Position numbers and translations under genes: made by a program. The notes under the pieces are model-generated. The model searched no databases. It saw only the letters and a list, made by a program, of their open reading frames with translations, and had not been told where the DNA came from. This document shows positions 1-53,394 of a stretch of 53,394 nucleotides of DNA, piece after piece (the first letter of the stretch is position 1; the number at the start of each line of letters is the position of its first letter). This DNA comes from Bacteroidaceae bacterium (lineage in GTDB: Bacteria; Bacteroidota; Bacteroidia; Bacteroidales; Bacteroidaceae), in the NCBI GenBank assembly GCA_017416805.1, contig JAFQBB010000045.1, positions 1 to 53,394 on the forward strand, given 5' to 3'.

Positions 1-97
1 CCACAGGTTCGTAGTATGTAGTATCCACAGGTTCGTAATAGGAAGTATCTACTGGCTCATAGTGCGTGGTATCTACAGGTGGCATATATACCGTAGT
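1..97 (-). repeat. 24-bp tandem coding repeat (VDTTxYEP)
   Basis: Successive units share the pattern CCACAGGTTCGTA.TA..AGTAT on the plus strand and encode VDTT/S-x-Y-EP. At least three units are visible and more may continue beyond base 1. Confidence 0.8.
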
Positions 98-217
98 ATC
101 CATGGGCGAAACATATTCGGCCGTGTCAACTTCCATCATCAGGAACGGACTCAGAACGTTCGCCTGTCCATTCAGCAGGCAGAACATCATTAATAGGGAT
201 AAAGCACATCTTCTCAT
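1..217 (-). CDS. Secreted octapeptide-repeat protein, N-terminal part (truncated by window edge)
   Basis: An open frame runs from an ATG at 217 down to the window edge without a stop, so only about 72 residues are visible. The first 20 or so residues (MRRCALSLLMMFCLLNGQA) form a signal peptide. From about residue 42 the protein becomes a tandem repeat of eight residues, VDTTxYEP, in at least three copies ending at the edge; the 24-bp repeat is also clear in the DNA (1-97). Because the sequence stops inside the repeat, total length and any C-terminal domain are unknown. It lies 81 bp downstream of the next gene on the same strand and could be cotranscribed with it. I do not recognise the family. 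The Pro/Tyr/Asp-rich repeat suggests an extended surface or periplasmic region (inference). Confidence 0.7.
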   Translation of the reverse strand, partial: MRRCALSLLMMFCLLNGQANVLSPFLMMEVDTAEYVSPMDTTVYMPPVDTTHYEPVDTSYYEPVDTTYYEPV

Positions 218-298
218 ATAGGTATGTTTTTATTATGTTTTTAATAGTCCAGTTCAGTCTCCTTTTTTTTATTGTATTCACTCTTCACTCTTCATTTT

Positions 299-1267
299 TC
301 ACTCTTCATTTGCCACTACCTTCCCGCTCTCCCTGTGTCCGTCAGGATAGGTCACGACATAGAGATATAAAGCCGGCGTACAGTCCACTTTGACTGCGGC
401 TTCACCACCCACAAATCGGGCTTCGCCCACCTTCACGGCATCCATGGTATAGACTTCCAACTTTATGGCATCGGGGACGGTGCAGTGGAGGGTAGAGTTT
501 GAGATTGCTATTCTCATGGAAGGATTTTTACAATCTGCTTCAATTATGTTTGCAGAAATCGGTGTCCATCCCTCCAGTCCTTTTCCGAGATCGTCGGGGT
601 TACATACAATATCCTTTATATATTCATCTCTATTCCCTTTGTGACTCGTTTCTCCTCCGTAAGACGGCTCTATTGTTAAAGTCACTTCTATGGATTCTCT
701 CAATATCAGTTTCCTTTCTGCCGCATAATAGGTAAAGGGACAGATATAGAAGTATTCTATTTTATAGTTGTCTATCATTACGTTTCTAACAGTATGCCAC
801 GCTTTGGCTGGGTAAGTTGTCAATGGGTAATCCGGTGATTCAAGAATAGGACCAGAACCCACGATCGGAATGGGCACGGGATAAAGGATAATGCTGTCCG
901 TAACCAATGTGTCAGGGCTATTGTTGGCTAAAGATTCTCTTGTCGGATAAGAAAAGATGCGGTCCATTTTGCATGTGTCATTCCCCCAAGAATATGTAAA
1001 ATCGGATATCTTGTAGTTGTCGGGAAGCACAATGCTATATCTTAGATATGGAATATACGGTTCGCCCAATTCTCCATACGTGTAACTTTGTGTCGTGATA
1101 TCCTCTATCAGACATTCCTGTTCTTCCCCGACCTGTGTTATGGGAAATCTCTCGGAGCTATATTCGAATACAAGCGTTTTGCAGTATTTCTGAGCAGTAG
1201 AATCCACAATTCCCAGCAACAGGAAGGCAAACGACAACAATAGGCAATTGACATATTCTCTTTTCAT
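299..1267 (-). CDS. Secreted hypothetical protein with Por-type C-terminal tail
   Basis: 322 residues. Residues 1-26 are a signal peptide ending ...DSTAQ, a common Bacteroidetes signal peptidase I site. The body (about 27-245) has no motif I recognise. The last 75 residues resemble the beta-sandwich tail used for type IX-type sorting or surface anchoring: a strand LEVYTMDAVKVGEARF, then ALYLYVVTYPDG and a short charged end. The frame starts at an ATG 19 bp from a TACCTTTG box. By context it belongs with the truncated repeat protein downstream and with the other tailed proteins in this window (GH10, the 910-residue protein, and the protein at the right edge). Function unknown. It may be surface-exposed if a full type IX system exists in this genome. 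Confidence 0.75.
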   Translation of the reverse strand: MKREYVNCLLLSFAFLLLGIVDSTAQKYCKTLVFEYSSERFPITQVGEEQECLIEDITTQSYTYGELGEPYIPYLRYSIVLPDNYKISDFTYSWGNDTCKMDRIFSYPTRESLANNSPDTLVTDSIILYPVPIPIVGSGPILESPDYPLTTYPAKAWHTVRNVMIDNYKIEYFYICPFTYYAAERKLILRESIEVTLTIEPSYGGETSHKGNRDEYIKDIVCNPDDLGKGLEGWTPISANIIEADCKNPSMRIAISNSTLHCTVPDAIKLEVYTMDAVKVGEARFVGGEAAVKVDCTPALYLYVVTYPDGHRESGKVVANEE

Positions 1268-1285
1268 AAGGTCTATATTTTTTTA

Positions 1286-1293
1286 CAAAGGTA
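1286..1293 (-). promoter_or_regulatory. -7 promoter box for the tailed secreted protein
   Basis: Read on the minus strand this is TACCTTTG, a perfect match to the Bacteroidetes TAnnTTTG -7 box, 19 bp before the start codon at 1267. The -33 area is occupied by the palindrome at 1301-1327. Confidence 0.55.
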
Positions 1294-1300
1294 ATTAAAA

Positions 1301-1327
1301 TAACGTGAGTTCGACGAATTCACGTTA
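1301..1327. repeat. 27-bp near-perfect palindrome, operator-like
   Basis: TAACGTGA and TTCACGTTA arms flank a GTTCGACGAA centre that is itself nearly symmetrical; the whole 27 bp departs from symmetry at only one base pair besides the centre. It sits just upstream of the -7 box of the 322-residue protein, where a -33 element would be. It could be a regulator site or a dispersed repeat; sequence alone cannot decide. Confidence 0.6.
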
Positions 1328-1633
1328 GATTTACTATTTCTCAATTTGAATGTTCGGATGTTTGCATCTGCAAAGATTGGGAATAAATATTTGTCTGGCA
1401 AACTTTTTGAGGGCTATTTTTATACCTTATTCCCTTGTTGGTCATAATCCCGTTTAAAAGAGACAAAAAATATAACATTGATAATCAAGCAGGTATATAC
1501 AAATCCAGCAACTGCAAACCTCAAAATATAATTTGACCCCAATCGGCATATATTCGGCCCAAGCACAAGGGCGGAGCATCCAATTATAGGATGTTCCGCC
1601 CTTGCACATTGCCAAAGCAATAGTATATTTACA
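1328..1633. other. Intergenic stretch holding one strong hairpin
   Basis: No convincing gene. An 89-codon minus-strand frame (1420-1689) crosses this gap but contains the terminator-like hairpin at 1566-1604, overlaps the 3' end of the lipoprotein gene, and has no start or promoter support. I treat the gap as noncoding. Confidence 0.55.
1566..1604 (-). terminator. Strong hairpin downstream of lipoprotein gene
   Basis: A 16-bp stem (CAAGGGCGGAGCATCC with GGATGTTCCGCCCTTG) closes a 7-base loop, about 30 bp past the stop of the lipoprotein. There is no T run, so it may act as an RNA end-stabiliser rather than a classic rho-independent terminator. The pairing is better in a plus-strand transcript (a G-U pair replaces an A-C mismatch). 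Confidence 0.55.
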
Positions 1634-2281
1634 TTAAGAACGCATATCGAGTGAATCAGTATTCTCCTTACCCGATAAGGATTCATCAATGGATGGGAGA
1701 TGAGGATTCAAGTCTTCATCACATATTATTCCTCCTTCGATGCTGATGGTAACGTTTTCTTCCAGATGCAAATCATTCCTTAGGAAAACAGTTCCTTGAT
1801 GACCGACTCGCAATGTTCCTCCGGACTTGATGGTAAGGTCCACATGTCTGATGTTCGCATATACACTCATGCCACCTCCACTTTCAATGGTAATGGTGGC
1901 ATCATCATGCATCGTATGATTTTTGGTAATCTGTAAGTGTCCGCCAGTTTGCACCACAATGTGCGATTCGATGATTTCGCTCTCTCCATCAAAAAGAGCA
2001 CTGTCCACCTGATTATCAGCAATGTACAGAGTATTCCATCCTTCTATGGGAGGAGTTTCCTCATCGCCAGCAAAAGGAATGCTGTCACCGATAATTGGTT
2101 TACCTTCTGTGTCGCCAGGATTGAATGGGCCATTTTCATCTGCCGGGGTGGAATGCGTCTTCTCATCGTCGATATCCACTCCCTTGTCAGTAAGGAGGAT
2201 AAGCTCGTCCTCTTTGTCGGAGGAACAGGACAAACAGGCTCCTGCCAGCATCAGACATCCTATAATGTGTTTCACCTTCAT
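1634..2281 (-). CDS. Hypothetical lipoprotein, acidic linker and beta-rich domain
   Basis: 215 residues from the ATG at 2281. This start is chosen because it begins a clean lipoprotein signal (MKVKHIIGCLMLAGACLSCS, lipobox LSC); an upstream in-frame ATG at 2305 would add eight residues before it. After the lipid-anchored Cys comes an acidic, Gly/Pro-rich linker (about 20-75). The second half has short hydrophobic strands alternating with Gly and Thr (ATITIESGGGMSV, LTIKSGGTLRVG, VTISIEGG), a spacing typical of right-handed beta-helix or adhesin-like folds. It ends in a polar Ser/Asp/Glu tail. No enzyme motif is visible. Likely exported to the cell envelope, function unknown. It diverges from the TPR gene at 2596. 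Confidence 0.75.
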   Translation of the reverse strand: MKVKHIIGCLMLAGACLSCSSDKEDELILLTDKGVDIDDEKTHSTPADENGPFNPGDTEGKPIIGDSIPFAGDEETPPIEGWNTLYIADNQVDSALFDGESEIIESHIVVQTGGHLQITKNHTMHDDATITIESGGGMSVYANIRHVDLTIKSGGTLRVGHQGTVFLRNDLHLEENVTISIEGGIICDEDLNPHLPSIDESLSGKENTDSLDMRS

Positions 2282-2317
2282 AAGTTCTTCAATGATATTT
2301 ATCAACGTTCAATGATG

Positions 2318-2348
2318 CAAAAATAACATGTTTCCCCATAATAGCCAA
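2318..2348 (-). promoter_or_regulatory. Promoter for the lipoprotein gene
   Basis: Minus strand: TATTTTTG at 2325-2318 with a TTG at 2348-2346, spacing about 20 bp, 37 bp before the start codon. It matches the Bacteroidetes vegetative pattern with a partial -33 box. Confidence 0.5.
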
Positions 2349-2530
2349 CTTTTTCTGAGAATATCTCTAAGTTCTATATGTGGAGTCCTCTCGGGGTTAT
2401 TCCGTAAACTATTGGTTATTAAGCAGAATAACATCTTTTCTCATTCTGAAAACCCCTAAATATAATGTATCAGGAAGACTCACTTTCTTGCGGGAAAAAG
2501 CAGATGGAGAGCTTGTTTCCAACGGAAGAT

Positions 2531-2563
2531 TTTTGGGTATATGCTTTTTTATATGTTACTTTG
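2531..2563 (+). promoter_or_regulatory. Promoter for the TPR gene
   Basis: TTTG at 2532-2535, a 20-bp gap, then TTACTTTG at 2556-2563 (7 of 8 matches to TAnnTTTG). It lies 33 bp before the ATG at 2596. The rest of the 314-bp divergent gap shows nothing else. Confidence 0.5.
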
Positions 2564-2595
2564 CATGAAACAATACCGGTAAGAGGAAATATTTT

Positions 2596-4449
2596 ATGAA
2601 AACAAGAATATGGATAGGGGCATTAGTTGTCCTCATGATAAGTTGCATAAATGAAAGCGAACATTGGTTAGAGGAAGCCGAAGCTTGCATGGAGGCTGAT
2701 CCTGTCCGTGCATACCAATATTTACAACTGGTTGATTCTGCAATGGCTGAACTGACAGACGAACAACAGGCCAAATATGCTCTGCTACAGGTACAAGCTA
2801 TGCATAAATGCAGATTGCCATTGGGCAATGATTCATTGATAGACATAGCGGTAACCTTTTATCAAAAGAGTTCGGAGAAACATGCATTGGCCAAGTCGCT
2901 GTTATACAAAGGGCTGGTACACAAACAAAATGACGAAGTGGAACAGGCTGTTGAAGCTTTTGCAGCCAGCGAACGGTATTTTACAGACGTGGAAGACAAT
3001 CGGCATAAAGCTTTACTTTTTGACCATTATGGTCTGTTACTCCTCAAACAGGCCATGTATGAGGAGGCACTTCACTACTTCAAATTGACCTGGAAATACG
3101 AAATGATGGGTGATTCGGCCCACTATGTGGTTTCCACCTACCGCCACATGGCTATGGTGTATGACCTGTTAGGGCATAAAGACAGTGCCCGAACCTGCTA
3201 TATAGAGGGATTGGCCTATGCCGACGAGAAGAAGATACGAGCAAAAAACTACTATCACTTGTTACAGAACTACGCCTCGTTTCTGACAGAGACCCACAAC
3301 TATCCCGAAGCTGAACATCTGTTACTCCAATGCGCTGACCGATTGGAAGATTCCACTTATGTGCATACTCTCAACTCGTCATTGGCTACTCTCTATTATA
3401 AGAAAGGAGAATATGAAACGGCCCTTTCCTATGCCAATAAAACATTGAAAAGTAGAGACAGTCTGACCGTGTGTGGTGGATACCTTCGCCTTTATAAGAT
3501 ATATCGTGAAATGGGCGACCTGCAAACGGCTATGCATTATCATGACCTTTATCGCGAGTATGACAACGATTTGTCCACACGTAGGCGGACAGCGCAAGTG
3601 GCGGCCATCCCATACCGTATGAAGAACCGTTTGTTACAGCAAGAAGGAGACATCTGGGAACAACGGAAATGGGGATGGATTGGTATGTCTGCTTTGATGC
3701 TGGTTGCCGCATGGGGCATATTCTATTTCATACGAAAAAGAGAGGGGAGGAAACAACTCAATTATATCCGGCAACTGGATGAACTGAAATTGGCTTTGAC
3801 CCATGCAGAGCAACTATTAAGTGAGACTACCGTAAATCTGGGAGGATTGAAGGGAGTAGTCACCAGTCAGACTCATGCCCTCAACCGTCTGAAAGAGGAA
3901 CAATTAAAAGCCAAAGAAGAGTATAAAGAGAAAGTCAAAAGTCTGAAAGAGGATATGCGTTCTTTGGAAGCAGGCATACGCAAATTAAAGGATGAAAGCA
4001 GAGCAAGAAAACAGTTGGAGAACGAACAACGGCAAAACCTGAAGAAACTGTCCAAAGAACTAAAAACAAAAACGGACAAGCTGTCAGAGATGGAACACCA
4101 ACGTTTGATAGACCGACAATTGAGCCGTCTTGTGACTGGCGGACAGGATTCAATAGCAGCAGATATGCTGTTGCAGTTACGCTATGGCGAGGAGGTATAT
4201 GCGCGGTATGACATCCATCAAGCAGAATATCTTCCGTTGTTAAAGGGGTTGTTGAGACAAGAAGCACCTGCACTTGATGATAAATTACAGAATTGCGGAT
4301 TGGAGCGGAACAAACTTACCATGTGTTACCTGATGGCACTTGGGTTGGACGATGTGGAAATGATGTCACGAGCGGCCTGCTTGGCCCCCAATTCAGTGAA
4401 AGCCTACCACAAGGAATGTTGGGAGATGGTGGACAGTCTGCGACTATAG
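2596..4449 (+). CDS. Membrane-bound TPR protein with coiled coil and HTH-like C-terminus
   Basis: 617 residues. The N-terminus is a lipoprotein-like signal (hydrophobic stretch ending LMISC). Residues about 25-340 are helical repeats of TPR type with recurring A-x-x-Y/F-x-x-A patterns, for example around EEALHYFKLTW and ETALSYANKTL. A transmembrane helix follows at about 358-378, then a charged coiled coil (about 380-510, rich in Glu, Lys and Leu). The last 50 residues (about 565-617) resemble a degenerate LuxR-type helix-turn-helix: TMCYLMALGLDD...APNSVKAYHKEC. This plan (periplasmic TPR sensor, one membrane helix, cytoplasmic HTH) is common among Bacteroidetes signalling proteins. The HTH is weak, so DNA binding is uncertain. 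It is transcribed away from the lipoprotein at 2281 from its own promoter. Confidence 0.75.
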   Translation: MKTRIWIGALVVLMISCINESEHWLEEAEACMEADPVRAYQYLQLVDSAMAELTDEQQAKYALLQVQAMHKCRLPLGNDSLIDIAVTFYQKSSEKHALAKSLLYKGLVHKQNDEVEQAVEAFAASERYFTDVEDNRHKALLFDHYGLLLLKQAMYEEALHYFKLTWKYEMMGDSAHYVVSTYRHMAMVYDLLGHKDSARTCYIEGLAYADEKKIRAKNYYHLLQNYASFLTETHNYPEAEHLLLQCADRLEDSTYVHTLNSSLATLYYKKGEYETALSYANKTLKSRDSLTVCGGYLRLYKIYREMGDLQTAMHYHDLYREYDNDLSTRRRTAQVAAIPYRMKNRLLQQEGDIWEQRKWGWIGMSALMLVAAWGIFYFIRKREGRKQLNYIRQLDELKLALTHAEQLLSETTVNLGGLKGVVTSQTHALNRLKEEQLKAKEEYKEKVKSLKEDMRSLEAGIRKLKDESRARKQLENEQRQNLKKLSKELKTKTDKLSEMEHQRLIDRQLSRLVTGGQDSIAADMLLQLRYGEEVYARYDIHQAEYLPLLKGLLRQEAPALDDKLQNCGLERNKLTMCYLMALGLDDVEMMSRAACLAPNSVKAYHKECWEMVDSLRL

Positions 4450-4769
4450 AGGATAATCCCGAATATAGAATATCAATAAGAAAAAAAGTAATAAACCTGA
4501 ATCGTAAACATACACGATTCTTCTGCAATTTAGTTGAAAAATATTCTTTGTTTTCAGCATTATAAGTTCATTGGCAAAATATCTTAAGATACTTGCCCAT
4601 TTATCTTAACTTCTCGGGCCATTTATATTAAGATACTTATTCCTCCCTAATTCCAACTAAATTGCAGAAGAGTCAGGTGTCCGGTCACATTCTCATCTGT
4701 AAAAAAATACAGAATTGAAGTGCCATTCCAAAAAAAACAGGGATATTTTGACTTTTTTCCTCAAAGTTG
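4450..4769. other. Intergenic region containing inverted-repeat element
   Basis: No gene seen. It holds the 4520-4670 element, described separately, and AT-rich sequence leading to the tRNA-Asn promoter. Confidence 0.7.
4520..4670. repeat. Array A: 22-bp periodic repeat inside 17-bp perfect inverted repeats
   Basis: Outer arms CTTCTGCAATTTAGTTG (4520-4536) and its exact reverse complement (4654-4670) enclose 117 bp. Inside, units start at 4564, 4586, 4608 and 4630, exactly 22 bp apart. Each begins AAG/AAC, carries GGC, GCC or GGCC near position 10, and the first three end in ATCTT or ATATT, so unit junctions read ATCTTAAGAT. The left flank and first unit are homologous to array D at 35640. 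No transposase is nearby and no target duplication is obvious. Confidence 0.75.
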
Positions 4770-4800
4770 TTGCACATATCAAAATAATGCATTACTTTTG
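4770..4800 (+). promoter_or_regulatory. Promoter for the tRNA-Asn pair
   Basis: TTG at 4770-4772, 20 bp, then TACTTTTG at 4793-4800, 33 bp before the tRNA. The surrounding text (ATATCAAAATAAT ... TTTGCACCGCATTT) recurs before initiator tRNA-Met at 30216-30257. Confidence 0.7.
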
Positions 4801-4832
4801 CACCGCATTTCGGAAGAAAAGACGAAATCACT

Positions 4833-4906
4833 GCTTCAGTAGCTCAGTTGGTTAGAGCACATGACTGTTAATCATGGGGTCGTTGGTTCAAGCCCATCCT
4901 GAAGCG
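4833..4906 (+). tRNA. tRNA-Asn (GTT)
   Basis: A full cloverleaf: acceptor GCTTCAG/CTGAAGC, D arm GCTC/GAGC, anticodon stem CATGA/TCATG around CTGTTAA (anticodon GTT), and T loop TTCAAGC. CCA is not encoded. First of two identical copies. Confidence 0.95.
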
Positions 4907-4947
4907 CAAAAAAGTGCATAGCGTTCTACATTTTAAGGTTACAAACT

Positions 4948-5021
4948 GCTTCAGTAGCTCAGTTGGTTAGAGCACATGACTGTTAATCATGGGGTCGTTG
5001 GTTCAAGCCCATCCTGAAGCG
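4948..5021 (+). tRNA. tRNA-Asn (GTT), second copy
   Basis: Identical in sequence to the copy at 4833 and 41 bp downstream, so the two are probably transcribed together and processed. Confidence 0.95.
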
Positions 5022-5024
5022 CAG

Positions 5025-5057
5025 AAAAGGATGTGTCGGGAGTGACGCATCCTTTTT
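5025..5057 (+). terminator. Rho-independent terminator after tRNA-Asn pair
   Basis: Stem GGATGTGTC/GACGCATCC with a short loop, followed by TTTTT. It closes the tRNA unit just before rnhB. Confidence 0.75.
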
Positions 5058-5091
5058 CTGTATTTAATTGGAGAATAAAAGAAGAAGGATC

Positions 5092-5706
5092 ATGTTATTA
5101 CCTTATCTGAACAAGGACCTGATAGAAGCAGGATGTGACGAAGCCGGACGTGGATGTCTGGCCGGATCAGTATATGCCGCTGCAGTCATATTGCCAAAAG
5201 ATTTCAAGAATGACTTACTGAACGATTCAAAACAATTGACCGAAAAACAACGATATGCTTTGCGTGAAGTAATTGAGCGCGAGGCTATTGATTGGGGTGT
5301 AGGAATTGTTTTGCCAGAGGAAATCGACAAGATAAACATCCTGAACGCTTCCATCCTGGCTATGCATCGTGCCGTGGACGGGCTAAAGGTGAGACCAGAA
5401 GCACTTATCATAGATGGTAACCGATTCAAGCCCTATCATAATCTCCCTCATACCACTGTAGTAAAAGGGGATGGCAAATACCTATCCATAGCGGCTGCTT
5501 CCATTCTGGCCAAGACATATCGCGATGATTACATGAACCGCCTGCACGAAGAATATCCGTTATATGACTGGAAAGGCAACAAGGGATACCCAACAAAGAA
5601 ACACCGTGAAGGAATACGTCTGCATGGTACTACACCCTACCACCGCATGAGTTTCAATCTTTTAGGGGATGGTCAGTTGGAATTATTTCCAGAAGAGAAG
5701 TATTAA
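5092..5706 (+). CDS. rnhB: Ribonuclease HII
   Basis: 204 residues. It degrades the RNA strand of RNA-DNA hybrids and removes misincorporated ribonucleotides. The signature DEAGRG (catalytic D16, E17) follows the N-terminus, and later acidic sites occur in EALIIDGN and KTYRDDY, in the family order and at the usual length of about 200. The start at 5092 is preferred because a purine-rich GAAGAAGGAT lies just upstream and alignment of the family begins here; an in-frame TTG at 5068 would add eight residues. It starts 34 bp past the tRNA terminator, so it either relies on readthrough or has a weak promoter not obvious here. It converges with ispF. Confidence 0.95.
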
Positions 5707-5812
5707 GCGCGAGTTTGTTTGTATATCCTGCAAAATACGCGCCCGAAATATATCAGGAAAATTCTCAAAAATCCGAGGCAAATCCTCGCAAGCTAATTTA
5801 TAGAACCTCCCA

Positions 5813-6292
5813 TCAATCTTTTTCTATCAATACCGTAGCATAAGCTGAAATTCCTTCTTCACGACCGGTGAATCCAAGTTTTTCTGTAGTGGTAGCCTTG
5901 ACAGAAACATCGTCCAAATCTATCTTCATGACGCGAGCCAAGGTTTCGCATATTTGCGGAATATGCGTTTTCAATTTAGGACGTTCGGCACAAACCGTAG
6001 CATCTATATTACCAACCCGATAGCCTTTGGCTGCAATGATTTCCACTGTACGAGCCAAAAGAATTTTACTGTCTATATCTTTATATTCTCCGGCATTGTC
6101 GGGAAAGTGGAATCCTATGTCACGCATATTGGCTGCTCCCAACAGAGCATCGCAAATGGCATGAATCAGCACATCCGCATCGGAATGGCCCAACAATCCT
6201 AATTCGTGCTCCAAACGAACACCACCTAACCACAATTCGCGTCCCGACACTAATTTGTGGACATCAAAACCAAAACCTACTCGAATCTTCAT
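5813..6292 (-). CDS. ispF: 2-C-methyl-D-erythritol 2,4-cyclodiphosphate synthase
   Basis: 159 residues, the normal length. It is the fifth step of the MEP isoprenoid pathway, forming the cyclic diphosphate from CDP-methylerythritol phosphate in the cytoplasm. The N-terminal FGFDVHKL supplies metal ligands D10 and H12, GHSDADVLIHAICDALLG is the family hallmark, and TTTEKLGFTGR near the C-terminus is the conserved nucleotide-contact loop. It lies 99 bp downstream of porV on the same strand. To my knowledge the order porU-porV-ispF also occurs in Porphyromonas, so the linkage is conserved in the order. No separate promoter is evident in the gap. Confidence 0.95.
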   Translation of the reverse strand: MKIRVGFGFDVHKLVSGRELWLGGVRLEHELGLLGHSDADVLIHAICDALLGAANMRDIGFHFPDNAGEYKDIDSKILLARTVEIIAAKGYRVGNIDATVCAERPKLKTHIPQICETLARVMKIDLDDVSVKATTTEKLGFTGREEGISAYATVLIEKD

Positions 6293-6391
6293 TTCATTAA
6301 TTCACATTCTCCAAGTCCAACTTACAGAATCACAAGACCGTATATACACATAAAGACAACAAAATGCAGTCTGCGACTTACAACCGAACTA

Positions 6392-7558
6392 TCATCTTCC
6401 CAGAATATCGCGGATACCATCCAGATCAAATGCCAAAGAGAAACGAAGTGTCTTGTCGAGCGGATTGCTCTGTGCTACGGAAATCACATAAGAAGCATCC
6501 AATGAGAATACACTCATCTTGAAACCGGCACCTACAGTCCAATATTTGCGGTTTCCTTTATAAGGGTCTTCATGGTGGTAACCTGCACGCACGGCAAATT
6601 GGTTGTTGTACATATACTCCATACCTACACTCCACTGTATCTCACGCAACTCTTCTTCAAACCCTCCGGGAGCGTCATGGAATGACTTGAAAATACCTGT
6701 AATCGGTGACTGGTCATAATACTCTTTCTGAAGACGGTCCTGATATTCTGCGTCATCTTCATCTTCACCTTGCATCGGAACTGTGGGCACCATCAGTTTG
6801 TTGGCATCGGCATTGAACGAAATGGTATTGTACTCGTCAATCGGAACCAACAACGAAGCACCGATACCCAGATTAGTCGGTATAAAGACACTGGTACTTC
6901 CTTCATCGTACGAAATCTTGCTACCTATATTAGAAGCATTCAATCCCAATCCTAACATACATTCACGATTTCCCAACATGATGTAATTATTGTAATAGAA
7001 TGCGATATCGGCTGCAAATGCAGAACCAGGAGCAGAACCATCTTCTCTATGCGTGGACATATCCGAATAAATAAAGCGAAGGGCCACGGCAGCCGAAAAT
7101 GTTTCGGACAACATGCGTGAATAGGCTACATCCACCGCCATTTCATACGGATTGATGGCATCAATGGCCTCACCTTGTTCGTCATAGTCGAGCGGGACCT
7201 CACCCAATGAGAAATAGCGGAGTGAACCACTCAAGGCCGAATAATCACCAATCCTATAAAAACCAGACAGATAAGCCAAGTCTATATCACTGACCAACTG
7301 ACGGAGCCAAGGAGTATAGGAGAGCCCTATTCCGGCACGGGATATATTGAACGGATATTTTGCAGGGTTCCAATGCTGTGAATAGACATCGGCATCGGTA
7401 GCCACTCCGACATCACCCATACCGCCTCCCCGGGAGTCAGGAGCAATGGACAAAGAACTGACACCTGCCTGTACAGGATTAAACTGCTCTTTCTGCGCCC
7501 ATGAATGCTGCACAATAGCAAACAGGGCTAATACTATTATACTTATTTTCTTCATCAT
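6392..7558 (-). CDS. porV: PorV-type outer-membrane beta-barrel protein of the type IX secretion system
   Basis: 388 residues. The signal peptide ends ...SWAQ; then comes the family start NPVQAGVSSLSIAPDSRGGG with DADVYSQHWNPAKYPF, as in PorV (LptO) and related FadL-like barrels. The rest is amphipathic beta strands (for example SALSGSLRYFSLGE, FAVRAGYHHEDPYKG) ending with a strand that closes in DLDGIRDILGR. PorV is known to shuttle type IX cargo to the PorU sortase and attachment machinery. It lies 242 bp downstream of porU, and that gap holds a large imperfect palindrome (7595-7781), which could change the porU:porV expression ratio. Whether this genome has the rest of the type IX machinery cannot be told from this window. 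Confidence 0.88.
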   Translation of the reverse strand: MMKKISIIVLALFAIVQHSWAQKEQFNPVQAGVSSLSIAPDSRGGGMGDVGVATDADVYSQHWNPAKYPFNISRAGIGLSYTPWLRQLVSDIDLAYLSGFYRIGDYSALSGSLRYFSLGEVPLDYDEQGEAIDAINPYEMAVDVAYSRMLSETFSAAVALRFIYSDMSTHREDGSAPGSAFAADIAFYYNNYIMLGNRECMLGLGLNASNIGSKISYDEGSTSVFIPTNLGIGASLLVPIDEYNTISFNADANKLMVPTVPMQGEDEDDAEYQDRLQKEYYDQSPITGIFKSFHDAPGGFEEELREIQWSVGMEYMYNNQFAVRAGYHHEDPYKGNRKYWTVGAGFKMSVFSLDASYVISVAQSNPLDKTLRFSLAFDLDGIRDILGR

Positions 7559-7594
7559 ACTCTTTTTCTAATAGGCGCCAAGCCTTTCTGCCGC

Positions 7595-7781
7595 TTTAGT
7601 GATGTGTAAAAATAATATGTATCATTTTAGTGACGTGTAATAATGCCATCATAATAAGTTCTTTTGCATATTTCTCCTTTTTCATCAGTCACATAGCCCG
7701 CTATGCACCCTCTTCAAAAGAAAAAAATATGCCAAAATAACTTTTAAACTGATGCACCTTATTTTTTATACATCACTTATA
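7595..7781. repeat. Large imperfect palindrome between porU and porV
   Basis: Outer arms AGTGATGTGTAAAAATAA (7598-7615) and TTATTTTTTATACATCACT (about 7759-7778) are inverted copies. Inner arms AAGTTCTTTTGCATATTT and AATATGCCAAAATAACTT pair again, meeting near CATAGCCCGCTATG. A second left arm (TTTAGTGACGTGTAATAAT) begins at 7627. The outer arm resembles the hairpin at 51661-51722. It looks like a MITE- or REP-like dispersed element and would fold in a porU-porV transcript. Confidence 0.65.
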
Positions 7782-7800
7782 AAACTATTTTTCTCTTCTT

Positions 7801-10800
7801 TTATTGTCTTGCAATGACGATTTTCTGTGTCTTTGAAACTCTTCCACCCTCCTTGGCTGACAATGTCACCCGATAAAGATAAATTCCATTTCCCAAAGGC
7901 CGCCCGCCATCAGTCGTCAGATTCCATGTGATACGGAACTGGTTTTCGGCAGGTGTACCTGCCTCTGTATGCTCCCACAACAACCTGCCCGAGAAATCAA
8001 GGATTTCAACCCGTGCTTCCAATGCCGTCTGCGGACGATTATGGGTAATGACAAATGTTGTTGATGTGCGTGCCGGACTTGCCGTACACCATACATTGAA
8101 GATGGTTGGAGCGAGCCCTTTCACCACTTCAAATGGCACTTCTACGGTTGTGGAATTGTTCAGCACATCCCAAGCCCTCACCATAATTGTGTGCATACCT
8201 GCAGGTATTTCAGGCAAGCTGTACACAACGGAACCCCGAGTATAATCGCCCGGCTCTGGCACATAGTAATTGTTCAGCACATACGTCTGATTAACATCAT
8301 TGTCTATAATGGCAACCAAATCATGTCCTATTCCACTGCCCGATGCATTGATTCCATCAGCATCGTGCAACGACAACATTAACAGCGGAGTCTCATTCAC
8401 TCTGTCTCCGGGCAAGAAGTCAGAGGTATTCAAGCGCAAGTCTATTTCCGGTCCTAAAGAGTCATTGCTCAAGCCGTCAGCAGTACCATCCATAAAGAAT
8501 TTATCGTACCCACCCTGTGCCTCCATCCTATTGGTGTCGTAGGCATAGAAATAGATTTTTCCTGATTCTTGAGAATAAGAGATGTCCAATGGAACGGGAA
8601 AAGTGAGCGAGAATTTTCCTCCACGCACGGAATCACTACCCATAAAAACCTTGCTTGAATAATCCCAATACTCAAACTGCTCTTCTACACCGGAATCATT
8701 ACCATTGCAAACGACAAGAGTCTCACCATCATAAACCGAGTGATGCACAATGCCTTTGAAGCCTTCTACGGTAGAGCCGTCAGTCCCTACTACCTTACCT
8801 CCAACAGTCACCCTGCTTCCTGCCTTGAACTGAACCGGCTCCAGTCCAACGGGTCGGCCATTCACTTCGGTTATCTCTATTTTGTAACTGTCAGGAGTAG
8901 CCAGTCGCAGTGCAGGATCTCCAATCAATATGAAATGCAAGTTATTGATACTTGCCGCTATCTCATTCTTAGCCAAACGCAATGCTTCGCCCATAGGTTC
9001 ACCCTGCAGCACGTATTTGGTAAAAGCCTTATTCATAGGAAGACTTCTATCACGATAGGTCGAACGGGTTGTACCCAACATGGCTATGGCGCCGCAATCA
9101 TTCAAGACAACAGCCTCACCCAAATTATTTCCTGGCAAATCTATGGGGGAAGTATCGCAAGCAGCTGTCACCCACAAAGGCAATCGCGGCGAGTCGAGCG
9201 CCTCCATCTCCTGTACATCCCAAACCAGTTCGTGAGAAAGCTCATTGGCATTCCCATGGCCGGAATAGTTCATCATCAGCGCTCCACGCTCCGATATATC
9301 CCTGATAAGTTCAGTAACAACCGGATAACGGAAACCGGTAGAGACATTTTCACCTTTGAACGCATCCCAATAGATCTTTTCCAGGATGTAATCCGGATGA
9401 TCACGTTGTATCAGTGTAGCCACTTGGTCGGCATCGCTCATATGGTCATTGTTGTCTCCATCATCACCCATCAAGCATATTGTATTCTTCCAAGCCCCGA
9501 CTTCACGGTTCTCTCTGTATGCCACAATCTTATCGACAACAGCGGTAGCTTGCTCCAATGTATGGACAGGCAAACGACCTACAGCAGCATCAGCTTTGGC
9601 TTCGGTCCAATTGGTACCTTCATTGTCATCTAACAGACAGAAATATTCCTCCATGATGTAGGACGTTGTGGCACTGCTGGAATTGTCAGATTGGAAGCAA
9701 AGGAGGAAATCGTCCGGATTAGAATTGCGCCAAGCTGAAGTAACCATGCGGTTATCGGCTGCACAATCGGCAAAGAGCAACAAATACTTGGGCATATCGG
9801 CCTTTGAGGTTGCCCGGTCATAGAACATCTTCATAAAACGACGAATTGCAGTAGCATCAGGAGCACCGGAAGAAAACTCATTATAAATCTGATCGGCCCT
9901 AACCACTGTTACACGCAGTCCGTCGTGATTACGATGCAACTCTGCCAACCTTTCTGCTTGTGAGAGCCATTTTGCTGATGTTGGAACAACAATCAACATA
10001 TCTTGAGCCGTCAGTCCATGCAGGTTTTGATTTGAAACCTCTCCTACCACCTCTACGCTTGGGAATGAAGACGATGACGTCAAGTCGATTGCCACATATT
10101 CATCATTGAGCGTAGCATTGTCGCCCACCCGATAACGCCCATCAGCATAAGCCCCTTTCAGCCACACACAGGAATAAGCGCTACCTCCTGATAAAGGTGT
10201 AATTTTCCATATCGCAGTATTAGGATTGGCCGAATTTACAACGAACTCACGTTTTCCTGCAACATGAGAGCGGAAACAGGTGTATGCTCCATACTGTCCC
10301 AATTGGCGTGTGTAACTGATCGACATATAGTCAAGATGAGCCGAGGCTTTTCCTGTATGTGTCAATGAGACTTTTGTGTTTTCAGTCAAACTATTGCAGT
10401 TGAATATCTTTTCGTAAAACTGATACTTGGTATAACCGGATATACCAGCAATAGGCAATGTACCACACAATGAACCGTTCACAGATACCGATACACTATT
10501 ACTTCCTTCATCATTAGAGCTGAAAGACAACTTCAAGGATGATTCTTTCTCTGGCAAAACTCCAGGAAGAGAGAACGTATAACTACATGAACGGCCGTTC
10601 ATGTAATCATAGTTTTCGTAAAAACGACGCCCGAAGTTCATCCAACTGAATTCATCCTTTTCGTAAAGAGCATAATCGGGGAATGTTGTTGTTTCAACTC
10701 CACCCGAGATACCCTCTTGAACAGGAAATGACATAGGAGATTCCGACGTCTTTTCCGTCAAAAAGTAATAGGCATATTTCGAATAGGTATTCCGGCTATG

Positions 10801-11532
10801 CTCAAAACTATTCGGCTTGCCTGATGTACGGTTCCACTTCACAACCCCTCTTGCATAAAAAAGCGCATACCCATTTCCCCTATAAAGAGGTATCTCCTGC
10901 AAATCATCCACACAATCCTGTAGCCCCCTCTCCGGAATCTCAAAACCTCCCTGCCCATACAGGCAAACTTGAGCAGGATTTGTAAAGCCCATTGCACGCA
11001 GTTCGCCATCGGTCAACCTATAAATACCTGTTGTTGGTATTCTTATCTTGACCCATTTTCCTTCAGATAATACCGAAGATGGAGCATAACGGGCAGCAGA
11101 GGAAGCCCGGGTCGGCATTTTTGCCGTTTTTTGCCGTGAAATTGCCAGTTTGAAAGATGCCAAACGGAGAAAAACACCTTTCCGCTGAACTACAGGAAGA
11201 ATTTCAGCATACAATTTTCCCTCTCCTGCTGACACGCCTACATAATGCCGCAACTGGGGCCAATCGGCCAACTCTACATTCATTTCTTTCAAACGGAGAA
11301 TGTCAGCCGCTGGCATTTTCTCAAATTCAGGATATTCAATACGTGCCTCATACTCGTATTCTGCAAAATCATCGGGCAGTGAAACCACATGCGCAGAATA
11401 AGGTAAAACTGAATCTATGCGCAATTCATCCCAATTAACCGAAAGGAACTCTTGCGCATTACCTGGATGCAAACAGCAGAAAAGCAAACCAAGCAACAAT
11501 CCGATTGTCCTATTACAAGCACGAATGCACAT
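7801..11532 (-). CDS. porU: PorU-type C25 peptidase (type IX secretion sortase)
   Basis: 1243 residues, close to known PorU. The signal peptide ends ...GNAQ. The N-terminal half is beta-rich prodomain-like sequence; the gingipain-like C25 domain occupies about 510-880. Catalytic His759 lies in MMNYSGHGNANE and Cys792 in WVTAACDTSPID, in the C25 order. Ig-like beta domains follow, then a C-terminal FlgD/Por-type domain (about 1155-1243: EARVEILDFSGRLLWEH, LGNGIYLYRVTL). PorU cleaves the C-terminal signal of type IX cargo at the outer membrane and transfers the cargo to lipopolysaccharide or a glycolipid. It starts 43 bp after the fumarylacetoacetase-family gene and is probably cotranscribed with it. 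Both catalytic residues are present, so it is likely active. Confidence 0.9.
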   Translation of the reverse strand: MCIRACNRTIGLLLGLLFCCLHPGNAQEFLSVNWDELRIDSVLPYSAHVVSLPDDFAEYEYEARIEYPEFEKMPAADILRLKEMNVELADWPQLRHYVGVSAGEGKLYAEILPVVQRKGVFLRLASFKLAISRQKTAKMPTRASSAARYAPSSVLSEGKWVKIRIPTTGIYRLTDGELRAMGFTNPAQVCLYGQGGFEIPERGLQDCVDDLQEIPLYRGNGYALFYARGVVKWNRTSGKPNSFEHSRNTYSKYAYYFLTEKTSESPMSFPVQEGISGGVETTTFPDYALYEKDEFSWMNFGRRFYENYDYMNGRSCSYTFSLPGVLPEKESSLKLSFSSNDEGSNSVSVSVNGSLCGTLPIAGISGYTKYQFYEKIFNCNSLTENTKVSLTHTGKASAHLDYMSISYTRQLGQYGAYTCFRSHVAGKREFVVNSANPNTAIWKITPLSGGSAYSCVWLKGAYADGRYRVGDNATLNDEYVAIDLTSSSSFPSVEVVGEVSNQNLHGLTAQDMLIVVPTSAKWLSQAERLAELHRNHDGLRVTVVRADQIYNEFSSGAPDATAIRRFMKMFYDRATSKADMPKYLLLFADCAADNRMVTSAWRNSNPDDFLLCFQSDNSSSATTSYIMEEYFCLLDDNEGTNWTEAKADAAVGRLPVHTLEQATAVVDKIVAYRENREVGAWKNTICLMGDDGDNNDHMSDADQVATLIQRDHPDYILEKIYWDAFKGENVSTGFRYPVVTELIRDISERGALMMNYSGHGNANELSHELVWDVQEMEALDSPRLPLWVTAACDTSPIDLPGNNLGEAVVLNDCGAIAMLGTTRSTYRDRSLPMNKAFTKYVLQGEPMGEALRLAKNEIAASINNLHFILIGDPALRLATPDSYKIEITEVNGRPVGLEPVQFKAGSRVTVGGKVVGTDGSTVEGFKGIVHHSVYDGETLVVCNGNDSGVEEQFEYWDYSSKVFMGSDSVRGGKFSLTFPVPLDISYSQESGKIYFYAYDTNRMEAQGGYDKFFMDGTADGLSNDSLGPEIDLRLNTSDFLPGDRVNETPLLMLSLHDADGINASGSGIGHDLVAIIDNDVNQTYVLNNYYVPEPGDYTRGSVVYSLPEIPAGMHTIMVRAWDVLNNSTTVEVPFEVVKGLAPTIFNVWCTASPARTSTTFVITHNRPQTALEARVEILDFSGRLLWEHTEAGTPAENQFRITWNLTTDGGRPLGNGIYLYRVTLSAKEGGRVSKTQKIVIARQ

Positions 11533-11575
11533 AATCTACCTCTAAAATTGAGTCATTTATTATTGTCAAAGTGGG

Positions 11576-12193
11576 TCATCTGACATAGAAGTCCAGCAAC
11601 TTCTCTCCTTCCAGATAGCCCTGCAAGTGTTGTCCAACCCTTACGGGAGCAACCCCAACCGGTGTCCCCGTAAATATCAAATCGCCAATCTTCAACGTGC
11701 AGAACTGGCTGACGTAGGCAATGATTTCATCTACTCCAAACAACATGTCTGCCGTATTGCCCCGTTGCACCACTTGTCCATCCACCTCAAGACGGAAGTT
11801 CAGTTCCTGCACAGGAGGCAATGCCTGCAATGAGATAAAACGTCCCAAAACAGCTGAATCATCAAACCCTTTACACAACTCCCATGGAAGCCCTTTCGAA
11901 CGGAATTCCCCTTGCAAATCACGGGCAGTAAAATCAATGCCTACAGTTACAGCATCGTAATAACGATGAGCAAAACGCGGAGCGATATGCTTACCCAACC
12001 GGCAAATGCGAACCACCAATTCTGTTTCGTAGTCTATCCGCCGGGAGAAGTCCGGAATAAAAAACGGCTTCCCATCTTTCAGTATGGCCGAATCCGGCTT
12101 CATGAAGATTACAGGCTTCTCTGGTAACAATAACGTATTGTCCAACTCTTTATTGTGCGCGGCATAATTCATGCCCACTGCGATAATTTTCAT
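11576..12193 (-). CDS. Fumarylacetoacetate hydrolase family protein
   Basis: 205 residues, matching the short single-domain FAH-fold enzymes. It starts MKIIAVGMNYAAHNKEL; metal-binding acidic residues lie in DYETELVVRICRLG and in the segment VTVGIDFTARDLQ, and the C-terminus has GDLIFTGTPVGVAPV, all characteristic. Members hydrolyse or decarboxylate small oxo-acids such as acylpyruvates or oxaloacetate in the cytoplasm; the substrate here cannot be inferred. It heads a likely operon with porU, porV and ispF, an arrangement that does not suggest a pathway role. A promoter lies at 12262-12295. Confidence 0.88.
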   Translation of the reverse strand: MKIIAVGMNYAAHNKELDNTLLLPEKPVIFMKPDSAILKDGKPFFIPDFSRRIDYETELVVRICRLGKHIAPRFAHRYYDAVTVGIDFTARDLQGEFRSKGLPWELCKGFDDSAVLGRFISLQALPPVQELNFRLEVDGQVVQRGNTADMLFGVDEIIAYVSQFCTLKIGDLIFTGTPVGVAPVRVGQHLQGYLEGEKLLDFYVR

Positions 12194-12261
12194 AATTACT
12201 ATCTAATTTCACTTGATTCAACAAATAGATTCAGTAGCAAGAGGAGAGCCTCAAGAAGGCA

Positions 12262-12295
12262 CAAAGATACATTTTTTTTGGCAGAAGCAGTCCAA
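12262..12295 (-). promoter_or_regulatory. Promoter for the FAH gene and porU operon
   Basis: Minus strand TATCTTTG at 12269-12262, a perfect -7 box, with TTGG at 12295-12292 as a loosely spaced -33 box. It lies 68 bp before the start at 12193. Confidence 0.5.
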
Positions 12296-12351
12296 TCTTG
12301 TCATTTTATTAAATCAGGAAGAGCCTTATGCAGCCAATGCAGCTCTTCCAT

Positions 12352-13080
12352 TCAGCAAAACAGCTCTTGCAACACCTCAAGCGAACGGAGCTGAGGAAAA
12401 CCGGGAATATGGATACGATAGAATTCATTCAAGACCTCCAAGCAACGCACGCGCTGCAGACGATTGAACGAAAAGAGATGCATGGTTTCATAATTCATAC
12501 GCATCAAGTTTACAACCAACGAAGACTCTTCCGGATGAAGATATTGATTGTGTTTGGGGCGAAAATATACAAATTGAGCATTCTGCAAATCAAAATAACA
12601 ACCTTGCTTGAATCCCTCCAAATTGGGATACAGACCTAAAAAACGGGAAAGCCGCATCAGGAAGACAAGATGAAAATTGGCAATTGACAGTTCTTTACAT
12701 CCATCAAACCAACGAATAGAATGCAGCAAATAGGCAAAAAGAGGCTCATTAACTCCCTCTTCGCGCAAAGCATAATAAAGGAACTCTCCCAAGAAAAGGG
12801 CTATCGAGGCCTTAAAAGGATTGACAGGCAGCGAATGAAGCGGATAGGACAAACGAGCCTCAGTGATCTTTCGCAACTGAGCCGAGTTTCTTCCCTCGGT
12901 TTCCAGTTCTACCAATGCCAATGGATGAAAGAAAGAAGAACGCACTCCAGTTCTTCGCGCGCGCGATACCTTTATTATATAGGAAGCACTGCCTGTTAAT
13001 TCTGTATATACATTCACGATGTGTGAAGTATCATTATATTTCAGGCAACGCAATACAATCCCTGTCGTTTTCTCTGTCAT
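12352..13080 (-). CDS. recO: DNA repair protein RecO
   Basis: 242 residues, the usual size. The N-terminal OB-fold begins MTEKTTGIVLRCLKYNDTSHIVNVYTE, typical of RecO, followed by a helical C-terminal domain. RecO loads RecA onto SSB-coated single-stranded DNA together with RecR and anneals strands in recombinational repair. No zinc-finger Cys cluster is visible, which is common in this phylum. The gene is separated from the FAH gene by 158 bp with its own promoter, so the two are probably separate units. Confidence 0.88.
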   Translation of the reverse strand: MTEKTTGIVLRCLKYNDTSHIVNVYTELTGSASYIIKVSRARRTGVRSSFFHPLALVELETEGRNSAQLRKITEARLSYPLHSLPVNPFKASIALFLGEFLYYALREEGVNEPLFAYLLHSIRWFDGCKELSIANFHLVFLMRLSRFLGLYPNLEGFKQGCYFDLQNAQFVYFRPKHNQYLHPEESSLVVNLMRMNYETMHLFSFNRLQRVRCLEVLNEFYRIHIPGFPQLRSLEVLQELFC

Positions 13081-13099
13081 GATTTAAATTTTATGTCCG

Positions 13100-13107
13100 C
13101 AAAGATA
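13100..13107 (-). promoter_or_regulatory. -7 box for recO
   Basis: Minus strand TATCTTTG, 19 bp before the recO start; no good -33 match at the expected distance. Confidence 0.45.
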
Positions 13108-13241
13108 ACACAAACTCAGCAAAAGAGGAAGTAATGCAGCCTTCAAAATGCAATTCTACTATATATGTCGCAGAGATTATTCCTATTTTACAGAGTTTAT
13201 CAATAAAAAACAGAAGAAAAGAGAAAAAAAAGCTCCAAATG

Positions 13242-13273
13242 TTTTGCAGATTCAGAAAAAGAGCGTACCTTTG
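13242..13273 (+). promoter_or_regulatory. Promoter for tRNA-Glu and rpsT
   Basis: TTTG at 13242-13245, 20 bp, TACCTTTG at 13266-13273. It lies 53 bp before the tRNA. Confidence 0.65.
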
Positions 13274-13326
13274 CATCCGCAAATGAGAAATAATCCTCAC
13301 TTGCACCGCGAGAGTGGTTTTAGGAT

Positions 13327-13398
13327 GGCCCGTTCGTCTATCGGTTAGGACGAGAGATTTTCATTCTCTAAAGAGGAGTTCGACTCTCCTACGGGCTA
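13327..13398 (+). tRNA. tRNA-Glu (TTC)
   Basis: Acceptor GGCCCGT/ACGGGCT (first pair G-U), anticodon stem AGAGA/TCTCT around TTTTCAT (anticodon TTC), T arm GGAGTTCGACTCTCC. It is followed 47 bp later by rpsT with no terminator between, so the two are likely cotranscribed. Confidence 0.93.
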
Positions 13399-13445
13399 CT
13401 AAGTAACAAGATTTTTTAAGAACAAAATTTAAGAGATTAGTCGAG

Positions 13446-13700
13446 ATGGCAAATCATAAATCATCTATCAAGAGAATCAGACAAGAGGAGAAAAGAAGAC
13501 TCCACAACAGATACTACGGTAAGACAATGCGTAATATTGTTCGTAAGTTGCGTGCAACTACAAGCAAGGAAGAAGCTGTTGCATTGTATCCAAAAGTACA
13601 AAAGCTGTTGGACAAATTGGCAAAAACGAACCTTATCCACAAGAACAAAGCTGCCAATTTGAAATCTAAGTTGTCTGCTCATATCAACAAGCTTGCCTAA
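13446..13700 (+). CDS. rpsT: 30S ribosomal protein S20
   Basis: 84 residues, the family length. The N-terminus [20 protein letters not shown] and the Lys/Arg-rich three-helix pattern ending [17 protein letters not shown] are diagnostic. It binds 16S rRNA in the body of the small subunit. It follows tRNA-Glu and is closed by a clear terminator. Confidence 0.97.
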
Positions 13701-13743
13701 TAGCCTGTAAGAAAGAAATCCCATAATAAATGGGTTCAACAAA

Positions 13744-13779
13744 GGCCATACCTTTTGAAGGTGTGGCCTATATTTTTTT
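13744..13779 (+). terminator. Rho-independent terminator of rpsT
   Basis: Stem GGCCATACC/GGTGTGGCC with loop TTTTGAA, followed by TATATTTTTTT. Confidence 0.85.
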
Positions 13780-13885
13780 GATGCCTCTAAGGGAGGCACC
13801 CCCAAAAAAGTCTCATTTCCATTCCAAACCTTCTCCTTTCCTTCCTTTTATCAGCAAAGATATTTCATTATTTCTACATTTTCCT

Positions 13886-13893
13886 TAATTTTG
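13886..13893 (+). promoter_or_regulatory. Possible -7 box for the GH10 gene
   Basis: TAATTTTG, 62 bp before the start at 13956; no clear -33 box. Confidence 0.35.
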
Positions 13894-13955
13894 CACAGCA
13901 TTTCATTGAATATGGGACAAAATGCACCACATCAACTATAACTCAATATCAGCCT

Positions 13956-16286
13956 ATGTATAAAAAGCAATTCTTTTCAGCGGCAATTTTGTTTGCGACC
14001 TTTACCGCTTTTGCACAACAGAAGTATGAAATAGGAAATCCTAATGACAAAGCCAATTATGGCTACTTGAATGAATATGCTCCATTAAAAGAGTATATTG
14101 ATTATGAGAAATACCCTAATTTTAAGTTGGGAATCGGCACTACGGTAAGTAATTATCTGAACAATGCAACGGTGAGGGGACTCACCAATGACAACTTTAC
14201 CGAAACAGTGGCAGGCAACGCCATGAAGATGTCAAGCTGTGTGAATAGCAACGGCGGCATGAATTTTACCCAAGTGAAGAATTATGTCAATGCGGCTACG
14301 CAGGCTGGGCTTGCTGTGTATGGGCATACATTGGCTTGGCATTCTCAACAGCCTGTGGCATGGCTTAACAGTTTGATAAAGGATGTTCCGGCAGAGCCTT
14401 TTGAAAATCCGGACACTCTTGTGTATGTAGAGGTGAAGTCGAAAGATTTCTGTACACAGCAGAGTGTCGGGTGGACGGCTGATAAAACTGCATATGGGTT
14501 TACCATCGACTTCTCATCAACAAATGGTTTGCATGTCAAGACGACCAAGAAGAATAATTCGTGGGAGGTGCAATTTGTAGCTGTGGATGGAATTCCTATG
14601 GAAAAGGGCAAAACATATAAGGTGACTATAACGGCCAAAGGCAGTAGTAAAGGCAACCTATATACAAAACTGGGCGACTGGAGCTCCGGTGTGAATGTAA
14701 ACACAACCTTTGCAACCGAATGGAAAGATATTGAACTGACCTACAAGAATGCTACTGCCGGTAGTTTCTTGCTTCTGCAATGTGGGGATTTTGTGGGTGA
14801 TCTTTACATTAAGGGCATTAAAGTGGAAGAGGCCGTAGGAGCCATGAAGGTGAACGAAGCCAAGCGTTATATCCGCGTAGAAGCATCAGCCAGAACTTCG
14901 GAGGTATGGGATAACCAGTTCTGGATTGTCAGCCCTACCACCTTGAACAAGGGTGCCAGCTTTGTCTTTTCAGCTGACGTACGGGCCGACAAGAGTGCCA
15001 AAGCCTCTACCCAACTCCACAATTCACCGGGGAGCTATGTGACCTATCAGGCTTTGGGCGACATACAGTTCACCACAGAGTGGAAGACCGTACAGGTATC
15101 AGGAACACTGGCCGATGCCGGCAAATCAATAGCTTTTAACTTGAGCGAATTGGCCGATGCCAATGTCTATTACTTTGACAATATCAGTTTCAAGATCGGT
15201 GGTGTAGAGAAAATGAAGAACGGATCCTTTGATGGAACGGATTTGAGCACATTCAAAATGAAGAAGGCCGGTGGTGGTATCGTTGCACCGGTGATAGAAG
15301 AAACGGAATTCTATTTACAGCTGCCTGAAAGCACTCCGCTCACTGCTCAAGAGAAACATGACACTCTTGTCTGGGCCATGGACAAATGGATTAGAGGCAT
15401 GATGGAAGCCTGCAATGGCAAGGTTAAATCTTGGGATGTGGTGAACGAAGCCATCTCCGGTGGCGGTGATGATGGCAGTGGTAATTATACCTTACAGCAT
15501 GACAATGGTTCGGGAGACTTCTTCTGGCAGGACCACATGGGTGATTTGGAGTATGTGCGCAGTGCTATCCGCTTGGCACGGAAGTATGGCCCCGAGGATA
15601 TAAAACTTTTCATCAACGACTACAATCTTGAAAGTGATTGGGATAGTAATAAGAAGCTGAAGTCCCTCATCAACTGGATAAAGAAGTGGGAGGCTGATGG
15701 CGAGACGGTGGTCGATGGCATAGGCACCCAAATGCATATCTCCTACTATGCAAATGCTTCGACGCAAAAAAGCAAGGAGAATGCCATTGTAAATATGTTC
15801 AAGCTCATGGCTGGTACGGGCAAGCTCGTCCGCGTCAGCGAGTTGGATATGGGATACAACGATACCAATGGAAATAGTGTATCTACAGCGAATATGACAG
15901 AAGAGATGCACCATAAGATGGCCGACCACTACGAATGGATAGTAAAGAAATATCTGGAGATTGTGCCTCCTGCCCAGCAAGCGGGTATTTGCTTCTGGTG
16001 TCCTACGGATTCTCCCACTAATAGTGGTTGGCGTGCCGACACTCCTGTAGGAATATGGACGCTCGACTACTATCGTAAACATGCTTATGCCGGCATTGCT
16101 GAAGGGCTTGGTGGCGTGAATATGACGGGTATTCACGGTGTGGCGTCTGATGAAGTGTCTATTGATAATGCGCACAAAGCCAATGGTATTTTCACGATAA
16201 TGGGTGTACGTATGCCAGATCATGTCAAACTCTCCGACCTACCTGCAGGCATATACATTGTAAACGGTAAGAAAGTGGTGAGATAG
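13956..16286 (+). CDS. Secreted GH10 endo-1,4-beta-xylanase with inserted carbohydrate-binding region
   Basis: 776 residues. Signal peptide to about residue 20 (AFAQQ). The GH10 barrel begins with FKLGIGTTVSNYLNN and YGHTLAWHSQQP, breaks off near residue 150, and resumes near 465 (HDTLVWAMDKWIRGM). The catalytic acid/base is E498 in WDVVNEA and the nucleophile E629 in RVSELDMG. The 300-residue insert holds two beta-sandwich modules of the CBM4/9 kind, with paired EWKDIELTYKN and EWKTVQVSGTL strands. Such intercalated GH10 enzymes are known in gut Bacteroides and Prevotella and cleave xylan backbones. The C-terminus (LPAGIYIVNGKKVVR) is a shortened Por-type tail. It stands alone beside gyrB with no SusC/D pair, so its xylan supply system must lie elsewhere. 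Confidence 0.93.
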   Translation: MYKKQFFSAAILFATFTAFAQQKYEIGNPNDKANYGYLNEYAPLKEYIDYEKYPNFKLGIGTTVSNYLNNATVRGLTNDNFTETVAGNAMKMSSCVNSNGGMNFTQVKNYVNAATQAGLAVYGHTLAWHSQQPVAWLNSLIKDVPAEPFENPDTLVYVEVKSKDFCTQQSVGWTADKTAYGFTIDFSSTNGLHVKTTKKNNSWEVQFVAVDGIPMEKGKTYKVTITAKGSSKGNLYTKLGDWSSGVNVNTTFATEWKDIELTYKNATAGSFLLLQCGDFVGDLYIKGIKVEEAVGAMKVNEAKRYIRVEASARTSEVWDNQFWIVSPTTLNKGASFVFSADVRADKSAKASTQLHNSPGSYVTYQALGDIQFTTEWKTVQVSGTLADAGKSIAFNLSELADANVYYFDNISFKIGGVEKMKNGSFDGTDLSTFKMKKAGGGIVAPVIEETEFYLQLPESTPLTAQEKHDTLVWAMDKWIRGMMEACNGKVKSWDVVNEAISGGGDDGSGNYTLQHDNGSGDFFWQDHMGDLEYVRSAIRLARKYGPEDIKLFINDYNLESDWDSNKKLKSLINWIKKWEADGETVVDGIGTQMHISYYANASTQKSKENAIVNMFKLMAGTGKLVRVSELDMGYNDTNGNSVSTANMTEEMHHKMADHYEWIVKKYLEIVPPAQQAGICFWCPTDSPTNSGWRADTPVGIWTLDYYRKHAYAGIAEGLGGVNMTGIHGVASDEVSIDNAHKANGIFTIMGVRMPDHVKLSDLPAGIYIVNGKKVVR

Positions 16287-16309
16287 TGCTTATTTTTCTG
16301 CATTTTTCC

Positions 16310-16340
16310 TTGTCCATTTAGCAATAAATATGTATCTTTG
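16310..16340 (+). promoter_or_regulatory. Promoter for gyrB
   Basis: TTG at 16310-16312, 20 bp, TATCTTTG at 16333-16340; start codon at 16412. Confidence 0.6.
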
Positions 16341-16390
16341 CTTGCTCTCTATTTCTAAGGAAGGGAGCCTTGGATGAAGTAAATTAATAG

Positions 16391-18379
<1,989 letters not shown>

Positions 18380-18398
18380 ATAAGTACATATATAAATC

Positions 18399-18466
18399 AG
18401 GCGCGGATTACACTGATTACACGGAAAAATATAGAATCGTGAAATCAGCGTAATCCGCGCCTTTTC
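18399..18466 (+). terminator. Long hairpin after gyrB, dispersed-repeat type
   Basis: AGGCGCGGATTACACTGATT (18399-18418) and AATCAGCGTAATCCGCGCCT (18443-18462) pair over 20 bp with one mismatch, followed by TTTT. The text resembles the CGCGGAT words of the elements at 34746 and 52741, so it is probably a repeat element serving as terminator. Confidence 0.65.
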
Positions 18467-18551
18467 ATGGACATAGGTTCAATGGCCAACGAACTTATGT
18501 TAAAACACCATTTAACATATGTTCATCGGCCAATGAACATATGTTCATTAG
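18467..18551. repeat. Array B: 22-bp periodic inverted units at the gyrB/porin junction
   Basis: Units start at 18475, 18497, 18519 and 18541, exactly 22 bp apart. The third unit is a perfect palindrome-type unit: arm ATGTTCAT, spacer CGGCCA, arm ATGAACAT. Adjacent arms at unit junctions form GAACATATGTTC. The second unit keeps the arms but loses GGCC. The last half-unit ends in the porin stop codon (18548-18550), so the array fills the space between converging genes. Confidence 0.8.
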
Positions 18552-19627
18552 AACCTTACATAAACCTGCATCTGCAACAGACTGTAGTTCTTGTCCGGGT
18601 TGGCCGTGCGGACACCATCTGCACCATAAGAAACACTACGATCATCTATGTAACTGTAACCTGCCTGAAAGAGCAGATTCTTGTCGAGCCAATAGTTGAG
18701 GCTCAAACCATAGATACTTTTCTGGGTGTCGGAGGTCTTTTCATTGCGATAGACATCCCACTTACCGTAAATCTTGAATTGTTTGCCGACAGGAACACCA
18801 ACAGCAGCATACCATCCATCGGCCTTGTCGCCCAAGTTGGCATTGCTGACGCTCTTTCCTTTTGAGGTTATGTACTCGGCACGGGCAGTCCAGTCTGCTT
18901 CGTACTTCACACCGAAGGCAAGACGGTCGCGATCAATGGTCACCCCATTTCCTGTGTACTTGCCACTCCATCCGAAAGCACCAACCTGAAGATTCTTGAA
19001 GGGAGAAAGCCAAAGTCCACCAATGATATCTTTGTTCTCATTAGCATCCTTATGGTTTATGCCTTGACCGTTATACACTCCCACTTGGTAGTGCAAAAGA
19101 TTATGTTCATCATTGCCCACAGGGAAGAGATCCCCCTGAAACATGAGCCCCAAATCACGACCACCGCTTGCATGTTCGCCACACCGGTCGTTCATGCCTG
19201 CCAATTTGGTAATAATCTGTGCATAAGAACCAAATCCTACAGTCCATGGATTATAAGGGTTCTCAAACGTGAAAACACGCTTCATCTGACCGAAACGAAC
19301 GTTGAGCCATGAATATTTCACCCATTCAGCGTATGCGTCAAGCACACGGGGACCTTTATCCACACCAGGAGCTCCGGCCATCTCAGCCTGAAGGCGGTAC
19401 TTGAAGTCTTTGGCTACTGTGCCATTAACATAAACACGGGCATAGCGAAGGTTGAAACCTGCCGTCTTGTTCACTTCCTCATCGGTGTAATAGGAATAGT
19501 CTCCCACAATGTAACCGCCTAACTTGGCTGTAATAGGGGTATCCTTCAACTTGGGAAGTTGTGCCTTGGCCACTTGACCAACACCACACATCATGGCCAA
19601 CAGAGCCATTGAAATAATCTTTTTCAT
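18548..19627 (-). CDS. Outer-membrane porin, phosphate-selective OprO/OprP type
   Basis: 359 residues from the ATG at 19627. This start gives a signal peptide MKKIISMALLAMM...KAQ; an upstream in-frame ATG at 19696 would put 23 non-signal residues ahead of it. The mature protein is a series of amphipathic beta strands (YIVGDYSYYT, LRYARVYVNGTV, WLNVRFGQMKRVFTFEN) ending in the aromatic strand LLQMQVYVRF, typical of outer-membrane barrels. The family is annotated as phosphate-selective porin, but true substrate preference cannot be judged. Array C fills the gap upstream of the gene. Confidence 0.85.
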   Translation of the reverse strand: MKKIISMALLAMMCGVGQVAKAQLPKLKDTPITAKLGGYIVGDYSYYTDEEVNKTAGFNLRYARVYVNGTVAKDFKYRLQAEMAGAPGVDKGPRVLDAYAEWVKYSWLNVRFGQMKRVFTFENPYNPWTVGFGSYAQIITKLAGMNDRCGEHASGGRDLGLMFQGDLFPVGNDEHNLLHYQVGVYNGQGINHKDANENKDIIGGLWLSPFKNLQVGAFGWSGKYTGNGVTIDRDRLAFGVKYEADWTARAEYITSKGKSVSNANLGDKADGWYAAVGVPVGKQFKIYGKWDVYRNEKTSDTQKSIYGLSLNYWLDKNLLFQAGYSYIDDRSVSYGADGVRTANPDKNYSLLQMQVYVRF

Positions 19628-19677
19628 ATCAGTAATTATGTTATGTATGTCAGTTATTCTAAAGAAAGAATCATATT

Positions 19678-19875
19678 TTGAGTCATGAAAGACCAACTCT
19701 TGGACTTTGAAAGTCCGTAGCTGGATTACGGAAGTCCATCGATTGACTTTGAGAGTTCATGTCTTGATTCCAAAGATACTAATCTTTCGGCTTGAAGAAC
19801 CGTATCTTCATGCTTGAAGATTACTAATCTTATGCGCGAAAGATTAGTATCTTTCAAGCGGAAAGATTACATCCT
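19678..19875. repeat. Array C: about eight degenerate units of 21-28 bp
   Basis: Unit starts can be placed at 19678, 19700, 19722, 19743, 19764, 19792, 19814 and 19838. Most begin TTGA or TTGGA. The first half uses a GGACTTTGAAAGTCC word, the second half an AAGATTACTAATCTT word. Neighbouring units form short inverted repeats such as AAAGATTAGTATCTTT. It lies between the 3' end of secDF and the 5' end of the porin. Confidence 0.7.
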
Positions 19876-19888
19876 TTTTTGTCTCAAT

Positions 19889-19920
19889 AAAAAAGGCTCA
19901 CGCTTCATTGAGCGCGAGCC
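19889..19920 (-). terminator. Rho-independent terminator of secDF
   Basis: Minus strand: stem GGCTCGCGCT/AGCGTGAGCC with loop CAATGA, then TTTTTTATT. It lies 20 bp past the secDF stop. Confidence 0.85.
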
Positions 19921-19940
19921 TTTATACAGAGAGTTTATGA

Positions 19941-22931
19941 TTAAGCTTCTACGTCACCGCCTCTTTCTTTACGGCTCATCACGCGGTAAGCGATAGGAGC
20001 AGCTATGAAGAGTGAAGACAATGTACCGAATACCACACCGAGAATCATAGCAAATGCAAAGCTACGGATACTGTCACCACCAAGGATGAAGATACAGAGC
20101 AATACAACTAATGTACTGAGTGAGGTATTGATAGTACGTGCCAATGTGGTGTTCAAAGAATCATTGAACAATTGGAACTTGTTACGCTTCGGATAGAGAC
20201 CAAAGAACTCACGCACACGGTCAAAGATCACCACCTTATCGTTGATAGAGTAACCGATAGCGGTCAAGATAGCACCGATGAAAGTCTGGTCGATTTCCAA
20301 AGAGATGGGCAAGAACTTGTAGCACAACGAGTACATACCAAAGATAAGCAATGTATCAACAGCCAAAGCCACTACAGAGCCTACAGAGTAAGCCACATTG
20401 CGGAAACGAATCAAGATATAAACGAAGATAGCAGCCAAAGCCAAGATTACTGACCAAACAGCTGAAGTCTTGATGTCGTCAGCAATAGAAGGACCCACCT
20501 TCTGTGAGCTGATGATTGAACCACCGGTACGATTATCGCGGTCGATAAAGATTTCAAGTGTAGTACCCTCACCCAACAAATTGCCATCCTTCAAAGATTC
20601 ATAAAGGAATGCTTCGATTTCAGAATCAATAGTCGGAGTATCTTCATTGATACGATAGTTGGTAGTCACACGGATAGTACGGCCATCGGTACCCAAAGCA
20701 ATAGCACTCACATTAGCATCAGTAATCTTCTGCGAAAGGAGGGCACGCACTGTCTCGGGCTGAACCTGTTGCTCGAACTGAACCACAAAGTTACGGCCAC
20801 CGGTGAAGTCGATGCTCTTGCTCAAACCATTGACATAGAATGAAACAACACTGATGACAATGGCCGCTCCGAAGATAGCGAATGACTTCTTGGCTGCACC
20901 CATGAAGTTGAACTTCGTATTCTGCATCAAATTCTTGGAAAGATTGGTAGTGAAGGTCAAGTTCAACCACTTGTCCTTACCCATACGCCATTCGTAAACG
21001 ATACGAGTCAAGAATACAGCGGTGAAGAATGAGCAGAGGATACCGATAATCAAAGTAGTGGCAAAACCACGGATAGGACCTGTACCGAAATTGAACAGGA
21101 TGATACCGGTAATGATAGAAGTCAAGTTAGAGTCGAAGATGGCAGAGAAGGCATTCTTGTAACCATCGGCCAACGCGGCACGCACGTTCTTGCCTGCACG
21201 CAACTCTTCCTTCGCGCGTTCATATATAAGTACGTTAGCATCCACAGCCATACCGAGTGAAAGCACCATACCGGCAATACCGGACATAGTCAAGGCTGCT
21301 TGGAAAGAAGTCAAGATACCGAGTGTGAAGAAGAAGTTCACAATCAGGGCACCGTTAGCCACCATACCGGGGATGAGACCGTACATGGCACACATGTAAA
21401 TCATCAACAGCACAAACGCAAAGATGAATGACCACATACCTTGGTTGATTGACTCTTGACCGAGAGAAGGTCCTACGATGTCTTCCTGTACGATACGGGC
21501 AGGAGCGGGCATCTTACCAGACTTCAACACATTTGCCAAGTCCTTAGTCAATTCAGGAGTAAAGTTACCGGTAATCTGAGAGTTTCCACCAGTAATTTCA
21601 TTCTGTACATTAGGAGCACTATACACATAGCCATCCAATACGATAGCAATGCTACGACCAACATTATTCTTGGTCAAAGTAGCCCAACGACGAGAACCAT
21701 CGGTGTTCATAGACATGCTTACGCAAGGCTTGCCATGCTGGTCGTATGTGTCCATAGCATCAACAATCACATCACCTTCCAGCGGAGCACGTCCGTTGCG
21801 CTCGGTTGACTTGATGGCATAAAGTTCGAACACCTGACCGCTCTGGTCGAAGTCTGCAGCCTTCACGCCCCATTTCAAACGAAGGTCGCGTGGCAACATG
21901 TTCTTCACCTCAGGCATAGCCAACAGACGGTTAACCTCTGCGGTATCCTTATAATGGGCATAACCGGCAACTGGAGAATCATACGTGTTGAACTGAAGGA
22001 TAGCAGCCAACGGATGCTCCTTCTTCAATTGCTCGACATTCTGAGTGTTCTTACCGGCTGTAACGGTCTCACCAGTCAACGCAGCTGCCACATCCAGACT
22101 ATCAGTTGTTTCCTCTTTCGCCTCTGTAACTTTTTCGGTCTCTACTGTTTCCCCCTCCAAGACTGCCTTATCAGCCAACAGAGTACGCAACTTATTGTCA
22201 GCCGCGTTCAGATAAGAAACAATTTCAGGAGCCTTGTAAGTCTCCCAGAATTCGAGGTTAGCTGATCCCTGAAGCAATGCACGCACACGCTCGGGTTCTT
22301 TAACACCAGGCAATTCCACCATGATACGTCCCATTGTACCTTCCAAGTTCTGGATGTTTGGCTGAGCCACACCAAAACGGTCGATACGGGTACGCAACAC
22401 GTTGAATGAATTGTCGATGGCAGCCTTCACCTCTGCACGGAGCACCTTGATAACGTCGTCATCCGTACTCTTGGTGTTCACCTTGTCCTTCAACTGCTGG
22501 GTAGCAAAAAGTTCAGCCAGTGTTGCATCAGGAGCCAACTTACGATATTCTTCAACAAAAAGGGAAATGAAATCATCCTGGCTTGTAATCTGCTTGCGGG
22601 TAGCTTCGGCTACGGCTTTGTTGAAAGCCTCGTCACTCTTGTGGTCAGCCAATGCCTTCACCACATCAGGCACAGATACCTCCAAGATTACGTTCATACC
22701 ACCCTTCAGGTCAAGACCCAACCCGATTTCCATTTCACGACACTGCTGCAGCGTATATACGCCCAACCATACCTTTTCGTTCTTTACCGAATCAAGATAG
22801 TGGGTTGCTCCTTGTGGATCCTGAGCCGCCTTACTCATGTGGTGGCCAGTCACAAAAGAGAACGACAGGTAGAACACACAAACCAGTGTGAGCAACGCTG
22901 CAAAAATTTTAACAAATCCTTTGTTCTGCAT
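19941..22931 (-). CDS. secDF: Fused protein translocase subunit SecDF
   Basis: 996 residues, with SecD and SecF fused as in most Bacteroidetes. SecD: first membrane helix at 10-30, then GLGLDLKGGMNVILEVSVP (D1 region), the periplasmic P1 domain with an acidic, Thr-rich insert (about 255-300), and helices around MVLSLGMAVDANVLIYERAKEELRAG. SecF starts near 670 with a membrane helix, then SIDFTGGRNFVVQF, and ends with GYSINDKVVIFDRVRE and the last two helices. SecDF uses the proton gradient to pull exported proteins out of SecYEG on the outer side of the inner membrane. It is monocistronic with promoter and terminator. The large number of exported proteins around it fits its role, though the linkage is not functional proof. 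Confidence 0.96.
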   Translation of the reverse strand: MQNKGFVKIFAALLTLVCVFYLSFSFVTGHHMSKAAQDPQGATHYLDSVKNEKVWLGVYTLQQCREMEIGLGLDLKGGMNVILEVSVPDVVKALADHKSDEAFNKAVAEATRKQITSQDDFISLFVEEYRKLAPDATLAELFATQQLKDKVNTKSTDDDVIKVLRAEVKAAIDNSFNVLRTRIDRFGVAQPNIQNLEGTMGRIMVELPGVKEPERVRALLQGSANLEFWETYKAPEIVSYLNAADNKLRTLLADKAVLEGETVETEKVTEAKEETTDSLDVAAALTGETVTAGKNTQNVEQLKKEHPLAAILQFNTYDSPVAGYAHYKDTAEVNRLLAMPEVKNMLPRDLRLKWGVKAADFDQSGQVFELYAIKSTERNGRAPLEGDVIVDAMDTYDQHGKPCVSMSMNTDGSRRWATLTKNNVGRSIAIVLDGYVYSAPNVQNEITGGNSQITGNFTPELTKDLANVLKSGKMPAPARIVQEDIVGPSLGQESINQGMWSFIFAFVLLMIYMCAMYGLIPGMVANGALIVNFFFTLGILTSFQAALTMSGIAGMVLSLGMAVDANVLIYERAKEELRAGKNVRAALADGYKNAFSAIFDSNLTSIITGIILFNFGTGPIRGFATTLIIGILCSFFTAVFLTRIVYEWRMGKDKWLNLTFTTNLSKNLMQNTKFNFMGAAKKSFAIFGAAIVISVVSFYVNGLSKSIDFTGGRNFVVQFEQQVQPETVRALLSQKITDANVSAIALGTDGRTIRVTTNYRINEDTPTIDSEIEAFLYESLKDGNLLGEGTTLEIFIDRDNRTGGSIISSQKVGPSIADDIKTSAVWSVILALAAIFVYILIRFRNVAYSVGSVVALAVDTLLIFGMYSLCYKFLPISLEIDQTFIGAILTAIGYSINDKVVIFDRVREFFGLYPKRNKFQLFNDSLNTTLARTINTSLSTLVVLLCIFILGGDSIRSFAFAMILGVVFGTLSSLFIAAPIAYRVMSRKERGGDVEA

Positions 22932-23000
22932 TTTGATTTTAGATTATTATGTTTTATTATTTATTTTATTTCAAAATGGATGCACTCTGCAACAAGGGTG

Positions 23001-23008
23001 CAAATATA
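23001..23008 (-). promoter_or_regulatory. -7 box for secDF
   Basis: Minus strand TATATTTG, 69 bp before the start at 22931; no clear -33 box at 19-21 bp. Confidence 0.45.
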
Positions 23009-23062
23009 GCCTTTTTTTTACATTAAGAGATGGTTTTTCCGCTAATATTTGATTTTTGTAGT

Positions 23063-23090
23063 AAAAAAAAGGGCGATTCTCCCTTTTTTT
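23063..23090 (-). terminator. Terminator of the rhomboid/nuclease operon
   Basis: Minus strand AAAGGGAGAATCGCCC then TTTTTTTT: a short GGG/CCC stem extended by A-T pairs, symmetrical enough to work both ways. It lies 17 bp past the stop at 23108. Confidence 0.55.
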
Positions 23091-23107
23091 CTCTTATTTT
23101 ACTCTTC

Positions 23108-24211
23108 TCAACGTTTTCTAATATAGCATGAAATCGGATAATGGTCAGAGGCCTTGATGCGATTATCCACCCTGCAATTATAAATTTCCAGACCATCACT
23201 GGCCAGAATATGATCTATACGAAAATAAAAGCCATTCCGATTATATGAAATGCCAAGACCGCACCCCGTATCCGTGAATGCATCATTCAATCCTTCACTC
23301 ATAACCCTATGGACATACGAAATGGGAGAATCATTAAAATCTCCACAAACAACAACATATTTGTGCCCAGAGTCCCGCACGTATTTTGCCACACAATCAG
23401 CTTGCGGTGCTCTGATGGCCACAGCATCAGCAACTTTCCCTATAAGTAATCGTGAGGTAGCCTTCAGATTTTCCTCCTTCGGATCTATAATCATCGCTTT
23501 GTAGGCCGTTTTGTCATCAGCAGTCAGTTTGTTTGACTCAAAATGATTGTTCACCAACAACAAGGTGTCTGCTCCCAATTTCACCTCATAAGCAACACTA
23601 CCATTGGCTACACTCTCATATTTTATCTTCTTTGATGACAGAATCGGATAACGCGAAAAGCAATCCCAAGCATTAGCATTTTCTTGTACATGGGAATGGT
23701 AAGGATACACCGACAAGGCTTTCTTTACCGTTTCTTCATTCAAAAATTTACTATTCTTCCCTTTATTCAATACAGCCTCTTGCGTACAAACAATATCAGC
23801 ATCACAATTAATCAGATATTCGATAATCTCATTGGGAGAATCTGCCTTATGGGGTTTATCATGATTATATGCCATCACATTGTATGACAATATCTTAATG
23901 GCATCCTTTGGTATTTCACTTTTTGGAGTAGGGAGATTCACAGGCACATAAGCCCGTATCTGATACACACAGGCGAACATCACCACAAGGGAAAGCAAAG
24001 CATAACGGCGATAACATACCAGCCAAAAAAGCAAGAACAAGAGATTCAACAAAAGAAATACAGGAAAAGCCAATCCTGCACATGCCAATATAGGATACGA
24101 CACCGGATTAAGATAAGAACTATATGCACAAAGCAGCATCAGTAAAGCCACCAGCACATTACATCCCAATAGAATCTTACTCAAAAAACGCCCAATATAC
24201 TTAAGAACCAT
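23108..24211 (-). CDS. Membrane-anchored endonuclease/exonuclease/phosphatase family protein
   Basis: 367 residues. Three hydrophobic helices span about residues 10-95, and the rest is an EEP-fold domain. Motifs: ILSYNVMAYNH near 110 and DADIVCTQEAV (metal-binding Asn and Glu), VVVCGDFNDSP near 290 and the terminal IKASDHYPISC (catalytic Asp-His). Family members cleave phosphodiester or phosphomonoester bonds in nucleic acids, phospholipids or inositides. With the membrane anchor the substrate could be a lipid or a periplasmic phosphoester (inference). It follows the rhomboid gene at 24217 by five bases, so the three genes form one operon. Confidence 0.88.
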   Translation of the reverse strand: MVLKYIGRFLSKILLGCNVLVALLMLLCAYSSYLNPVSYPILACAGLAFPVFLLLNLLFLLFWLVCYRRYALLSLVVMFACVYQIRAYVPVNLPTPKSEIPKDAIKILSYNVMAYNHDKPHKADSPNEIIEYLINCDADIVCTQEAVLNKGKNSKFLNEETVKKALSVYPYHSHVQENANAWDCFSRYPILSSKKIKYESVANGSVAYEVKLGADTLLLVNNHFESNKLTADDKTAYKAMIIDPKEENLKATSRLLIGKVADAVAIRAPQADCVAKYVRDSGHKYVVVCGDFNDSPISYVHRVMSEGLNDAFTDTGCGLGISYNRNGFYFRIDHILASDGLEIYNCRVDNRIKASDHYPISCYIRKR

Positions 24212-24216
24212 ATTTG

Positions 24217-25101
24217 TTACCGTTGGCTTGCATCAAAAAGTTTCCGTTTCTCTTCTGCCGTCAGACCATCATAACCTGACCGCCTGATTTTATCCAAGAT
24301 ACTGTCAATCTCATCATCTGCAGCTTTTTTTCTCGCATTATAATCATAATCCTTGGCATGTTTGCCCACGTGTACCTTCATACGAGGTTTCTTTGGACGG
24401 GAAATACGGCCAGGCAACCCCATCAACGCATCCAACACCCGATTTATCCATAATGTAGCATCATACTTCCCATCCCGTATGCCACGGGCAAACCACCACC
24501 CTATCAAAGTTCCTCCCAAATGGGCAATATGCCCTCCGGCATTATTCGAGGTAATAAAAAGCAAGTCAGAAAGAACAACTATCATGGCCACATACTTCAA
24601 CCGCACTTGACCGACAAGCAACAGATTCAACCGGTATTCAGGCATACCAACAGCCGATGCCACCACTATAGCCAGCACTGAAGCGGACGCACCCAATAAC
24701 CAAGAATCTCCTACCAACCCTTGAAAATAGGGAAACACATTATAGGCCAACAAATAAAACAACCCTCCAACAATCCCCCCTAACAAATAGAGGCCTCGCA
24801 AATGCTTGGACGAATAATTGTAAAGGAATAGTTGGCCAAACCAATAAAGCCAAAGCATATTGAACAGCAAATGGAAGACATCTTTATGAAGAAACATGTA
24901 TGTCAGCAGCGACCATGGCTGCATCAATAAACGCACAACATCAGCCGGCACTTCCAAATAGTGCAAAAAGGCACGTTCGGGAAGATTGAACAAACGAAGG
25001 AATACCGTCACCATGGTAACACCCACATTTATATATATGAGTTGCAAACTTATGCTACCACGGAGAAAGCGCTGACGCAAATCAGTAATAATATTGCCCA
25101 T
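24217..25101 (-). CDS. Rhomboid family intramembrane serine protease with C-terminal tail domain
   Basis: 294 residues. Six or so membrane helices between about 20 and 205. The catalytic Ser139 is in LLGASASVLA and His194 in GGHIAHLGG, the rhomboid dyad. The conserved SLLTYMFLHKDVFHLLFNMLWLY lies in the expected place. Beyond residue 205 is a basic linker and a short helical domain with DDEIDSILDKIRRSGYDGLT, a tail often seen on Bacteroidetes rhomboids. It overlaps the other rhomboid gene at 25082 by 20 bp. It probably cleaves single-pass membrane proteins; substrates are unknown. Confidence 0.92.
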   Translation of the reverse strand: MGNIITDLRQRFLRGSISLQLIYINVGVTMVTVFLRLFNLPERAFLHYLEVPADVVRLLMQPWSLLTYMFLHKDVFHLLFNMLWLYWFGQLFLYNYSSKHLRGLYLLGGIVGGLFYLLAYNVFPYFQGLVGDSWLLGASASVLAIVVASAVGMPEYRLNLLLVGQVRLKYVAMIVVLSDLLFITSNNAGGHIAHLGGTLIGWWFARGIRDGKYDATLWINRVLDALMGLPGRISRPKKPRMKVHVGKHAKDYDYNARKKAADDEIDSILDKIRRSGYDGLTAEEKRKLFDASQR

Positions 25102-25765
25102 ATTTTTTCTTTTTTCGCCAATACATAATCAGCAGGAGACCAAACAGCATACCGCCCAAATGAGCGAAATGAGCAATGGTGTCACCCGGTCTGCCTGCAA
25201 ATCCCAACAACAGTTCTATAACCGCATATCCTATCACAAAATACTTTGCTTTAATTGGAATGGGAATGAAAAGCATAAAAAGACGCTCTTCCGGAAACAA
25301 CATTCCAAATGCCAACAAAATACCATACATTGCCCCCGAAGCTCCCACGGTATTCATCATATTCAAATAATCACCCATAGGGAGCACATATCCTCCGCCA
25401 AAGTTAACACCATCGTATGGAGCCAGTTCCGTAACATATTCTATGAACTGTACCAGTTCTTGACAGAAAGCCGCTCCGACTCCACATACCATATAGTAAA
25501 ACAGGTAACGTTTTGGACCCCACACCTGTTCAAGAATGCGTCCAAACATCCAAATAGCAAACAGATTCCAAAAGATATGTCCCAGATTACCATGCATGAA
25601 CATATAGGTAAAAGGTTGCCACAAGCGAAAATCTGACGCCAAGAAGAAATGGAGTCCAAACATTTGGCTCATGTCCACACCATACCTTCCAAGAACCGGT
25701 TCTGCCACAAACATCAGCACGTTGATGATGAGCAGATTTTTGGTAACAACAGGCATATTATCCAT
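25082..25765 (-). CDS. Rhomboid family intramembrane serine protease
   Basis: 227 residues, the minimal catalytic core. Ser143 in NTVGASGAMYG and His202 in HFAHLGG form the dyad; WQPFTYMFMHGNLGHIFWNLFA is the conserved first-helix/loop region. It lacks the C-terminal domain of its partner and ends in a charged KKKKYGQYYY tail. First gene of a three-gene operon, followed by the second rhomboid with a 20-bp overlap. Side-by-side rhomboids are frequent in this order and may act on different clients or as a pair (inference). Confidence 0.93.
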   Translation of the reverse strand: MDNMPVVTKNLLIINVLMFVAEPVLGRYGVDMSQMFGLHFFLASDFRLWQPFTYMFMHGNLGHIFWNLFAIWMFGRILEQVWGPKRYLFYYMVCGVGAAFCQELVQFIEYVTELAPYDGVNFGGGYVLPMGDYLNMMNTVGASGAMYGILLAFGMLFPEERLFMLFIPIPIKAKYFVIGYAVIELLLGFAGRPGDTIAHFAHLGGMLFGLLLIMYWRKKKKYGQYYY

Positions 25766-25799
25766 GATTCTTTCCTCTTATTTCCATTGAATTAAGGTG

Positions 25800-25828
25800 C
25801 AAATGTACGAATTAATTCTGTATAACAA
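25800..25828 (-). promoter_or_regulatory. Promoter for the rhomboid operon
   Basis: Minus strand TACATTTG at 25807-25800 with TTG at 25828-25826, spacing about 18 bp, 34 bp before the start codon. Confidence 0.5.
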
Positions 25829-26108
25829 CATGCGAAAAGATTTTTCTCTTATGTTTTTTCATCTTTTCACCTTCTATTTCATCCTTTCAAACATCACAAA
25901 AGAGATTTCATTCTCCACTAAAACCTTCTATAATATAGCAAGAACAAGAAGGAGTATCAGTTTCTCAAGCACCCCAGAAAGTATTGTATAGGAAGATTGC
26001 ATTTCAGCTTTTTCTGCACTTTACCCTCATAGAAAACCCTAAAAACCTGCCCAACAACACATTTCTTCACTTTTTTTACTCTTTTTCTTCATTTTTCTCT
26101 GCAAAAAG

Positions 26109-26139
26109 TTTGGAATGTGATTTTCTTACTCTATATTTG
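26109..26139 (+). promoter_or_regulatory. Promoter for the HU gene
   Basis: TTTG at 26109-26112, exactly 19 bp, TATATTTG at 26132-26139. This is a consensus Bacteroidetes promoter, with a 5' leader of about 60 bp. Confidence 0.75.
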
Positions 26140-26206
26140 TGCAGATTTTCACTAAGAAAGTTTTTGAGTTACATACAATTAATTAATTAATTATTTTTCT
26201 ACTGTT

Positions 26207-26479
26207 ATGAATAAAGCAGAACTTATCAATGCTGTTGCTGAGAAATCAGGTTTGAGCAAAGTTGATTCAAAAAAGGCTATTGATGCCGTTGTTGCATCTA
26301 TCACAGAAGCTTTGAAGCAAGGAGACAAAGTTGCCCTTGTAGGTTTCGGAACTTTCATGGTTGCTGAAAGAGGCGAAAGAACAGGTGTTAATCCCGCTAC
26401 TAAGCAGACTATCACTATCGCAGCCAAGAAGGTTGCAAAATTCAAGCCTGGTGCAGAATTGGCAGAAGCTGTATTGTAA
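26207..26479 (+). CDS. hup: HU family DNA-binding protein
   Basis: 90 residues, the standard length. MNKAELINAVAEKSGLSK is the dimerisation helix pair, VGFGTFMVAERGERTGVNPAT contains the conserved GFGTF and the start of the beta arm, and AAKKVAKFKPGAELAEAV is the typical end. HU bends DNA and organises the nucleoid. It has a consensus promoter and its own terminator. The distinction from IHF rests on the canonical HU length and arm; I call it HU-type. Confidence 0.93.
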   Translation: MNKAELINAVAEKSGLSKVDSKKAIDAVVASITEALKQGDKVALVGFGTFMVAERGERTGVNPATKQTITIAAKKVAKFKPGAELAEAVL

Positions 26480-26502
26480 TTACACACCTAAAAGACAAAA
26501 AA

Positions 26503-26533
26503 GGAGATGCATAATTTGTGCATCTCTTTTTTT
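26503..26533 (+). terminator. Rho-independent terminator of the HU gene
   Basis: Stem GAGATGCA/TGCATCTC with a short loop and TTTTTTT. Its right arm overlaps the -33 box of the argS promoter. Confidence 0.8.
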
Positions 26534-26545
26534 GTTGTACCTTTG
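26515..26545 (+). promoter_or_regulatory. Promoter for argS
   Basis: TTTG at 26515-26518, 19 bp, TACCTTTG at 26538-26545, 45 bp before the start. Confidence 0.65.
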
Positions 26546-26590
26546 TAACTCATTTTCACCAAGCCATAATTATAGACAAGAAATATACAC

Positions 26591-28408
26591 ATGACTATCG
26601 AAGCAAAAATCATTTCTTCCGTAACAGACGGAATAAAAAGCCTCTACGGACAAGAGGTTGCTGCTACACAGATTCAATTGCAGAAGACTAAAAAAGAGTT
26701 TGAAGGACATCTGACCCTCGTCGTATTCCCTTTCCTGAAAATGTCACGCAAAAGCCCCGAGCAAACAGCTACCGAGATAGGTGAATACCTTAAAGCCAAC
26801 TGTCCGGCTATCTCCGCTTACAATGTCATCAAAGGATTCCTCAACCTCACCATCTCTTCCGATTGTTGGATTGAATTATTGAACGACATACACACTACCG
26901 CTCAATACGGTCTTACCCAAGCCACAGAGTCTTCACCTTTGGTCATGATTGAATACTCTTCACCCAATACCAACAAACCTCTTCACTTAGGACATGTGCG
27001 CAACAATCTGTTGGGTAATGCCTTGGCCAACATTGTTGCAGCCAACGGAAACCGTGTAGTAAAGACCAACATCGTCAACGACCGTGGTATCCATATCTGC
27101 AAAAGCATGTTGGCATGGTTGAAATATGGAGAAGGAGAAACTCCTGAATCATCAGGCAAGAAGGGAGACCACCTGATTGGGGACTACTATGTAGCTTTTG
27201 ACAAACACTACAAGGCCGAAGTTAAAGAACTGATGGCCAAGTACACCGCCGAAGGCCTGAATGAAGAAGAAGCCAAGACCAAAGCAGAAGCCGAAAGCCC
27301 ATTGATGAAGGAAGCCCGTGAGATGTTGGTGAAGTGGGAAGCTGGCGACCCCGAAGTACGTGGTCTTTGGAAACGCATGAACGATTGGGTTTATGCCGGA
27401 TTTGACGAAACCTACAAGATGATGGGTGTCTCCTTCGACAAGATATACTATGAATCGGATACATATCTCGAAGGTAAGGAAAAAGTTTTGGAAGGATTGG
27501 AGAAAAAATTCTTCTATCGTAAGGATGATGGATCCGTATGGGCCGACCTTACCGGTGAGGGACTCGACCACAAGCTTCTGCTCCGTGCCGACGGCACATC
27601 CGTCTATATGACTCAGGATATAGGTACTGCCAAGCTTCGCTTTGCAGATTATCCTATCGACAAGATGATTTACGTTGTAGGAAACGAACAGAATTACCAT
27701 TTCCAAGTACTGTCCATCCTGCTCGACAAACTTGGTTTCGAATGGGGCAAGGGCCTCGTACACTTCTCTTACGGTATGGTAGAATTGCCCGAAGGCAAGA
27801 TGAAGAGTCGCGAAGGTACCGTTGTGGATGCTGACGACCTCATGGCCGAAATGATAGGTACCGCTAAGGAAACCAGCCAAGAGTTAGGCAAATTGGACGG
27901 ACTTTCCCAAGAAGAGGCTGACAATATTGCCCGTATCGTAGGACTTGGTGCCCTCAAGTATTTTATCCTCAAGGTAGATGCCCGAAAGAACATGACTTTC
28001 AACCCCAAGGAGTCCATTGACTTTAATGGCAATACAGGACCCTTCATCCAATATACTTACGCACGTATCCAGTCGGTGCTTCGCAAAGCCAAAGAGACAG
28101 GCATCACTATTCCCGCTATCCTGCCCACAGGTATCCAACTGAGCGAGAAAGAAGAGGGCCTTATCCAAATGCTTGCCGATTTCTCTGCCGTAGTAAAGGA
28201 AGCCGGCACAACCTACAGTCCTTCAGGCATTGCCAATTATTGCTATGACTTGGTAAAGGAATACAACCAATTCTATCACGATTTCAGTATCCTGCGTGAA
28301 GAAAACGAGTCTCTTAAGGTATTCCGCCTTGCCCTTTCCGAAAATGTTGCCAAGATTGTCCGTCTCGGCATGGGATTATTAGGCATTGAGGTTCCTGAAA
28401 GAATGTAA
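26591..28408 (+). CDS. argS: Arginyl-tRNA synthetase
   Basis: 605 residues. It charges tRNA-Arg. The N-terminal Add-1 domain (about 1-110) precedes the class I catalytic core with VMIEYSSPNTNKPLHLGHVR, where HLGH is the HIGH motif and SPNTNKPLH is ArgRS-specific. The KMSKS-like loop reads GKMKSREG with VVDADDLM after it, and the helical DALR anticodon domain ends GIEVPERM. It is followed by the RNase HI-like gene after a 111-bp gap of inverted words. Confidence 0.97.
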   Translation: MTIEAKIISSVTDGIKSLYGQEVAATQIQLQKTKKEFEGHLTLVVFPFLKMSRKSPEQTATEIGEYLKANCPAISAYNVIKGFLNLTISSDCWIELLNDIHTTAQYGLTQATESSPLVMIEYSSPNTNKPLHLGHVRNNLLGNALANIVAANGNRVVKTNIVNDRGIHICKSMLAWLKYGEGETPESSGKKGDHLIGDYYVAFDKHYKAEVKELMAKYTAEGLNEEEAKTKAEAESPLMKEAREMLVKWEAGDPEVRGLWKRMNDWVYAGFDETYKMMGVSFDKIYYESDTYLEGKEKVLEGLEKKFFYRKDDGSVWADLTGEGLDHKLLLRADGTSVYMTQDIGTAKLRFADYPIDKMIYVVGNEQNYHFQVLSILLDKLGFEWGKGLVHFSYGMVELPEGKMKSREGTVVDADDLMAEMIGTAKETSQELGKLDGLSQEEADNIARIVGLGALKYFILKVDARKNMTFNPKESIDFNGNTGPFIQYTYARIQSVLRKAKETGITIPAILPTGIQLSEKEEGLIQMLADFSAVVKEAGTTYSPSGIANYCYDLVKEYNQFYHDFSILREENESLKVFRLALSENVAKIVRLGMGLLGIEVPERM

Positions 28409-28410
28409 AT

Positions 28411-28510
28411 AATGTGCCAATGTGCTAATGTAGAATATGTTTACACACTTACTACACACCAGCATATGTCCACATTAACACATTGGCACATTGAACACAT
28501 TAGCACATTG
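28411..28510. repeat. Inverted word cluster between argS and the RNase HI-like gene
   Basis: AATGTGCCAATGTGCTAATG on the left (from 28411) and CACATTAACACATTGGCACATTG-type words on the right (28471-28510) are inverted copies built from the word CACATT with A/G spacers. The transcript could form a long imperfect hairpin just before the next start codon. Confidence 0.65.
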
Positions 28511-28519
28511 ACAAACCAC

Positions 28520-29191
28520 ATGACCAAAAACAAATTCTACGTCGTTTGGCACGGAGTCACTCCAGGCATCTATACATCATGGACAGAGTGTAAAGCACAA
28601 GTCAATGGGTGCGAAGGAGCTATCTACAAAGGATTCCCCACACGCGAAGAAGCAGAGGAGGCCTACAACTCTTCACCTTATATATATATCGCGCGCGCGA
28701 AGAAAGAGGCATATGGCCAGAATGACAAGTTGCAGATGACCAACCCACCCACTAACCGTACAGACACCGCACTCCCCCTCCCTTTGGAAGTTCATGCAGA
28801 AGCATTGGCCGTAGATGCAGCTTGTAGTGGTAATCCTGGCCCTATGGAATATCGGGGTGTATATCTACGCACCGGACAAGTCATCTTTCATTTTGGCCCC
28901 ATGCATGGCACCAACAATATCGGAGAGTTTCTGGCCATAGTCCATGCCTTGGCTCTGCTGAAACAAAAAGGTCTTGACATGCCCATCTATTCCGATAGCC
29001 GCAATGCCATCTTGTGGGTCAAGCAGAAAAAGTGCAAAACAAAATTAGAGCGCAATGCACGTACCGAGGAACTTTACCAACTCATAGAACGTGCCGAAAA
29101 ATGGTTGAAAGAAAACAGCTATACCACACCCATTCTCAAGTGGGAAACCACCCGTTGGGGTGAAGTACCTGCGGATTTTGGAAGGAAATAG
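28520..29191 (+). CDS. RNase HI family protein with N-terminal viroplasmin-like domain
   Basis: 223 residues from the ATG at 28520. An earlier in-frame ATG at 28412 would translate the CACATT repeat into low-complexity His/Thr sequence, so I reject it. Residues 1-55 (KFYVVWHGVTPGIYTSWTEC ... GFPTREEAEEAY) are the RNA:DNA-hybrid-binding viroplasmin-type domain found on eukaryotic and some bacterial RNases H1. After a Pro/Thr-rich linker, the RNase H domain shows acidic sites in AVDAACSGNPGP, NNIGEFLAI, PIYSDSRNA and VPADFGRK. It would cut RNA in RNA-DNA hybrids, partly overlapping in role with rnhB at 5092. Confidence 0.9.
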   Translation: MTKNKFYVVWHGVTPGIYTSWTECKAQVNGCEGAIYKGFPTREEAEEAYNSSPYIYIARAKKEAYGQNDKLQMTNPPTNRTDTALPLPLEVHAEALAVDAACSGNPGPMEYRGVYLRTGQVIFHFGPMHGTNNIGEFLAIVHALALLKQKGLDMPIYSDSRNAILWVKQKKCKTKLERNARTEELYQLIERAEKWLKENSYTTPILKWETTRWGEVPADFGRK

Positions 29192-29272
29192 ACAAAATCA
29201 TCCTAACATCCTCAACCATACAGAGCACCACGTTATTCATTATAAAATCAGCATATTACCAGATTATCAATT

Positions 29273-30121
29273 ATGTCTATAGCGTCACATTGGCAACGTT
29301 TCAAAGAAAACGAGGCCTTAAAAAAGAAACTTTATGATATTATTTTTGAAAGCGACACTTTTTGGGGAAAGACTTTCGATATTGTCCTTATCGCATGTAT
29401 AACCCTCAGTATCCTTATCACCATTTTTGACAGTTTGGTTACAATTCCTTGGCTACAATCCACATTGGTTGTATTAGAATACCTCTTCACCGTATTCTTC
29501 ACATTGGAATATCTGACTCGTCTCTATTGCTCACCCGCCCCCAAAGCCTATGCCAAAAGTTTTTTCGGCATTGTGGATTTACTGAGCATCTTGCCAATGT
29601 ACTTAGGCATCTTTTTCAGCAATGCCCGTTTTGCAATCGTACTACGCTCGTTTCGCCTTATCAGGGTGTTCCGAATCTTCAAATTATTCAATTTCTTGGC
29701 CGAAGGGAACATGTTGCTTCGTTCTTTGAAACAAAGTGCAAATAAAATATTAGTCTATTTCCTGTTTGTTGTCATTCTTGTTGTCAGTTTAGGCACTCTC
29801 ATGTTTATGGTTGAAAGCGGACAACCCGACACACAATTCACAGACATTCCCACCAGCATCTATTGGGCCATCGTCACGATGACCACCGTAGGCTATGGAG
29901 ATATCACACCCGTTACTGCTATCGGCCGTTTTCTTTCAGCACTTGTCATGTTATTAGGATACACTATATTGGCCGTACCCACAGGTATTGTCAGTGCAAG
30001 TATGATAAAGGAATCCCGCCGACATGACCATCGCAGCTGCCCAAACTGCCAACGTATGGGACACGAAGAAAATGCCCGTTATTGCAAACACTGCGGAGCC
30101 GAACTGGAAGAAGAGGTATAA
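29273..30121 (+). CDS. Voltage-gated-type potassium channel with C-terminal zinc ribbon
   Basis: 282 residues. Six membrane segments at about 25-245. S4 carries regularly spaced arginines (VLRSFRLIRVFRIFKLFNF), and the selectivity filter is TVGYGD (205-210) after the pore helix, so it is a K+-selective voltage-sensor channel by motif. After the last helix, a short cytoplasmic tail ends in a four-Cys zinc ribbon, CPNC (C256, C259) and CKHC (C271, C274). Many bacterial channels of this kind lack such a ribbon; it may stabilise the tetramer or sense metal or redox state (inference). It follows the RNase HI-like gene by 81 bp and may share its transcript. Confidence 0.9.
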   Translation: MSIASHWQRFKENEALKKKLYDIIFESDTFWGKTFDIVLIACITLSILITIFDSLVTIPWLQSTLVVLEYLFTVFFTLEYLTRLYCSPAPKAYAKSFFGIVDLLSILPMYLGIFFSNARFAIVLRSFRLIRVFRIFKLFNFLAEGNMLLRSLKQSANKILVYFLFVVILVVSLGTLMFMVESGQPDTQFTDIPTSIYWAIVTMTTVGYGDITPVTAIGRFLSALVMLLGYTILAVPTGIVSASMIKESRRHDHRSCPNCQRMGHEENARYCKHCGAELEEEV

Positions 30122-30215
30122 CCGCCACTTGCCATTATACATAAGAACCCCAACAAGGAGATTTTGCTTTATAAAGGATGAAATATGTTACAAAACATAA
30201 AAAACTCAAGAAACA

Positions 30216-30247
30216 TTTGGCTATATCAAAATAATAGCGTACATTTG
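30216..30247 (+). promoter_or_regulatory. Promoter for initiator tRNA-Met
   Basis: TTTG at 30216-30219, 20 bp, TACATTTG at 30240-30247. The text around it (ATATCAAAATAAT, TTTGCACCGCATTT) matches the tRNA-Asn promoter. Confidence 0.7.
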
Positions 30248-30269
30248 CACCGCATTTGAGAGATAACAT

Positions 30270-30342
<73 letters not shown>

Positions 30343-30355
30343 CAAGTTAAGGAAG

Positions 30356-30387
30356 AAGGAACGTCGGGTTGACGTTCCTTTTTTTTA
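30356..30387 (+). terminator. Rho-independent terminator of tRNA-fMet
   Basis: Stem GGAACGTC/GACGTTCC, loop GGGTT, then eight Ts. Confidence 0.88.
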
Positions 30388-30440
30388 TTCATAAGCAAAA
30401 CTTTATTAAGGTTTTATAGGCTTTTCTCAATAAAAAGCAG

Positions 30441-30448
30441 TACTTTTG
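30441..30448 (+). promoter_or_regulatory. -7 box for purB
   Basis: TACTTTTG, 28 bp before the start; a TTTT at 30422 is the only -33-like text. Confidence 0.45.
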
Positions 30449-30476
30449 CAGCCTGATAATTATCATTATATATTTT

Positions 30477-31823
30477 ATGGAGCTCGACATTCTTACGGCC
30501 ATATCACCTATTGATGGCCGCTACAGAGGGAAGGCGGGAGCCTTGGCCTCTTATTTTTCTGAGTTTGCACTGATAAAATACAGAGTGCAGGTAGAAATTG
30601 AATATTTCATTACTTTGTGTGAATTACCCTTACCACAGTTAAAAGGATTTGATTCCAATCTCTTCAAAGCATTGCGTGATATTTATCGCAACTTTTCAGA
30701 AACAGACGCCACACGTATCAAAGAGATTGAAAGCGTGACAAACCACGATGTAAAAGCTGTGGAATATTTCATCAAAGAGCAGTTCGACAAATTGGGTGGT
30801 TTAGAGGCTTACAAGGAATTTATCCATTTCGGTCTTACTTCGCAAGACATAAACAACACATCAGTACCCCTTTCCATCAAAGAGGCATTGGACAATGTCT
30901 ATTATCCATTGGTGACAGAATTGATTGACCAATTGAGAAGTTATGCTGAAGAATGGCAAAACATACCAATGTTAGCAAAAACCCATGGACAACCGGCATC
31001 ACCCACCCGCTTAGGGAAAGAGATAATGGTATTTGTTTATCGTCTGGAGAAACAACTTGCCGTATTGAAAGCATGTCCGATTACAGCCAAATTTGGAGGT
31101 GCCACAGGCAACTATAATGCCCACAACGTAGCCTATCCCCAATACGATTGGAAAGCATTTGGAAACAGTTTCGTTGCAGAAAAATTAGGATTGGAACGCG
31201 AGGAATACACTACCCAAATCTCCAACTACGACAATTTGGGCGCCATTTTTGATACAATGAAGCGCATCAACACCATCATGATAGACATGAATCGTGACTT
31301 CTGGCAATATATCTCTATGGAGTATTTCAAGCAAAAAATCAAAGCCGGCGAAGTTGGTTCAAGTGCCATGCCTCATAAAGTGAACCCCATTGATTTCGAG
31401 AACTCCGAAGGAAATTTAGGTGTAGCCAATGCTATTCTCGAGCACTTGTCTTCCAAGTTGCCCATATCACGTCTGCAACGAGACTTGACAGATTCTACCG
31501 TATTGCGCAACGTAGGTGTCCCATTTGGTCACATCGTAATTGCAATACAAAGCACATTAAAAGGACTACGCAAATTGTTGCTGAACGAGTCGGCCATCTA
31601 TCACGATTTGGACAACTGTTGGAGTGTGGTAGCCGAAGCCATCCAAACTATACTGCGCCGCGAAGCCTACCCCCATCCTTACGAAGCGTTAAAAGCGTTG
31701 ACTCGCACCAACCAGGCCATCACAGAAGAGTCAATAAAAACATTCATTGAAGAACTAAATGTCTGCGAAGACGTTAAAAAGGAGTTAAGAGCAATCACAC
31801 CACGCACATATACAGGTGTGTAA
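30477..31823 (+). CDS. purB: Adenylosuccinate lyase
   Basis: 448 residues. It catalyses two steps of purine synthesis, cleaving SAICAR and adenylosuccinate with release of fumarate. The signature GSSAMPHKVNPIDFEN is present, with the conserved LTSQDINNTS and KTHGQPASPTRLGKE; SPIDGRYRGK near the N-terminus is typical of the long form. It has its own -7 box and is followed 62 bp later by the pseudouridine synthase, with only a short GCCCGAGAGGGC hairpin between. Confidence 0.96.
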   Translation: MELDILTAISPIDGRYRGKAGALASYFSEFALIKYRVQVEIEYFITLCELPLPQLKGFDSNLFKALRDIYRNFSETDATRIKEIESVTNHDVKAVEYFIKEQFDKLGGLEAYKEFIHFGLTSQDINNTSVPLSIKEALDNVYYPLVTELIDQLRSYAEEWQNIPMLAKTHGQPASPTRLGKEIMVFVYRLEKQLAVLKACPITAKFGGATGNYNAHNVAYPQYDWKAFGNSFVAEKLGLEREEYTTQISNYDNLGAIFDTMKRINTIMIDMNRDFWQYISMEYFKQKIKAGEVGSSAMPHKVNPIDFENSEGNLGVANAILEHLSSKLPISRLQRDLTDSTVLRNVGVPFGHIVIAIQSTLKGLRKLLLNESAIYHDLDNCWSVVAEAIQTILRREAYPHPYEALKALTRTNQAITEESIKTFIEELNVCEDVKKELRAITPRTYTGV

Positions 31824-31885
31824 TTTCTCTTTTGAGAAAATAAAAAAAAAGCCCGAGAGGGCATAATCTAATTGTATTAAAAGTT

Positions 31886-33226
31886 ATGATGACAGAAAAT
31901 GAAAAATGGCGTAACAGCTCTGATGAGAATCAGGAAGGCGCAAATGGCTATAACAGGAATTATAGCCGTGAAAACAGATTTGACAGCTATAACAGCTACA
32001 ACCGTGAAGAAGGCAACGGACGCCCCTACCGCTCAAGTTACAACAGGAACCGGATGGATAATCAAGGATATAACCCCGAACGTCCACAACGCCCTCGGTT
32101 CAATCGCAATACAGCAGTAGAGGGACAACAACGCCCACGATTCACCCGTGTAAACGGTAATACAGAAGGAGGTTTTTCTTCTCGTTACCCACGTCCACAA
32201 CGCCAATATAATAACGAGGGAGGCGAACCACGCCCCTACCGTTCATCCTACAATCACAATTTTACGGAAAATAGCCGTCCACGTTTCAGCAACAACAGCT
32301 ACAACACTGGAGGCGAAGAACGCCCTTGGCGCAATACCTCAGCCGGAGGATATGAATCAAACCGTTCACCACGCAAACCTGGTGGATACAAGAATAATGG
32401 TGGACGCCCTCAAGGTGGTATGAAACGACGTACAGCCGGTTATAACCCCAATGCCAAATATAGCCGCAAGAAACAGATTGAATACAAAGAGATCTTGGCC
32501 GACCCGAACGCACCTATCCGCTTGAACAAATATTTGGCCAATGCAGGAATCTGTTCTCGCCGCGAAGCTGACGAGTTCATCACGGCTGGTGTTGTCTCTG
32601 TCAATGGTGAAATTGTAACAGAATTGGGAACTAAAGTGCTTCGTACAGATGTCATCAAATTCCATGACCAACAAATCAATGCAGAACGTAAGGTCTATAT
32701 CCTACTGAATAAGCCCAAGGATTGTGTTACCACAACCGATGATCCCCAAGAGCGTAAAACAGTCATGGAACTCGTCAAAGGCGCATGTGCTGAACGCATC
32801 TATCCGGTTGGCCGATTGGACCGCAACACCACAGGCGTATTGCTCCTCACCAATGATGGCGATTTAGCTTCCAAATTGACGCACCCAAAATTCCTGAAAA
32901 GAAAAATCTACCATGTTTTCTGCGATAAGAATGTAACCAAAGCCGACCTCGACCAAATTGCAGCAGGTATCACTTTGGAAGATGGCGAAATTCATGCCGA
33001 TGCCATCAGTTATGCCCACGAAACGGACAAGAAGCAAGTAGGTATTGAAATTCATTCAGGCAAAAACCGTATCGTACGTCGTATTTTCGAATCTTTAGGC
33101 TACAAAGTGACCAAACTCGACCGCGTATCGTTTGCCGGACTTACCAAGAAAGGTGTCCGCCGTGGCGATTGGCGTTTCCTCACCGAAGCCGAAGTGAATA
33201 TGTTACGCATGGGAGCATTTGCATAA
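31886..33226 (+). CDS. RsuA/RluB-family pseudouridine synthase with long disordered N-terminus
   Basis: 446 residues. Residues 1 to about 195 are low complexity, rich in Asn, Arg, Tyr, Gly and Ser, with recurring [12 protein letters not shown] and NRN motifs. An S4 RNA-binding domain starts near 208 ([21 protein letters not shown]), followed by the synthase domain with catalytic D312 in [15 protein letters not shown] and a terminal [14 protein letters not shown] motif. The family makes single pseudouridines in rRNA, RluB in 23S and RsuA in 16S. The basic disordered head is common in Bacteroidetes homologues and may help RNA binding or condensation (inference). The start is either of two adjacent ATGs. 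AsnRS follows after 31 bp. Confidence 0.9.
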
Positions 33227-33257
33227 AAGTAAAGAACAACAAGAGAGAAATAACAAG

Positions 33258-34661
33258 ATGGAAAAGATTAGTAGAACAAAGATAGTTGACCTGCTGAAGC
33301 GTACAGACTTCGGTTCTATGGTCAACGTGAAAGGTTGGGTACGTACCCGTCGCGGAAGCAAGCAAGTGAATTTCATTGCGCTTAATGACGGTTCCACTAT
33401 CAACAACGTACAGATTGTAGTCGATGTTGCCAACTTTGACGAGGAGATGCTGAAACAGATCACTACTGGTGCCTGTTTGAGTGTTAACGGTGAATTGGTA
33501 GAATCTGTCGGTTCCGGTCAGGCCGCAGAGATTCAGGCACGCGAAATTGAAGTATTGGGAACTTGCGACAACACTTATCCACTCCAGAAGAAGGGACACT
33601 CTATGGAGTTCCTGCGTGAGATAGCCCACTTGCGTCCACGTACCAATACCTTCGGAGCTGTTTACCGCATCCGCCACAACATGGCCATGGCTATCCACAA
33701 CTTCTTTCACCAAAAGGGTTTTTTCTACTTCAATGCCCCTATCATCACAGCTTCTGACTGCGAAGGTGCCGGACAAATGTTCCAGGTTACCACAATGAAC
33801 CTTTACGATTTGAAGAAGGACGAGAACGGTTCCATCATCTATGATGACGACTTTTTTGGCAAGCAAGCCAGTCTTACCGTATCTGGCCAATTGGAAGGAG
33901 AGTTAGCAGCTACAGCCATGGGAGCCATTTATACTTTCGGCCCCACATTCCGCGCCGAGAACTCCAATACCCCACGCCACTTGGCAGAGTTCTGGATGGT
34001 TGAGCCGGAAGTAGCTTTTGCCGATTTGAAAGAACTGATGGATTTGGAAGAAGAATTTATCAAGTTCTGTGTCAATTGGGCACTTGAGAACTGCCAGGAC
34101 GACTTAGCCTTCCTCAACAAGATGGTCGACAAAGGTCTCATCGAACGTTTGCAAAGTGTAGTAAAAGCTGACTTTGTCCGTTTGCCCTATACCGAGGGTA
34201 TTAAGATTCTGGAAGAAGCTATTGCAAAAGGACACAAATTCGAATTCCCCGTTTATTGGGGATGCGACCTCGCCAGCGAGCACGAGCGTTTCCTCGTAGA
34301 AGAATATTTCCAGAAACCTGTCATCATGACCGATTATCCCAAGGAAATCAAAGCTTTCTACATGAAACAGAACGAAGACGGAAAGACAGTACAAGGTACC
34401 GATGTTCTTTTCCCTCAAATTGGCGAAATCATTGGTGGCAGTGTGCGCGAAGAGAGTTACGACAAACTCATGACCCGCATCCAGGAGTTGAACATTCCTA
34501 TGAAAGACATGTGGTGGTATCTTGACACCCGCAAATACGGCACATGTCCTCATGCAGGTTTCGGCCTCGGTTTCGAGCGTCTGCTCCTGTTCGTTACGGG
34601 TATGACAAACATCCGAGATGTAATACCTTTCCCACGTACACCACGTAACGCGGAATTCTAA
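33258..34661 (+). CDS. asnS: Asparaginyl-tRNA synthetase
   Basis: 467 residues from the ATG at 33258; an earlier in-frame ATG at 33219 overlaps the previous gene and adds non-conserved residues. The OB-fold anticodon domain ([21 protein letters not shown]) is followed by the class II core. Motif 2 reads [21 protein letters not shown] and motif 3 [15 protein letters not shown]. The [12 protein letters not shown] text is typical of AsnRS rather than AspRS. With two tRNA-Asn genes in the window, the direct route for Asn-tRNA formation exists. It probably shares a transcript with the pseudouridine synthase. Confidence 0.95.
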
Positions 34662-34710
34662 GAATAAAAAATTCTTTGCCACGAAAATGGGCATAGAAGT
34701 TCTACAAGAT

Positions 34711-34720
34711 GGGGGGGGGG
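34711..34720. repeat. Homopolymer run of ten G
   Basis: Ten consecutive G residues, 50 bp downstream of the asnS stop. Runs of this length are prone to slipped-strand length change; here it is noncoding. Confidence 0.85.
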
Positions 34721-34745
34721 CGTCAAAATGCCTTCCTTTTCATTC

Positions 34746-34880
34746 TTTAGACGCGGATACGCGGATTTTTCATTCTGCTCAAGGGAACTTCGCAGATAAA
34801 TTATAACCTATCGGGTATAATAATCAAGAAAAATCCACGTATCCGCGTCATCTGCTTCTAAAAAGTTTATTATGACACAC
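34746..34880. repeat. Dispersed palindromic element, copy 1
   Basis: Arms TTTAGACGCGGATACGCGGA and a CCACGTATCCGCGTC-type counterpart enclose a centre with TTATAACCTATCGGGTATAA. An inverted copy with the same centre and flanks lies at 52722-52820, and a partial copy at 52940-52975. The shared block is about 100 bp. Confidence 0.75.
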
Positions 34881-34997
34881 CTCTTTTTTTATTATCGGAT
34901 ACCGTTATTCTTGGCGGATACCACTATTTTCTCCTTAGTCCAATCAGAAACAAGTCCGCAAGAATTACAAATCGAACTAAAATAAATCATAAAAAAG

Positions 34998-35028
34998 TTT
35001 GGTATTTCAACCTTTTTTAATATTTTTG
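34998..35028 (+). promoter_or_regulatory. Promoter for the small secreted protein
   Basis: TTTG at 34998-35001, 19 bp, TATTTTTG at 35021-35028, 37 bp before the ATG. Confidence 0.65.
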
Positions 35029-35064
35029 TGGTGTCAAGATTGACAAACCTAAAACTATATCATT

Positions 35065-35553
35065 ATGAAACGTAGTTATTTTATCATGTTAGTTGCCGCA
35101 TTGCTCAGCATGTCAGCAACTGTGACTTGGGGACAGAAGAAAGGACGCGCAGCGGACTTGGAAGGTATCTGGCAAATGTGTTTCTACGCGTCTGATGCCA
35201 AAGGGACACCAGGAACCCTCCGCGCAGGAAACACGTTCAAGATTCTGACGGAAGACGGTCACATCACAAATTTCACAACCATTCCCGGACGTGGTGCTAT
35301 CATTACAGGTATAGGAACATACAAGATATCCAAAGGGGTACTCCGCGAAAGTATGAAGAAAAACATCCACCTTCCGATGCTTGACGGACATAGCAACGAC
35401 TTGTACTTTACTTTGAGTGAAGATGGGAATATAATGTCTGTGAAATATTTTATTAAAGAAGACACACAAGGACATGTCATTGATGCCTGGTACTACGAAA
35501 CTTGGCGTCGGGTAGAAATGCCTGCAGAATACCCAATAGACTTGGTTCGGTAA
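35065..35553 (+). CDS. Small secreted protein, lipocalin-like (DUF4488-like)
   Basis: 162 residues. Signal peptide to about residue 23 (TVTWGQ). The mature part starts LEGIWQMCFYA and continues in beta strands (AGNTFKILTEDG, AIITGIGTYKISKG, DLYFTLSEDGNIMSVKYF) ending YYETWRRVE, the lipocalin-like pattern I associate with DUF4488 proteins of Bacteroidetes. Function is unknown; such folds bind small hydrophobic ligands in other families. It has a consensus promoter and stands alone, converging with GH127 across array D. Confidence 0.75.
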   Translation: MKRSYFIMLVAALLSMSATVTWGQKKGRAADLEGIWQMCFYASDAKGTPGTLRAGNTFKILTEDGHITNFTTIPGRGAIITGIGTYKISKGVLRESMKKNIHLPMLDGHSNDLYFTLSEDGNIMSVKYFIKEDTQGHVIDAWYYETWRRVEMPAEYPIDLVR

Positions 35554-35639
35554 CACCAAGTAGTTCTAATTGTATTATACCTGCATAAGCGGCTATTCTT
35601 ATATTTTGCTGAACACATTTTGTGCTTTTCGGCAATTAT

Positions 35640-35722
35640 AGGTTCATCGGCAAAGTAACTTAAGAGAAATGGGCAAGTATCTTAAGTTACTTTGCCTTTT
35701 ATCTTAAAATACTTTTTTGAGG
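35640..35722. repeat. Array D: 22-bp periodic units
   Basis: Units start at 35640, 35662, 35684 and 35706, exactly 22 bp apart. Each full unit has GGC, GGGC or TGCC near position 10 and ends AACTT or ATCTT, so junctions read ACTTAAG or TCTTAAG. The left flank and first unit align with array A (shared TTATA(A/G)GTTCAT(T/C)GGCAAA), and TTCTTCTGCAATTTTGTTG at 35753 matches the outer arm of A. It lies between converging genes. Confidence 0.78.
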
Positions 35723-35851
35723 AGGGGATTGCCTTCTTCTGTTTTCAGTGGTTCTTCTGCAATTTTGTTGTCTCAATACGAATAGTATGCAAACAGCAAA
35801 CAATCTCCATTGACTACTTCCTACCTGATTGATAAAATAAAAGCCACTCAC

Positions 35852-38329
35852 CTACTCCACCTCCCATTCATAAACTCCAATGGAGAATTTCTCAGGTTGC
35901 TCGATTTCCAATTTGAGAGCTGCAGTATTGACAGGTTCAAACTGTACAGTATTGGCTTCACCCTTCACACAACCATAGGGAGTGAGATGTCTTACAGGAA
36001 CCCACTCTTTATTTTCGTTCATATAGAAAAGACGCCATGCTTCAGGTACACGGCATCCACCCCAAGGAGCATCATCAAACCAATGAACCGTACAGGCTGA
36101 TACCTTTACCCTTTGGGGGAATGTATAACTGATCCATTCAGTTCCACCCTGTTTGGGCCAAGTGTGATAATATGGAACCGAACGGTCATCTGCACCGTTT
36201 GGAGTCAAACCATCCTTGACAGACGAAAGTGCCGAAGTTCGCGTGGAGGCATCAACACGACTTTGCGATGCTGCTGTAGGAGGGAGTCCGGGACGAACAG
36301 CACTAAGGTCGGCAGGAAGCCATACAGACATTTTACCACTGCCACGATGCGCCCAGGCATAATAAGGAATAAGAGTTAGAGTCACCTCTTTAGCCTGCAA
36401 ACGCCCATATTGGTCATAGCTTATAGTCTGTGCACCAGTCTTCAGTTGAGTGATTCCACCAAGAAGATCTTCACGATGCTCCTCCTCAAACTTTGGGTTA
36501 CGGTTAAGCAACAACGTCATAATATCAAAATCGTTATCAGGCCATTCAGCACAATAAACAATAGGCCCACGTTCAACAGCCAGCCGTCCACGATCGGCAG
36601 ATACTTGACGATGAGCTTTCACTATACGCGGTTGCATATCAAACCTCAACTCTACACAATCTCCCTTCTTCCAACGACGACGGATGGTCAGATAACCATC
36701 TTTCTCTACAGTCTGGCCTATAGCTTTCCCATTAACAGTAATGGTATAACCAAGTCGTTTATTGTCAGCATAGGTATAAAGATCAGAAGGTACCACCTCT
36801 CCCTTTATCCACCCGGGGATACGCAATTTCAATGCAAACTCACCACCTGTGACACGATCAAGAGTAATATCAATGGCGCCATTCCACGGATAGTTGGTAT
36901 GTTGCGAGAGTACAACCTTCTTGCCTCCCACCTTCAACGTCGCAGTATTCTTGACAAATAGATTTACATAAATATCGTTATCATTCACTGCATAGACATA
37001 GCCTGGCAGCGAGGGAATAAAGCGACAAATATTTGAAGGACAGCAAGCACAACCAAACCATGCTTGACGCTGGTGCTGCCCCATAGATTCCAAGGGATTA
37101 GGATAGAAAAATCCATCACCTCCAAGTGAAACGCCTGAAATAAGACCGTTATAAAGTGAACGCTCCAACACATCATAATACTTGCTCTCTCCATGCAATA
37201 AGAAAAGGCGGTAATTCATATATACATTACCTATTGCCGCACATGTTTCACAATATGCCGACATATTGGGCAATTCATAACTATTCCCAAAAGCCTCACC
37301 ATTGGACGTCGCACCTATACCACCAGTAATATAGAGTTTCTTGCTTGTGATATTATCCCAAATACGACCGATAGCCCGGATATAGGAGCTATCCCCCGTA
37401 AGGGCTGCCACATCGGCCATTCCACTATACATATAGGCGGCACGTACAGCATGCCCTACTGCCTCATCCTGCTCCACAACAGGTAGATGTGCCTGACTAT
37501 ACTGGTCACGCCGGGACGTATAACCACGCTTATCAAGAAAGAACTTGGCCAATGCCAGATACTTCCTTTCACCTGTCACTGTATAAAGTTTGGCCAATGC
37601 CATTTCTGCTATCTGATGTCCGGGGACATAGACCTGTTTGTCCTCACCTTCACCTATTTCATTATAAATACAATCTGCATAACGAATAGCTATATCAAGA
37701 AAATTGCGTTTGCCAGTAGCCTGATAATGAGCTATAGCTCCCTCAACCATGTGGCCCAAGTTATAAAACTCATGGCTCAACTCTTCTACCTTCACCCAAC
37801 GCTTATCACCTGCCCACTCATGAGGATGGGCAGGATTCTGTGTGCGCGAAGTATAGAGATATCCATCCGGCTCTTGAGCTGATGCCACGATAACAAGCAC
37901 ACTGTCTATATAACGCATCAGTTCCTTGTCGGGATAAGTATGCAACAGATAACTGGCTCCTTCAATGGTCTTATACACATCTGTATCATCGAACGAATAC
38001 CCTTCCACCTTCACACCATCAGCCACCTCTGCATAGGCAGGATTACCTTTCAATGCCGGATTCTTTTCAAGTTCCATCATCTGAGCCGAACGGGTAAAAT
38101 TGGTATATCGGCCGGTTTCTTCACATTTTCTGAAAGCAAGTGGAATAGTCACTTCACGACTTGCTTTGAGACGTTGCCCCCAAAAGTTGTCTGTAATCTT
38201 CACATTGGTGAAAGCTACCGGGTCTATAGGATAACCTTCGCATACAGAAGATTTGGATTGTGCAGAAGCATCCAAAGCCCCCAGTATCAAACAAAAGAAG
38301 AAGGTAATTTGGGTTAGTCCGTTTCTCAT
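35852..38329 (-). CDS. Secreted GH127-family glycoside hydrolase (beta-L-arabinofuranosidase type)
   Basis: 825 residues. Signal peptide ends near residue 24 (LDASAQ). The core is an alpha/alpha barrel beginning DPVAFTNVKITDNFWGQRL. The zinc and catalytic cluster of GH127 is visible: E361 and C363 in YCETCAAIG, and C429-C430 in FGCACCPSN. After the beta domain, a C-terminal module (about 690-825) with YTFPQRVKVSACTVHWFDD looks like an F5/8-type discoidin domain. Known members release beta-L-arabinofuranose from plant or extensin glycans in the periplasm. It lies 88 bp downstream of the M16 protease, with a hairpin between. Confidence 0.9.
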   Translation of the reverse strand: MRNGLTQITFFFCLILGALDASAQSKSSVCEGYPIDPVAFTNVKITDNFWGQRLKASREVTIPLAFRKCEETGRYTNFTRSAQMMELEKNPALKGNPAYAEVADGVKVEGYSFDDTDVYKTIEGASYLLHTYPDKELMRYIDSVLVIVASAQEPDGYLYTSRTQNPAHPHEWAGDKRWVKVEELSHEFYNLGHMVEGAIAHYQATGKRNFLDIAIRYADCIYNEIGEGEDKQVYVPGHQIAEMALAKLYTVTGERKYLALAKFFLDKRGYTSRRDQYSQAHLPVVEQDEAVGHAVRAAYMYSGMADVAALTGDSSYIRAIGRIWDNITSKKLYITGGIGATSNGEAFGNSYELPNMSAYCETCAAIGNVYMNYRLFLLHGESKYYDVLERSLYNGLISGVSLGGDGFFYPNPLESMGQHQRQAWFGCACCPSNICRFIPSLPGYVYAVNDNDIYVNLFVKNTATLKVGGKKVVLSQHTNYPWNGAIDITLDRVTGGEFALKLRIPGWIKGEVVPSDLYTYADNKRLGYTITVNGKAIGQTVEKDGYLTIRRRWKKGDCVELRFDMQPRIVKAHRQVSADRGRLAVERGPIVYCAEWPDNDFDIMTLLLNRNPKFEEEHREDLLGGITQLKTGAQTISYDQYGRLQAKEVTLTLIPYYAWAHRGSGKMSVWLPADLSAVRPGLPPTAASQSRVDASTRTSALSSVKDGLTPNGADDRSVPYYHTWPKQGGTEWISYTFPQRVKVSACTVHWFDDAPWGGCRVPEAWRLFYMNENKEWVPVRHLTPYGCVKGEANTVQFEPVNTAALKLEIEQPEKFSIGVYEWEVE

Positions 38330-38344
38330 AATAGCAGTTTAAAG

Positions 38345-38404
38345 AAAGAAAGTATGTCATAATTCAACTTTTAGGCACAAAATTGAATCCGACACACTTT
38401 CTTT
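38345..38404 (-). repeat. Hairpin between the M16 protease and GH127 genes
   Basis: Arms AAAGAAAGTATGTC and GACACACTTTCTTT pair with few mismatches, and inner ATTCAA/TTGAAT pair again. On the minus strand a T-rich run follows, so it may terminate the M16 transcript. Confidence 0.5.
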
Positions 38405-38417
38405 GAATCAGTTTTAA

Positions 38418-41237
38418 TTAGTTGTTCTTTCCGTTAATGCTTACTTCAATGCAGTTTCCTTGCTTAACGAGTTTCTTCACGAATTTCTGGATTTCCTTGC
38501 CGGTAATATCGTTCACCATCTGTTCGTATCCCTTAACTCCATCAATACCATGCCAATAATATTCCTTCAATTGGCTTATCCAATATCCGTTCTCTTTTTG
38601 GTTCTCCTGATACTTTTTCAGCATGAATTCCTTCACGCGGGCCAATTGTTCGGGATTAGGTCCATTCTTGATGAAATCATCCAATCCTTGTTTGACTACC
38701 TCAATCATACGGGCACGTCGTTCAGGGTCGGTATCAAAAACAATCTGCAAACGCACTTCCTCTTGAGGATAATGATTAATGCCTCCACTTACTCCAACAC
38801 CATAAGTTCCTCCTTCCTTTTCGCGCACACTTTCTGTATAGACCATGTCCATCACTTGAGCGAACATACTCATTATCATCTTTCCACGCGCATCATACTT
38901 TCCTTTACCTGTATAGAGCAAGAATACTGTACTTTTGGGCAATTCCATCGTACGCTCAAAGTTATTTGCATATTTACCCTTACGAATTGTCGGGTTAATC
39001 TTTGCATCAAACTTTTCTACACCTTCTTTAACAGGCAACGCACCCAAATATTGTTCAAACAAGGGTACTGCAGTAGCTTCATCAATATTACCTACAAACA
39101 TAAAAGTAAAATCATCACCATCCGCAAAGCGTTCGCCATACATCTCCATCGTACGAGCATAATCTATCTGATCGACCATTTCTTTGGTAAACTTGATAGC
39201 ACGCGGATGATTATTGTAAAGGGCCACGGTCAGTGTATCCTGGAATGCCGTCATAGGATCCAATTCCTGATTCTGCAAAGATGCCTTGGCACGATTCTTA
39301 TAGGATTCAAAAGCCGCATCATCCATACGGGGAGCCGTAAACATCAAATATGCTATTTGAAGCAGCGTCTCCAGATCTTTAGGTGAGCAACTACCTTTCA
39401 AGCCCTCTTCCAACGAACTTACATAAGGAGTGATCTCCAAATATTTTCCAGCCAACACTTTCATCAGGTCGGTAGTATTGAAATTGCCAAGTCCTCCCAA
39501 TTCGCACACTTCATTCAGCACCTCAATGTTAATAATATCTTCTGTAGGAAGCAAACTATTACCTCCTGCACTGAAAGCATTCATTCGTATTTCATCCATC
39601 TTGTGAGTTGTAGGCTTCACCACAACCTTTACACCATTGCTCAATGTATAGATTTTAGAGTCATATATTCCCTCCTCAGTCTTTACCACTTTACCGGGTT
39701 GAGGCAGTTCACTGATAAGCGGTTCATTCGAAACCTTATCCACATAAGGAGCAATATCCTCAGCCTTCACTTGAGCCACAATCTCCAAAAGATGTTCTTT
39801 TGCAGGATAAGCCGCACCCTCTTTTTCGGGTGCATACATGGTGATGACAAGATTGCTGTCGCTCATCATGCCTTGCAACAACTGGTTGATAGCAGCAACA
39901 GGCACCTGAGAAGCTATCATGTTCATAATGCCATACTCCGCTTCAATTCCCGGCATAGGTTCGTTGTCAATGAAATGACGCACATACTCTTCGGCATAAT
40001 CTGTATTCTTTGTCTTTTCACGCTCGTTGTATGCATTCTCGTAACTACGCAAATAGTTTGCTTTCGCACGAGCATATTCACCCTCTGTAAACCCATAACG
40101 GCGAGCACGTTCTATTTCACGCACCAGACTGCTCAATGCTGTATCAATACCGTCCTCCTTGCAGATTGCATATCCACTGAGTGCATCCTTGGTCTTGGCT
40201 ATAAAGAAATTTCCATCATAAGCCCCAGCTTGCATGAAGGGGGGATTGGCACTTTGCTCTATTATTTCACTGAAACGGTCACCAAACATCTGGGAAATCA
40301 TGCTCTTGGCATAAAGCAGCACCATGTAGTTTATATCACTTTTAGCCTCATCAGGTACAGCATCGTGTTTGTGTATATATTCCACCATCACGTAGGGCTG
40401 TTCCTTGTCAGTGGCAATAGCCACGATGGGTTCCTTGTTGTCGTGTACGGGATAATAAACACGCTCTGCAGCATTGGCCGGCATTTCTATATCTGAGAAA
40501 ATAGCTTTGATTTTGGCCTCCATCTGATCGGCATCAAAGTCTCCTACCACTATAATTCCCTGTTGGTCCGGACGATACCATTTTTCGTAATAGTCACGCA
40601 GGTCTTTATAAGGGAAGTTGTCAACAACTTCCATTGTACCGATAGGCAGACGATAGGCATATTGGCTGTTTGGATAGATTACGGGCAACACTTTTTCATA
40701 GATACGCATCCTAGCATCCATGCGGGTACGCCATTCTTCGTGGATAACACCGCGTTCCTTATCTATCTCTTCTTCACCTAAAGTAAGACCATCACTCCAG
40801 TCACGCAATATCCACAGACAAGAATCCACGGCCTCAGGCACTTTCTTGATAGGCACATTGTTGATATTATAGACCGTTTCATCCATTGCTGTATAAGCAT
40901 TCAGGTTGACACCGAACTTCACACCGATGTTTTCCAGATATTCGCGCAAGCGGTTATTAGGAAAATGCTTGGTTCCATTAAAACACATGTGTTCCAGGAA
41001 GTGCGCCAATCCGCGCTGTGACTCCTCTTCAAGGATTGAGCCCACTTTTTGTGCAATATAAAAATCGGCTTGTCCTTCAGGCAACGCATTCTGGCGGATG
41101 TAGTAAGTCAGTCCGTTTTCCAATTTGCCTATACGGACTTTAGGGTCAGTTGGTACTGTCTGCGTCTGTTGGGCAAACAGGATAGCTGTACAGCACATAA
41201 ACATTGCCGTCAGCAGGGTTTTCATTCTCTTGTTCAT
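38418..41237 (-). CDS. M16 family zinc metallopeptidase, two-domain
   Basis: 939 residues. Signal peptide ends AILFAQ. The inverted zinc motif HFLEH (H79, E82, H83) sits in the first M16 domain, with the distant Glu in the following helical segment. Residues about 510-939 form a second M16 unit (YDSKIYTLSNGVKVVVKPT) without HxxEH, as in heterodimer-like fused forms. It most likely degrades or processes peptides in the periplasm. It lies 20 bp downstream of the CPBP protease gene, so they are cotranscribed. Of the two ATGs at the start (residues 1 and 5), either gives the same signal peptide. Confidence 0.92.
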   Translation of the reverse strand: MNKRMKTLLTAMFMCCTAILFAQQTQTVPTDPKVRIGKLENGLTYYIRQNALPEGQADFYIAQKVGSILEEESQRGLAHFLEHMCFNGTKHFPNNRLREYLENIGVKFGVNLNAYTAMDETVYNINNVPIKKVPEAVDSCLWILRDWSDGLTLGEEEIDKERGVIHEEWRTRMDARMRIYEKVLPVIYPNSQYAYRLPIGTMEVVDNFPYKDLRDYYEKWYRPDQQGIIVVGDFDADQMEAKIKAIFSDIEMPANAAERVYYPVHDNKEPIVAIATDKEQPYVMVEYIHKHDAVPDEAKSDINYMVLLYAKSMISQMFGDRFSEIIEQSANPPFMQAGAYDGNFFIAKTKDALSGYAICKEDGIDTALSSLVREIERARRYGFTEGEYARAKANYLRSYENAYNEREKTKNTDYAEEYVRHFIDNEPMPGIEAEYGIMNMIASQVPVAAINQLLQGMMSDSNLVITMYAPEKEGAAYPAKEHLLEIVAQVKAEDIAPYVDKVSNEPLISELPQPGKVVKTEEGIYDSKIYTLSNGVKVVVKPTTHKMDEIRMNAFSAGGNSLLPTEDIINIEVLNEVCELGGLGNFNTTDLMKVLAGKYLEITPYVSSLEEGLKGSCSPKDLETLLQIAYLMFTAPRMDDAAFESYKNRAKASLQNQELDPMTAFQDTLTVALYNNHPRAIKFTKEMVDQIDYARTMEMYGERFADGDDFTFMFVGNIDEATAVPLFEQYLGALPVKEGVEKFDAKINPTIRKGKYANNFERTMELPKSTVFLLYTGKGKYDARGKMIMSMFAQVMDMVYTESVREKEGGTYGVGVSGGINHYPQEEVRLQIVFDTDPERRARMIEVVKQGLDDFIKNGPNPEQLARVKEFMLKKYQENQKENGYWISQLKEYYWHGIDGVKGYEQMVNDITGKEIQKFVKKLVKQGNCIEVSINGKNN

Positions 41238-41257
41238 TTTCTATTCGTTATTAATGA

Positions 41258-42028
41258 TTATTCTATATCTTTTATTCCTTTCTTTCTTATATTGTACTGC
41301 AAGAACATTCCCAATAGGATAGTCAAGAGCAGCCCAATAACAGCCAATGCCACTAACACCGGTACAGAAAGTTCTTCCATAGTGCCGATAGGCTTTTCAC
41401 CATTCCCAGAGATATACAGTTCCATCACGCCTGTCGCATTATTGAGGATATGCCCCACAACAACCGGAACCAGACTACCGGTACGCCATGCAATCCAACC
41501 TAATACAAGTCCCATCAAGAATGCAAAAAGCACTTGGACTGGGTTTACATGAACAATGCCGAACAAAAGGGCCGAAACCAAAATTACCATTCTTGGCGAA
41601 AGGCCCCGTTCCTGCAGATGACGCATAATTGCTCCCCGAAAAACAAGTTCCTCTACAAATGGAGCCACCAAAGCCACCGACAATACTCCGGTCACAGTCT
41701 GACTCAATGCTATAAAATGCTCTTCAAGCAAATCCGGTAGTCCCACGAGTTCACTCAACGCATTAAAACAGAGCATGGCACTCAATATACATCCGACACT
41801 AACCAATAAAGTCGGCAAACTGACAGGAGCAAGTGCTTGACGCAGATTTACATACCTGAAAGCTATGAGATGAATTATCATGACCACGCCCGACAGCAAC
41901 AATGACCATCCTAACTGTACCCCCAAACCAAGAGGACACACTAAAGATATTCCGGTCATCACCGCTCCTGCCAAAAGCTGATAACCAAAATAGAGAAGTA
42001 TCAACTTAACTATTTGCATCATGTTCAA
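41258..42028 (-). CDS. CPBP family intramembrane glutamic endopeptidase
   Basis: 256 residues with about eight membrane helices. The hallmark EELVFRG (E126, E127, R131) and the later GIVHVNPVQ and VVGHILNNATG motifs supply the CPBP/ABI active-site residues. Members resemble Rce1 prenyl endopeptidases but in bacteria act on unknown membrane substrates or protect against bacteriocins. It is the first gene before the M16 protease. The C-terminus is a short basic tail after the last helix. Confidence 0.9.
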   Translation of the reverse strand: MNMMQIVKLILLYFGYQLLAGAVMTGISLVCPLGLGVQLGWSLLLSGVVMIIHLIAFRYVNLRQALAPVSLPTLLVSVGCILSAMLCFNALSELVGLPDLLEEHFIALSQTVTGVLSVALVAPFVEELVFRGAIMRHLQERGLSPRMVILVSALLFGIVHVNPVQVLFAFLMGLVLGWIAWRTGSLVPVVVGHILNNATGVMELYISGNGEKPIGTMEELSVPVLVALAVIGLLLTILLGMFLQYNIRKKGIKDIE

Positions 42029-42172
42029 GAACTCCCAATATCATTTATCAAGTATGGCAGGATGTCATATTTCTGCCTCACAATAAAGGAACAGAGCCAT
42101 ATACCCTTCTACCAATGTGCAAAAATATAAATAATATCTGGAGAAGAGAAAGAACACCCCTATATTCTAATT

Positions 42173-44596
42173 TTATTTAACCGTTATCTCATATTCTCTG
42201 CCAACTTGAGTTTTGAATGTCGTCAGGTAGTAGTCACCCTCACGAACAGTTTTGGTACGTGCACCTTTTACTTTTACAGGTACACGCGTGCGCAAAGTAC
42301 ATGGCTCACCAGCTTCCGATGCAATGGTAGCTGAAGTCAGTATGCCGTTCTTCCATGCCATATCCACCTTGAAAGCTCCACGTGCACAGAGGCCACTGAT
42401 GCTTCCTTCGTTCCATTCATCAGGCAAGGCAGGCAACAAGTGCAGTTCTCCGAATTGGCTTTGCAAAAGCATTTCACCCAATCCGGCAATACTTCCGAAG
42501 TTACCGTCAATCTGGAAAGGGGGATGAGTATCGAAGAGGTTGGGCAGGGTTGAGTGGGTCAACAGTTCGCGGTAGAGTTTGTGTGCCCGGTCACCGTCAA
42601 GCATACGCGCCCAGAAGTTTATTTTCCATGCTTTGCTCCACCCGGTTCCACCGTCGCCACGGGTGTCTAATGTCTTGCGGCAGGCCGCGGCCATTTCGGG
42701 TTCTGTCAGCGGATTGATTTGCCGCCCCGGATGCAGGGCAAAGAGGTGCGACACATGTCGGTGTTGCGGGTCCTCATCTTCCCAATCCTTGTACCACTCG
42801 ATGAGGTTGCCCTTTTTACCTATGCGCAAAGGGTGCAGACGGTCACGGATGTCTCTCCATCGGGCTATCTGCTCTTCCGTTTCACCCACAATAGGAGCCA
42901 CTTCAATCAGGTTGTTCAGCAGGTCCCAAATAATTTCCAAGTCCATGGCCGAACCGATGGTGACCACCCCCTTTTGGCCCTGTTCGTCGATGAACACATT
43001 CTCAGGCGATGTCGAGGGAGCGGTGATGTAGTAACCATCCTTCTCCACCAGCCAGTCTTCACAGAATTCGGCAGCCCCCTTCATCAGCGGATAGGCAATA
43101 TTCGTGAGGTACTCCTTATCCATAGTGAAGCGGTAGTGCTCGTAAATGTGTTGGCTGAGCCACGGTGAGCCGAGCGCCCAGTTAGCCCACTTGGGGTCTC
43201 CCTTTTGCCACCCCACAGGATTGACGTGTGCCCAAATGTCGGAGTTATGATGGGCAGCCCATCCGTCCATGCGGTAAAAGTTGCGGGCAATGTCGCGCCC
43301 CGTCACTGCCATGTTCTGTATCTGGTGAATCAGCGGTTCGGTCAGTTCACCCAACCCCAAGGGTTCTGCCGGCCAGTAGTTCATTTGCAGGTTGATGTTT
43401 ACCGTATAGTTGCTTCCCCACGATGGGCGTTGTCGATTGTTCCAGATACCCTGCAGGTTCATAGCAATGCCTCCCGGGCGCGAAGCCGAGATGAGCAGGT
43501 AGCGCCCAAACTGGAAATAGAGAGTTTCCAACCCCAAATCCTTAGCCCCCTTCTTGTAGGCCTCCAGACGCTTGTCGGTAGGAGTCTGTGACTTGTCACT
43601 TGTAGCTTGTCGCTCATCACTCGTAGCCAATTCCAGCTTCACCCGATTAAAATAGTTCTGATAATCAGCTATATGTTCTTTCTTCAACGTTTCATAGTCC
43701 TTTTGCAGAGCATCGGCAAGATAGTTGGTGGCCAACAGGTTTTCATTTCGCCCTTCACGATCGGGACATTTGTCAAAACCGTTGTAACTGGTGGCTGCTG
43801 AAATGTAGAGCACCGCTTCGGTAGCTTTGCTGATCTGCAGACCGGGATTGGTGGTCACCGTGCCATCAGTCACCACCGCCTTCACACGATACTGGTAACG
43901 CATACCACCGGCATTCTCCTTATTCTTCCACTCCAGTTTCCAAGCACGGTCGCTATCCACACGGCGGGGAAGTTGTCCGCTCACCACAAACTCATCTGCC
44001 CCGACACTGCGCACCATACAGTTTTCGAATGCTGCCGTTCCACCAATGCTGTAGTTCAGCATTTTGGGAGCCGAGGCGGACAGTTTGACCACGATGACTT
44101 GTGCCAGAGCCGACACAAAGATTTCGCGCTTGTACTCCACCGTATCCACACGGAAACATACCGTAGCTACAGCGGTCTGCAGGTCAAGGTCGCGTACATA
44201 GTCCGTTGCTTCACCTTTGAATGTCTGTTGGATATGCAGGTCTCCCATCGGCACGAACGACTGGCTGTTCGGTCCCTGTATGTTGCGCAACAGTTTCTGT
44301 GCCTCGCCCCACTTTTCTTGGAATAGCAAGTCGCGTACTCCTGGCAAGTATTCAGGTGCATCGGGTGTAGGGTTCGTGTCCGTAGGTCCCCCACCCCACA
44401 TAGTCTCTTCGTTCAGATTGAGCACCTCATCGCGGATGCCGCCATAGACCATCACGCCCAATCGCCCGTTTCCTAAAGGAAGCGCCTCTTCAAACCGGTT
44501 TGCCGGACGGTCGTACCACATACGCATAGGGTTCTCCTCGGCCTGTATTGTACACAGACTTATGCATGCCAAAATGGATAGAATGATTCTTTTCAT
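42173..44596 (-). CDS. Secreted GH95-family alpha-L-fucosidase/galactosidase
   Basis: 807 residues from the ATG at 44596. This start places the signal peptide [19 protein letters not shown] first; an earlier ATG at 44632 would add 12 Thr/His-rich residues. The N-terminal domain begins [22 protein letters not shown] with [10 protein letters not shown], the GH95 opening. The (alpha/alpha)6 barrel carries [15 protein letters not shown] and the catalytic-region text TSPENVF, and [20 protein letters not shown] near residue 715 is conserved. Members act on terminal alpha-1,2-L-fucose or on L-galactose of xyloglucan-like glycans; I cannot decide which here. It diverges from the 910-residue gene at 44781. 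Confidence 0.93.
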
Positions 44597-44629
44597 GGTC
44601 ATTGTGTTTGTATGAGTTGTTGTTTTGTG

Positions 44630-44637
44630 CAAAGATA
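44630..44637 (-). promoter_or_regulatory. -7 box for GH95
   Basis: Minus strand TATCTTTG, 33 bp before the start at 44596; -33 not clear. Confidence 0.45.
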
Positions 44638-44729
44638 CAACATTTGCCTTATCCTCATTGTCTTTTTGTCCTATTTTATACGAAGTTTCCTCTTTATCCC
44701 ATTCTATTCCACAATTTTAATATTTCCTT

Positions 44730-44760
44730 TTTGTTTTTCAGCATAATTATCGTACATTTG
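44730..44760 (+). promoter_or_regulatory. Promoter for the 910-residue glycosidase-like gene
   Basis: TTTG at 44730-44733, 19 bp, TACATTTG at 44753-44760; start codon only 20 bp downstream. Confidence 0.6.
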
Positions 44761-44780
44761 CCGAATAATATTCGAAGTTT

Positions 44781-47513
44781 ATGAAAAACAAACTTTTACT
44801 ATCTTTCTTCACAGTCTTTATGGCTGCCGGCAGCTTGCATGCACAAACAGCAACAAGTAGCAGTACATCATTCCATCCTGCCAAGACCACTCTTGTACCT
44901 TTCAGTGTGGAAGATAAGGGGAAACAACTCCCTATCAATTGGGGGCTTGACACCGCCTGGCCTCATGAAGAGAACATGAGACGCGGCATAGCTTTTATCG
45001 GTCCTGAAAATCTGGCTACAGCGCGAGCTTCGTTCCAACCGAGCGACCTGATTGTGAATGGAGAATTGTCAAATGCACAAAAAGCTGCCTTGAACAACCG
45101 CCTTAACCTTATCCAATTGGGAGGTGTCAAAAACATCATGCTCAATTGCGACCACGAAGCATTGAACACCCCCGAGAATGCCACTGCAGCCCAACAGCAG
45201 GAATATGCCCAACACCGTGCCAACTACGTAGGCAAACCTGAAGAATGGGTAAAACTGATAGAAGCTACCGCACGATATTGCATCAACAGAGGGTTTACTG
45301 TTGTCGCCGTAGCTCCGTTCAACGAGCCTGACTACGGATGGAACCAAGGGTCGCGAACCGATTTCTACAACATTGTAAAACTGCTGAAAGAAAACAGTTT
45401 CTTTGACAATATCCGCATTTGTGGCGCAAACACACTCAACTGCAACCAGGCCCTTCCGTGGTATAACACACTGAAACAATACCTTGACGAAGGAAACACC
45501 CATCAGCTGGCAGGTGATTTTGACGATTATGCCAGTTTCTTCCAAACGGTGCGCGCTGATGGCAAACATGCCACAGCCGATGAGCTCCACAACGTCATGG
45601 AAGCCATGGTTGGTGTAGAATATGGCATGCAGACTGGTATCTGGTGGGCTTTTGACGGATTGGCACGTGGCGAGTTCTGCCGGACCAGTGTGAACGGTGA
45701 ACGTCTGGCCTATGCAGAGAACCGTCCTACTTGGACTGCGGCCTCCGTTTATCGCAACAACCAGGACAACAAGGTACAAGCTTTTCTCGGCACGTCCGAA
45801 CGACAAGCCAATAATGCCAGCTACCACTTCGTTTCCAAAGATCGCGATGTATTTTATGACGGCTACGGTCCTGTACGCGGATTCACCGTTGACATGCCTG
45901 GCGGGACAGGTTATCAAGTGGGACAGACCAATGCCGAACGGGTTGTCAACATCACTTGGGGCGAGGACGTACAGCCCTATATCAATGGCAATTACGTCAT
46001 ACAGAACCAATTGTTGGGAAACCGTGTGCTTTCTTTATCCAATGCTACAGCCGAAGCCGGTTCACAAATAGTACAGAGAAAACACTCACAGAATGCCACC
46101 TATCAGCAGTGGAGTGTCACCCCAGTCGATTCGCGTATCGGTGGCGACTTCAGCTACTACACCATCCGCTCTGTCCACAACAGTGATTTCTCTTTGGATG
46201 TTCTCAACAGGTCACTTGACGAAGGAGCCAATATCATTGCATTCAATGACAATAAAGGAGCACAGCAGCAATGGTATTTGCAATATGTCGGGAATGGTTA
46301 TTTCTACATCCGTAGCCGCCAAAGCGCCCTTTGCCTGCAAGCCAGCAAAGTGGGAGAAGGCATAGCCATCACCCAAGGAAAGCCTACGGGCGCCAAGGGA
46401 CAACTCTGGCGTTTCTTCCCTGCCGGTCTGTCCAGTGAGTTCGAGGCTCCGGCTGCACCACAAAATGTCATGGCATCCTCTCTTCCTGCAGCTATCCGAT
46501 TAGAATGGGAGGCTGTCACCACAAAAGACTTGGCCGGATACACTATTCTCCGTGCAGAAGTTCCTCAAGAAGCCGGGACAGAACCTCAGTTCAACACCAT
46601 TGCACGCGGTATTACTGAAAACCTTTACCACGACAATGCCGTCCGCCAAGGGGTAAACTACCTGTACAAGGTGAAGGCACAAGACAAAGTCGGCAATATC
46701 TCGACAGCTTCCGAATCTGTCCAGGCATCCACTAATGGAGAACGGGCCCTGATTGCCCAATTACAGTTTGAGGATACACTTGCCGACAACACACTGAACC
46801 GCATGGATGGAACCTTTAACGGAGAGTTGAAATACACAAACCTCATGCCAAAATCCGGTGAAAAGAATCTTTACCTGAGCGGTAGCGACCACTTCGTCCA
46901 ACTGCCACACGAAATTGCAGGCATGGACGAGATGACCATCTGTACGTGGGTCAGATGGCAAAAAGAGAGCAGTTGGCAACGCATCTTTGATTTTGGCAAC
47001 GGAACAGACCAATATATGTTCCTTACTCCCAGCAATGGAAGCGAGATGAGATTTGTCCTGAAGAATGGGGGCAACGAAGAAATTCTTAGTACCACAAAAT
47101 TGAGGACATTATCATGGAATCACCTTGCCGTATCCATCGGGAATGATGCTGTAGTCCTCTACCTGAATGGCGAAGAGGCTGCCCGTTCCACAACAATGTC
47201 TATCCGACCGTCAGACATTCGTCCGGTCATGAATTATATCGGACGCAGCCAGTTCAGTGCCGACCCCTTGTTCATCGGATACATCGATGATTTCCGCATC
47301 TACAATTATGCCCTGTCTGCAGACGAAATAAAAGAAGTAACAGAAGACCTCGCCAACAATATCGAGGAACATATCGATGCAGAAGAGCTGATTGTCACCT
47401 CGGAATATTACACACCAAACGGGACACGCATCTTGTCGCCCACAAAAGGAGTGAACATCATCCGACACATCTATAGCAACGGAAATGTACGCATTGAGAA
47501 AAAGGTATTCTGA
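44781..47513 (+). CDS. Secreted multidomain glycosidase-like protein: TIM barrel, ricin-type, FN3 and LamG domains
   Basis: 910 residues. Signal peptide ends SLHAQ. Residues about 25-410 look like a clan GH-A barrel: the acid/base position fits E182 in APFNEPDYGWN, and E280 in VGVEYGMQTGIWW, 98 residues later, fits the nucleophile. A ricin-type beta-trefoil (about 415-555) has QQW and LCLQ motifs. A fibronectin type III domain follows (about 560-655), then a LamG/concanavalin-like domain (about 665-860: FVQLPHEIAGMDEMTICTWV), and a short Por-like end. I cannot assign the GH family with confidence; a GH30-like barrel is possible. The two binding modules suggest a polymeric glycan. It is divergent from GH95 and may be coregulated with it. 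Confidence 0.75.
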   Translation: MKNKLLLSFFTVFMAAGSLHAQTATSSSTSFHPAKTTLVPFSVEDKGKQLPINWGLDTAWPHEENMRRGIAFIGPENLATARASFQPSDLIVNGELSNAQKAALNNRLNLIQLGGVKNIMLNCDHEALNTPENATAAQQQEYAQHRANYVGKPEEWVKLIEATARYCINRGFTVVAVAPFNEPDYGWNQGSRTDFYNIVKLLKENSFFDNIRICGANTLNCNQALPWYNTLKQYLDEGNTHQLAGDFDDYASFFQTVRADGKHATADELHNVMEAMVGVEYGMQTGIWWAFDGLARGEFCRTSVNGERLAYAENRPTWTAASVYRNNQDNKVQAFLGTSERQANNASYHFVSKDRDVFYDGYGPVRGFTVDMPGGTGYQVGQTNAERVVNITWGEDVQPYINGNYVIQNQLLGNRVLSLSNATAEAGSQIVQRKHSQNATYQQWSVTPVDSRIGGDFSYYTIRSVHNSDFSLDVLNRSLDEGANIIAFNDNKGAQQQWYLQYVGNGYFYIRSRQSALCLQASKVGEGIAITQGKPTGAKGQLWRFFPAGLSSEFEAPAAPQNVMASSLPAAIRLEWEAVTTKDLAGYTILRAEVPQEAGTEPQFNTIARGITENLYHDNAVRQGVNYLYKVKAQDKVGNISTASESVQASTNGERALIAQLQFEDTLADNTLNRMDGTFNGELKYTNLMPKSGEKNLYLSGSDHFVQLPHEIAGMDEMTICTWVRWQKESSWQRIFDFGNGTDQYMFLTPSNGSEMRFVLKNGGNEEILSTTKLRTLSWNHLAVSIGNDAVVLYLNGEEAARSTTMSIRPSDIRPVMNYIGRSQFSADPLFIGYIDDFRIYNYALSADEIKEVTEDLANNIEEHIDAEELIVTSEYYTPNGTRILSPTKGVNIIRHIYSNGNVRIEKKVF

Positions 47514-47514
47514 C

Positions 47515-47542
47515 AAGTGGCCCCTCCCAGGGAGGGCCACTT
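47515..47542. terminator. Bidirectional terminator hairpin
   Basis: AAGTGGC/GCCACTT and CCTCC/GGAGG stems with a one-base bulge and loop CAG, lying between the converging stops at 47513 and 47542. There is no long T tract. Confidence 0.65.
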
Positions 47543-48054
47543 CACTTATACACCCGGACCCCAACATCACGGATTCCAACCACGTTATCATCAGTCATGC
47601 AATGAAGCAGCTGGACAGTAAGTTTTTCCCGACTTGTAGTGTCTGTAGTTATCCGAAGGGGGGCTCCATCCATTTTCGTTTTCACTTCCACTTGATATAG
47701 ATCCAAAGCCCCACTTCCGCAAGGCAACCCTTGTTCATCAAACAAAGGACAAAGCAGGGTATCGCACCTCCACGTGGCAGAATCGGCCATATTGTGGCGC
47801 ACCACTACACCCAGCTGCTTATAAGGGAACTCCTTTGTATAACGTAGATTGACAGCAATCCCACAAGGAGTCTCGGAATCAATTGCCGGCAACTCGTACA
47901 CCAATGTATCCTGCCTGCTCCACCCCTTCTCCAAGGACAATGTATGATAACCATGAAAGAGCGTACCCTCCCACAAGCAGGAAGTGGCCATGACAAGCGT
48001 CACAGCTGCCACGGCCACTCGTCCTATAACGAATTTACTCCGTTTTCTCACCAT
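47542..48054 (-). CDS. gldH: GldH-type lipoprotein
   Basis: 170 residues from the ATG at 48054. This start gives a lipoprotein signal (KFVIGRVAVAAVTLVMATSC) with the lipobox Cys at about residue 26. Frames extending upstream to 48228 run inside ricT and are rejected. The mature protein contains WSRQDTLVYELPAIDSE, LRYTKEFPYKQLGVVVRHN and GIRDVGVRVYK, which match GldH. GldH was named from gliding motility in Flavobacteria, but homologues occur in non-gliding Bacteroidales, so motility is not implied. It overlaps the end of ricT by 20 bp, so translation is probably coupled. Confidence 0.85.
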   Translation of the reverse strand: MVRKRSKFVIGRVAVAAVTLVMATSCLWEGTLFHGYHTLSLEKGWSRQDTLVYELPAIDSETPCGIAVNLRYTKEFPYKQLGVVVRHNMADSATWRCDTLLCPLFDEQGLPCGSGALDLYQVEVKTKMDGAPLRITTDTTSREKLTVQLLHCMTDDNVVGIRDVGVRVYK

Positions 48055-49276
48055 TATTCCCAGTTTGCGGTTTCCGATGGTTATTTCCTCCCCGGTTACC
48101 GTTTTGATGTTTCTTTCCTCTGTTTTCTCGTTGCGGGTTAGATACTGCTTGCGGGACTTCATCAGGCTGTTTGGCGACTTGCTTGTTTCCACCACCTTTT
48201 TTCTTCTTTTTCTTCTTGGCACGGTCAAAACGGTTGATGTTTTCCTGCTCCAGCAAATCTACCGGGCGTTTCTCTTCCACCTCTCCATCTTCATTCAGAT
48301 TTTCCGGTTTTTCACCCCTACGGTTCATGCTGATAACTTCAAAAGCACGCCGTGCAGTCAGTTCCACCAAGTTGGCAGCGACATGCTTGTCGGTCGAATA
48401 GGTTACCATACCTTTCAGAATGTCACTCTTGAAGAAGAAGTATTCACCATCTTTTGTTTCCAGTACAATCTCCTTGGATGGCAAACGTTTCATAGCCTCC
48501 ACATAGATGTCAACCTCGTAATTGAGGCAACATTTCAATTTGGCACACTGTCCTGCCAACTTCTGCGGGTTCAGGGAAAGGTCCTGAAAACGGGCGGCAC
48601 TCGTAGCTACCGATACAAAGTTGGTCATCCATGTAGCACAACACAACTCACGTCCGCACGGTCCGATGCCTCCTATACGTCCGGCTTCTTGGCGGGCCCC
48701 AATCTGACGCATTTCGATACGTACCCTGAAAGCTTCAGCCAACACCTTGATGAGTTGACGGAAATCCACACGTTCATCGGCGATATAATAGAAGATAGCT
48801 TTATTCCCATCGCCCTGAAATTCCACATCGCCAATCTTCATATTAAGATTCAGGTCATTGGCAATCTGACGCGAACGGATCATCGTCTCATGCTCACGCT
48901 TCTTGGCCTCTTCATATTTTTCCATATCCACAGCTTTTGCCTTGCGGTAGATACGCTTGATTTCAGCATCGCTACGAAGGTTTGCCTTACGCATCTGTAA
49001 GGGTACAAGACGTCCCATCAAGGTGACAACCCCGATATCATGCCCGGGTGAAGCCTCCACAGCCACGATATCACCCTTCTCCAGAGGAATATGATTACTG
49101 TTCCGGTAATATCCTTTCCGGGTATTCTTGAACTGTACCTCTACCAGGTCACTCTCCTCCTCGTTACCGGGAATGTCGGCCAAGTAGTCGTATGTGTTCA
49201 GCTGATGGTCCTGTCGGCCACAGCCGCGGCAACACAAGCCATCGCTTCCCCATTTAAGTTTTATTTCATCTGACAT
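48035..49276 (-). CDS. ricT: RicT/PSP1-domain regulatory iron-sulfur protein
   Basis: 413 residues. The PSP1 C-terminal domain carries the Cys cluster GPCGRELCCATW and CAKLKCCLNYE (positions about 210-260), which in RicT binds an iron-sulfur cluster within the RicAFT complex. The N-terminus has a CCRGCGRQD Cys motif (residues 15-23). From about 345 the chain is a basic, Lys/Asn/Gly-rich low-complexity tail. In Bacillus the complex affects RNase Y-dependent RNA processing; that role in Bacteroidales is unproven. In this phylum ricT, gldH and holB are commonly adjacent, as here. Confidence 0.88.
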   Translation of the reverse strand: MSDEIKLKWGSDGLCCRGCGRQDHQLNTYDYLADIPGNEEESDLVEVQFKNTRKGYYRNSNHIPLEKGDIVAVEASPGHDIGVVTLMGRLVPLQMRKANLRSDAEIKRIYRKAKAVDMEKYEEAKKREHETMIRSRQIANDLNLNMKIGDVEFQGDGNKAIFYYIADERVDFRQLIKVLAEAFRVRIEMRQIGARQEAGRIGGIGPCGRELCCATWMTNFVSVATSAARFQDLSLNPQKLAGQCAKLKCCLNYEVDIYVEAMKRLPSKEIVLETKDGEYFFFKSDILKGMVTYSTDKHVAANLVELTARRAFEVISMNRRGEKPENLNEDGEVEEKRPVDLLEQENINRFDRAKKKKKKKGGGNKQVAKQPDEVPQAVSNPQRENRGKKHQNGNRGGNNHRKPQTGNNGEKTE

Positions 49277-49439
49277 AGCTTATATAGTTTATCTGTAGTT
49301 AAAGGAGTTATCTCTTCATCAGGAGTTATCGGCTCTGCGAGCCTGGGAGTTAAAGCCAAATGCTTTGCAACACTGTTGGCAGGCAGGCCTTGCCTGCGAT
49401 AACTCCCTTTAACTTCTTTAACTCCTCTAACTCCTGTTT
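49277..49439. repeat. Word cluster GGAGTTA/TAACTCC between holB and ricT
   Basis: Three GGAGTTA words on the left (near 49302, 49321, 49347) face three TAACTCC-like words on the right (near 49400-49435), and two GC hairpins lie between (GGCTCTGCGAGCC and a GGCAGGC/GCCTGCC-type stem). It is likely to fold in the holB-ricT transcript. Confidence 0.6.
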
Positions 49440-50555
49440 TCAATTACTCTTCAATAACATTATCATCTTCAAGGCAAAATCGAAAAACACCATCTTGCCA
49501 TTCACATTCTGTTCGATGTGCTGCTGGGCCAGTGCCAACTCTTCCATGATACCAATCACATTCCGTTCGTTGATGAATGGTGCAAACCGAGTAGAAAAGG
49601 CCTGCTCATCAGGAGTCATATAGACCAATTCTGTTTGTCGGAAGTTGTAGATGAAGTTCTCCCTCAACAAGCGTTGGCAGTAGGTCAGCAAGTTCTTTTG
49701 CCGCTCGCGTCCAAGAGCAGCCACCTGTTCGCTCCACAGCTTCATCTCCCGTAGTTTGCGCTGATAAGAAAGACGCATCAGGCTGACAAAAAGGTCGAAG
49801 AACATGCGGCTGTCCTCATTGATATGAATAGCCTCGATAGCTTTCTGCATGCTTCCTTCCGCCAGATGAGCAATGCTCGCAGCATCTGCCGGCTGCAAGC
49901 CATATTTCCCTTGCAAGGCCTGTGCAATGTCACCTTCCGGCAGTTTGCGCAGTTCCAACCGCTGGGTACGGCTCCGTATGGTTTCCAGCAAAAGCTCAGG
50001 CTGTTCGCTGACCAAGAGGAATACGGTCTGCTGGGGAGGCTCCTCCAACAGTTTCAGCAACTTGTTGGCACTCTGCACATTCATCTTCTCCGGCAGCCAG
50101 AGAATCATTACCTTATACCCTCCGGTGCTGGATTTCAGCGTCAGTTTACGCATAATCTCATCACTCTCCTTCACCCCGATAAGAGGTTGCTGGTTTTCCA
50201 CTCCCATAGCTCCCATCCATTGAGGGAAACCAAAGTAAGGGGTCTGCAACAGCAGTTGGCGCCACTCACGGATGAAATCATCACTCACATTGGTAGAGGA
50301 TTTCACGGGAAAGACAAAATGGACATCAGGATGTGTCAGTTTGTCAAACTTCACGCATGAGGGACAACGGCCACAGGCTTCTCCTCCCTGCCTGTCCGTA
50401 CAACAAAGATAACGGGCATAGGCCACAGCCAAGGCCAGTTTGCCACACCCTTCAGGGCCACACAAAAGCCGTGCATGAGGCACACGCCCTTCGGCTACCT
50501 CCTGCACAAGACGTTGCTTCGCCTCTTGCTGTCCGATGATATCCTTGAAATACAT
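49440..50555 (-). CDS. holB: DNA polymerase III subunit delta'
   Basis: 371 residues from MYFKDIIGQQEAKQRL at 50555. A frame reaching 50759 exists but its first 68 residues overlap metF and are non-conserved. It is an AAA+ fold clamp-loader subunit: Walker A-like LLCGPEGCGKLALAVAYA, a zinc module with four Cys (CCTDRQGGEACGRCPSC), and LLKLLEEPPQQTVFLLVSE with the SRTQRLELR sensor 1 region. The C-terminal half is helical. It works in the clamp loader with the delta and tau/gamma subunits at the replication fork. Order: metF, holB, ricT, gldH on one strand. Confidence 0.93.
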   Translation of the reverse strand: MYFKDIIGQQEAKQRLVQEVAEGRVPHARLLCGPEGCGKLALAVAYARYLCCTDRQGGEACGRCPSCVKFDKLTHPDVHFVFPVKSSTNVSDDFIREWRQLLLQTPYFGFPQWMGAMGVENQQPLIGVKESDEIMRKLTLKSSTGGYKVMILWLPEKMNVQSANKLLKLLEEPPQQTVFLLVSEQPELLLETIRSRTQRLELRKLPEGDIAQALQGKYGLQPADAASIAHLAEGSMQKAIEAIHINEDSRMFFDLFVSLMRLSYQRKLREMKLWSEQVAALGRERQKNLLTYCQRLLRENFIYNFRQTELVYMTPDEQAFSTRFAPFINERNVIGIMEELALAQQHIEQNVNGKMVFFDFALKMIMLLKSN

Positions 50556-50608
50556 GGTTTTCTTTTCTGATGGGATTAATGGGGTTAATGAGTTGGTTGG
50601 GTGAGAGG

Positions 50609-51565
50609 TCAATAAATCCTCTTCGCCACCTGGCGGATACTGTCCACTGCTGATACCGTATAGAAGTGCAGGCTGGGCACTCCATGAGCCATCAGTTCCT
50701 TGCACTGTGCCACACACCATTCCACACCAAGGGCTTGCGCTTCTGCATCGTTCTTGCATTTGGCAGCTTCGATGGCCAGTGCTTGCGGAAGGTCCACCTT
50801 GAAGGTCTTGGGTATCACCGTAAGTTGCGACATCTTGGCAAAAGGCTTGATCCCCGGAATGATCGGTACAGTGATACCTGCCTGTCGGGCCATCTCCACG
50901 AAGCGGAAATATTTCTCATTATCGTAGAACAACTGTGTCACTGCATATTCGGCTCCCATCTCCACTTTGCGTTTCAGCCATTCCAGATCGTTTTCCAGAT
51001 TGGGTGCCTCTTCATGCTTTTCGGGGTAGCAGGCCACTCCGTATGAGAACGGATGCCCGGGCGCCTTGATAGGTGACCCGTCAACAAAGAATCCTTCATT
51101 GTAGCGGTTTACCTGACCGATAAGTTCTGTGGTATGCTCATACCCGCCGGCCACAGCCGTAAAAGCATTTTCATGTTTGGCCTTGTCACCGCGCAGCAGC
51201 AACAGGTCCGTGATGCCCAAGAACTGCAAGTCCAACAAAGCATATTCCAGGTCGGCACTCGTAGAACCACTGCATACCAGATGCGGAACTACCGTCAAGC
51301 CATACTTATGCCGTATGGCTGCAGCTACCGCCACCGTCCCCGGACGTCGGCGCACCAACTCGCGGCGATAAAGACCTTCGCCCATCTCCTTATATATATA
51401 TTCCCCACGGTGTGTGGTTATATTTACATATTTCGGGTCAAACTCCCGCAACACATCAATGGTGCGGAACAACGCTTCTGTGCCCGTCCCCTTCAAGGGA
51501 GGAAGCACCTCGAACGAGAAAGCCGTCCGTCCGTCATTGTTCTTTATCAGCTCTATAACTTTCAT
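50609..51565 (-). CDS. metF: Methylenetetrahydrofolate reductase
   Basis: 318 residues, the bacterial length. It reduces 5,10-methylenetetrahydrofolate to 5-methyltetrahydrofolate with FAD, feeding methionine synthesis. The N-terminal FSFEVLPPLKGTG supplies the active-site Glu, ITTHRGEYI and VVPHLVCSGS follow, LLLRGDKAK is the FAD-binding loop, and AEYAVTQLFYDNEKYF and IPGIKPFAKMSQL are conserved. It has its own promoter and is the first gene of the metF-holB-ricT-gldH run; the 53-bp gap to holB shows no terminator. Confidence 0.95.
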   Translation of the reverse strand: MKVIELIKNNDGRTAFSFEVLPPLKGTGTEALFRTIDVLREFDPKYVNITTHRGEYIYKEMGEGLYRRELVRRRPGTVAVAAAIRHKYGLTVVPHLVCSGSTSADLEYALLDLQFLGITDLLLLRGDKAKHENAFTAVAGGYEHTTELIGQVNRYNEGFFVDGSPIKAPGHPFSYGVACYPEKHEEAPNLENDLEWLKRKVEMGAEYAVTQLFYDNEKYFRFVEMARQAGITVPIIPGIKPFAKMSQLTVIPKTFKVDLPQALAIEAAKCKNDAEAQALGVEWCVAQCKELMAHGVPSLHFYTVSAVDSIRQVAKRIY

Positions 51566-51617
51566 ATTTCACCACTCTTTTGGCCAGGGTATTCCCCTTC
51601 ATTAAGCTTTTAATCGA

Positions 51618-51648
51618 CAAAAGTAAGCAAAATAGATTGTTTTTGCAA
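51618..51648 (-). promoter_or_regulatory. Promoter for metF
   Basis: Minus strand TACTTTTG at 51625-51618 with TTG at 51648-51646, spacing 20 bp, 53 bp before the start. Confidence 0.6.
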
Positions 51649-51660
51649 CGAAATGGGAAA

Positions 51661-51722
51661 TTAAGTGATGTGCAAAAAAATAAGTTGGTCAATTTTTCAA
51701 GTTATTTTTTGCACTTCACTTA
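51661..51722. repeat. 62-bp hairpin element
   Basis: TTAAGTGATGTGCAAAAAAA and TTTTTTGCACTTCACTTAA arms pair with few mismatches, with TTG/CAA at the loop. The arm resembles the outer arm of the porU-porV palindrome (AGTGATGTGTAAAAATAA). Confidence 0.7.
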
Positions 51723-51820
51723 ATAATCGGATATCTTTTTGGATGTCACATAATGGTTGTATAATGACTACCCAAAAGCAAAGAAAGGCTATAAGCAAGT
51801 GTACTTCAAAAGCTGTTTTA

Positions 51821-52023
51821 AGTGAACTATAGTTCATTTGTCAAGCCATATATAGTTCACTTCCTGAGCCATATATAGTTCACTTGGGGTAGCCGTATAT
51901 AGTTCACTTAGGATAGCCGTAAGTATTTCACTTGGATAAGCCACTAACTGTTCATTCCGCAAATCGTAAGTATTTCATTGACAACTGTATAAGCAATTCA
52001 CTCGTAGAGTGAATTGTTGACTG
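51821..52023. repeat. Array E: about seven units of 22-25 bp
   Basis: It begins with the perfect palindrome TGAACTATAGTTCA, then units of the form AGTTCACTT-n5-AGCC-(A/G)TATAT, with AGCC starting at 51845, 51868, 51892, 51916 and 51940. Later units drift (GTAAGTATTTCA, TGTTCATT) and the array ends in an ATTCACTCGTAGAGTGAAT hairpin. The units are mainly direct repeats, unlike arrays A, B and D. There are no unique CRISPR-like spacers. Confidence 0.75.
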
Positions 52024-52140
52024 CAAATGTTGCGTGCCTGGAGTTTGACGAATGGCTATATATAAAAAGGTACGCGCGTACATTATTATATATTATCGGT
52101 GCCCGGCAAAATCTTGGAGTTAAGCAAAATTCAGACTCAT

Positions 52141-52226
52141 ACCGTCTTTATCTCCCTGAGCGCAGTCAAAAGGGGCAGGGATTTACAGACAGTCTCCTGT
52201 CACCCTGAGCCTGTCAAAGGGTGACA
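52141..52226. repeat. Two adjacent hairpins with CCCTGAG words
   Basis: The second, 52198-52226, pairs TGTCACCC with GGGTGACA around CTGAGCCTGTCAA. The first carries CTCCCTGAGCGCAGTCAA with a degenerate partner. Outer CCGTCT/AGACGG words also pair (52142-52147 with 52228-52233). Confidence 0.55.
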
Positions 52227-52301
52227 GAGACGGCATAATTTGCAACCGGGTTTTAGGACTGACCCGAATATTAGAAAAAAAATTAAAGGATTATATCTAA
52301 A

Positions 52302-52331
52302 CAAAAAAGGAGCTGTAGAAACTACAACTCC
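52302..52331 (-). terminator. Rho-independent terminator of tRNA-Leu
   Basis: Minus strand stem GGAGTTGTAG/CTACAGCTCC, loop TTT, then TTTTTTG. Confidence 0.88.
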
Positions 52332-52340
52332 TTTTTTTTG

Positions 52341-52424
52341 TACCCAGACCCGGGGTCGAACCGGGATGGAAGTGAATCCACTGGTGTTTGAGACCAGCGC
52401 GTCTACCGATTCCGCCATCTGGGC
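52341..52424 (-). tRNA. tRNA-Leu (CAA)
   Basis: 84 nt with a long variable arm, as expected for Leu. Acceptor GCCCAGA/TCTGGGT, anticodon stem CTGGT/ACCAG around CTCAAAC (anticodon CAA), T loop TTCGACC. CCA is not encoded. Confidence 0.93.
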
Positions 52425-52446
52425 AACTTTCTCTCGATTGCGGGTG

Positions 52447-52478
52447 CAAAGATACATCTTTTTTTATTACCCACAAAA
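52447..52478 (-). promoter_or_regulatory. Promoter for tRNA-Leu
   Basis: Minus strand TATCTTTG at 52454-52447 and TTTTG at 52478-52474, spacing 19 bp. Confidence 0.65.
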
Positions 52479-53063
52479 TTATCGCACTTTTTTTTGTTCC
52501 TTTTTTAGAAGCAAGACTATTTTTTCCTTTTTAGGCATCAATACATATGTTTCTTTATTATTACCGTTCTGGTACAATCTCTATTTTACCGGACACCCTC
52601 AAAAAAAACTATTGGTGTCTGGTAAACCGCTATAATATCTTGCTTTAGTGTGTTTTAATGGTGGACAAGCCGTAGGGGCATCCCTTGTGGGTGCCCACGA
52701 ATGCATAGCAGACCTCTATCGGAGGGTGGTCATAATTAACTTTTTAGACGCAGATGACGCGGATGACGCGGATTTTTCTTGATTATTATACCCGATAGGT
52801 TATAATTTATCTGCGTCATCTGCGCAATCAGCGGATGAAGAATTAAATGGTGGCATTTTTGACACAGCTTCACAAACGCATAGCAAACCTCTATCGGGCA
52901 ACCACAAGGGATTGCCCCTACAGGAAACGTCTCCGTGACATCCGCGTCTGAAAAGTCAATTATGGCACACCCTCCTACGGCGGGAATGTTCAGATTCTTC
53001 GTCCTATTGTCTTTAAACGAGTTGCCAAGGACTCCGCCCGAGAAATGACAAAACTTGACGAAC
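52479..53063. other. Gene-free region containing the repeat island
   Basis: No supported gene over about 585 bp. Short open frames here are built from the repeats. Apart from the 52660-52980 island, only AT-rich sequence with T runs is seen. Confidence 0.6.
52660..52980. repeat. Composite island of inverted dispersed elements
   Basis: Two element types each occur twice. Type 1: GTAGGGGCATCCCTTGTGG (from 52672) and CCACAAGGGATTGCCCCTAC (52902-52921), each next to GCATAGCAnACCTCTATCGG. Type 2: GGGTGGTCATAATTAACTTT (52723) and an inverted AAAAGTCAATTATGGCACAC (52951). The centre 52741-52820 is an inverted copy of the 34746 element. Confidence 0.72.
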
Positions 53064-53097
53064 AAAAAAGAGGGGCGACCGCATGGCCGCCCCTCTT
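53064..53097 (-). terminator. Rho-independent terminator of the right-edge gene
   Basis: Minus strand stem AAGAGGGGCGG.../CGCCCCTCTT followed by TTTTTT, 30 bp past the stop codon at 53127. Confidence 0.85.
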
Positions 53098-53126
53098 GGG
53101 AGTTATTCATTCGTTTGGAATGGGGA

Positions 53127-53394
53127 TCACTTTACCAGAACTTTCTTACCCTGGATGAAGTAGAGACCCTTATCCAAGCCTTCGAGTGAAGTGGCAGCCT
53201 TCTTGATCATGCGACCGCTGAGGTCGTAGATGTCAGCAGGCCACTGAGTAGCTTCTACACGAACACCTTCAACAAGGTTGTACTCGAACTGCTCACCTGC
53301 GATGAGGTAATCAACAGCGTTCACGAAGAGCTGTGCACCATCAGCTGTCAGGTAACCAGAGGGCTGGAGACCGTCAACAGGGATAATGATATAA
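53127..53394 (-). CDS. Secreted protein C-terminus with Por-type tail (partial)
   Basis: The frame is open to the right edge; the GTG at 53324 is internal, so this is the last 88 or so residues of a longer protein whose start lies outside. It ends in a typical tail: ADIYDLSGRMIKKAATSL, then GLDKGLYFIQGKKVLVK and stop. The pattern I-YDLxGR and GLYFIxGKKV is the short Por/type A sorting-like domain frequent on Bacteroides and Prevotella exported enzymes. No catalytic domain is visible in the part present. A strong terminator follows. Confidence 0.8.
   Translation of the reverse strand, partial: YIIIPVDGLQPSGYLTADGAQLFVNAVDYLIAGEQFEYNLVEGVRVEATQWPADIYDLSGRMIKKAATSLEGLDKGLYFIQGKKVLVK

Follow-up and report, generated by a model that had tools for sequence, protein, structure and literature searches.

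The four-unit repeat between gyrB and a porin gene in a Bacteroidaceae genome, hereafter array B, is a diverged, end-less core copy of a non-autonomous, probably ISL3-spread MITE. We tentatively favor, at somewhat short of an even chance, a reading in which this origin is combined with a function for the family to which array B belongs (family A), whose cores would each line up phased binding sites for a protein that acts on DNA as a dimer. Judged from sister copies, the retention of one word and one spacing amid changing surroundings suggests a protein reader. Specifically, an ISL3-family transposase would once have spread the MITE through the genome, and the core, four 12-bp palindromes GAACATATGTTC at exactly 22 bp, or two helical turns, would present phased sites to a putative dimeric, sequence-specific DNA-binding protein. 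These sites would have been placed mainly in convergent and 3'-flanking gaps, and binding, which we infer together with its effect, might serve as a roadblock, as insulation, or in chromosome organization.

The window, that is, the whole stretch of DNA that was analyzed, comprises 53,394 nucleotides (contig JAFQBB010000045.1). The genome that carries it is denoted G000, other G numbers denote other genomes, and L numbers denote sequence stretches or loci. The nearest named relatives of G000 are ruminant-gut MAGs labelled Bacteroidaceae. Array B occupies the gap between gyrB and the porin gene, where the following features were recorded.

16412..18379, plus strand: gyrB, which flanks array B
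18399..18462, no strand: a second, unrelated long inverted repeat adjoining gyrB, with GGCGCGGATTA arms
18460..18555, folding on both strands: long-hairpin stretch spanning array B (-42.9 and -38.7 kcal/mol; z -8.4 and -8.3)
18469..18546, minus strand: whole four-unit core of array B, family A (frame scan and BLAST)
18469..18480, minus strand: unit 4 word, GAACCTATGTCC as read on that strand, two changes from GAACATATGTTC
18491..18502, minus strand: unit 3 word, TAACATAAGTTC as read on that strand, two changes from GAACATATGTTC
18513..18524, minus strand: unit 2 word, GAACATATGTTA as read on that strand, one change from GAACATATGTTC
18535..18546, no strand: unit 1 word, GAACATATGTTC without change (77 such copies in the genome)
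18548..19696, minus strand: porin (Pfam Porin_4), whose stop codon touches array B

The units of array B start at 18469, 18491, 18513, and 18535 and thus lie exactly 22 bp apart, as an earlier, sequence-only reading of the window had claimed. That reading had built each unit from 8-bp arms and a 6-bp spacer containing GGCC; the natural word is instead the 12-bp GAACATATGTTC and the spacer is 10 bp, with GGCC in two of the three spacers and AAACACCATT in the middle one. Symmetry centers every 11 bp, also proposed at that stage, did not hold as a general feature (2 seen versus 1.0 expected, arm 5). Array B matched family A by BLAST (78% over 81 bp, E 1.9e-9). Among the 24 four-unit copies it stands furthest from the consensus (21 mismatches), and 5 of its 48 word positions are changed. 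Its nearest relative is another end-less copy, at C14 (L147), with which it has a TTAAA...TTTAA center in common. Neither MITE end is recognizable at array B, the best matches to the 24-bp end having 11 and 10 mismatches, so that no target duplication can be scored there. Rfam returned no match in window positions 18200-20000 at gathering thresholds. The unrelated GACGCGGAT / GGCGCGGATTA-arm repeats and hairpins were seen at window positions 18399-18462, 34751-34766, and 52747-52773, and the GGCGCGGATTA-arm repeat also adjoins gyrB in L031 and, in part, in L033.

A BLAST search with one whole copy placed family A at no fewer than 27 loci in G000, plus one end-only match; this is a lower bound, as 28 of 53 first-look candidates were scored. 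The loci comprise 24 four-unit cores, two two-unit cores, and a single unit. Complete copies are MITEs with 24-bp inverted ends, GGYTCTTCTGCAATTTRGTTGAAA, and mostly measure about 160-175 bp including the ends, the longest pairing being about 206 bp. At up to 5 mismatches, these ends were found on both sides of 6 of the 24 cores, on one side of 10, and on neither side of 8, compared with 8 mismatches for the best of 300 random stretches. Among 25 candidate end-paired loci, 8-bp target duplications at one fixed offset were exact in four, had one mismatch in four, and matched at 7 of 7 positions in one; a further locus had an exact but A-rich duplication at a neighboring offset, and the remaining 15 had none. 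At the one locus inspected for an empty site (L163), the flanks were not syntenic in relatives. At the level of the family, therefore, inverted ends and target duplications occur on a short, multicopy element that has no transposase.

The parent type was evident in relatives. Ends matching GGYTCTTCTGCAATTTRGTTGAAA with at most 2 mismatches were detected in 24 of 301 family genomes. A 563-codon open reading frame with PF01610 (E 8e-21) and PF14690 domains lies between the outermost ends in G177, as does a third end, and in G012 the same ends enclose a broken transposase gene. Matches to PF01610 were present in 113 of the 301 family genomes, with none in G000 (approximately 91% complete). Family A thus resembles ISL3 elements in that its ends enclose PF01610/PF14690 transposase genes in relatives, and differs from them in that the element itself has no transposase. 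A published ISL3-like transposon is described as having 25-bp ends and AT-rich 8-bp duplications (PMC5559704). One role raised at the outset, that of a self-copying repeat, is borne out for the origin of array B by the inverted ends, the 8-bp duplications, and the ISL3-type parent in relatives.

Two further features of these elements were noted. One end of the ISL3 element of G177 (L234 774-1042) bears a segment with inverted ends of its own and an 11-bp, TAGACTATGCC-like repeat, 11 bp being half of the 22-bp period. A second recurrent flank, ACGGAAATCGTTAACATAC, borders family A copies at L150, L154, L158, and L161 (on both sides in L161) and also one array of the word AAATATATATTT at L292; its occurrence with both suggests that cores may change carriers.

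The sequence-only reading had also stated that no named family with this design was known to it, which is only partly right. Among the matches listed, the closest known system is BrickBuilt of Porphyromonas gingivalis, described as a MITE in which a minisatellite core of 23-nt head-to-tail repeats is set between a leader and a tail, present in 19 intergenic copies in one strain, with copies lacking leader or tail being common (PMC4596501). The same account gives predicted long stem-loops, a repeat with conserved and non-conserved sites, 12-nt IS5-type ends (GAGACC), target duplications that vary, and a repeat number of 1 to 22.8 (PMC4596501). Compared by description, family A likewise has a tandem core, of 22-bp period, within a MITE. 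However, its ends are 24-bp ISL3-type GGYTCTTCTGCAATTTRGTTGAAA rather than GAGACC and are accompanied by 8-bp duplications, it usually has four units in which the kept half is a 12-bp perfect palindrome, and one set of ends carries several words; these differences are relative to BrickBuilt as so described. More broadly, the roles of MITEs named in a review include protein (IHF) sites and terminator-like sequences (PMC10969869). Like REP/BIME elements, family A consists of small intergenic palindromes; unlike them, it rides on a MITE with ends and target duplications and has a fixed 22-bp phase. REP/BIME palindromes, too, are often clustered and are possible protein sites. The matS and Noc sites of chromosome-organizing proteins are short palindromes that number in the tens per genome and are mostly single. 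The family A word is also short, palindromic, and present in tens of copies, but it occurs in rows on a transposable element, and its protein is putative.

Indirect evidence for a protein reader comes from what is kept and what drifts among the cores. An even decay would be expected of dispersed non-coding repeats. To examine a set chosen blind to the word, we used the 19 of 24 four-unit copies that were also matched by a search for the ends (L145, L147, L161, L169, and the window copy had no such match and were dropped). In these, 3 of 684 sites were changed in the words of units 1-3, compared with 101 of 570 spacer sites. With unit 4 included, 16 of 912 word sites were changed, and 11 of the 13 unit-4 changes fell at one position. 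The difference between words and spacers has a Fisher p of 5e-33, which is not a true probability because the copies are related. Across all 24 four-unit copies, change per site was 0.026 in words and 0.196 in spacers, and when the window copy and L147 were removed, words had a pairwise divergence of 0.027, spacers of 0.265, the leader of 0.235, and the tail of 0.324. The exact word GAACATATGTTC occurs 77 times in the genome, every time in a family A locus, compared with 0 times for a reversed control. A neighboring word (at most 4 mismatches) lies 22 or 44 bp away in 76 of the 77 cases, the exception being the one-unit copy L144.

Spacing is uniform as well. Each of the 24 cores can be laid on a 78-nt frame with no gaps, and thus all 72 spacers are 10 bp; the ungapped core search is biased against copies with spacer indels, yet all 27 BLAST loci were accounted for. 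In the 19 copies in which a tail motif could be assigned, it is 14-18 nt away from the core (of the other five, four have no motif and one has an outlier at 30 nt). The leader is also constant in length in 17 of the 20 copies measured, which counts against the argument from spacing. A parallel was found in the AAATATATATTT family, in which all 12 intervals of six arrays are 21 bp with changing spacers; in that scan, eight further near-word pairs whose distance was not 21 bp were taken as chance. The suggestion that the array places a protein site repeatedly on one DNA face receives indirect support from word conservation and exact spacing, although no candidate protein was found.

A rather unlikely alternative, in our estimation, is that array B is a passive MITE relic and that the words are alike because a few sources with already differing spacers expanded in a recent burst. 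The MITE ancestry, the end-less state of the window copy, and the absence of an array at this position in three of the four other relatives in which gyrB is adjacent are all compatible with a relic, as are two G000 loci (L167 and L330) that bear other words on similar spacers. Under this alternative, the scarcity of copies in divergent gaps would possibly reflect plain selection against promoter damage. However, at least one end is unrecognizable in 18 of the 24 four-unit copies, and their leaders and tails have diverged while the words have not; spacer length is also unchanged in 72 of 72 cases. Part of the contrast between words and spacers could nonetheless stem from recent expansion of a few old sources. 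The words of L167 and L330, worn copies in G002 and G006, and the status of array B as the most diverged copy likewise weigh against the protein-site reading.

A second alternative, which we consider possible though on balance doubtful, is that array B is an RNA 3'-end hairpin that ends or protects the converging gyrB and porin transcripts, supplied by whichever mobile repeat landed there. Array B folds strongly on both strands (z -8.4 and -8.3), the porin stop codon abuts it, and the gap folds strongly in all five genomes in which gyrB adjoins the porin, including that of the window (z -5.3 to -13.3). Largely different repeats fill these five gaps: array B in the window, an array of TATCTTAAGATA words in G011, and repeats of other kinds elsewhere, some of the repeats being common to more than one species. 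Long inverted repeats (score of at least 12) were detected in 23 of 51 convergent gaps, 44 of 241 same-strand gaps, and 6 of 60 divergent gaps (23 of 51 convergent versus 50 of 301 other gaps), and in 0 shuffled gaps at one shuffle per gap; this count used the 352 of 401 gaps between 50 and 1200 bp. Collectively, the strong folds in gyrB gaps and the inverted repeats in convergent gaps make a 3'-end hairpin a serious rival at array B.

Among the 24 copies, the true pairing, with 83.0% paired and a covariation score of 0.044, exceeded pairings in which the partner was slid (20-47% and 0.013-0.038), although palindromic words alone would produce the same. Covariation did not exceed that in shuffles (83.0% versus 83.2% paired; score 0.044 versus 0.048), which argues against selection for a long hairpin across family A. 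Stem pairs within the spacers are often broken, and a scan limited to loops of 3-8 found no terminator-like site (a hairpin plus a T run) in window positions 18360-18600. The RNA 3'-end role suggested by the sequence-only reading thus gained from the strong fold and from convergent-gap enrichment and lost on covariation and terminator-like sites. Moreover, an RNA hairpin would not require a single word or spacers of exactly 10 nt, and the fixed word, two-turn phase, and free spacers fit dimer sites better. Given its five changed word positions, array B itself may keep only a 3'-end hairpin role in the gyrB-porin gap.

The context of the family bears on the type of protein that might read it. 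Of the 22 four-unit copies whose context could be classified, 13 are in convergent gaps, 9 are in same-strand gaps, and none is in a divergent gap (two copies lie at contig edges); the one-unit copy L144 does sit in a divergent gap. The absence of four-unit copies from divergent gaps makes a promoter-type regulator unlikely. We regard it as very improbable that the row of GAACATATGTTC words is an SOS (LexA/DinR) operator array. The GAAC-N4-GTTC within the word resembles the Gram-positive LexA box. However, no LexA DNA-binding domain was matched in G000 (approximately 91% complete) or in G006 and G034, which also carry the word, and this candidate was rejected; one weak match was found in G002, and 7 of 61 genomes had matches overall.

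Arrays of this period extend beyond family A. In a 765-kb sample (the window plus 40 stretches) with 401 intergenic gaps totaling 102.7 kb, Tandem Repeats Finder (TRF) identified 33 intergenic arrays of period 21-24 at a score of at least 50, versus 0.2 per dinucleotide shuffle, which upholds the expectation that 22-bp arrays are commoner than in shuffled sequence; eight such arrays were in coding sequence. Intergenic arrays of other periods numbered 26 for periods 10-17 (0.4 per shuffle), 16 for periods 1-9 (0 per shuffle), four for periods 18-20, and one for periods 25-28, and with shorter repeats also in excess, period 21-24 is the densest class rather than the sole one. The window, which was chosen for having arrays, supplies 4 of the 34 sample arrays of period 20-25. 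A word-independent count of palindrome centers peaked at 21-22 bp (12 seen versus 1.0 expected, arm 6). Judged by eye, heptamer multiples account for 7 of the 34 arrays of period 20-25, and one more looks octamer-based, indicating different classes. With gene contexts assigned by a simple home-made codon-usage ORF caller, arrays were found in 12 of 53 convergent gaps versus 15 of 348 others when the heptamer class was excluded (Fisher p 3e-5), and in 12 of 53 versus 21 of 348 when it was included. Heptamer-based intergenic arrays (ACTCGTAGCTCGTAGCTCGTA and alike) were seen at L279, L280, L290, L299, and L302. Many more intergenic arrays of 21-24 bp with unrelated words, for example AAATATATATTT, GGTCATAATGACC, CCTAAACATCCG, and CTCTTCACAGTGTGAAGAG, were seen in L263-L302.

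The sequence-only reading had reported four other gaps in the window with the same period and different words; TRF identified three other arrays in the window, which are listed here with associated features.

4516..4674, plus strand: complete MITE with ISL3-type ends and core word TATCTTAAGATA (family B), in which no target duplication was found
4580-4638, no strand: array inside the family B MITE (TRF)
19773..19869, no strand: 22-23 bp array of mixed palindromic words upstream of the porin (TRF)
35649..35696, no strand: inverted repeat in a further convergent gap, its word resembling that of family B
51828..51938, no strand: array of 23-24 bp period, CAAGTGAAC / CGGCT type (TRF)

In the secDF-porin gap (window 19697-19940; L029-L034), palindromes of about 15 bp lie about 22-23 bp apart by eye, with mixed words (AAGAT..ATCTT, GGACT..AGTCC), and the pattern is absent in L036. 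As judged by eye, the position of this array is kept among near relatives, unlike that of array B. Fold z scores of the gap range from -1.1 (L029) to -6.1 (L031), with -6.0 in the window. The CAAGTGAAC...CGGCT pattern in 23-24 bp units was seen at many loci, including L289, L149, L162, and L299.

The ends that carry family A also carry other words. Cores of TATCTTAAGATA (family B) occur on the same ends at window positions 4516-4674, at other G000 loci, and in G014 and G004, and both ends were found in seven of the eight family B elements scored. Since family B is conserved along its whole length and has a non-palindromic middle unit, it gives no signal of word versus spacer. L167 and L330 of G000 are end-bearing cores with TATATA-type words and family A-like spacers (AAGTGYYAAC-type; CAAGTGCCAAC and CAAGTGTCAAC). 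Of seven end matches with 3 mismatches, six look like chance and one is the L330 core. Both loci are outside the count of word changes; were they family A copies in decay, the word would be less protected than counted. Similar words with the same ends in G006, G011, and G012 make a separate word family likelier. Since the same ends carry several core words, the recurrence of one period with different words represents a set of related cores. The proposal that the word changes while the spacer is kept therefore applies between word families; inside family A it is reversed, with the word kept and the spacer drifting.

The array of 83 nt in the same gap of G011, built on TATCTTAAGATA, raised the further possibility that it is array B after in-place replacement of the word, which would be compatible with the other readings and which we judge improbable. 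It lies in the same place just after the porin stop, is nearly equal in length (82 versus 83 nt), and aligns with a single gap, scoring 9 where 1000 mononucleotide shuffles gave at most -1. However, the G011 array is closer to family B MITEs (local score 30) than to array B (14), which shows that the shuffle control is too weak. Independent insertion is no less likely an origin.

Conservation in relatives is divided. The position of array B is not conserved, as three of the four relatives compared have no array there; the word and the 22-bp period do recur in relatives, and, by eye, the position of the secDF-porin array does as well. In G034, which belongs to another genus, the exact word GAACATATGTTC appears three times with a 22-bp step and unrelated spacers. 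By eye, the copies in G002 and G006 are more worn. Tandem occurrence of the exact word is rare; among the 392 genomes of the order other than G000, a single one has it, at 31 bp.

In its broadest form, which we regard as unlikely, the phased-site reading would extend to a large system of phased palindromic arrays in Bacteroidales genomes of this kind, each word with its own protein that organizes or insulates the chromosome where gene ends converge, with MITEs swapping and spreading the sites. A plan like that of BrickBuilt occurs outside Porphyromonas and on a different transposase family. Within family A, the 12-bp word and its phase have stayed intact while spacers, ends, and flanks have worn, which points to a candidate reader protein, and the array DNA of this family offers a direct bait with which that protein might be found.
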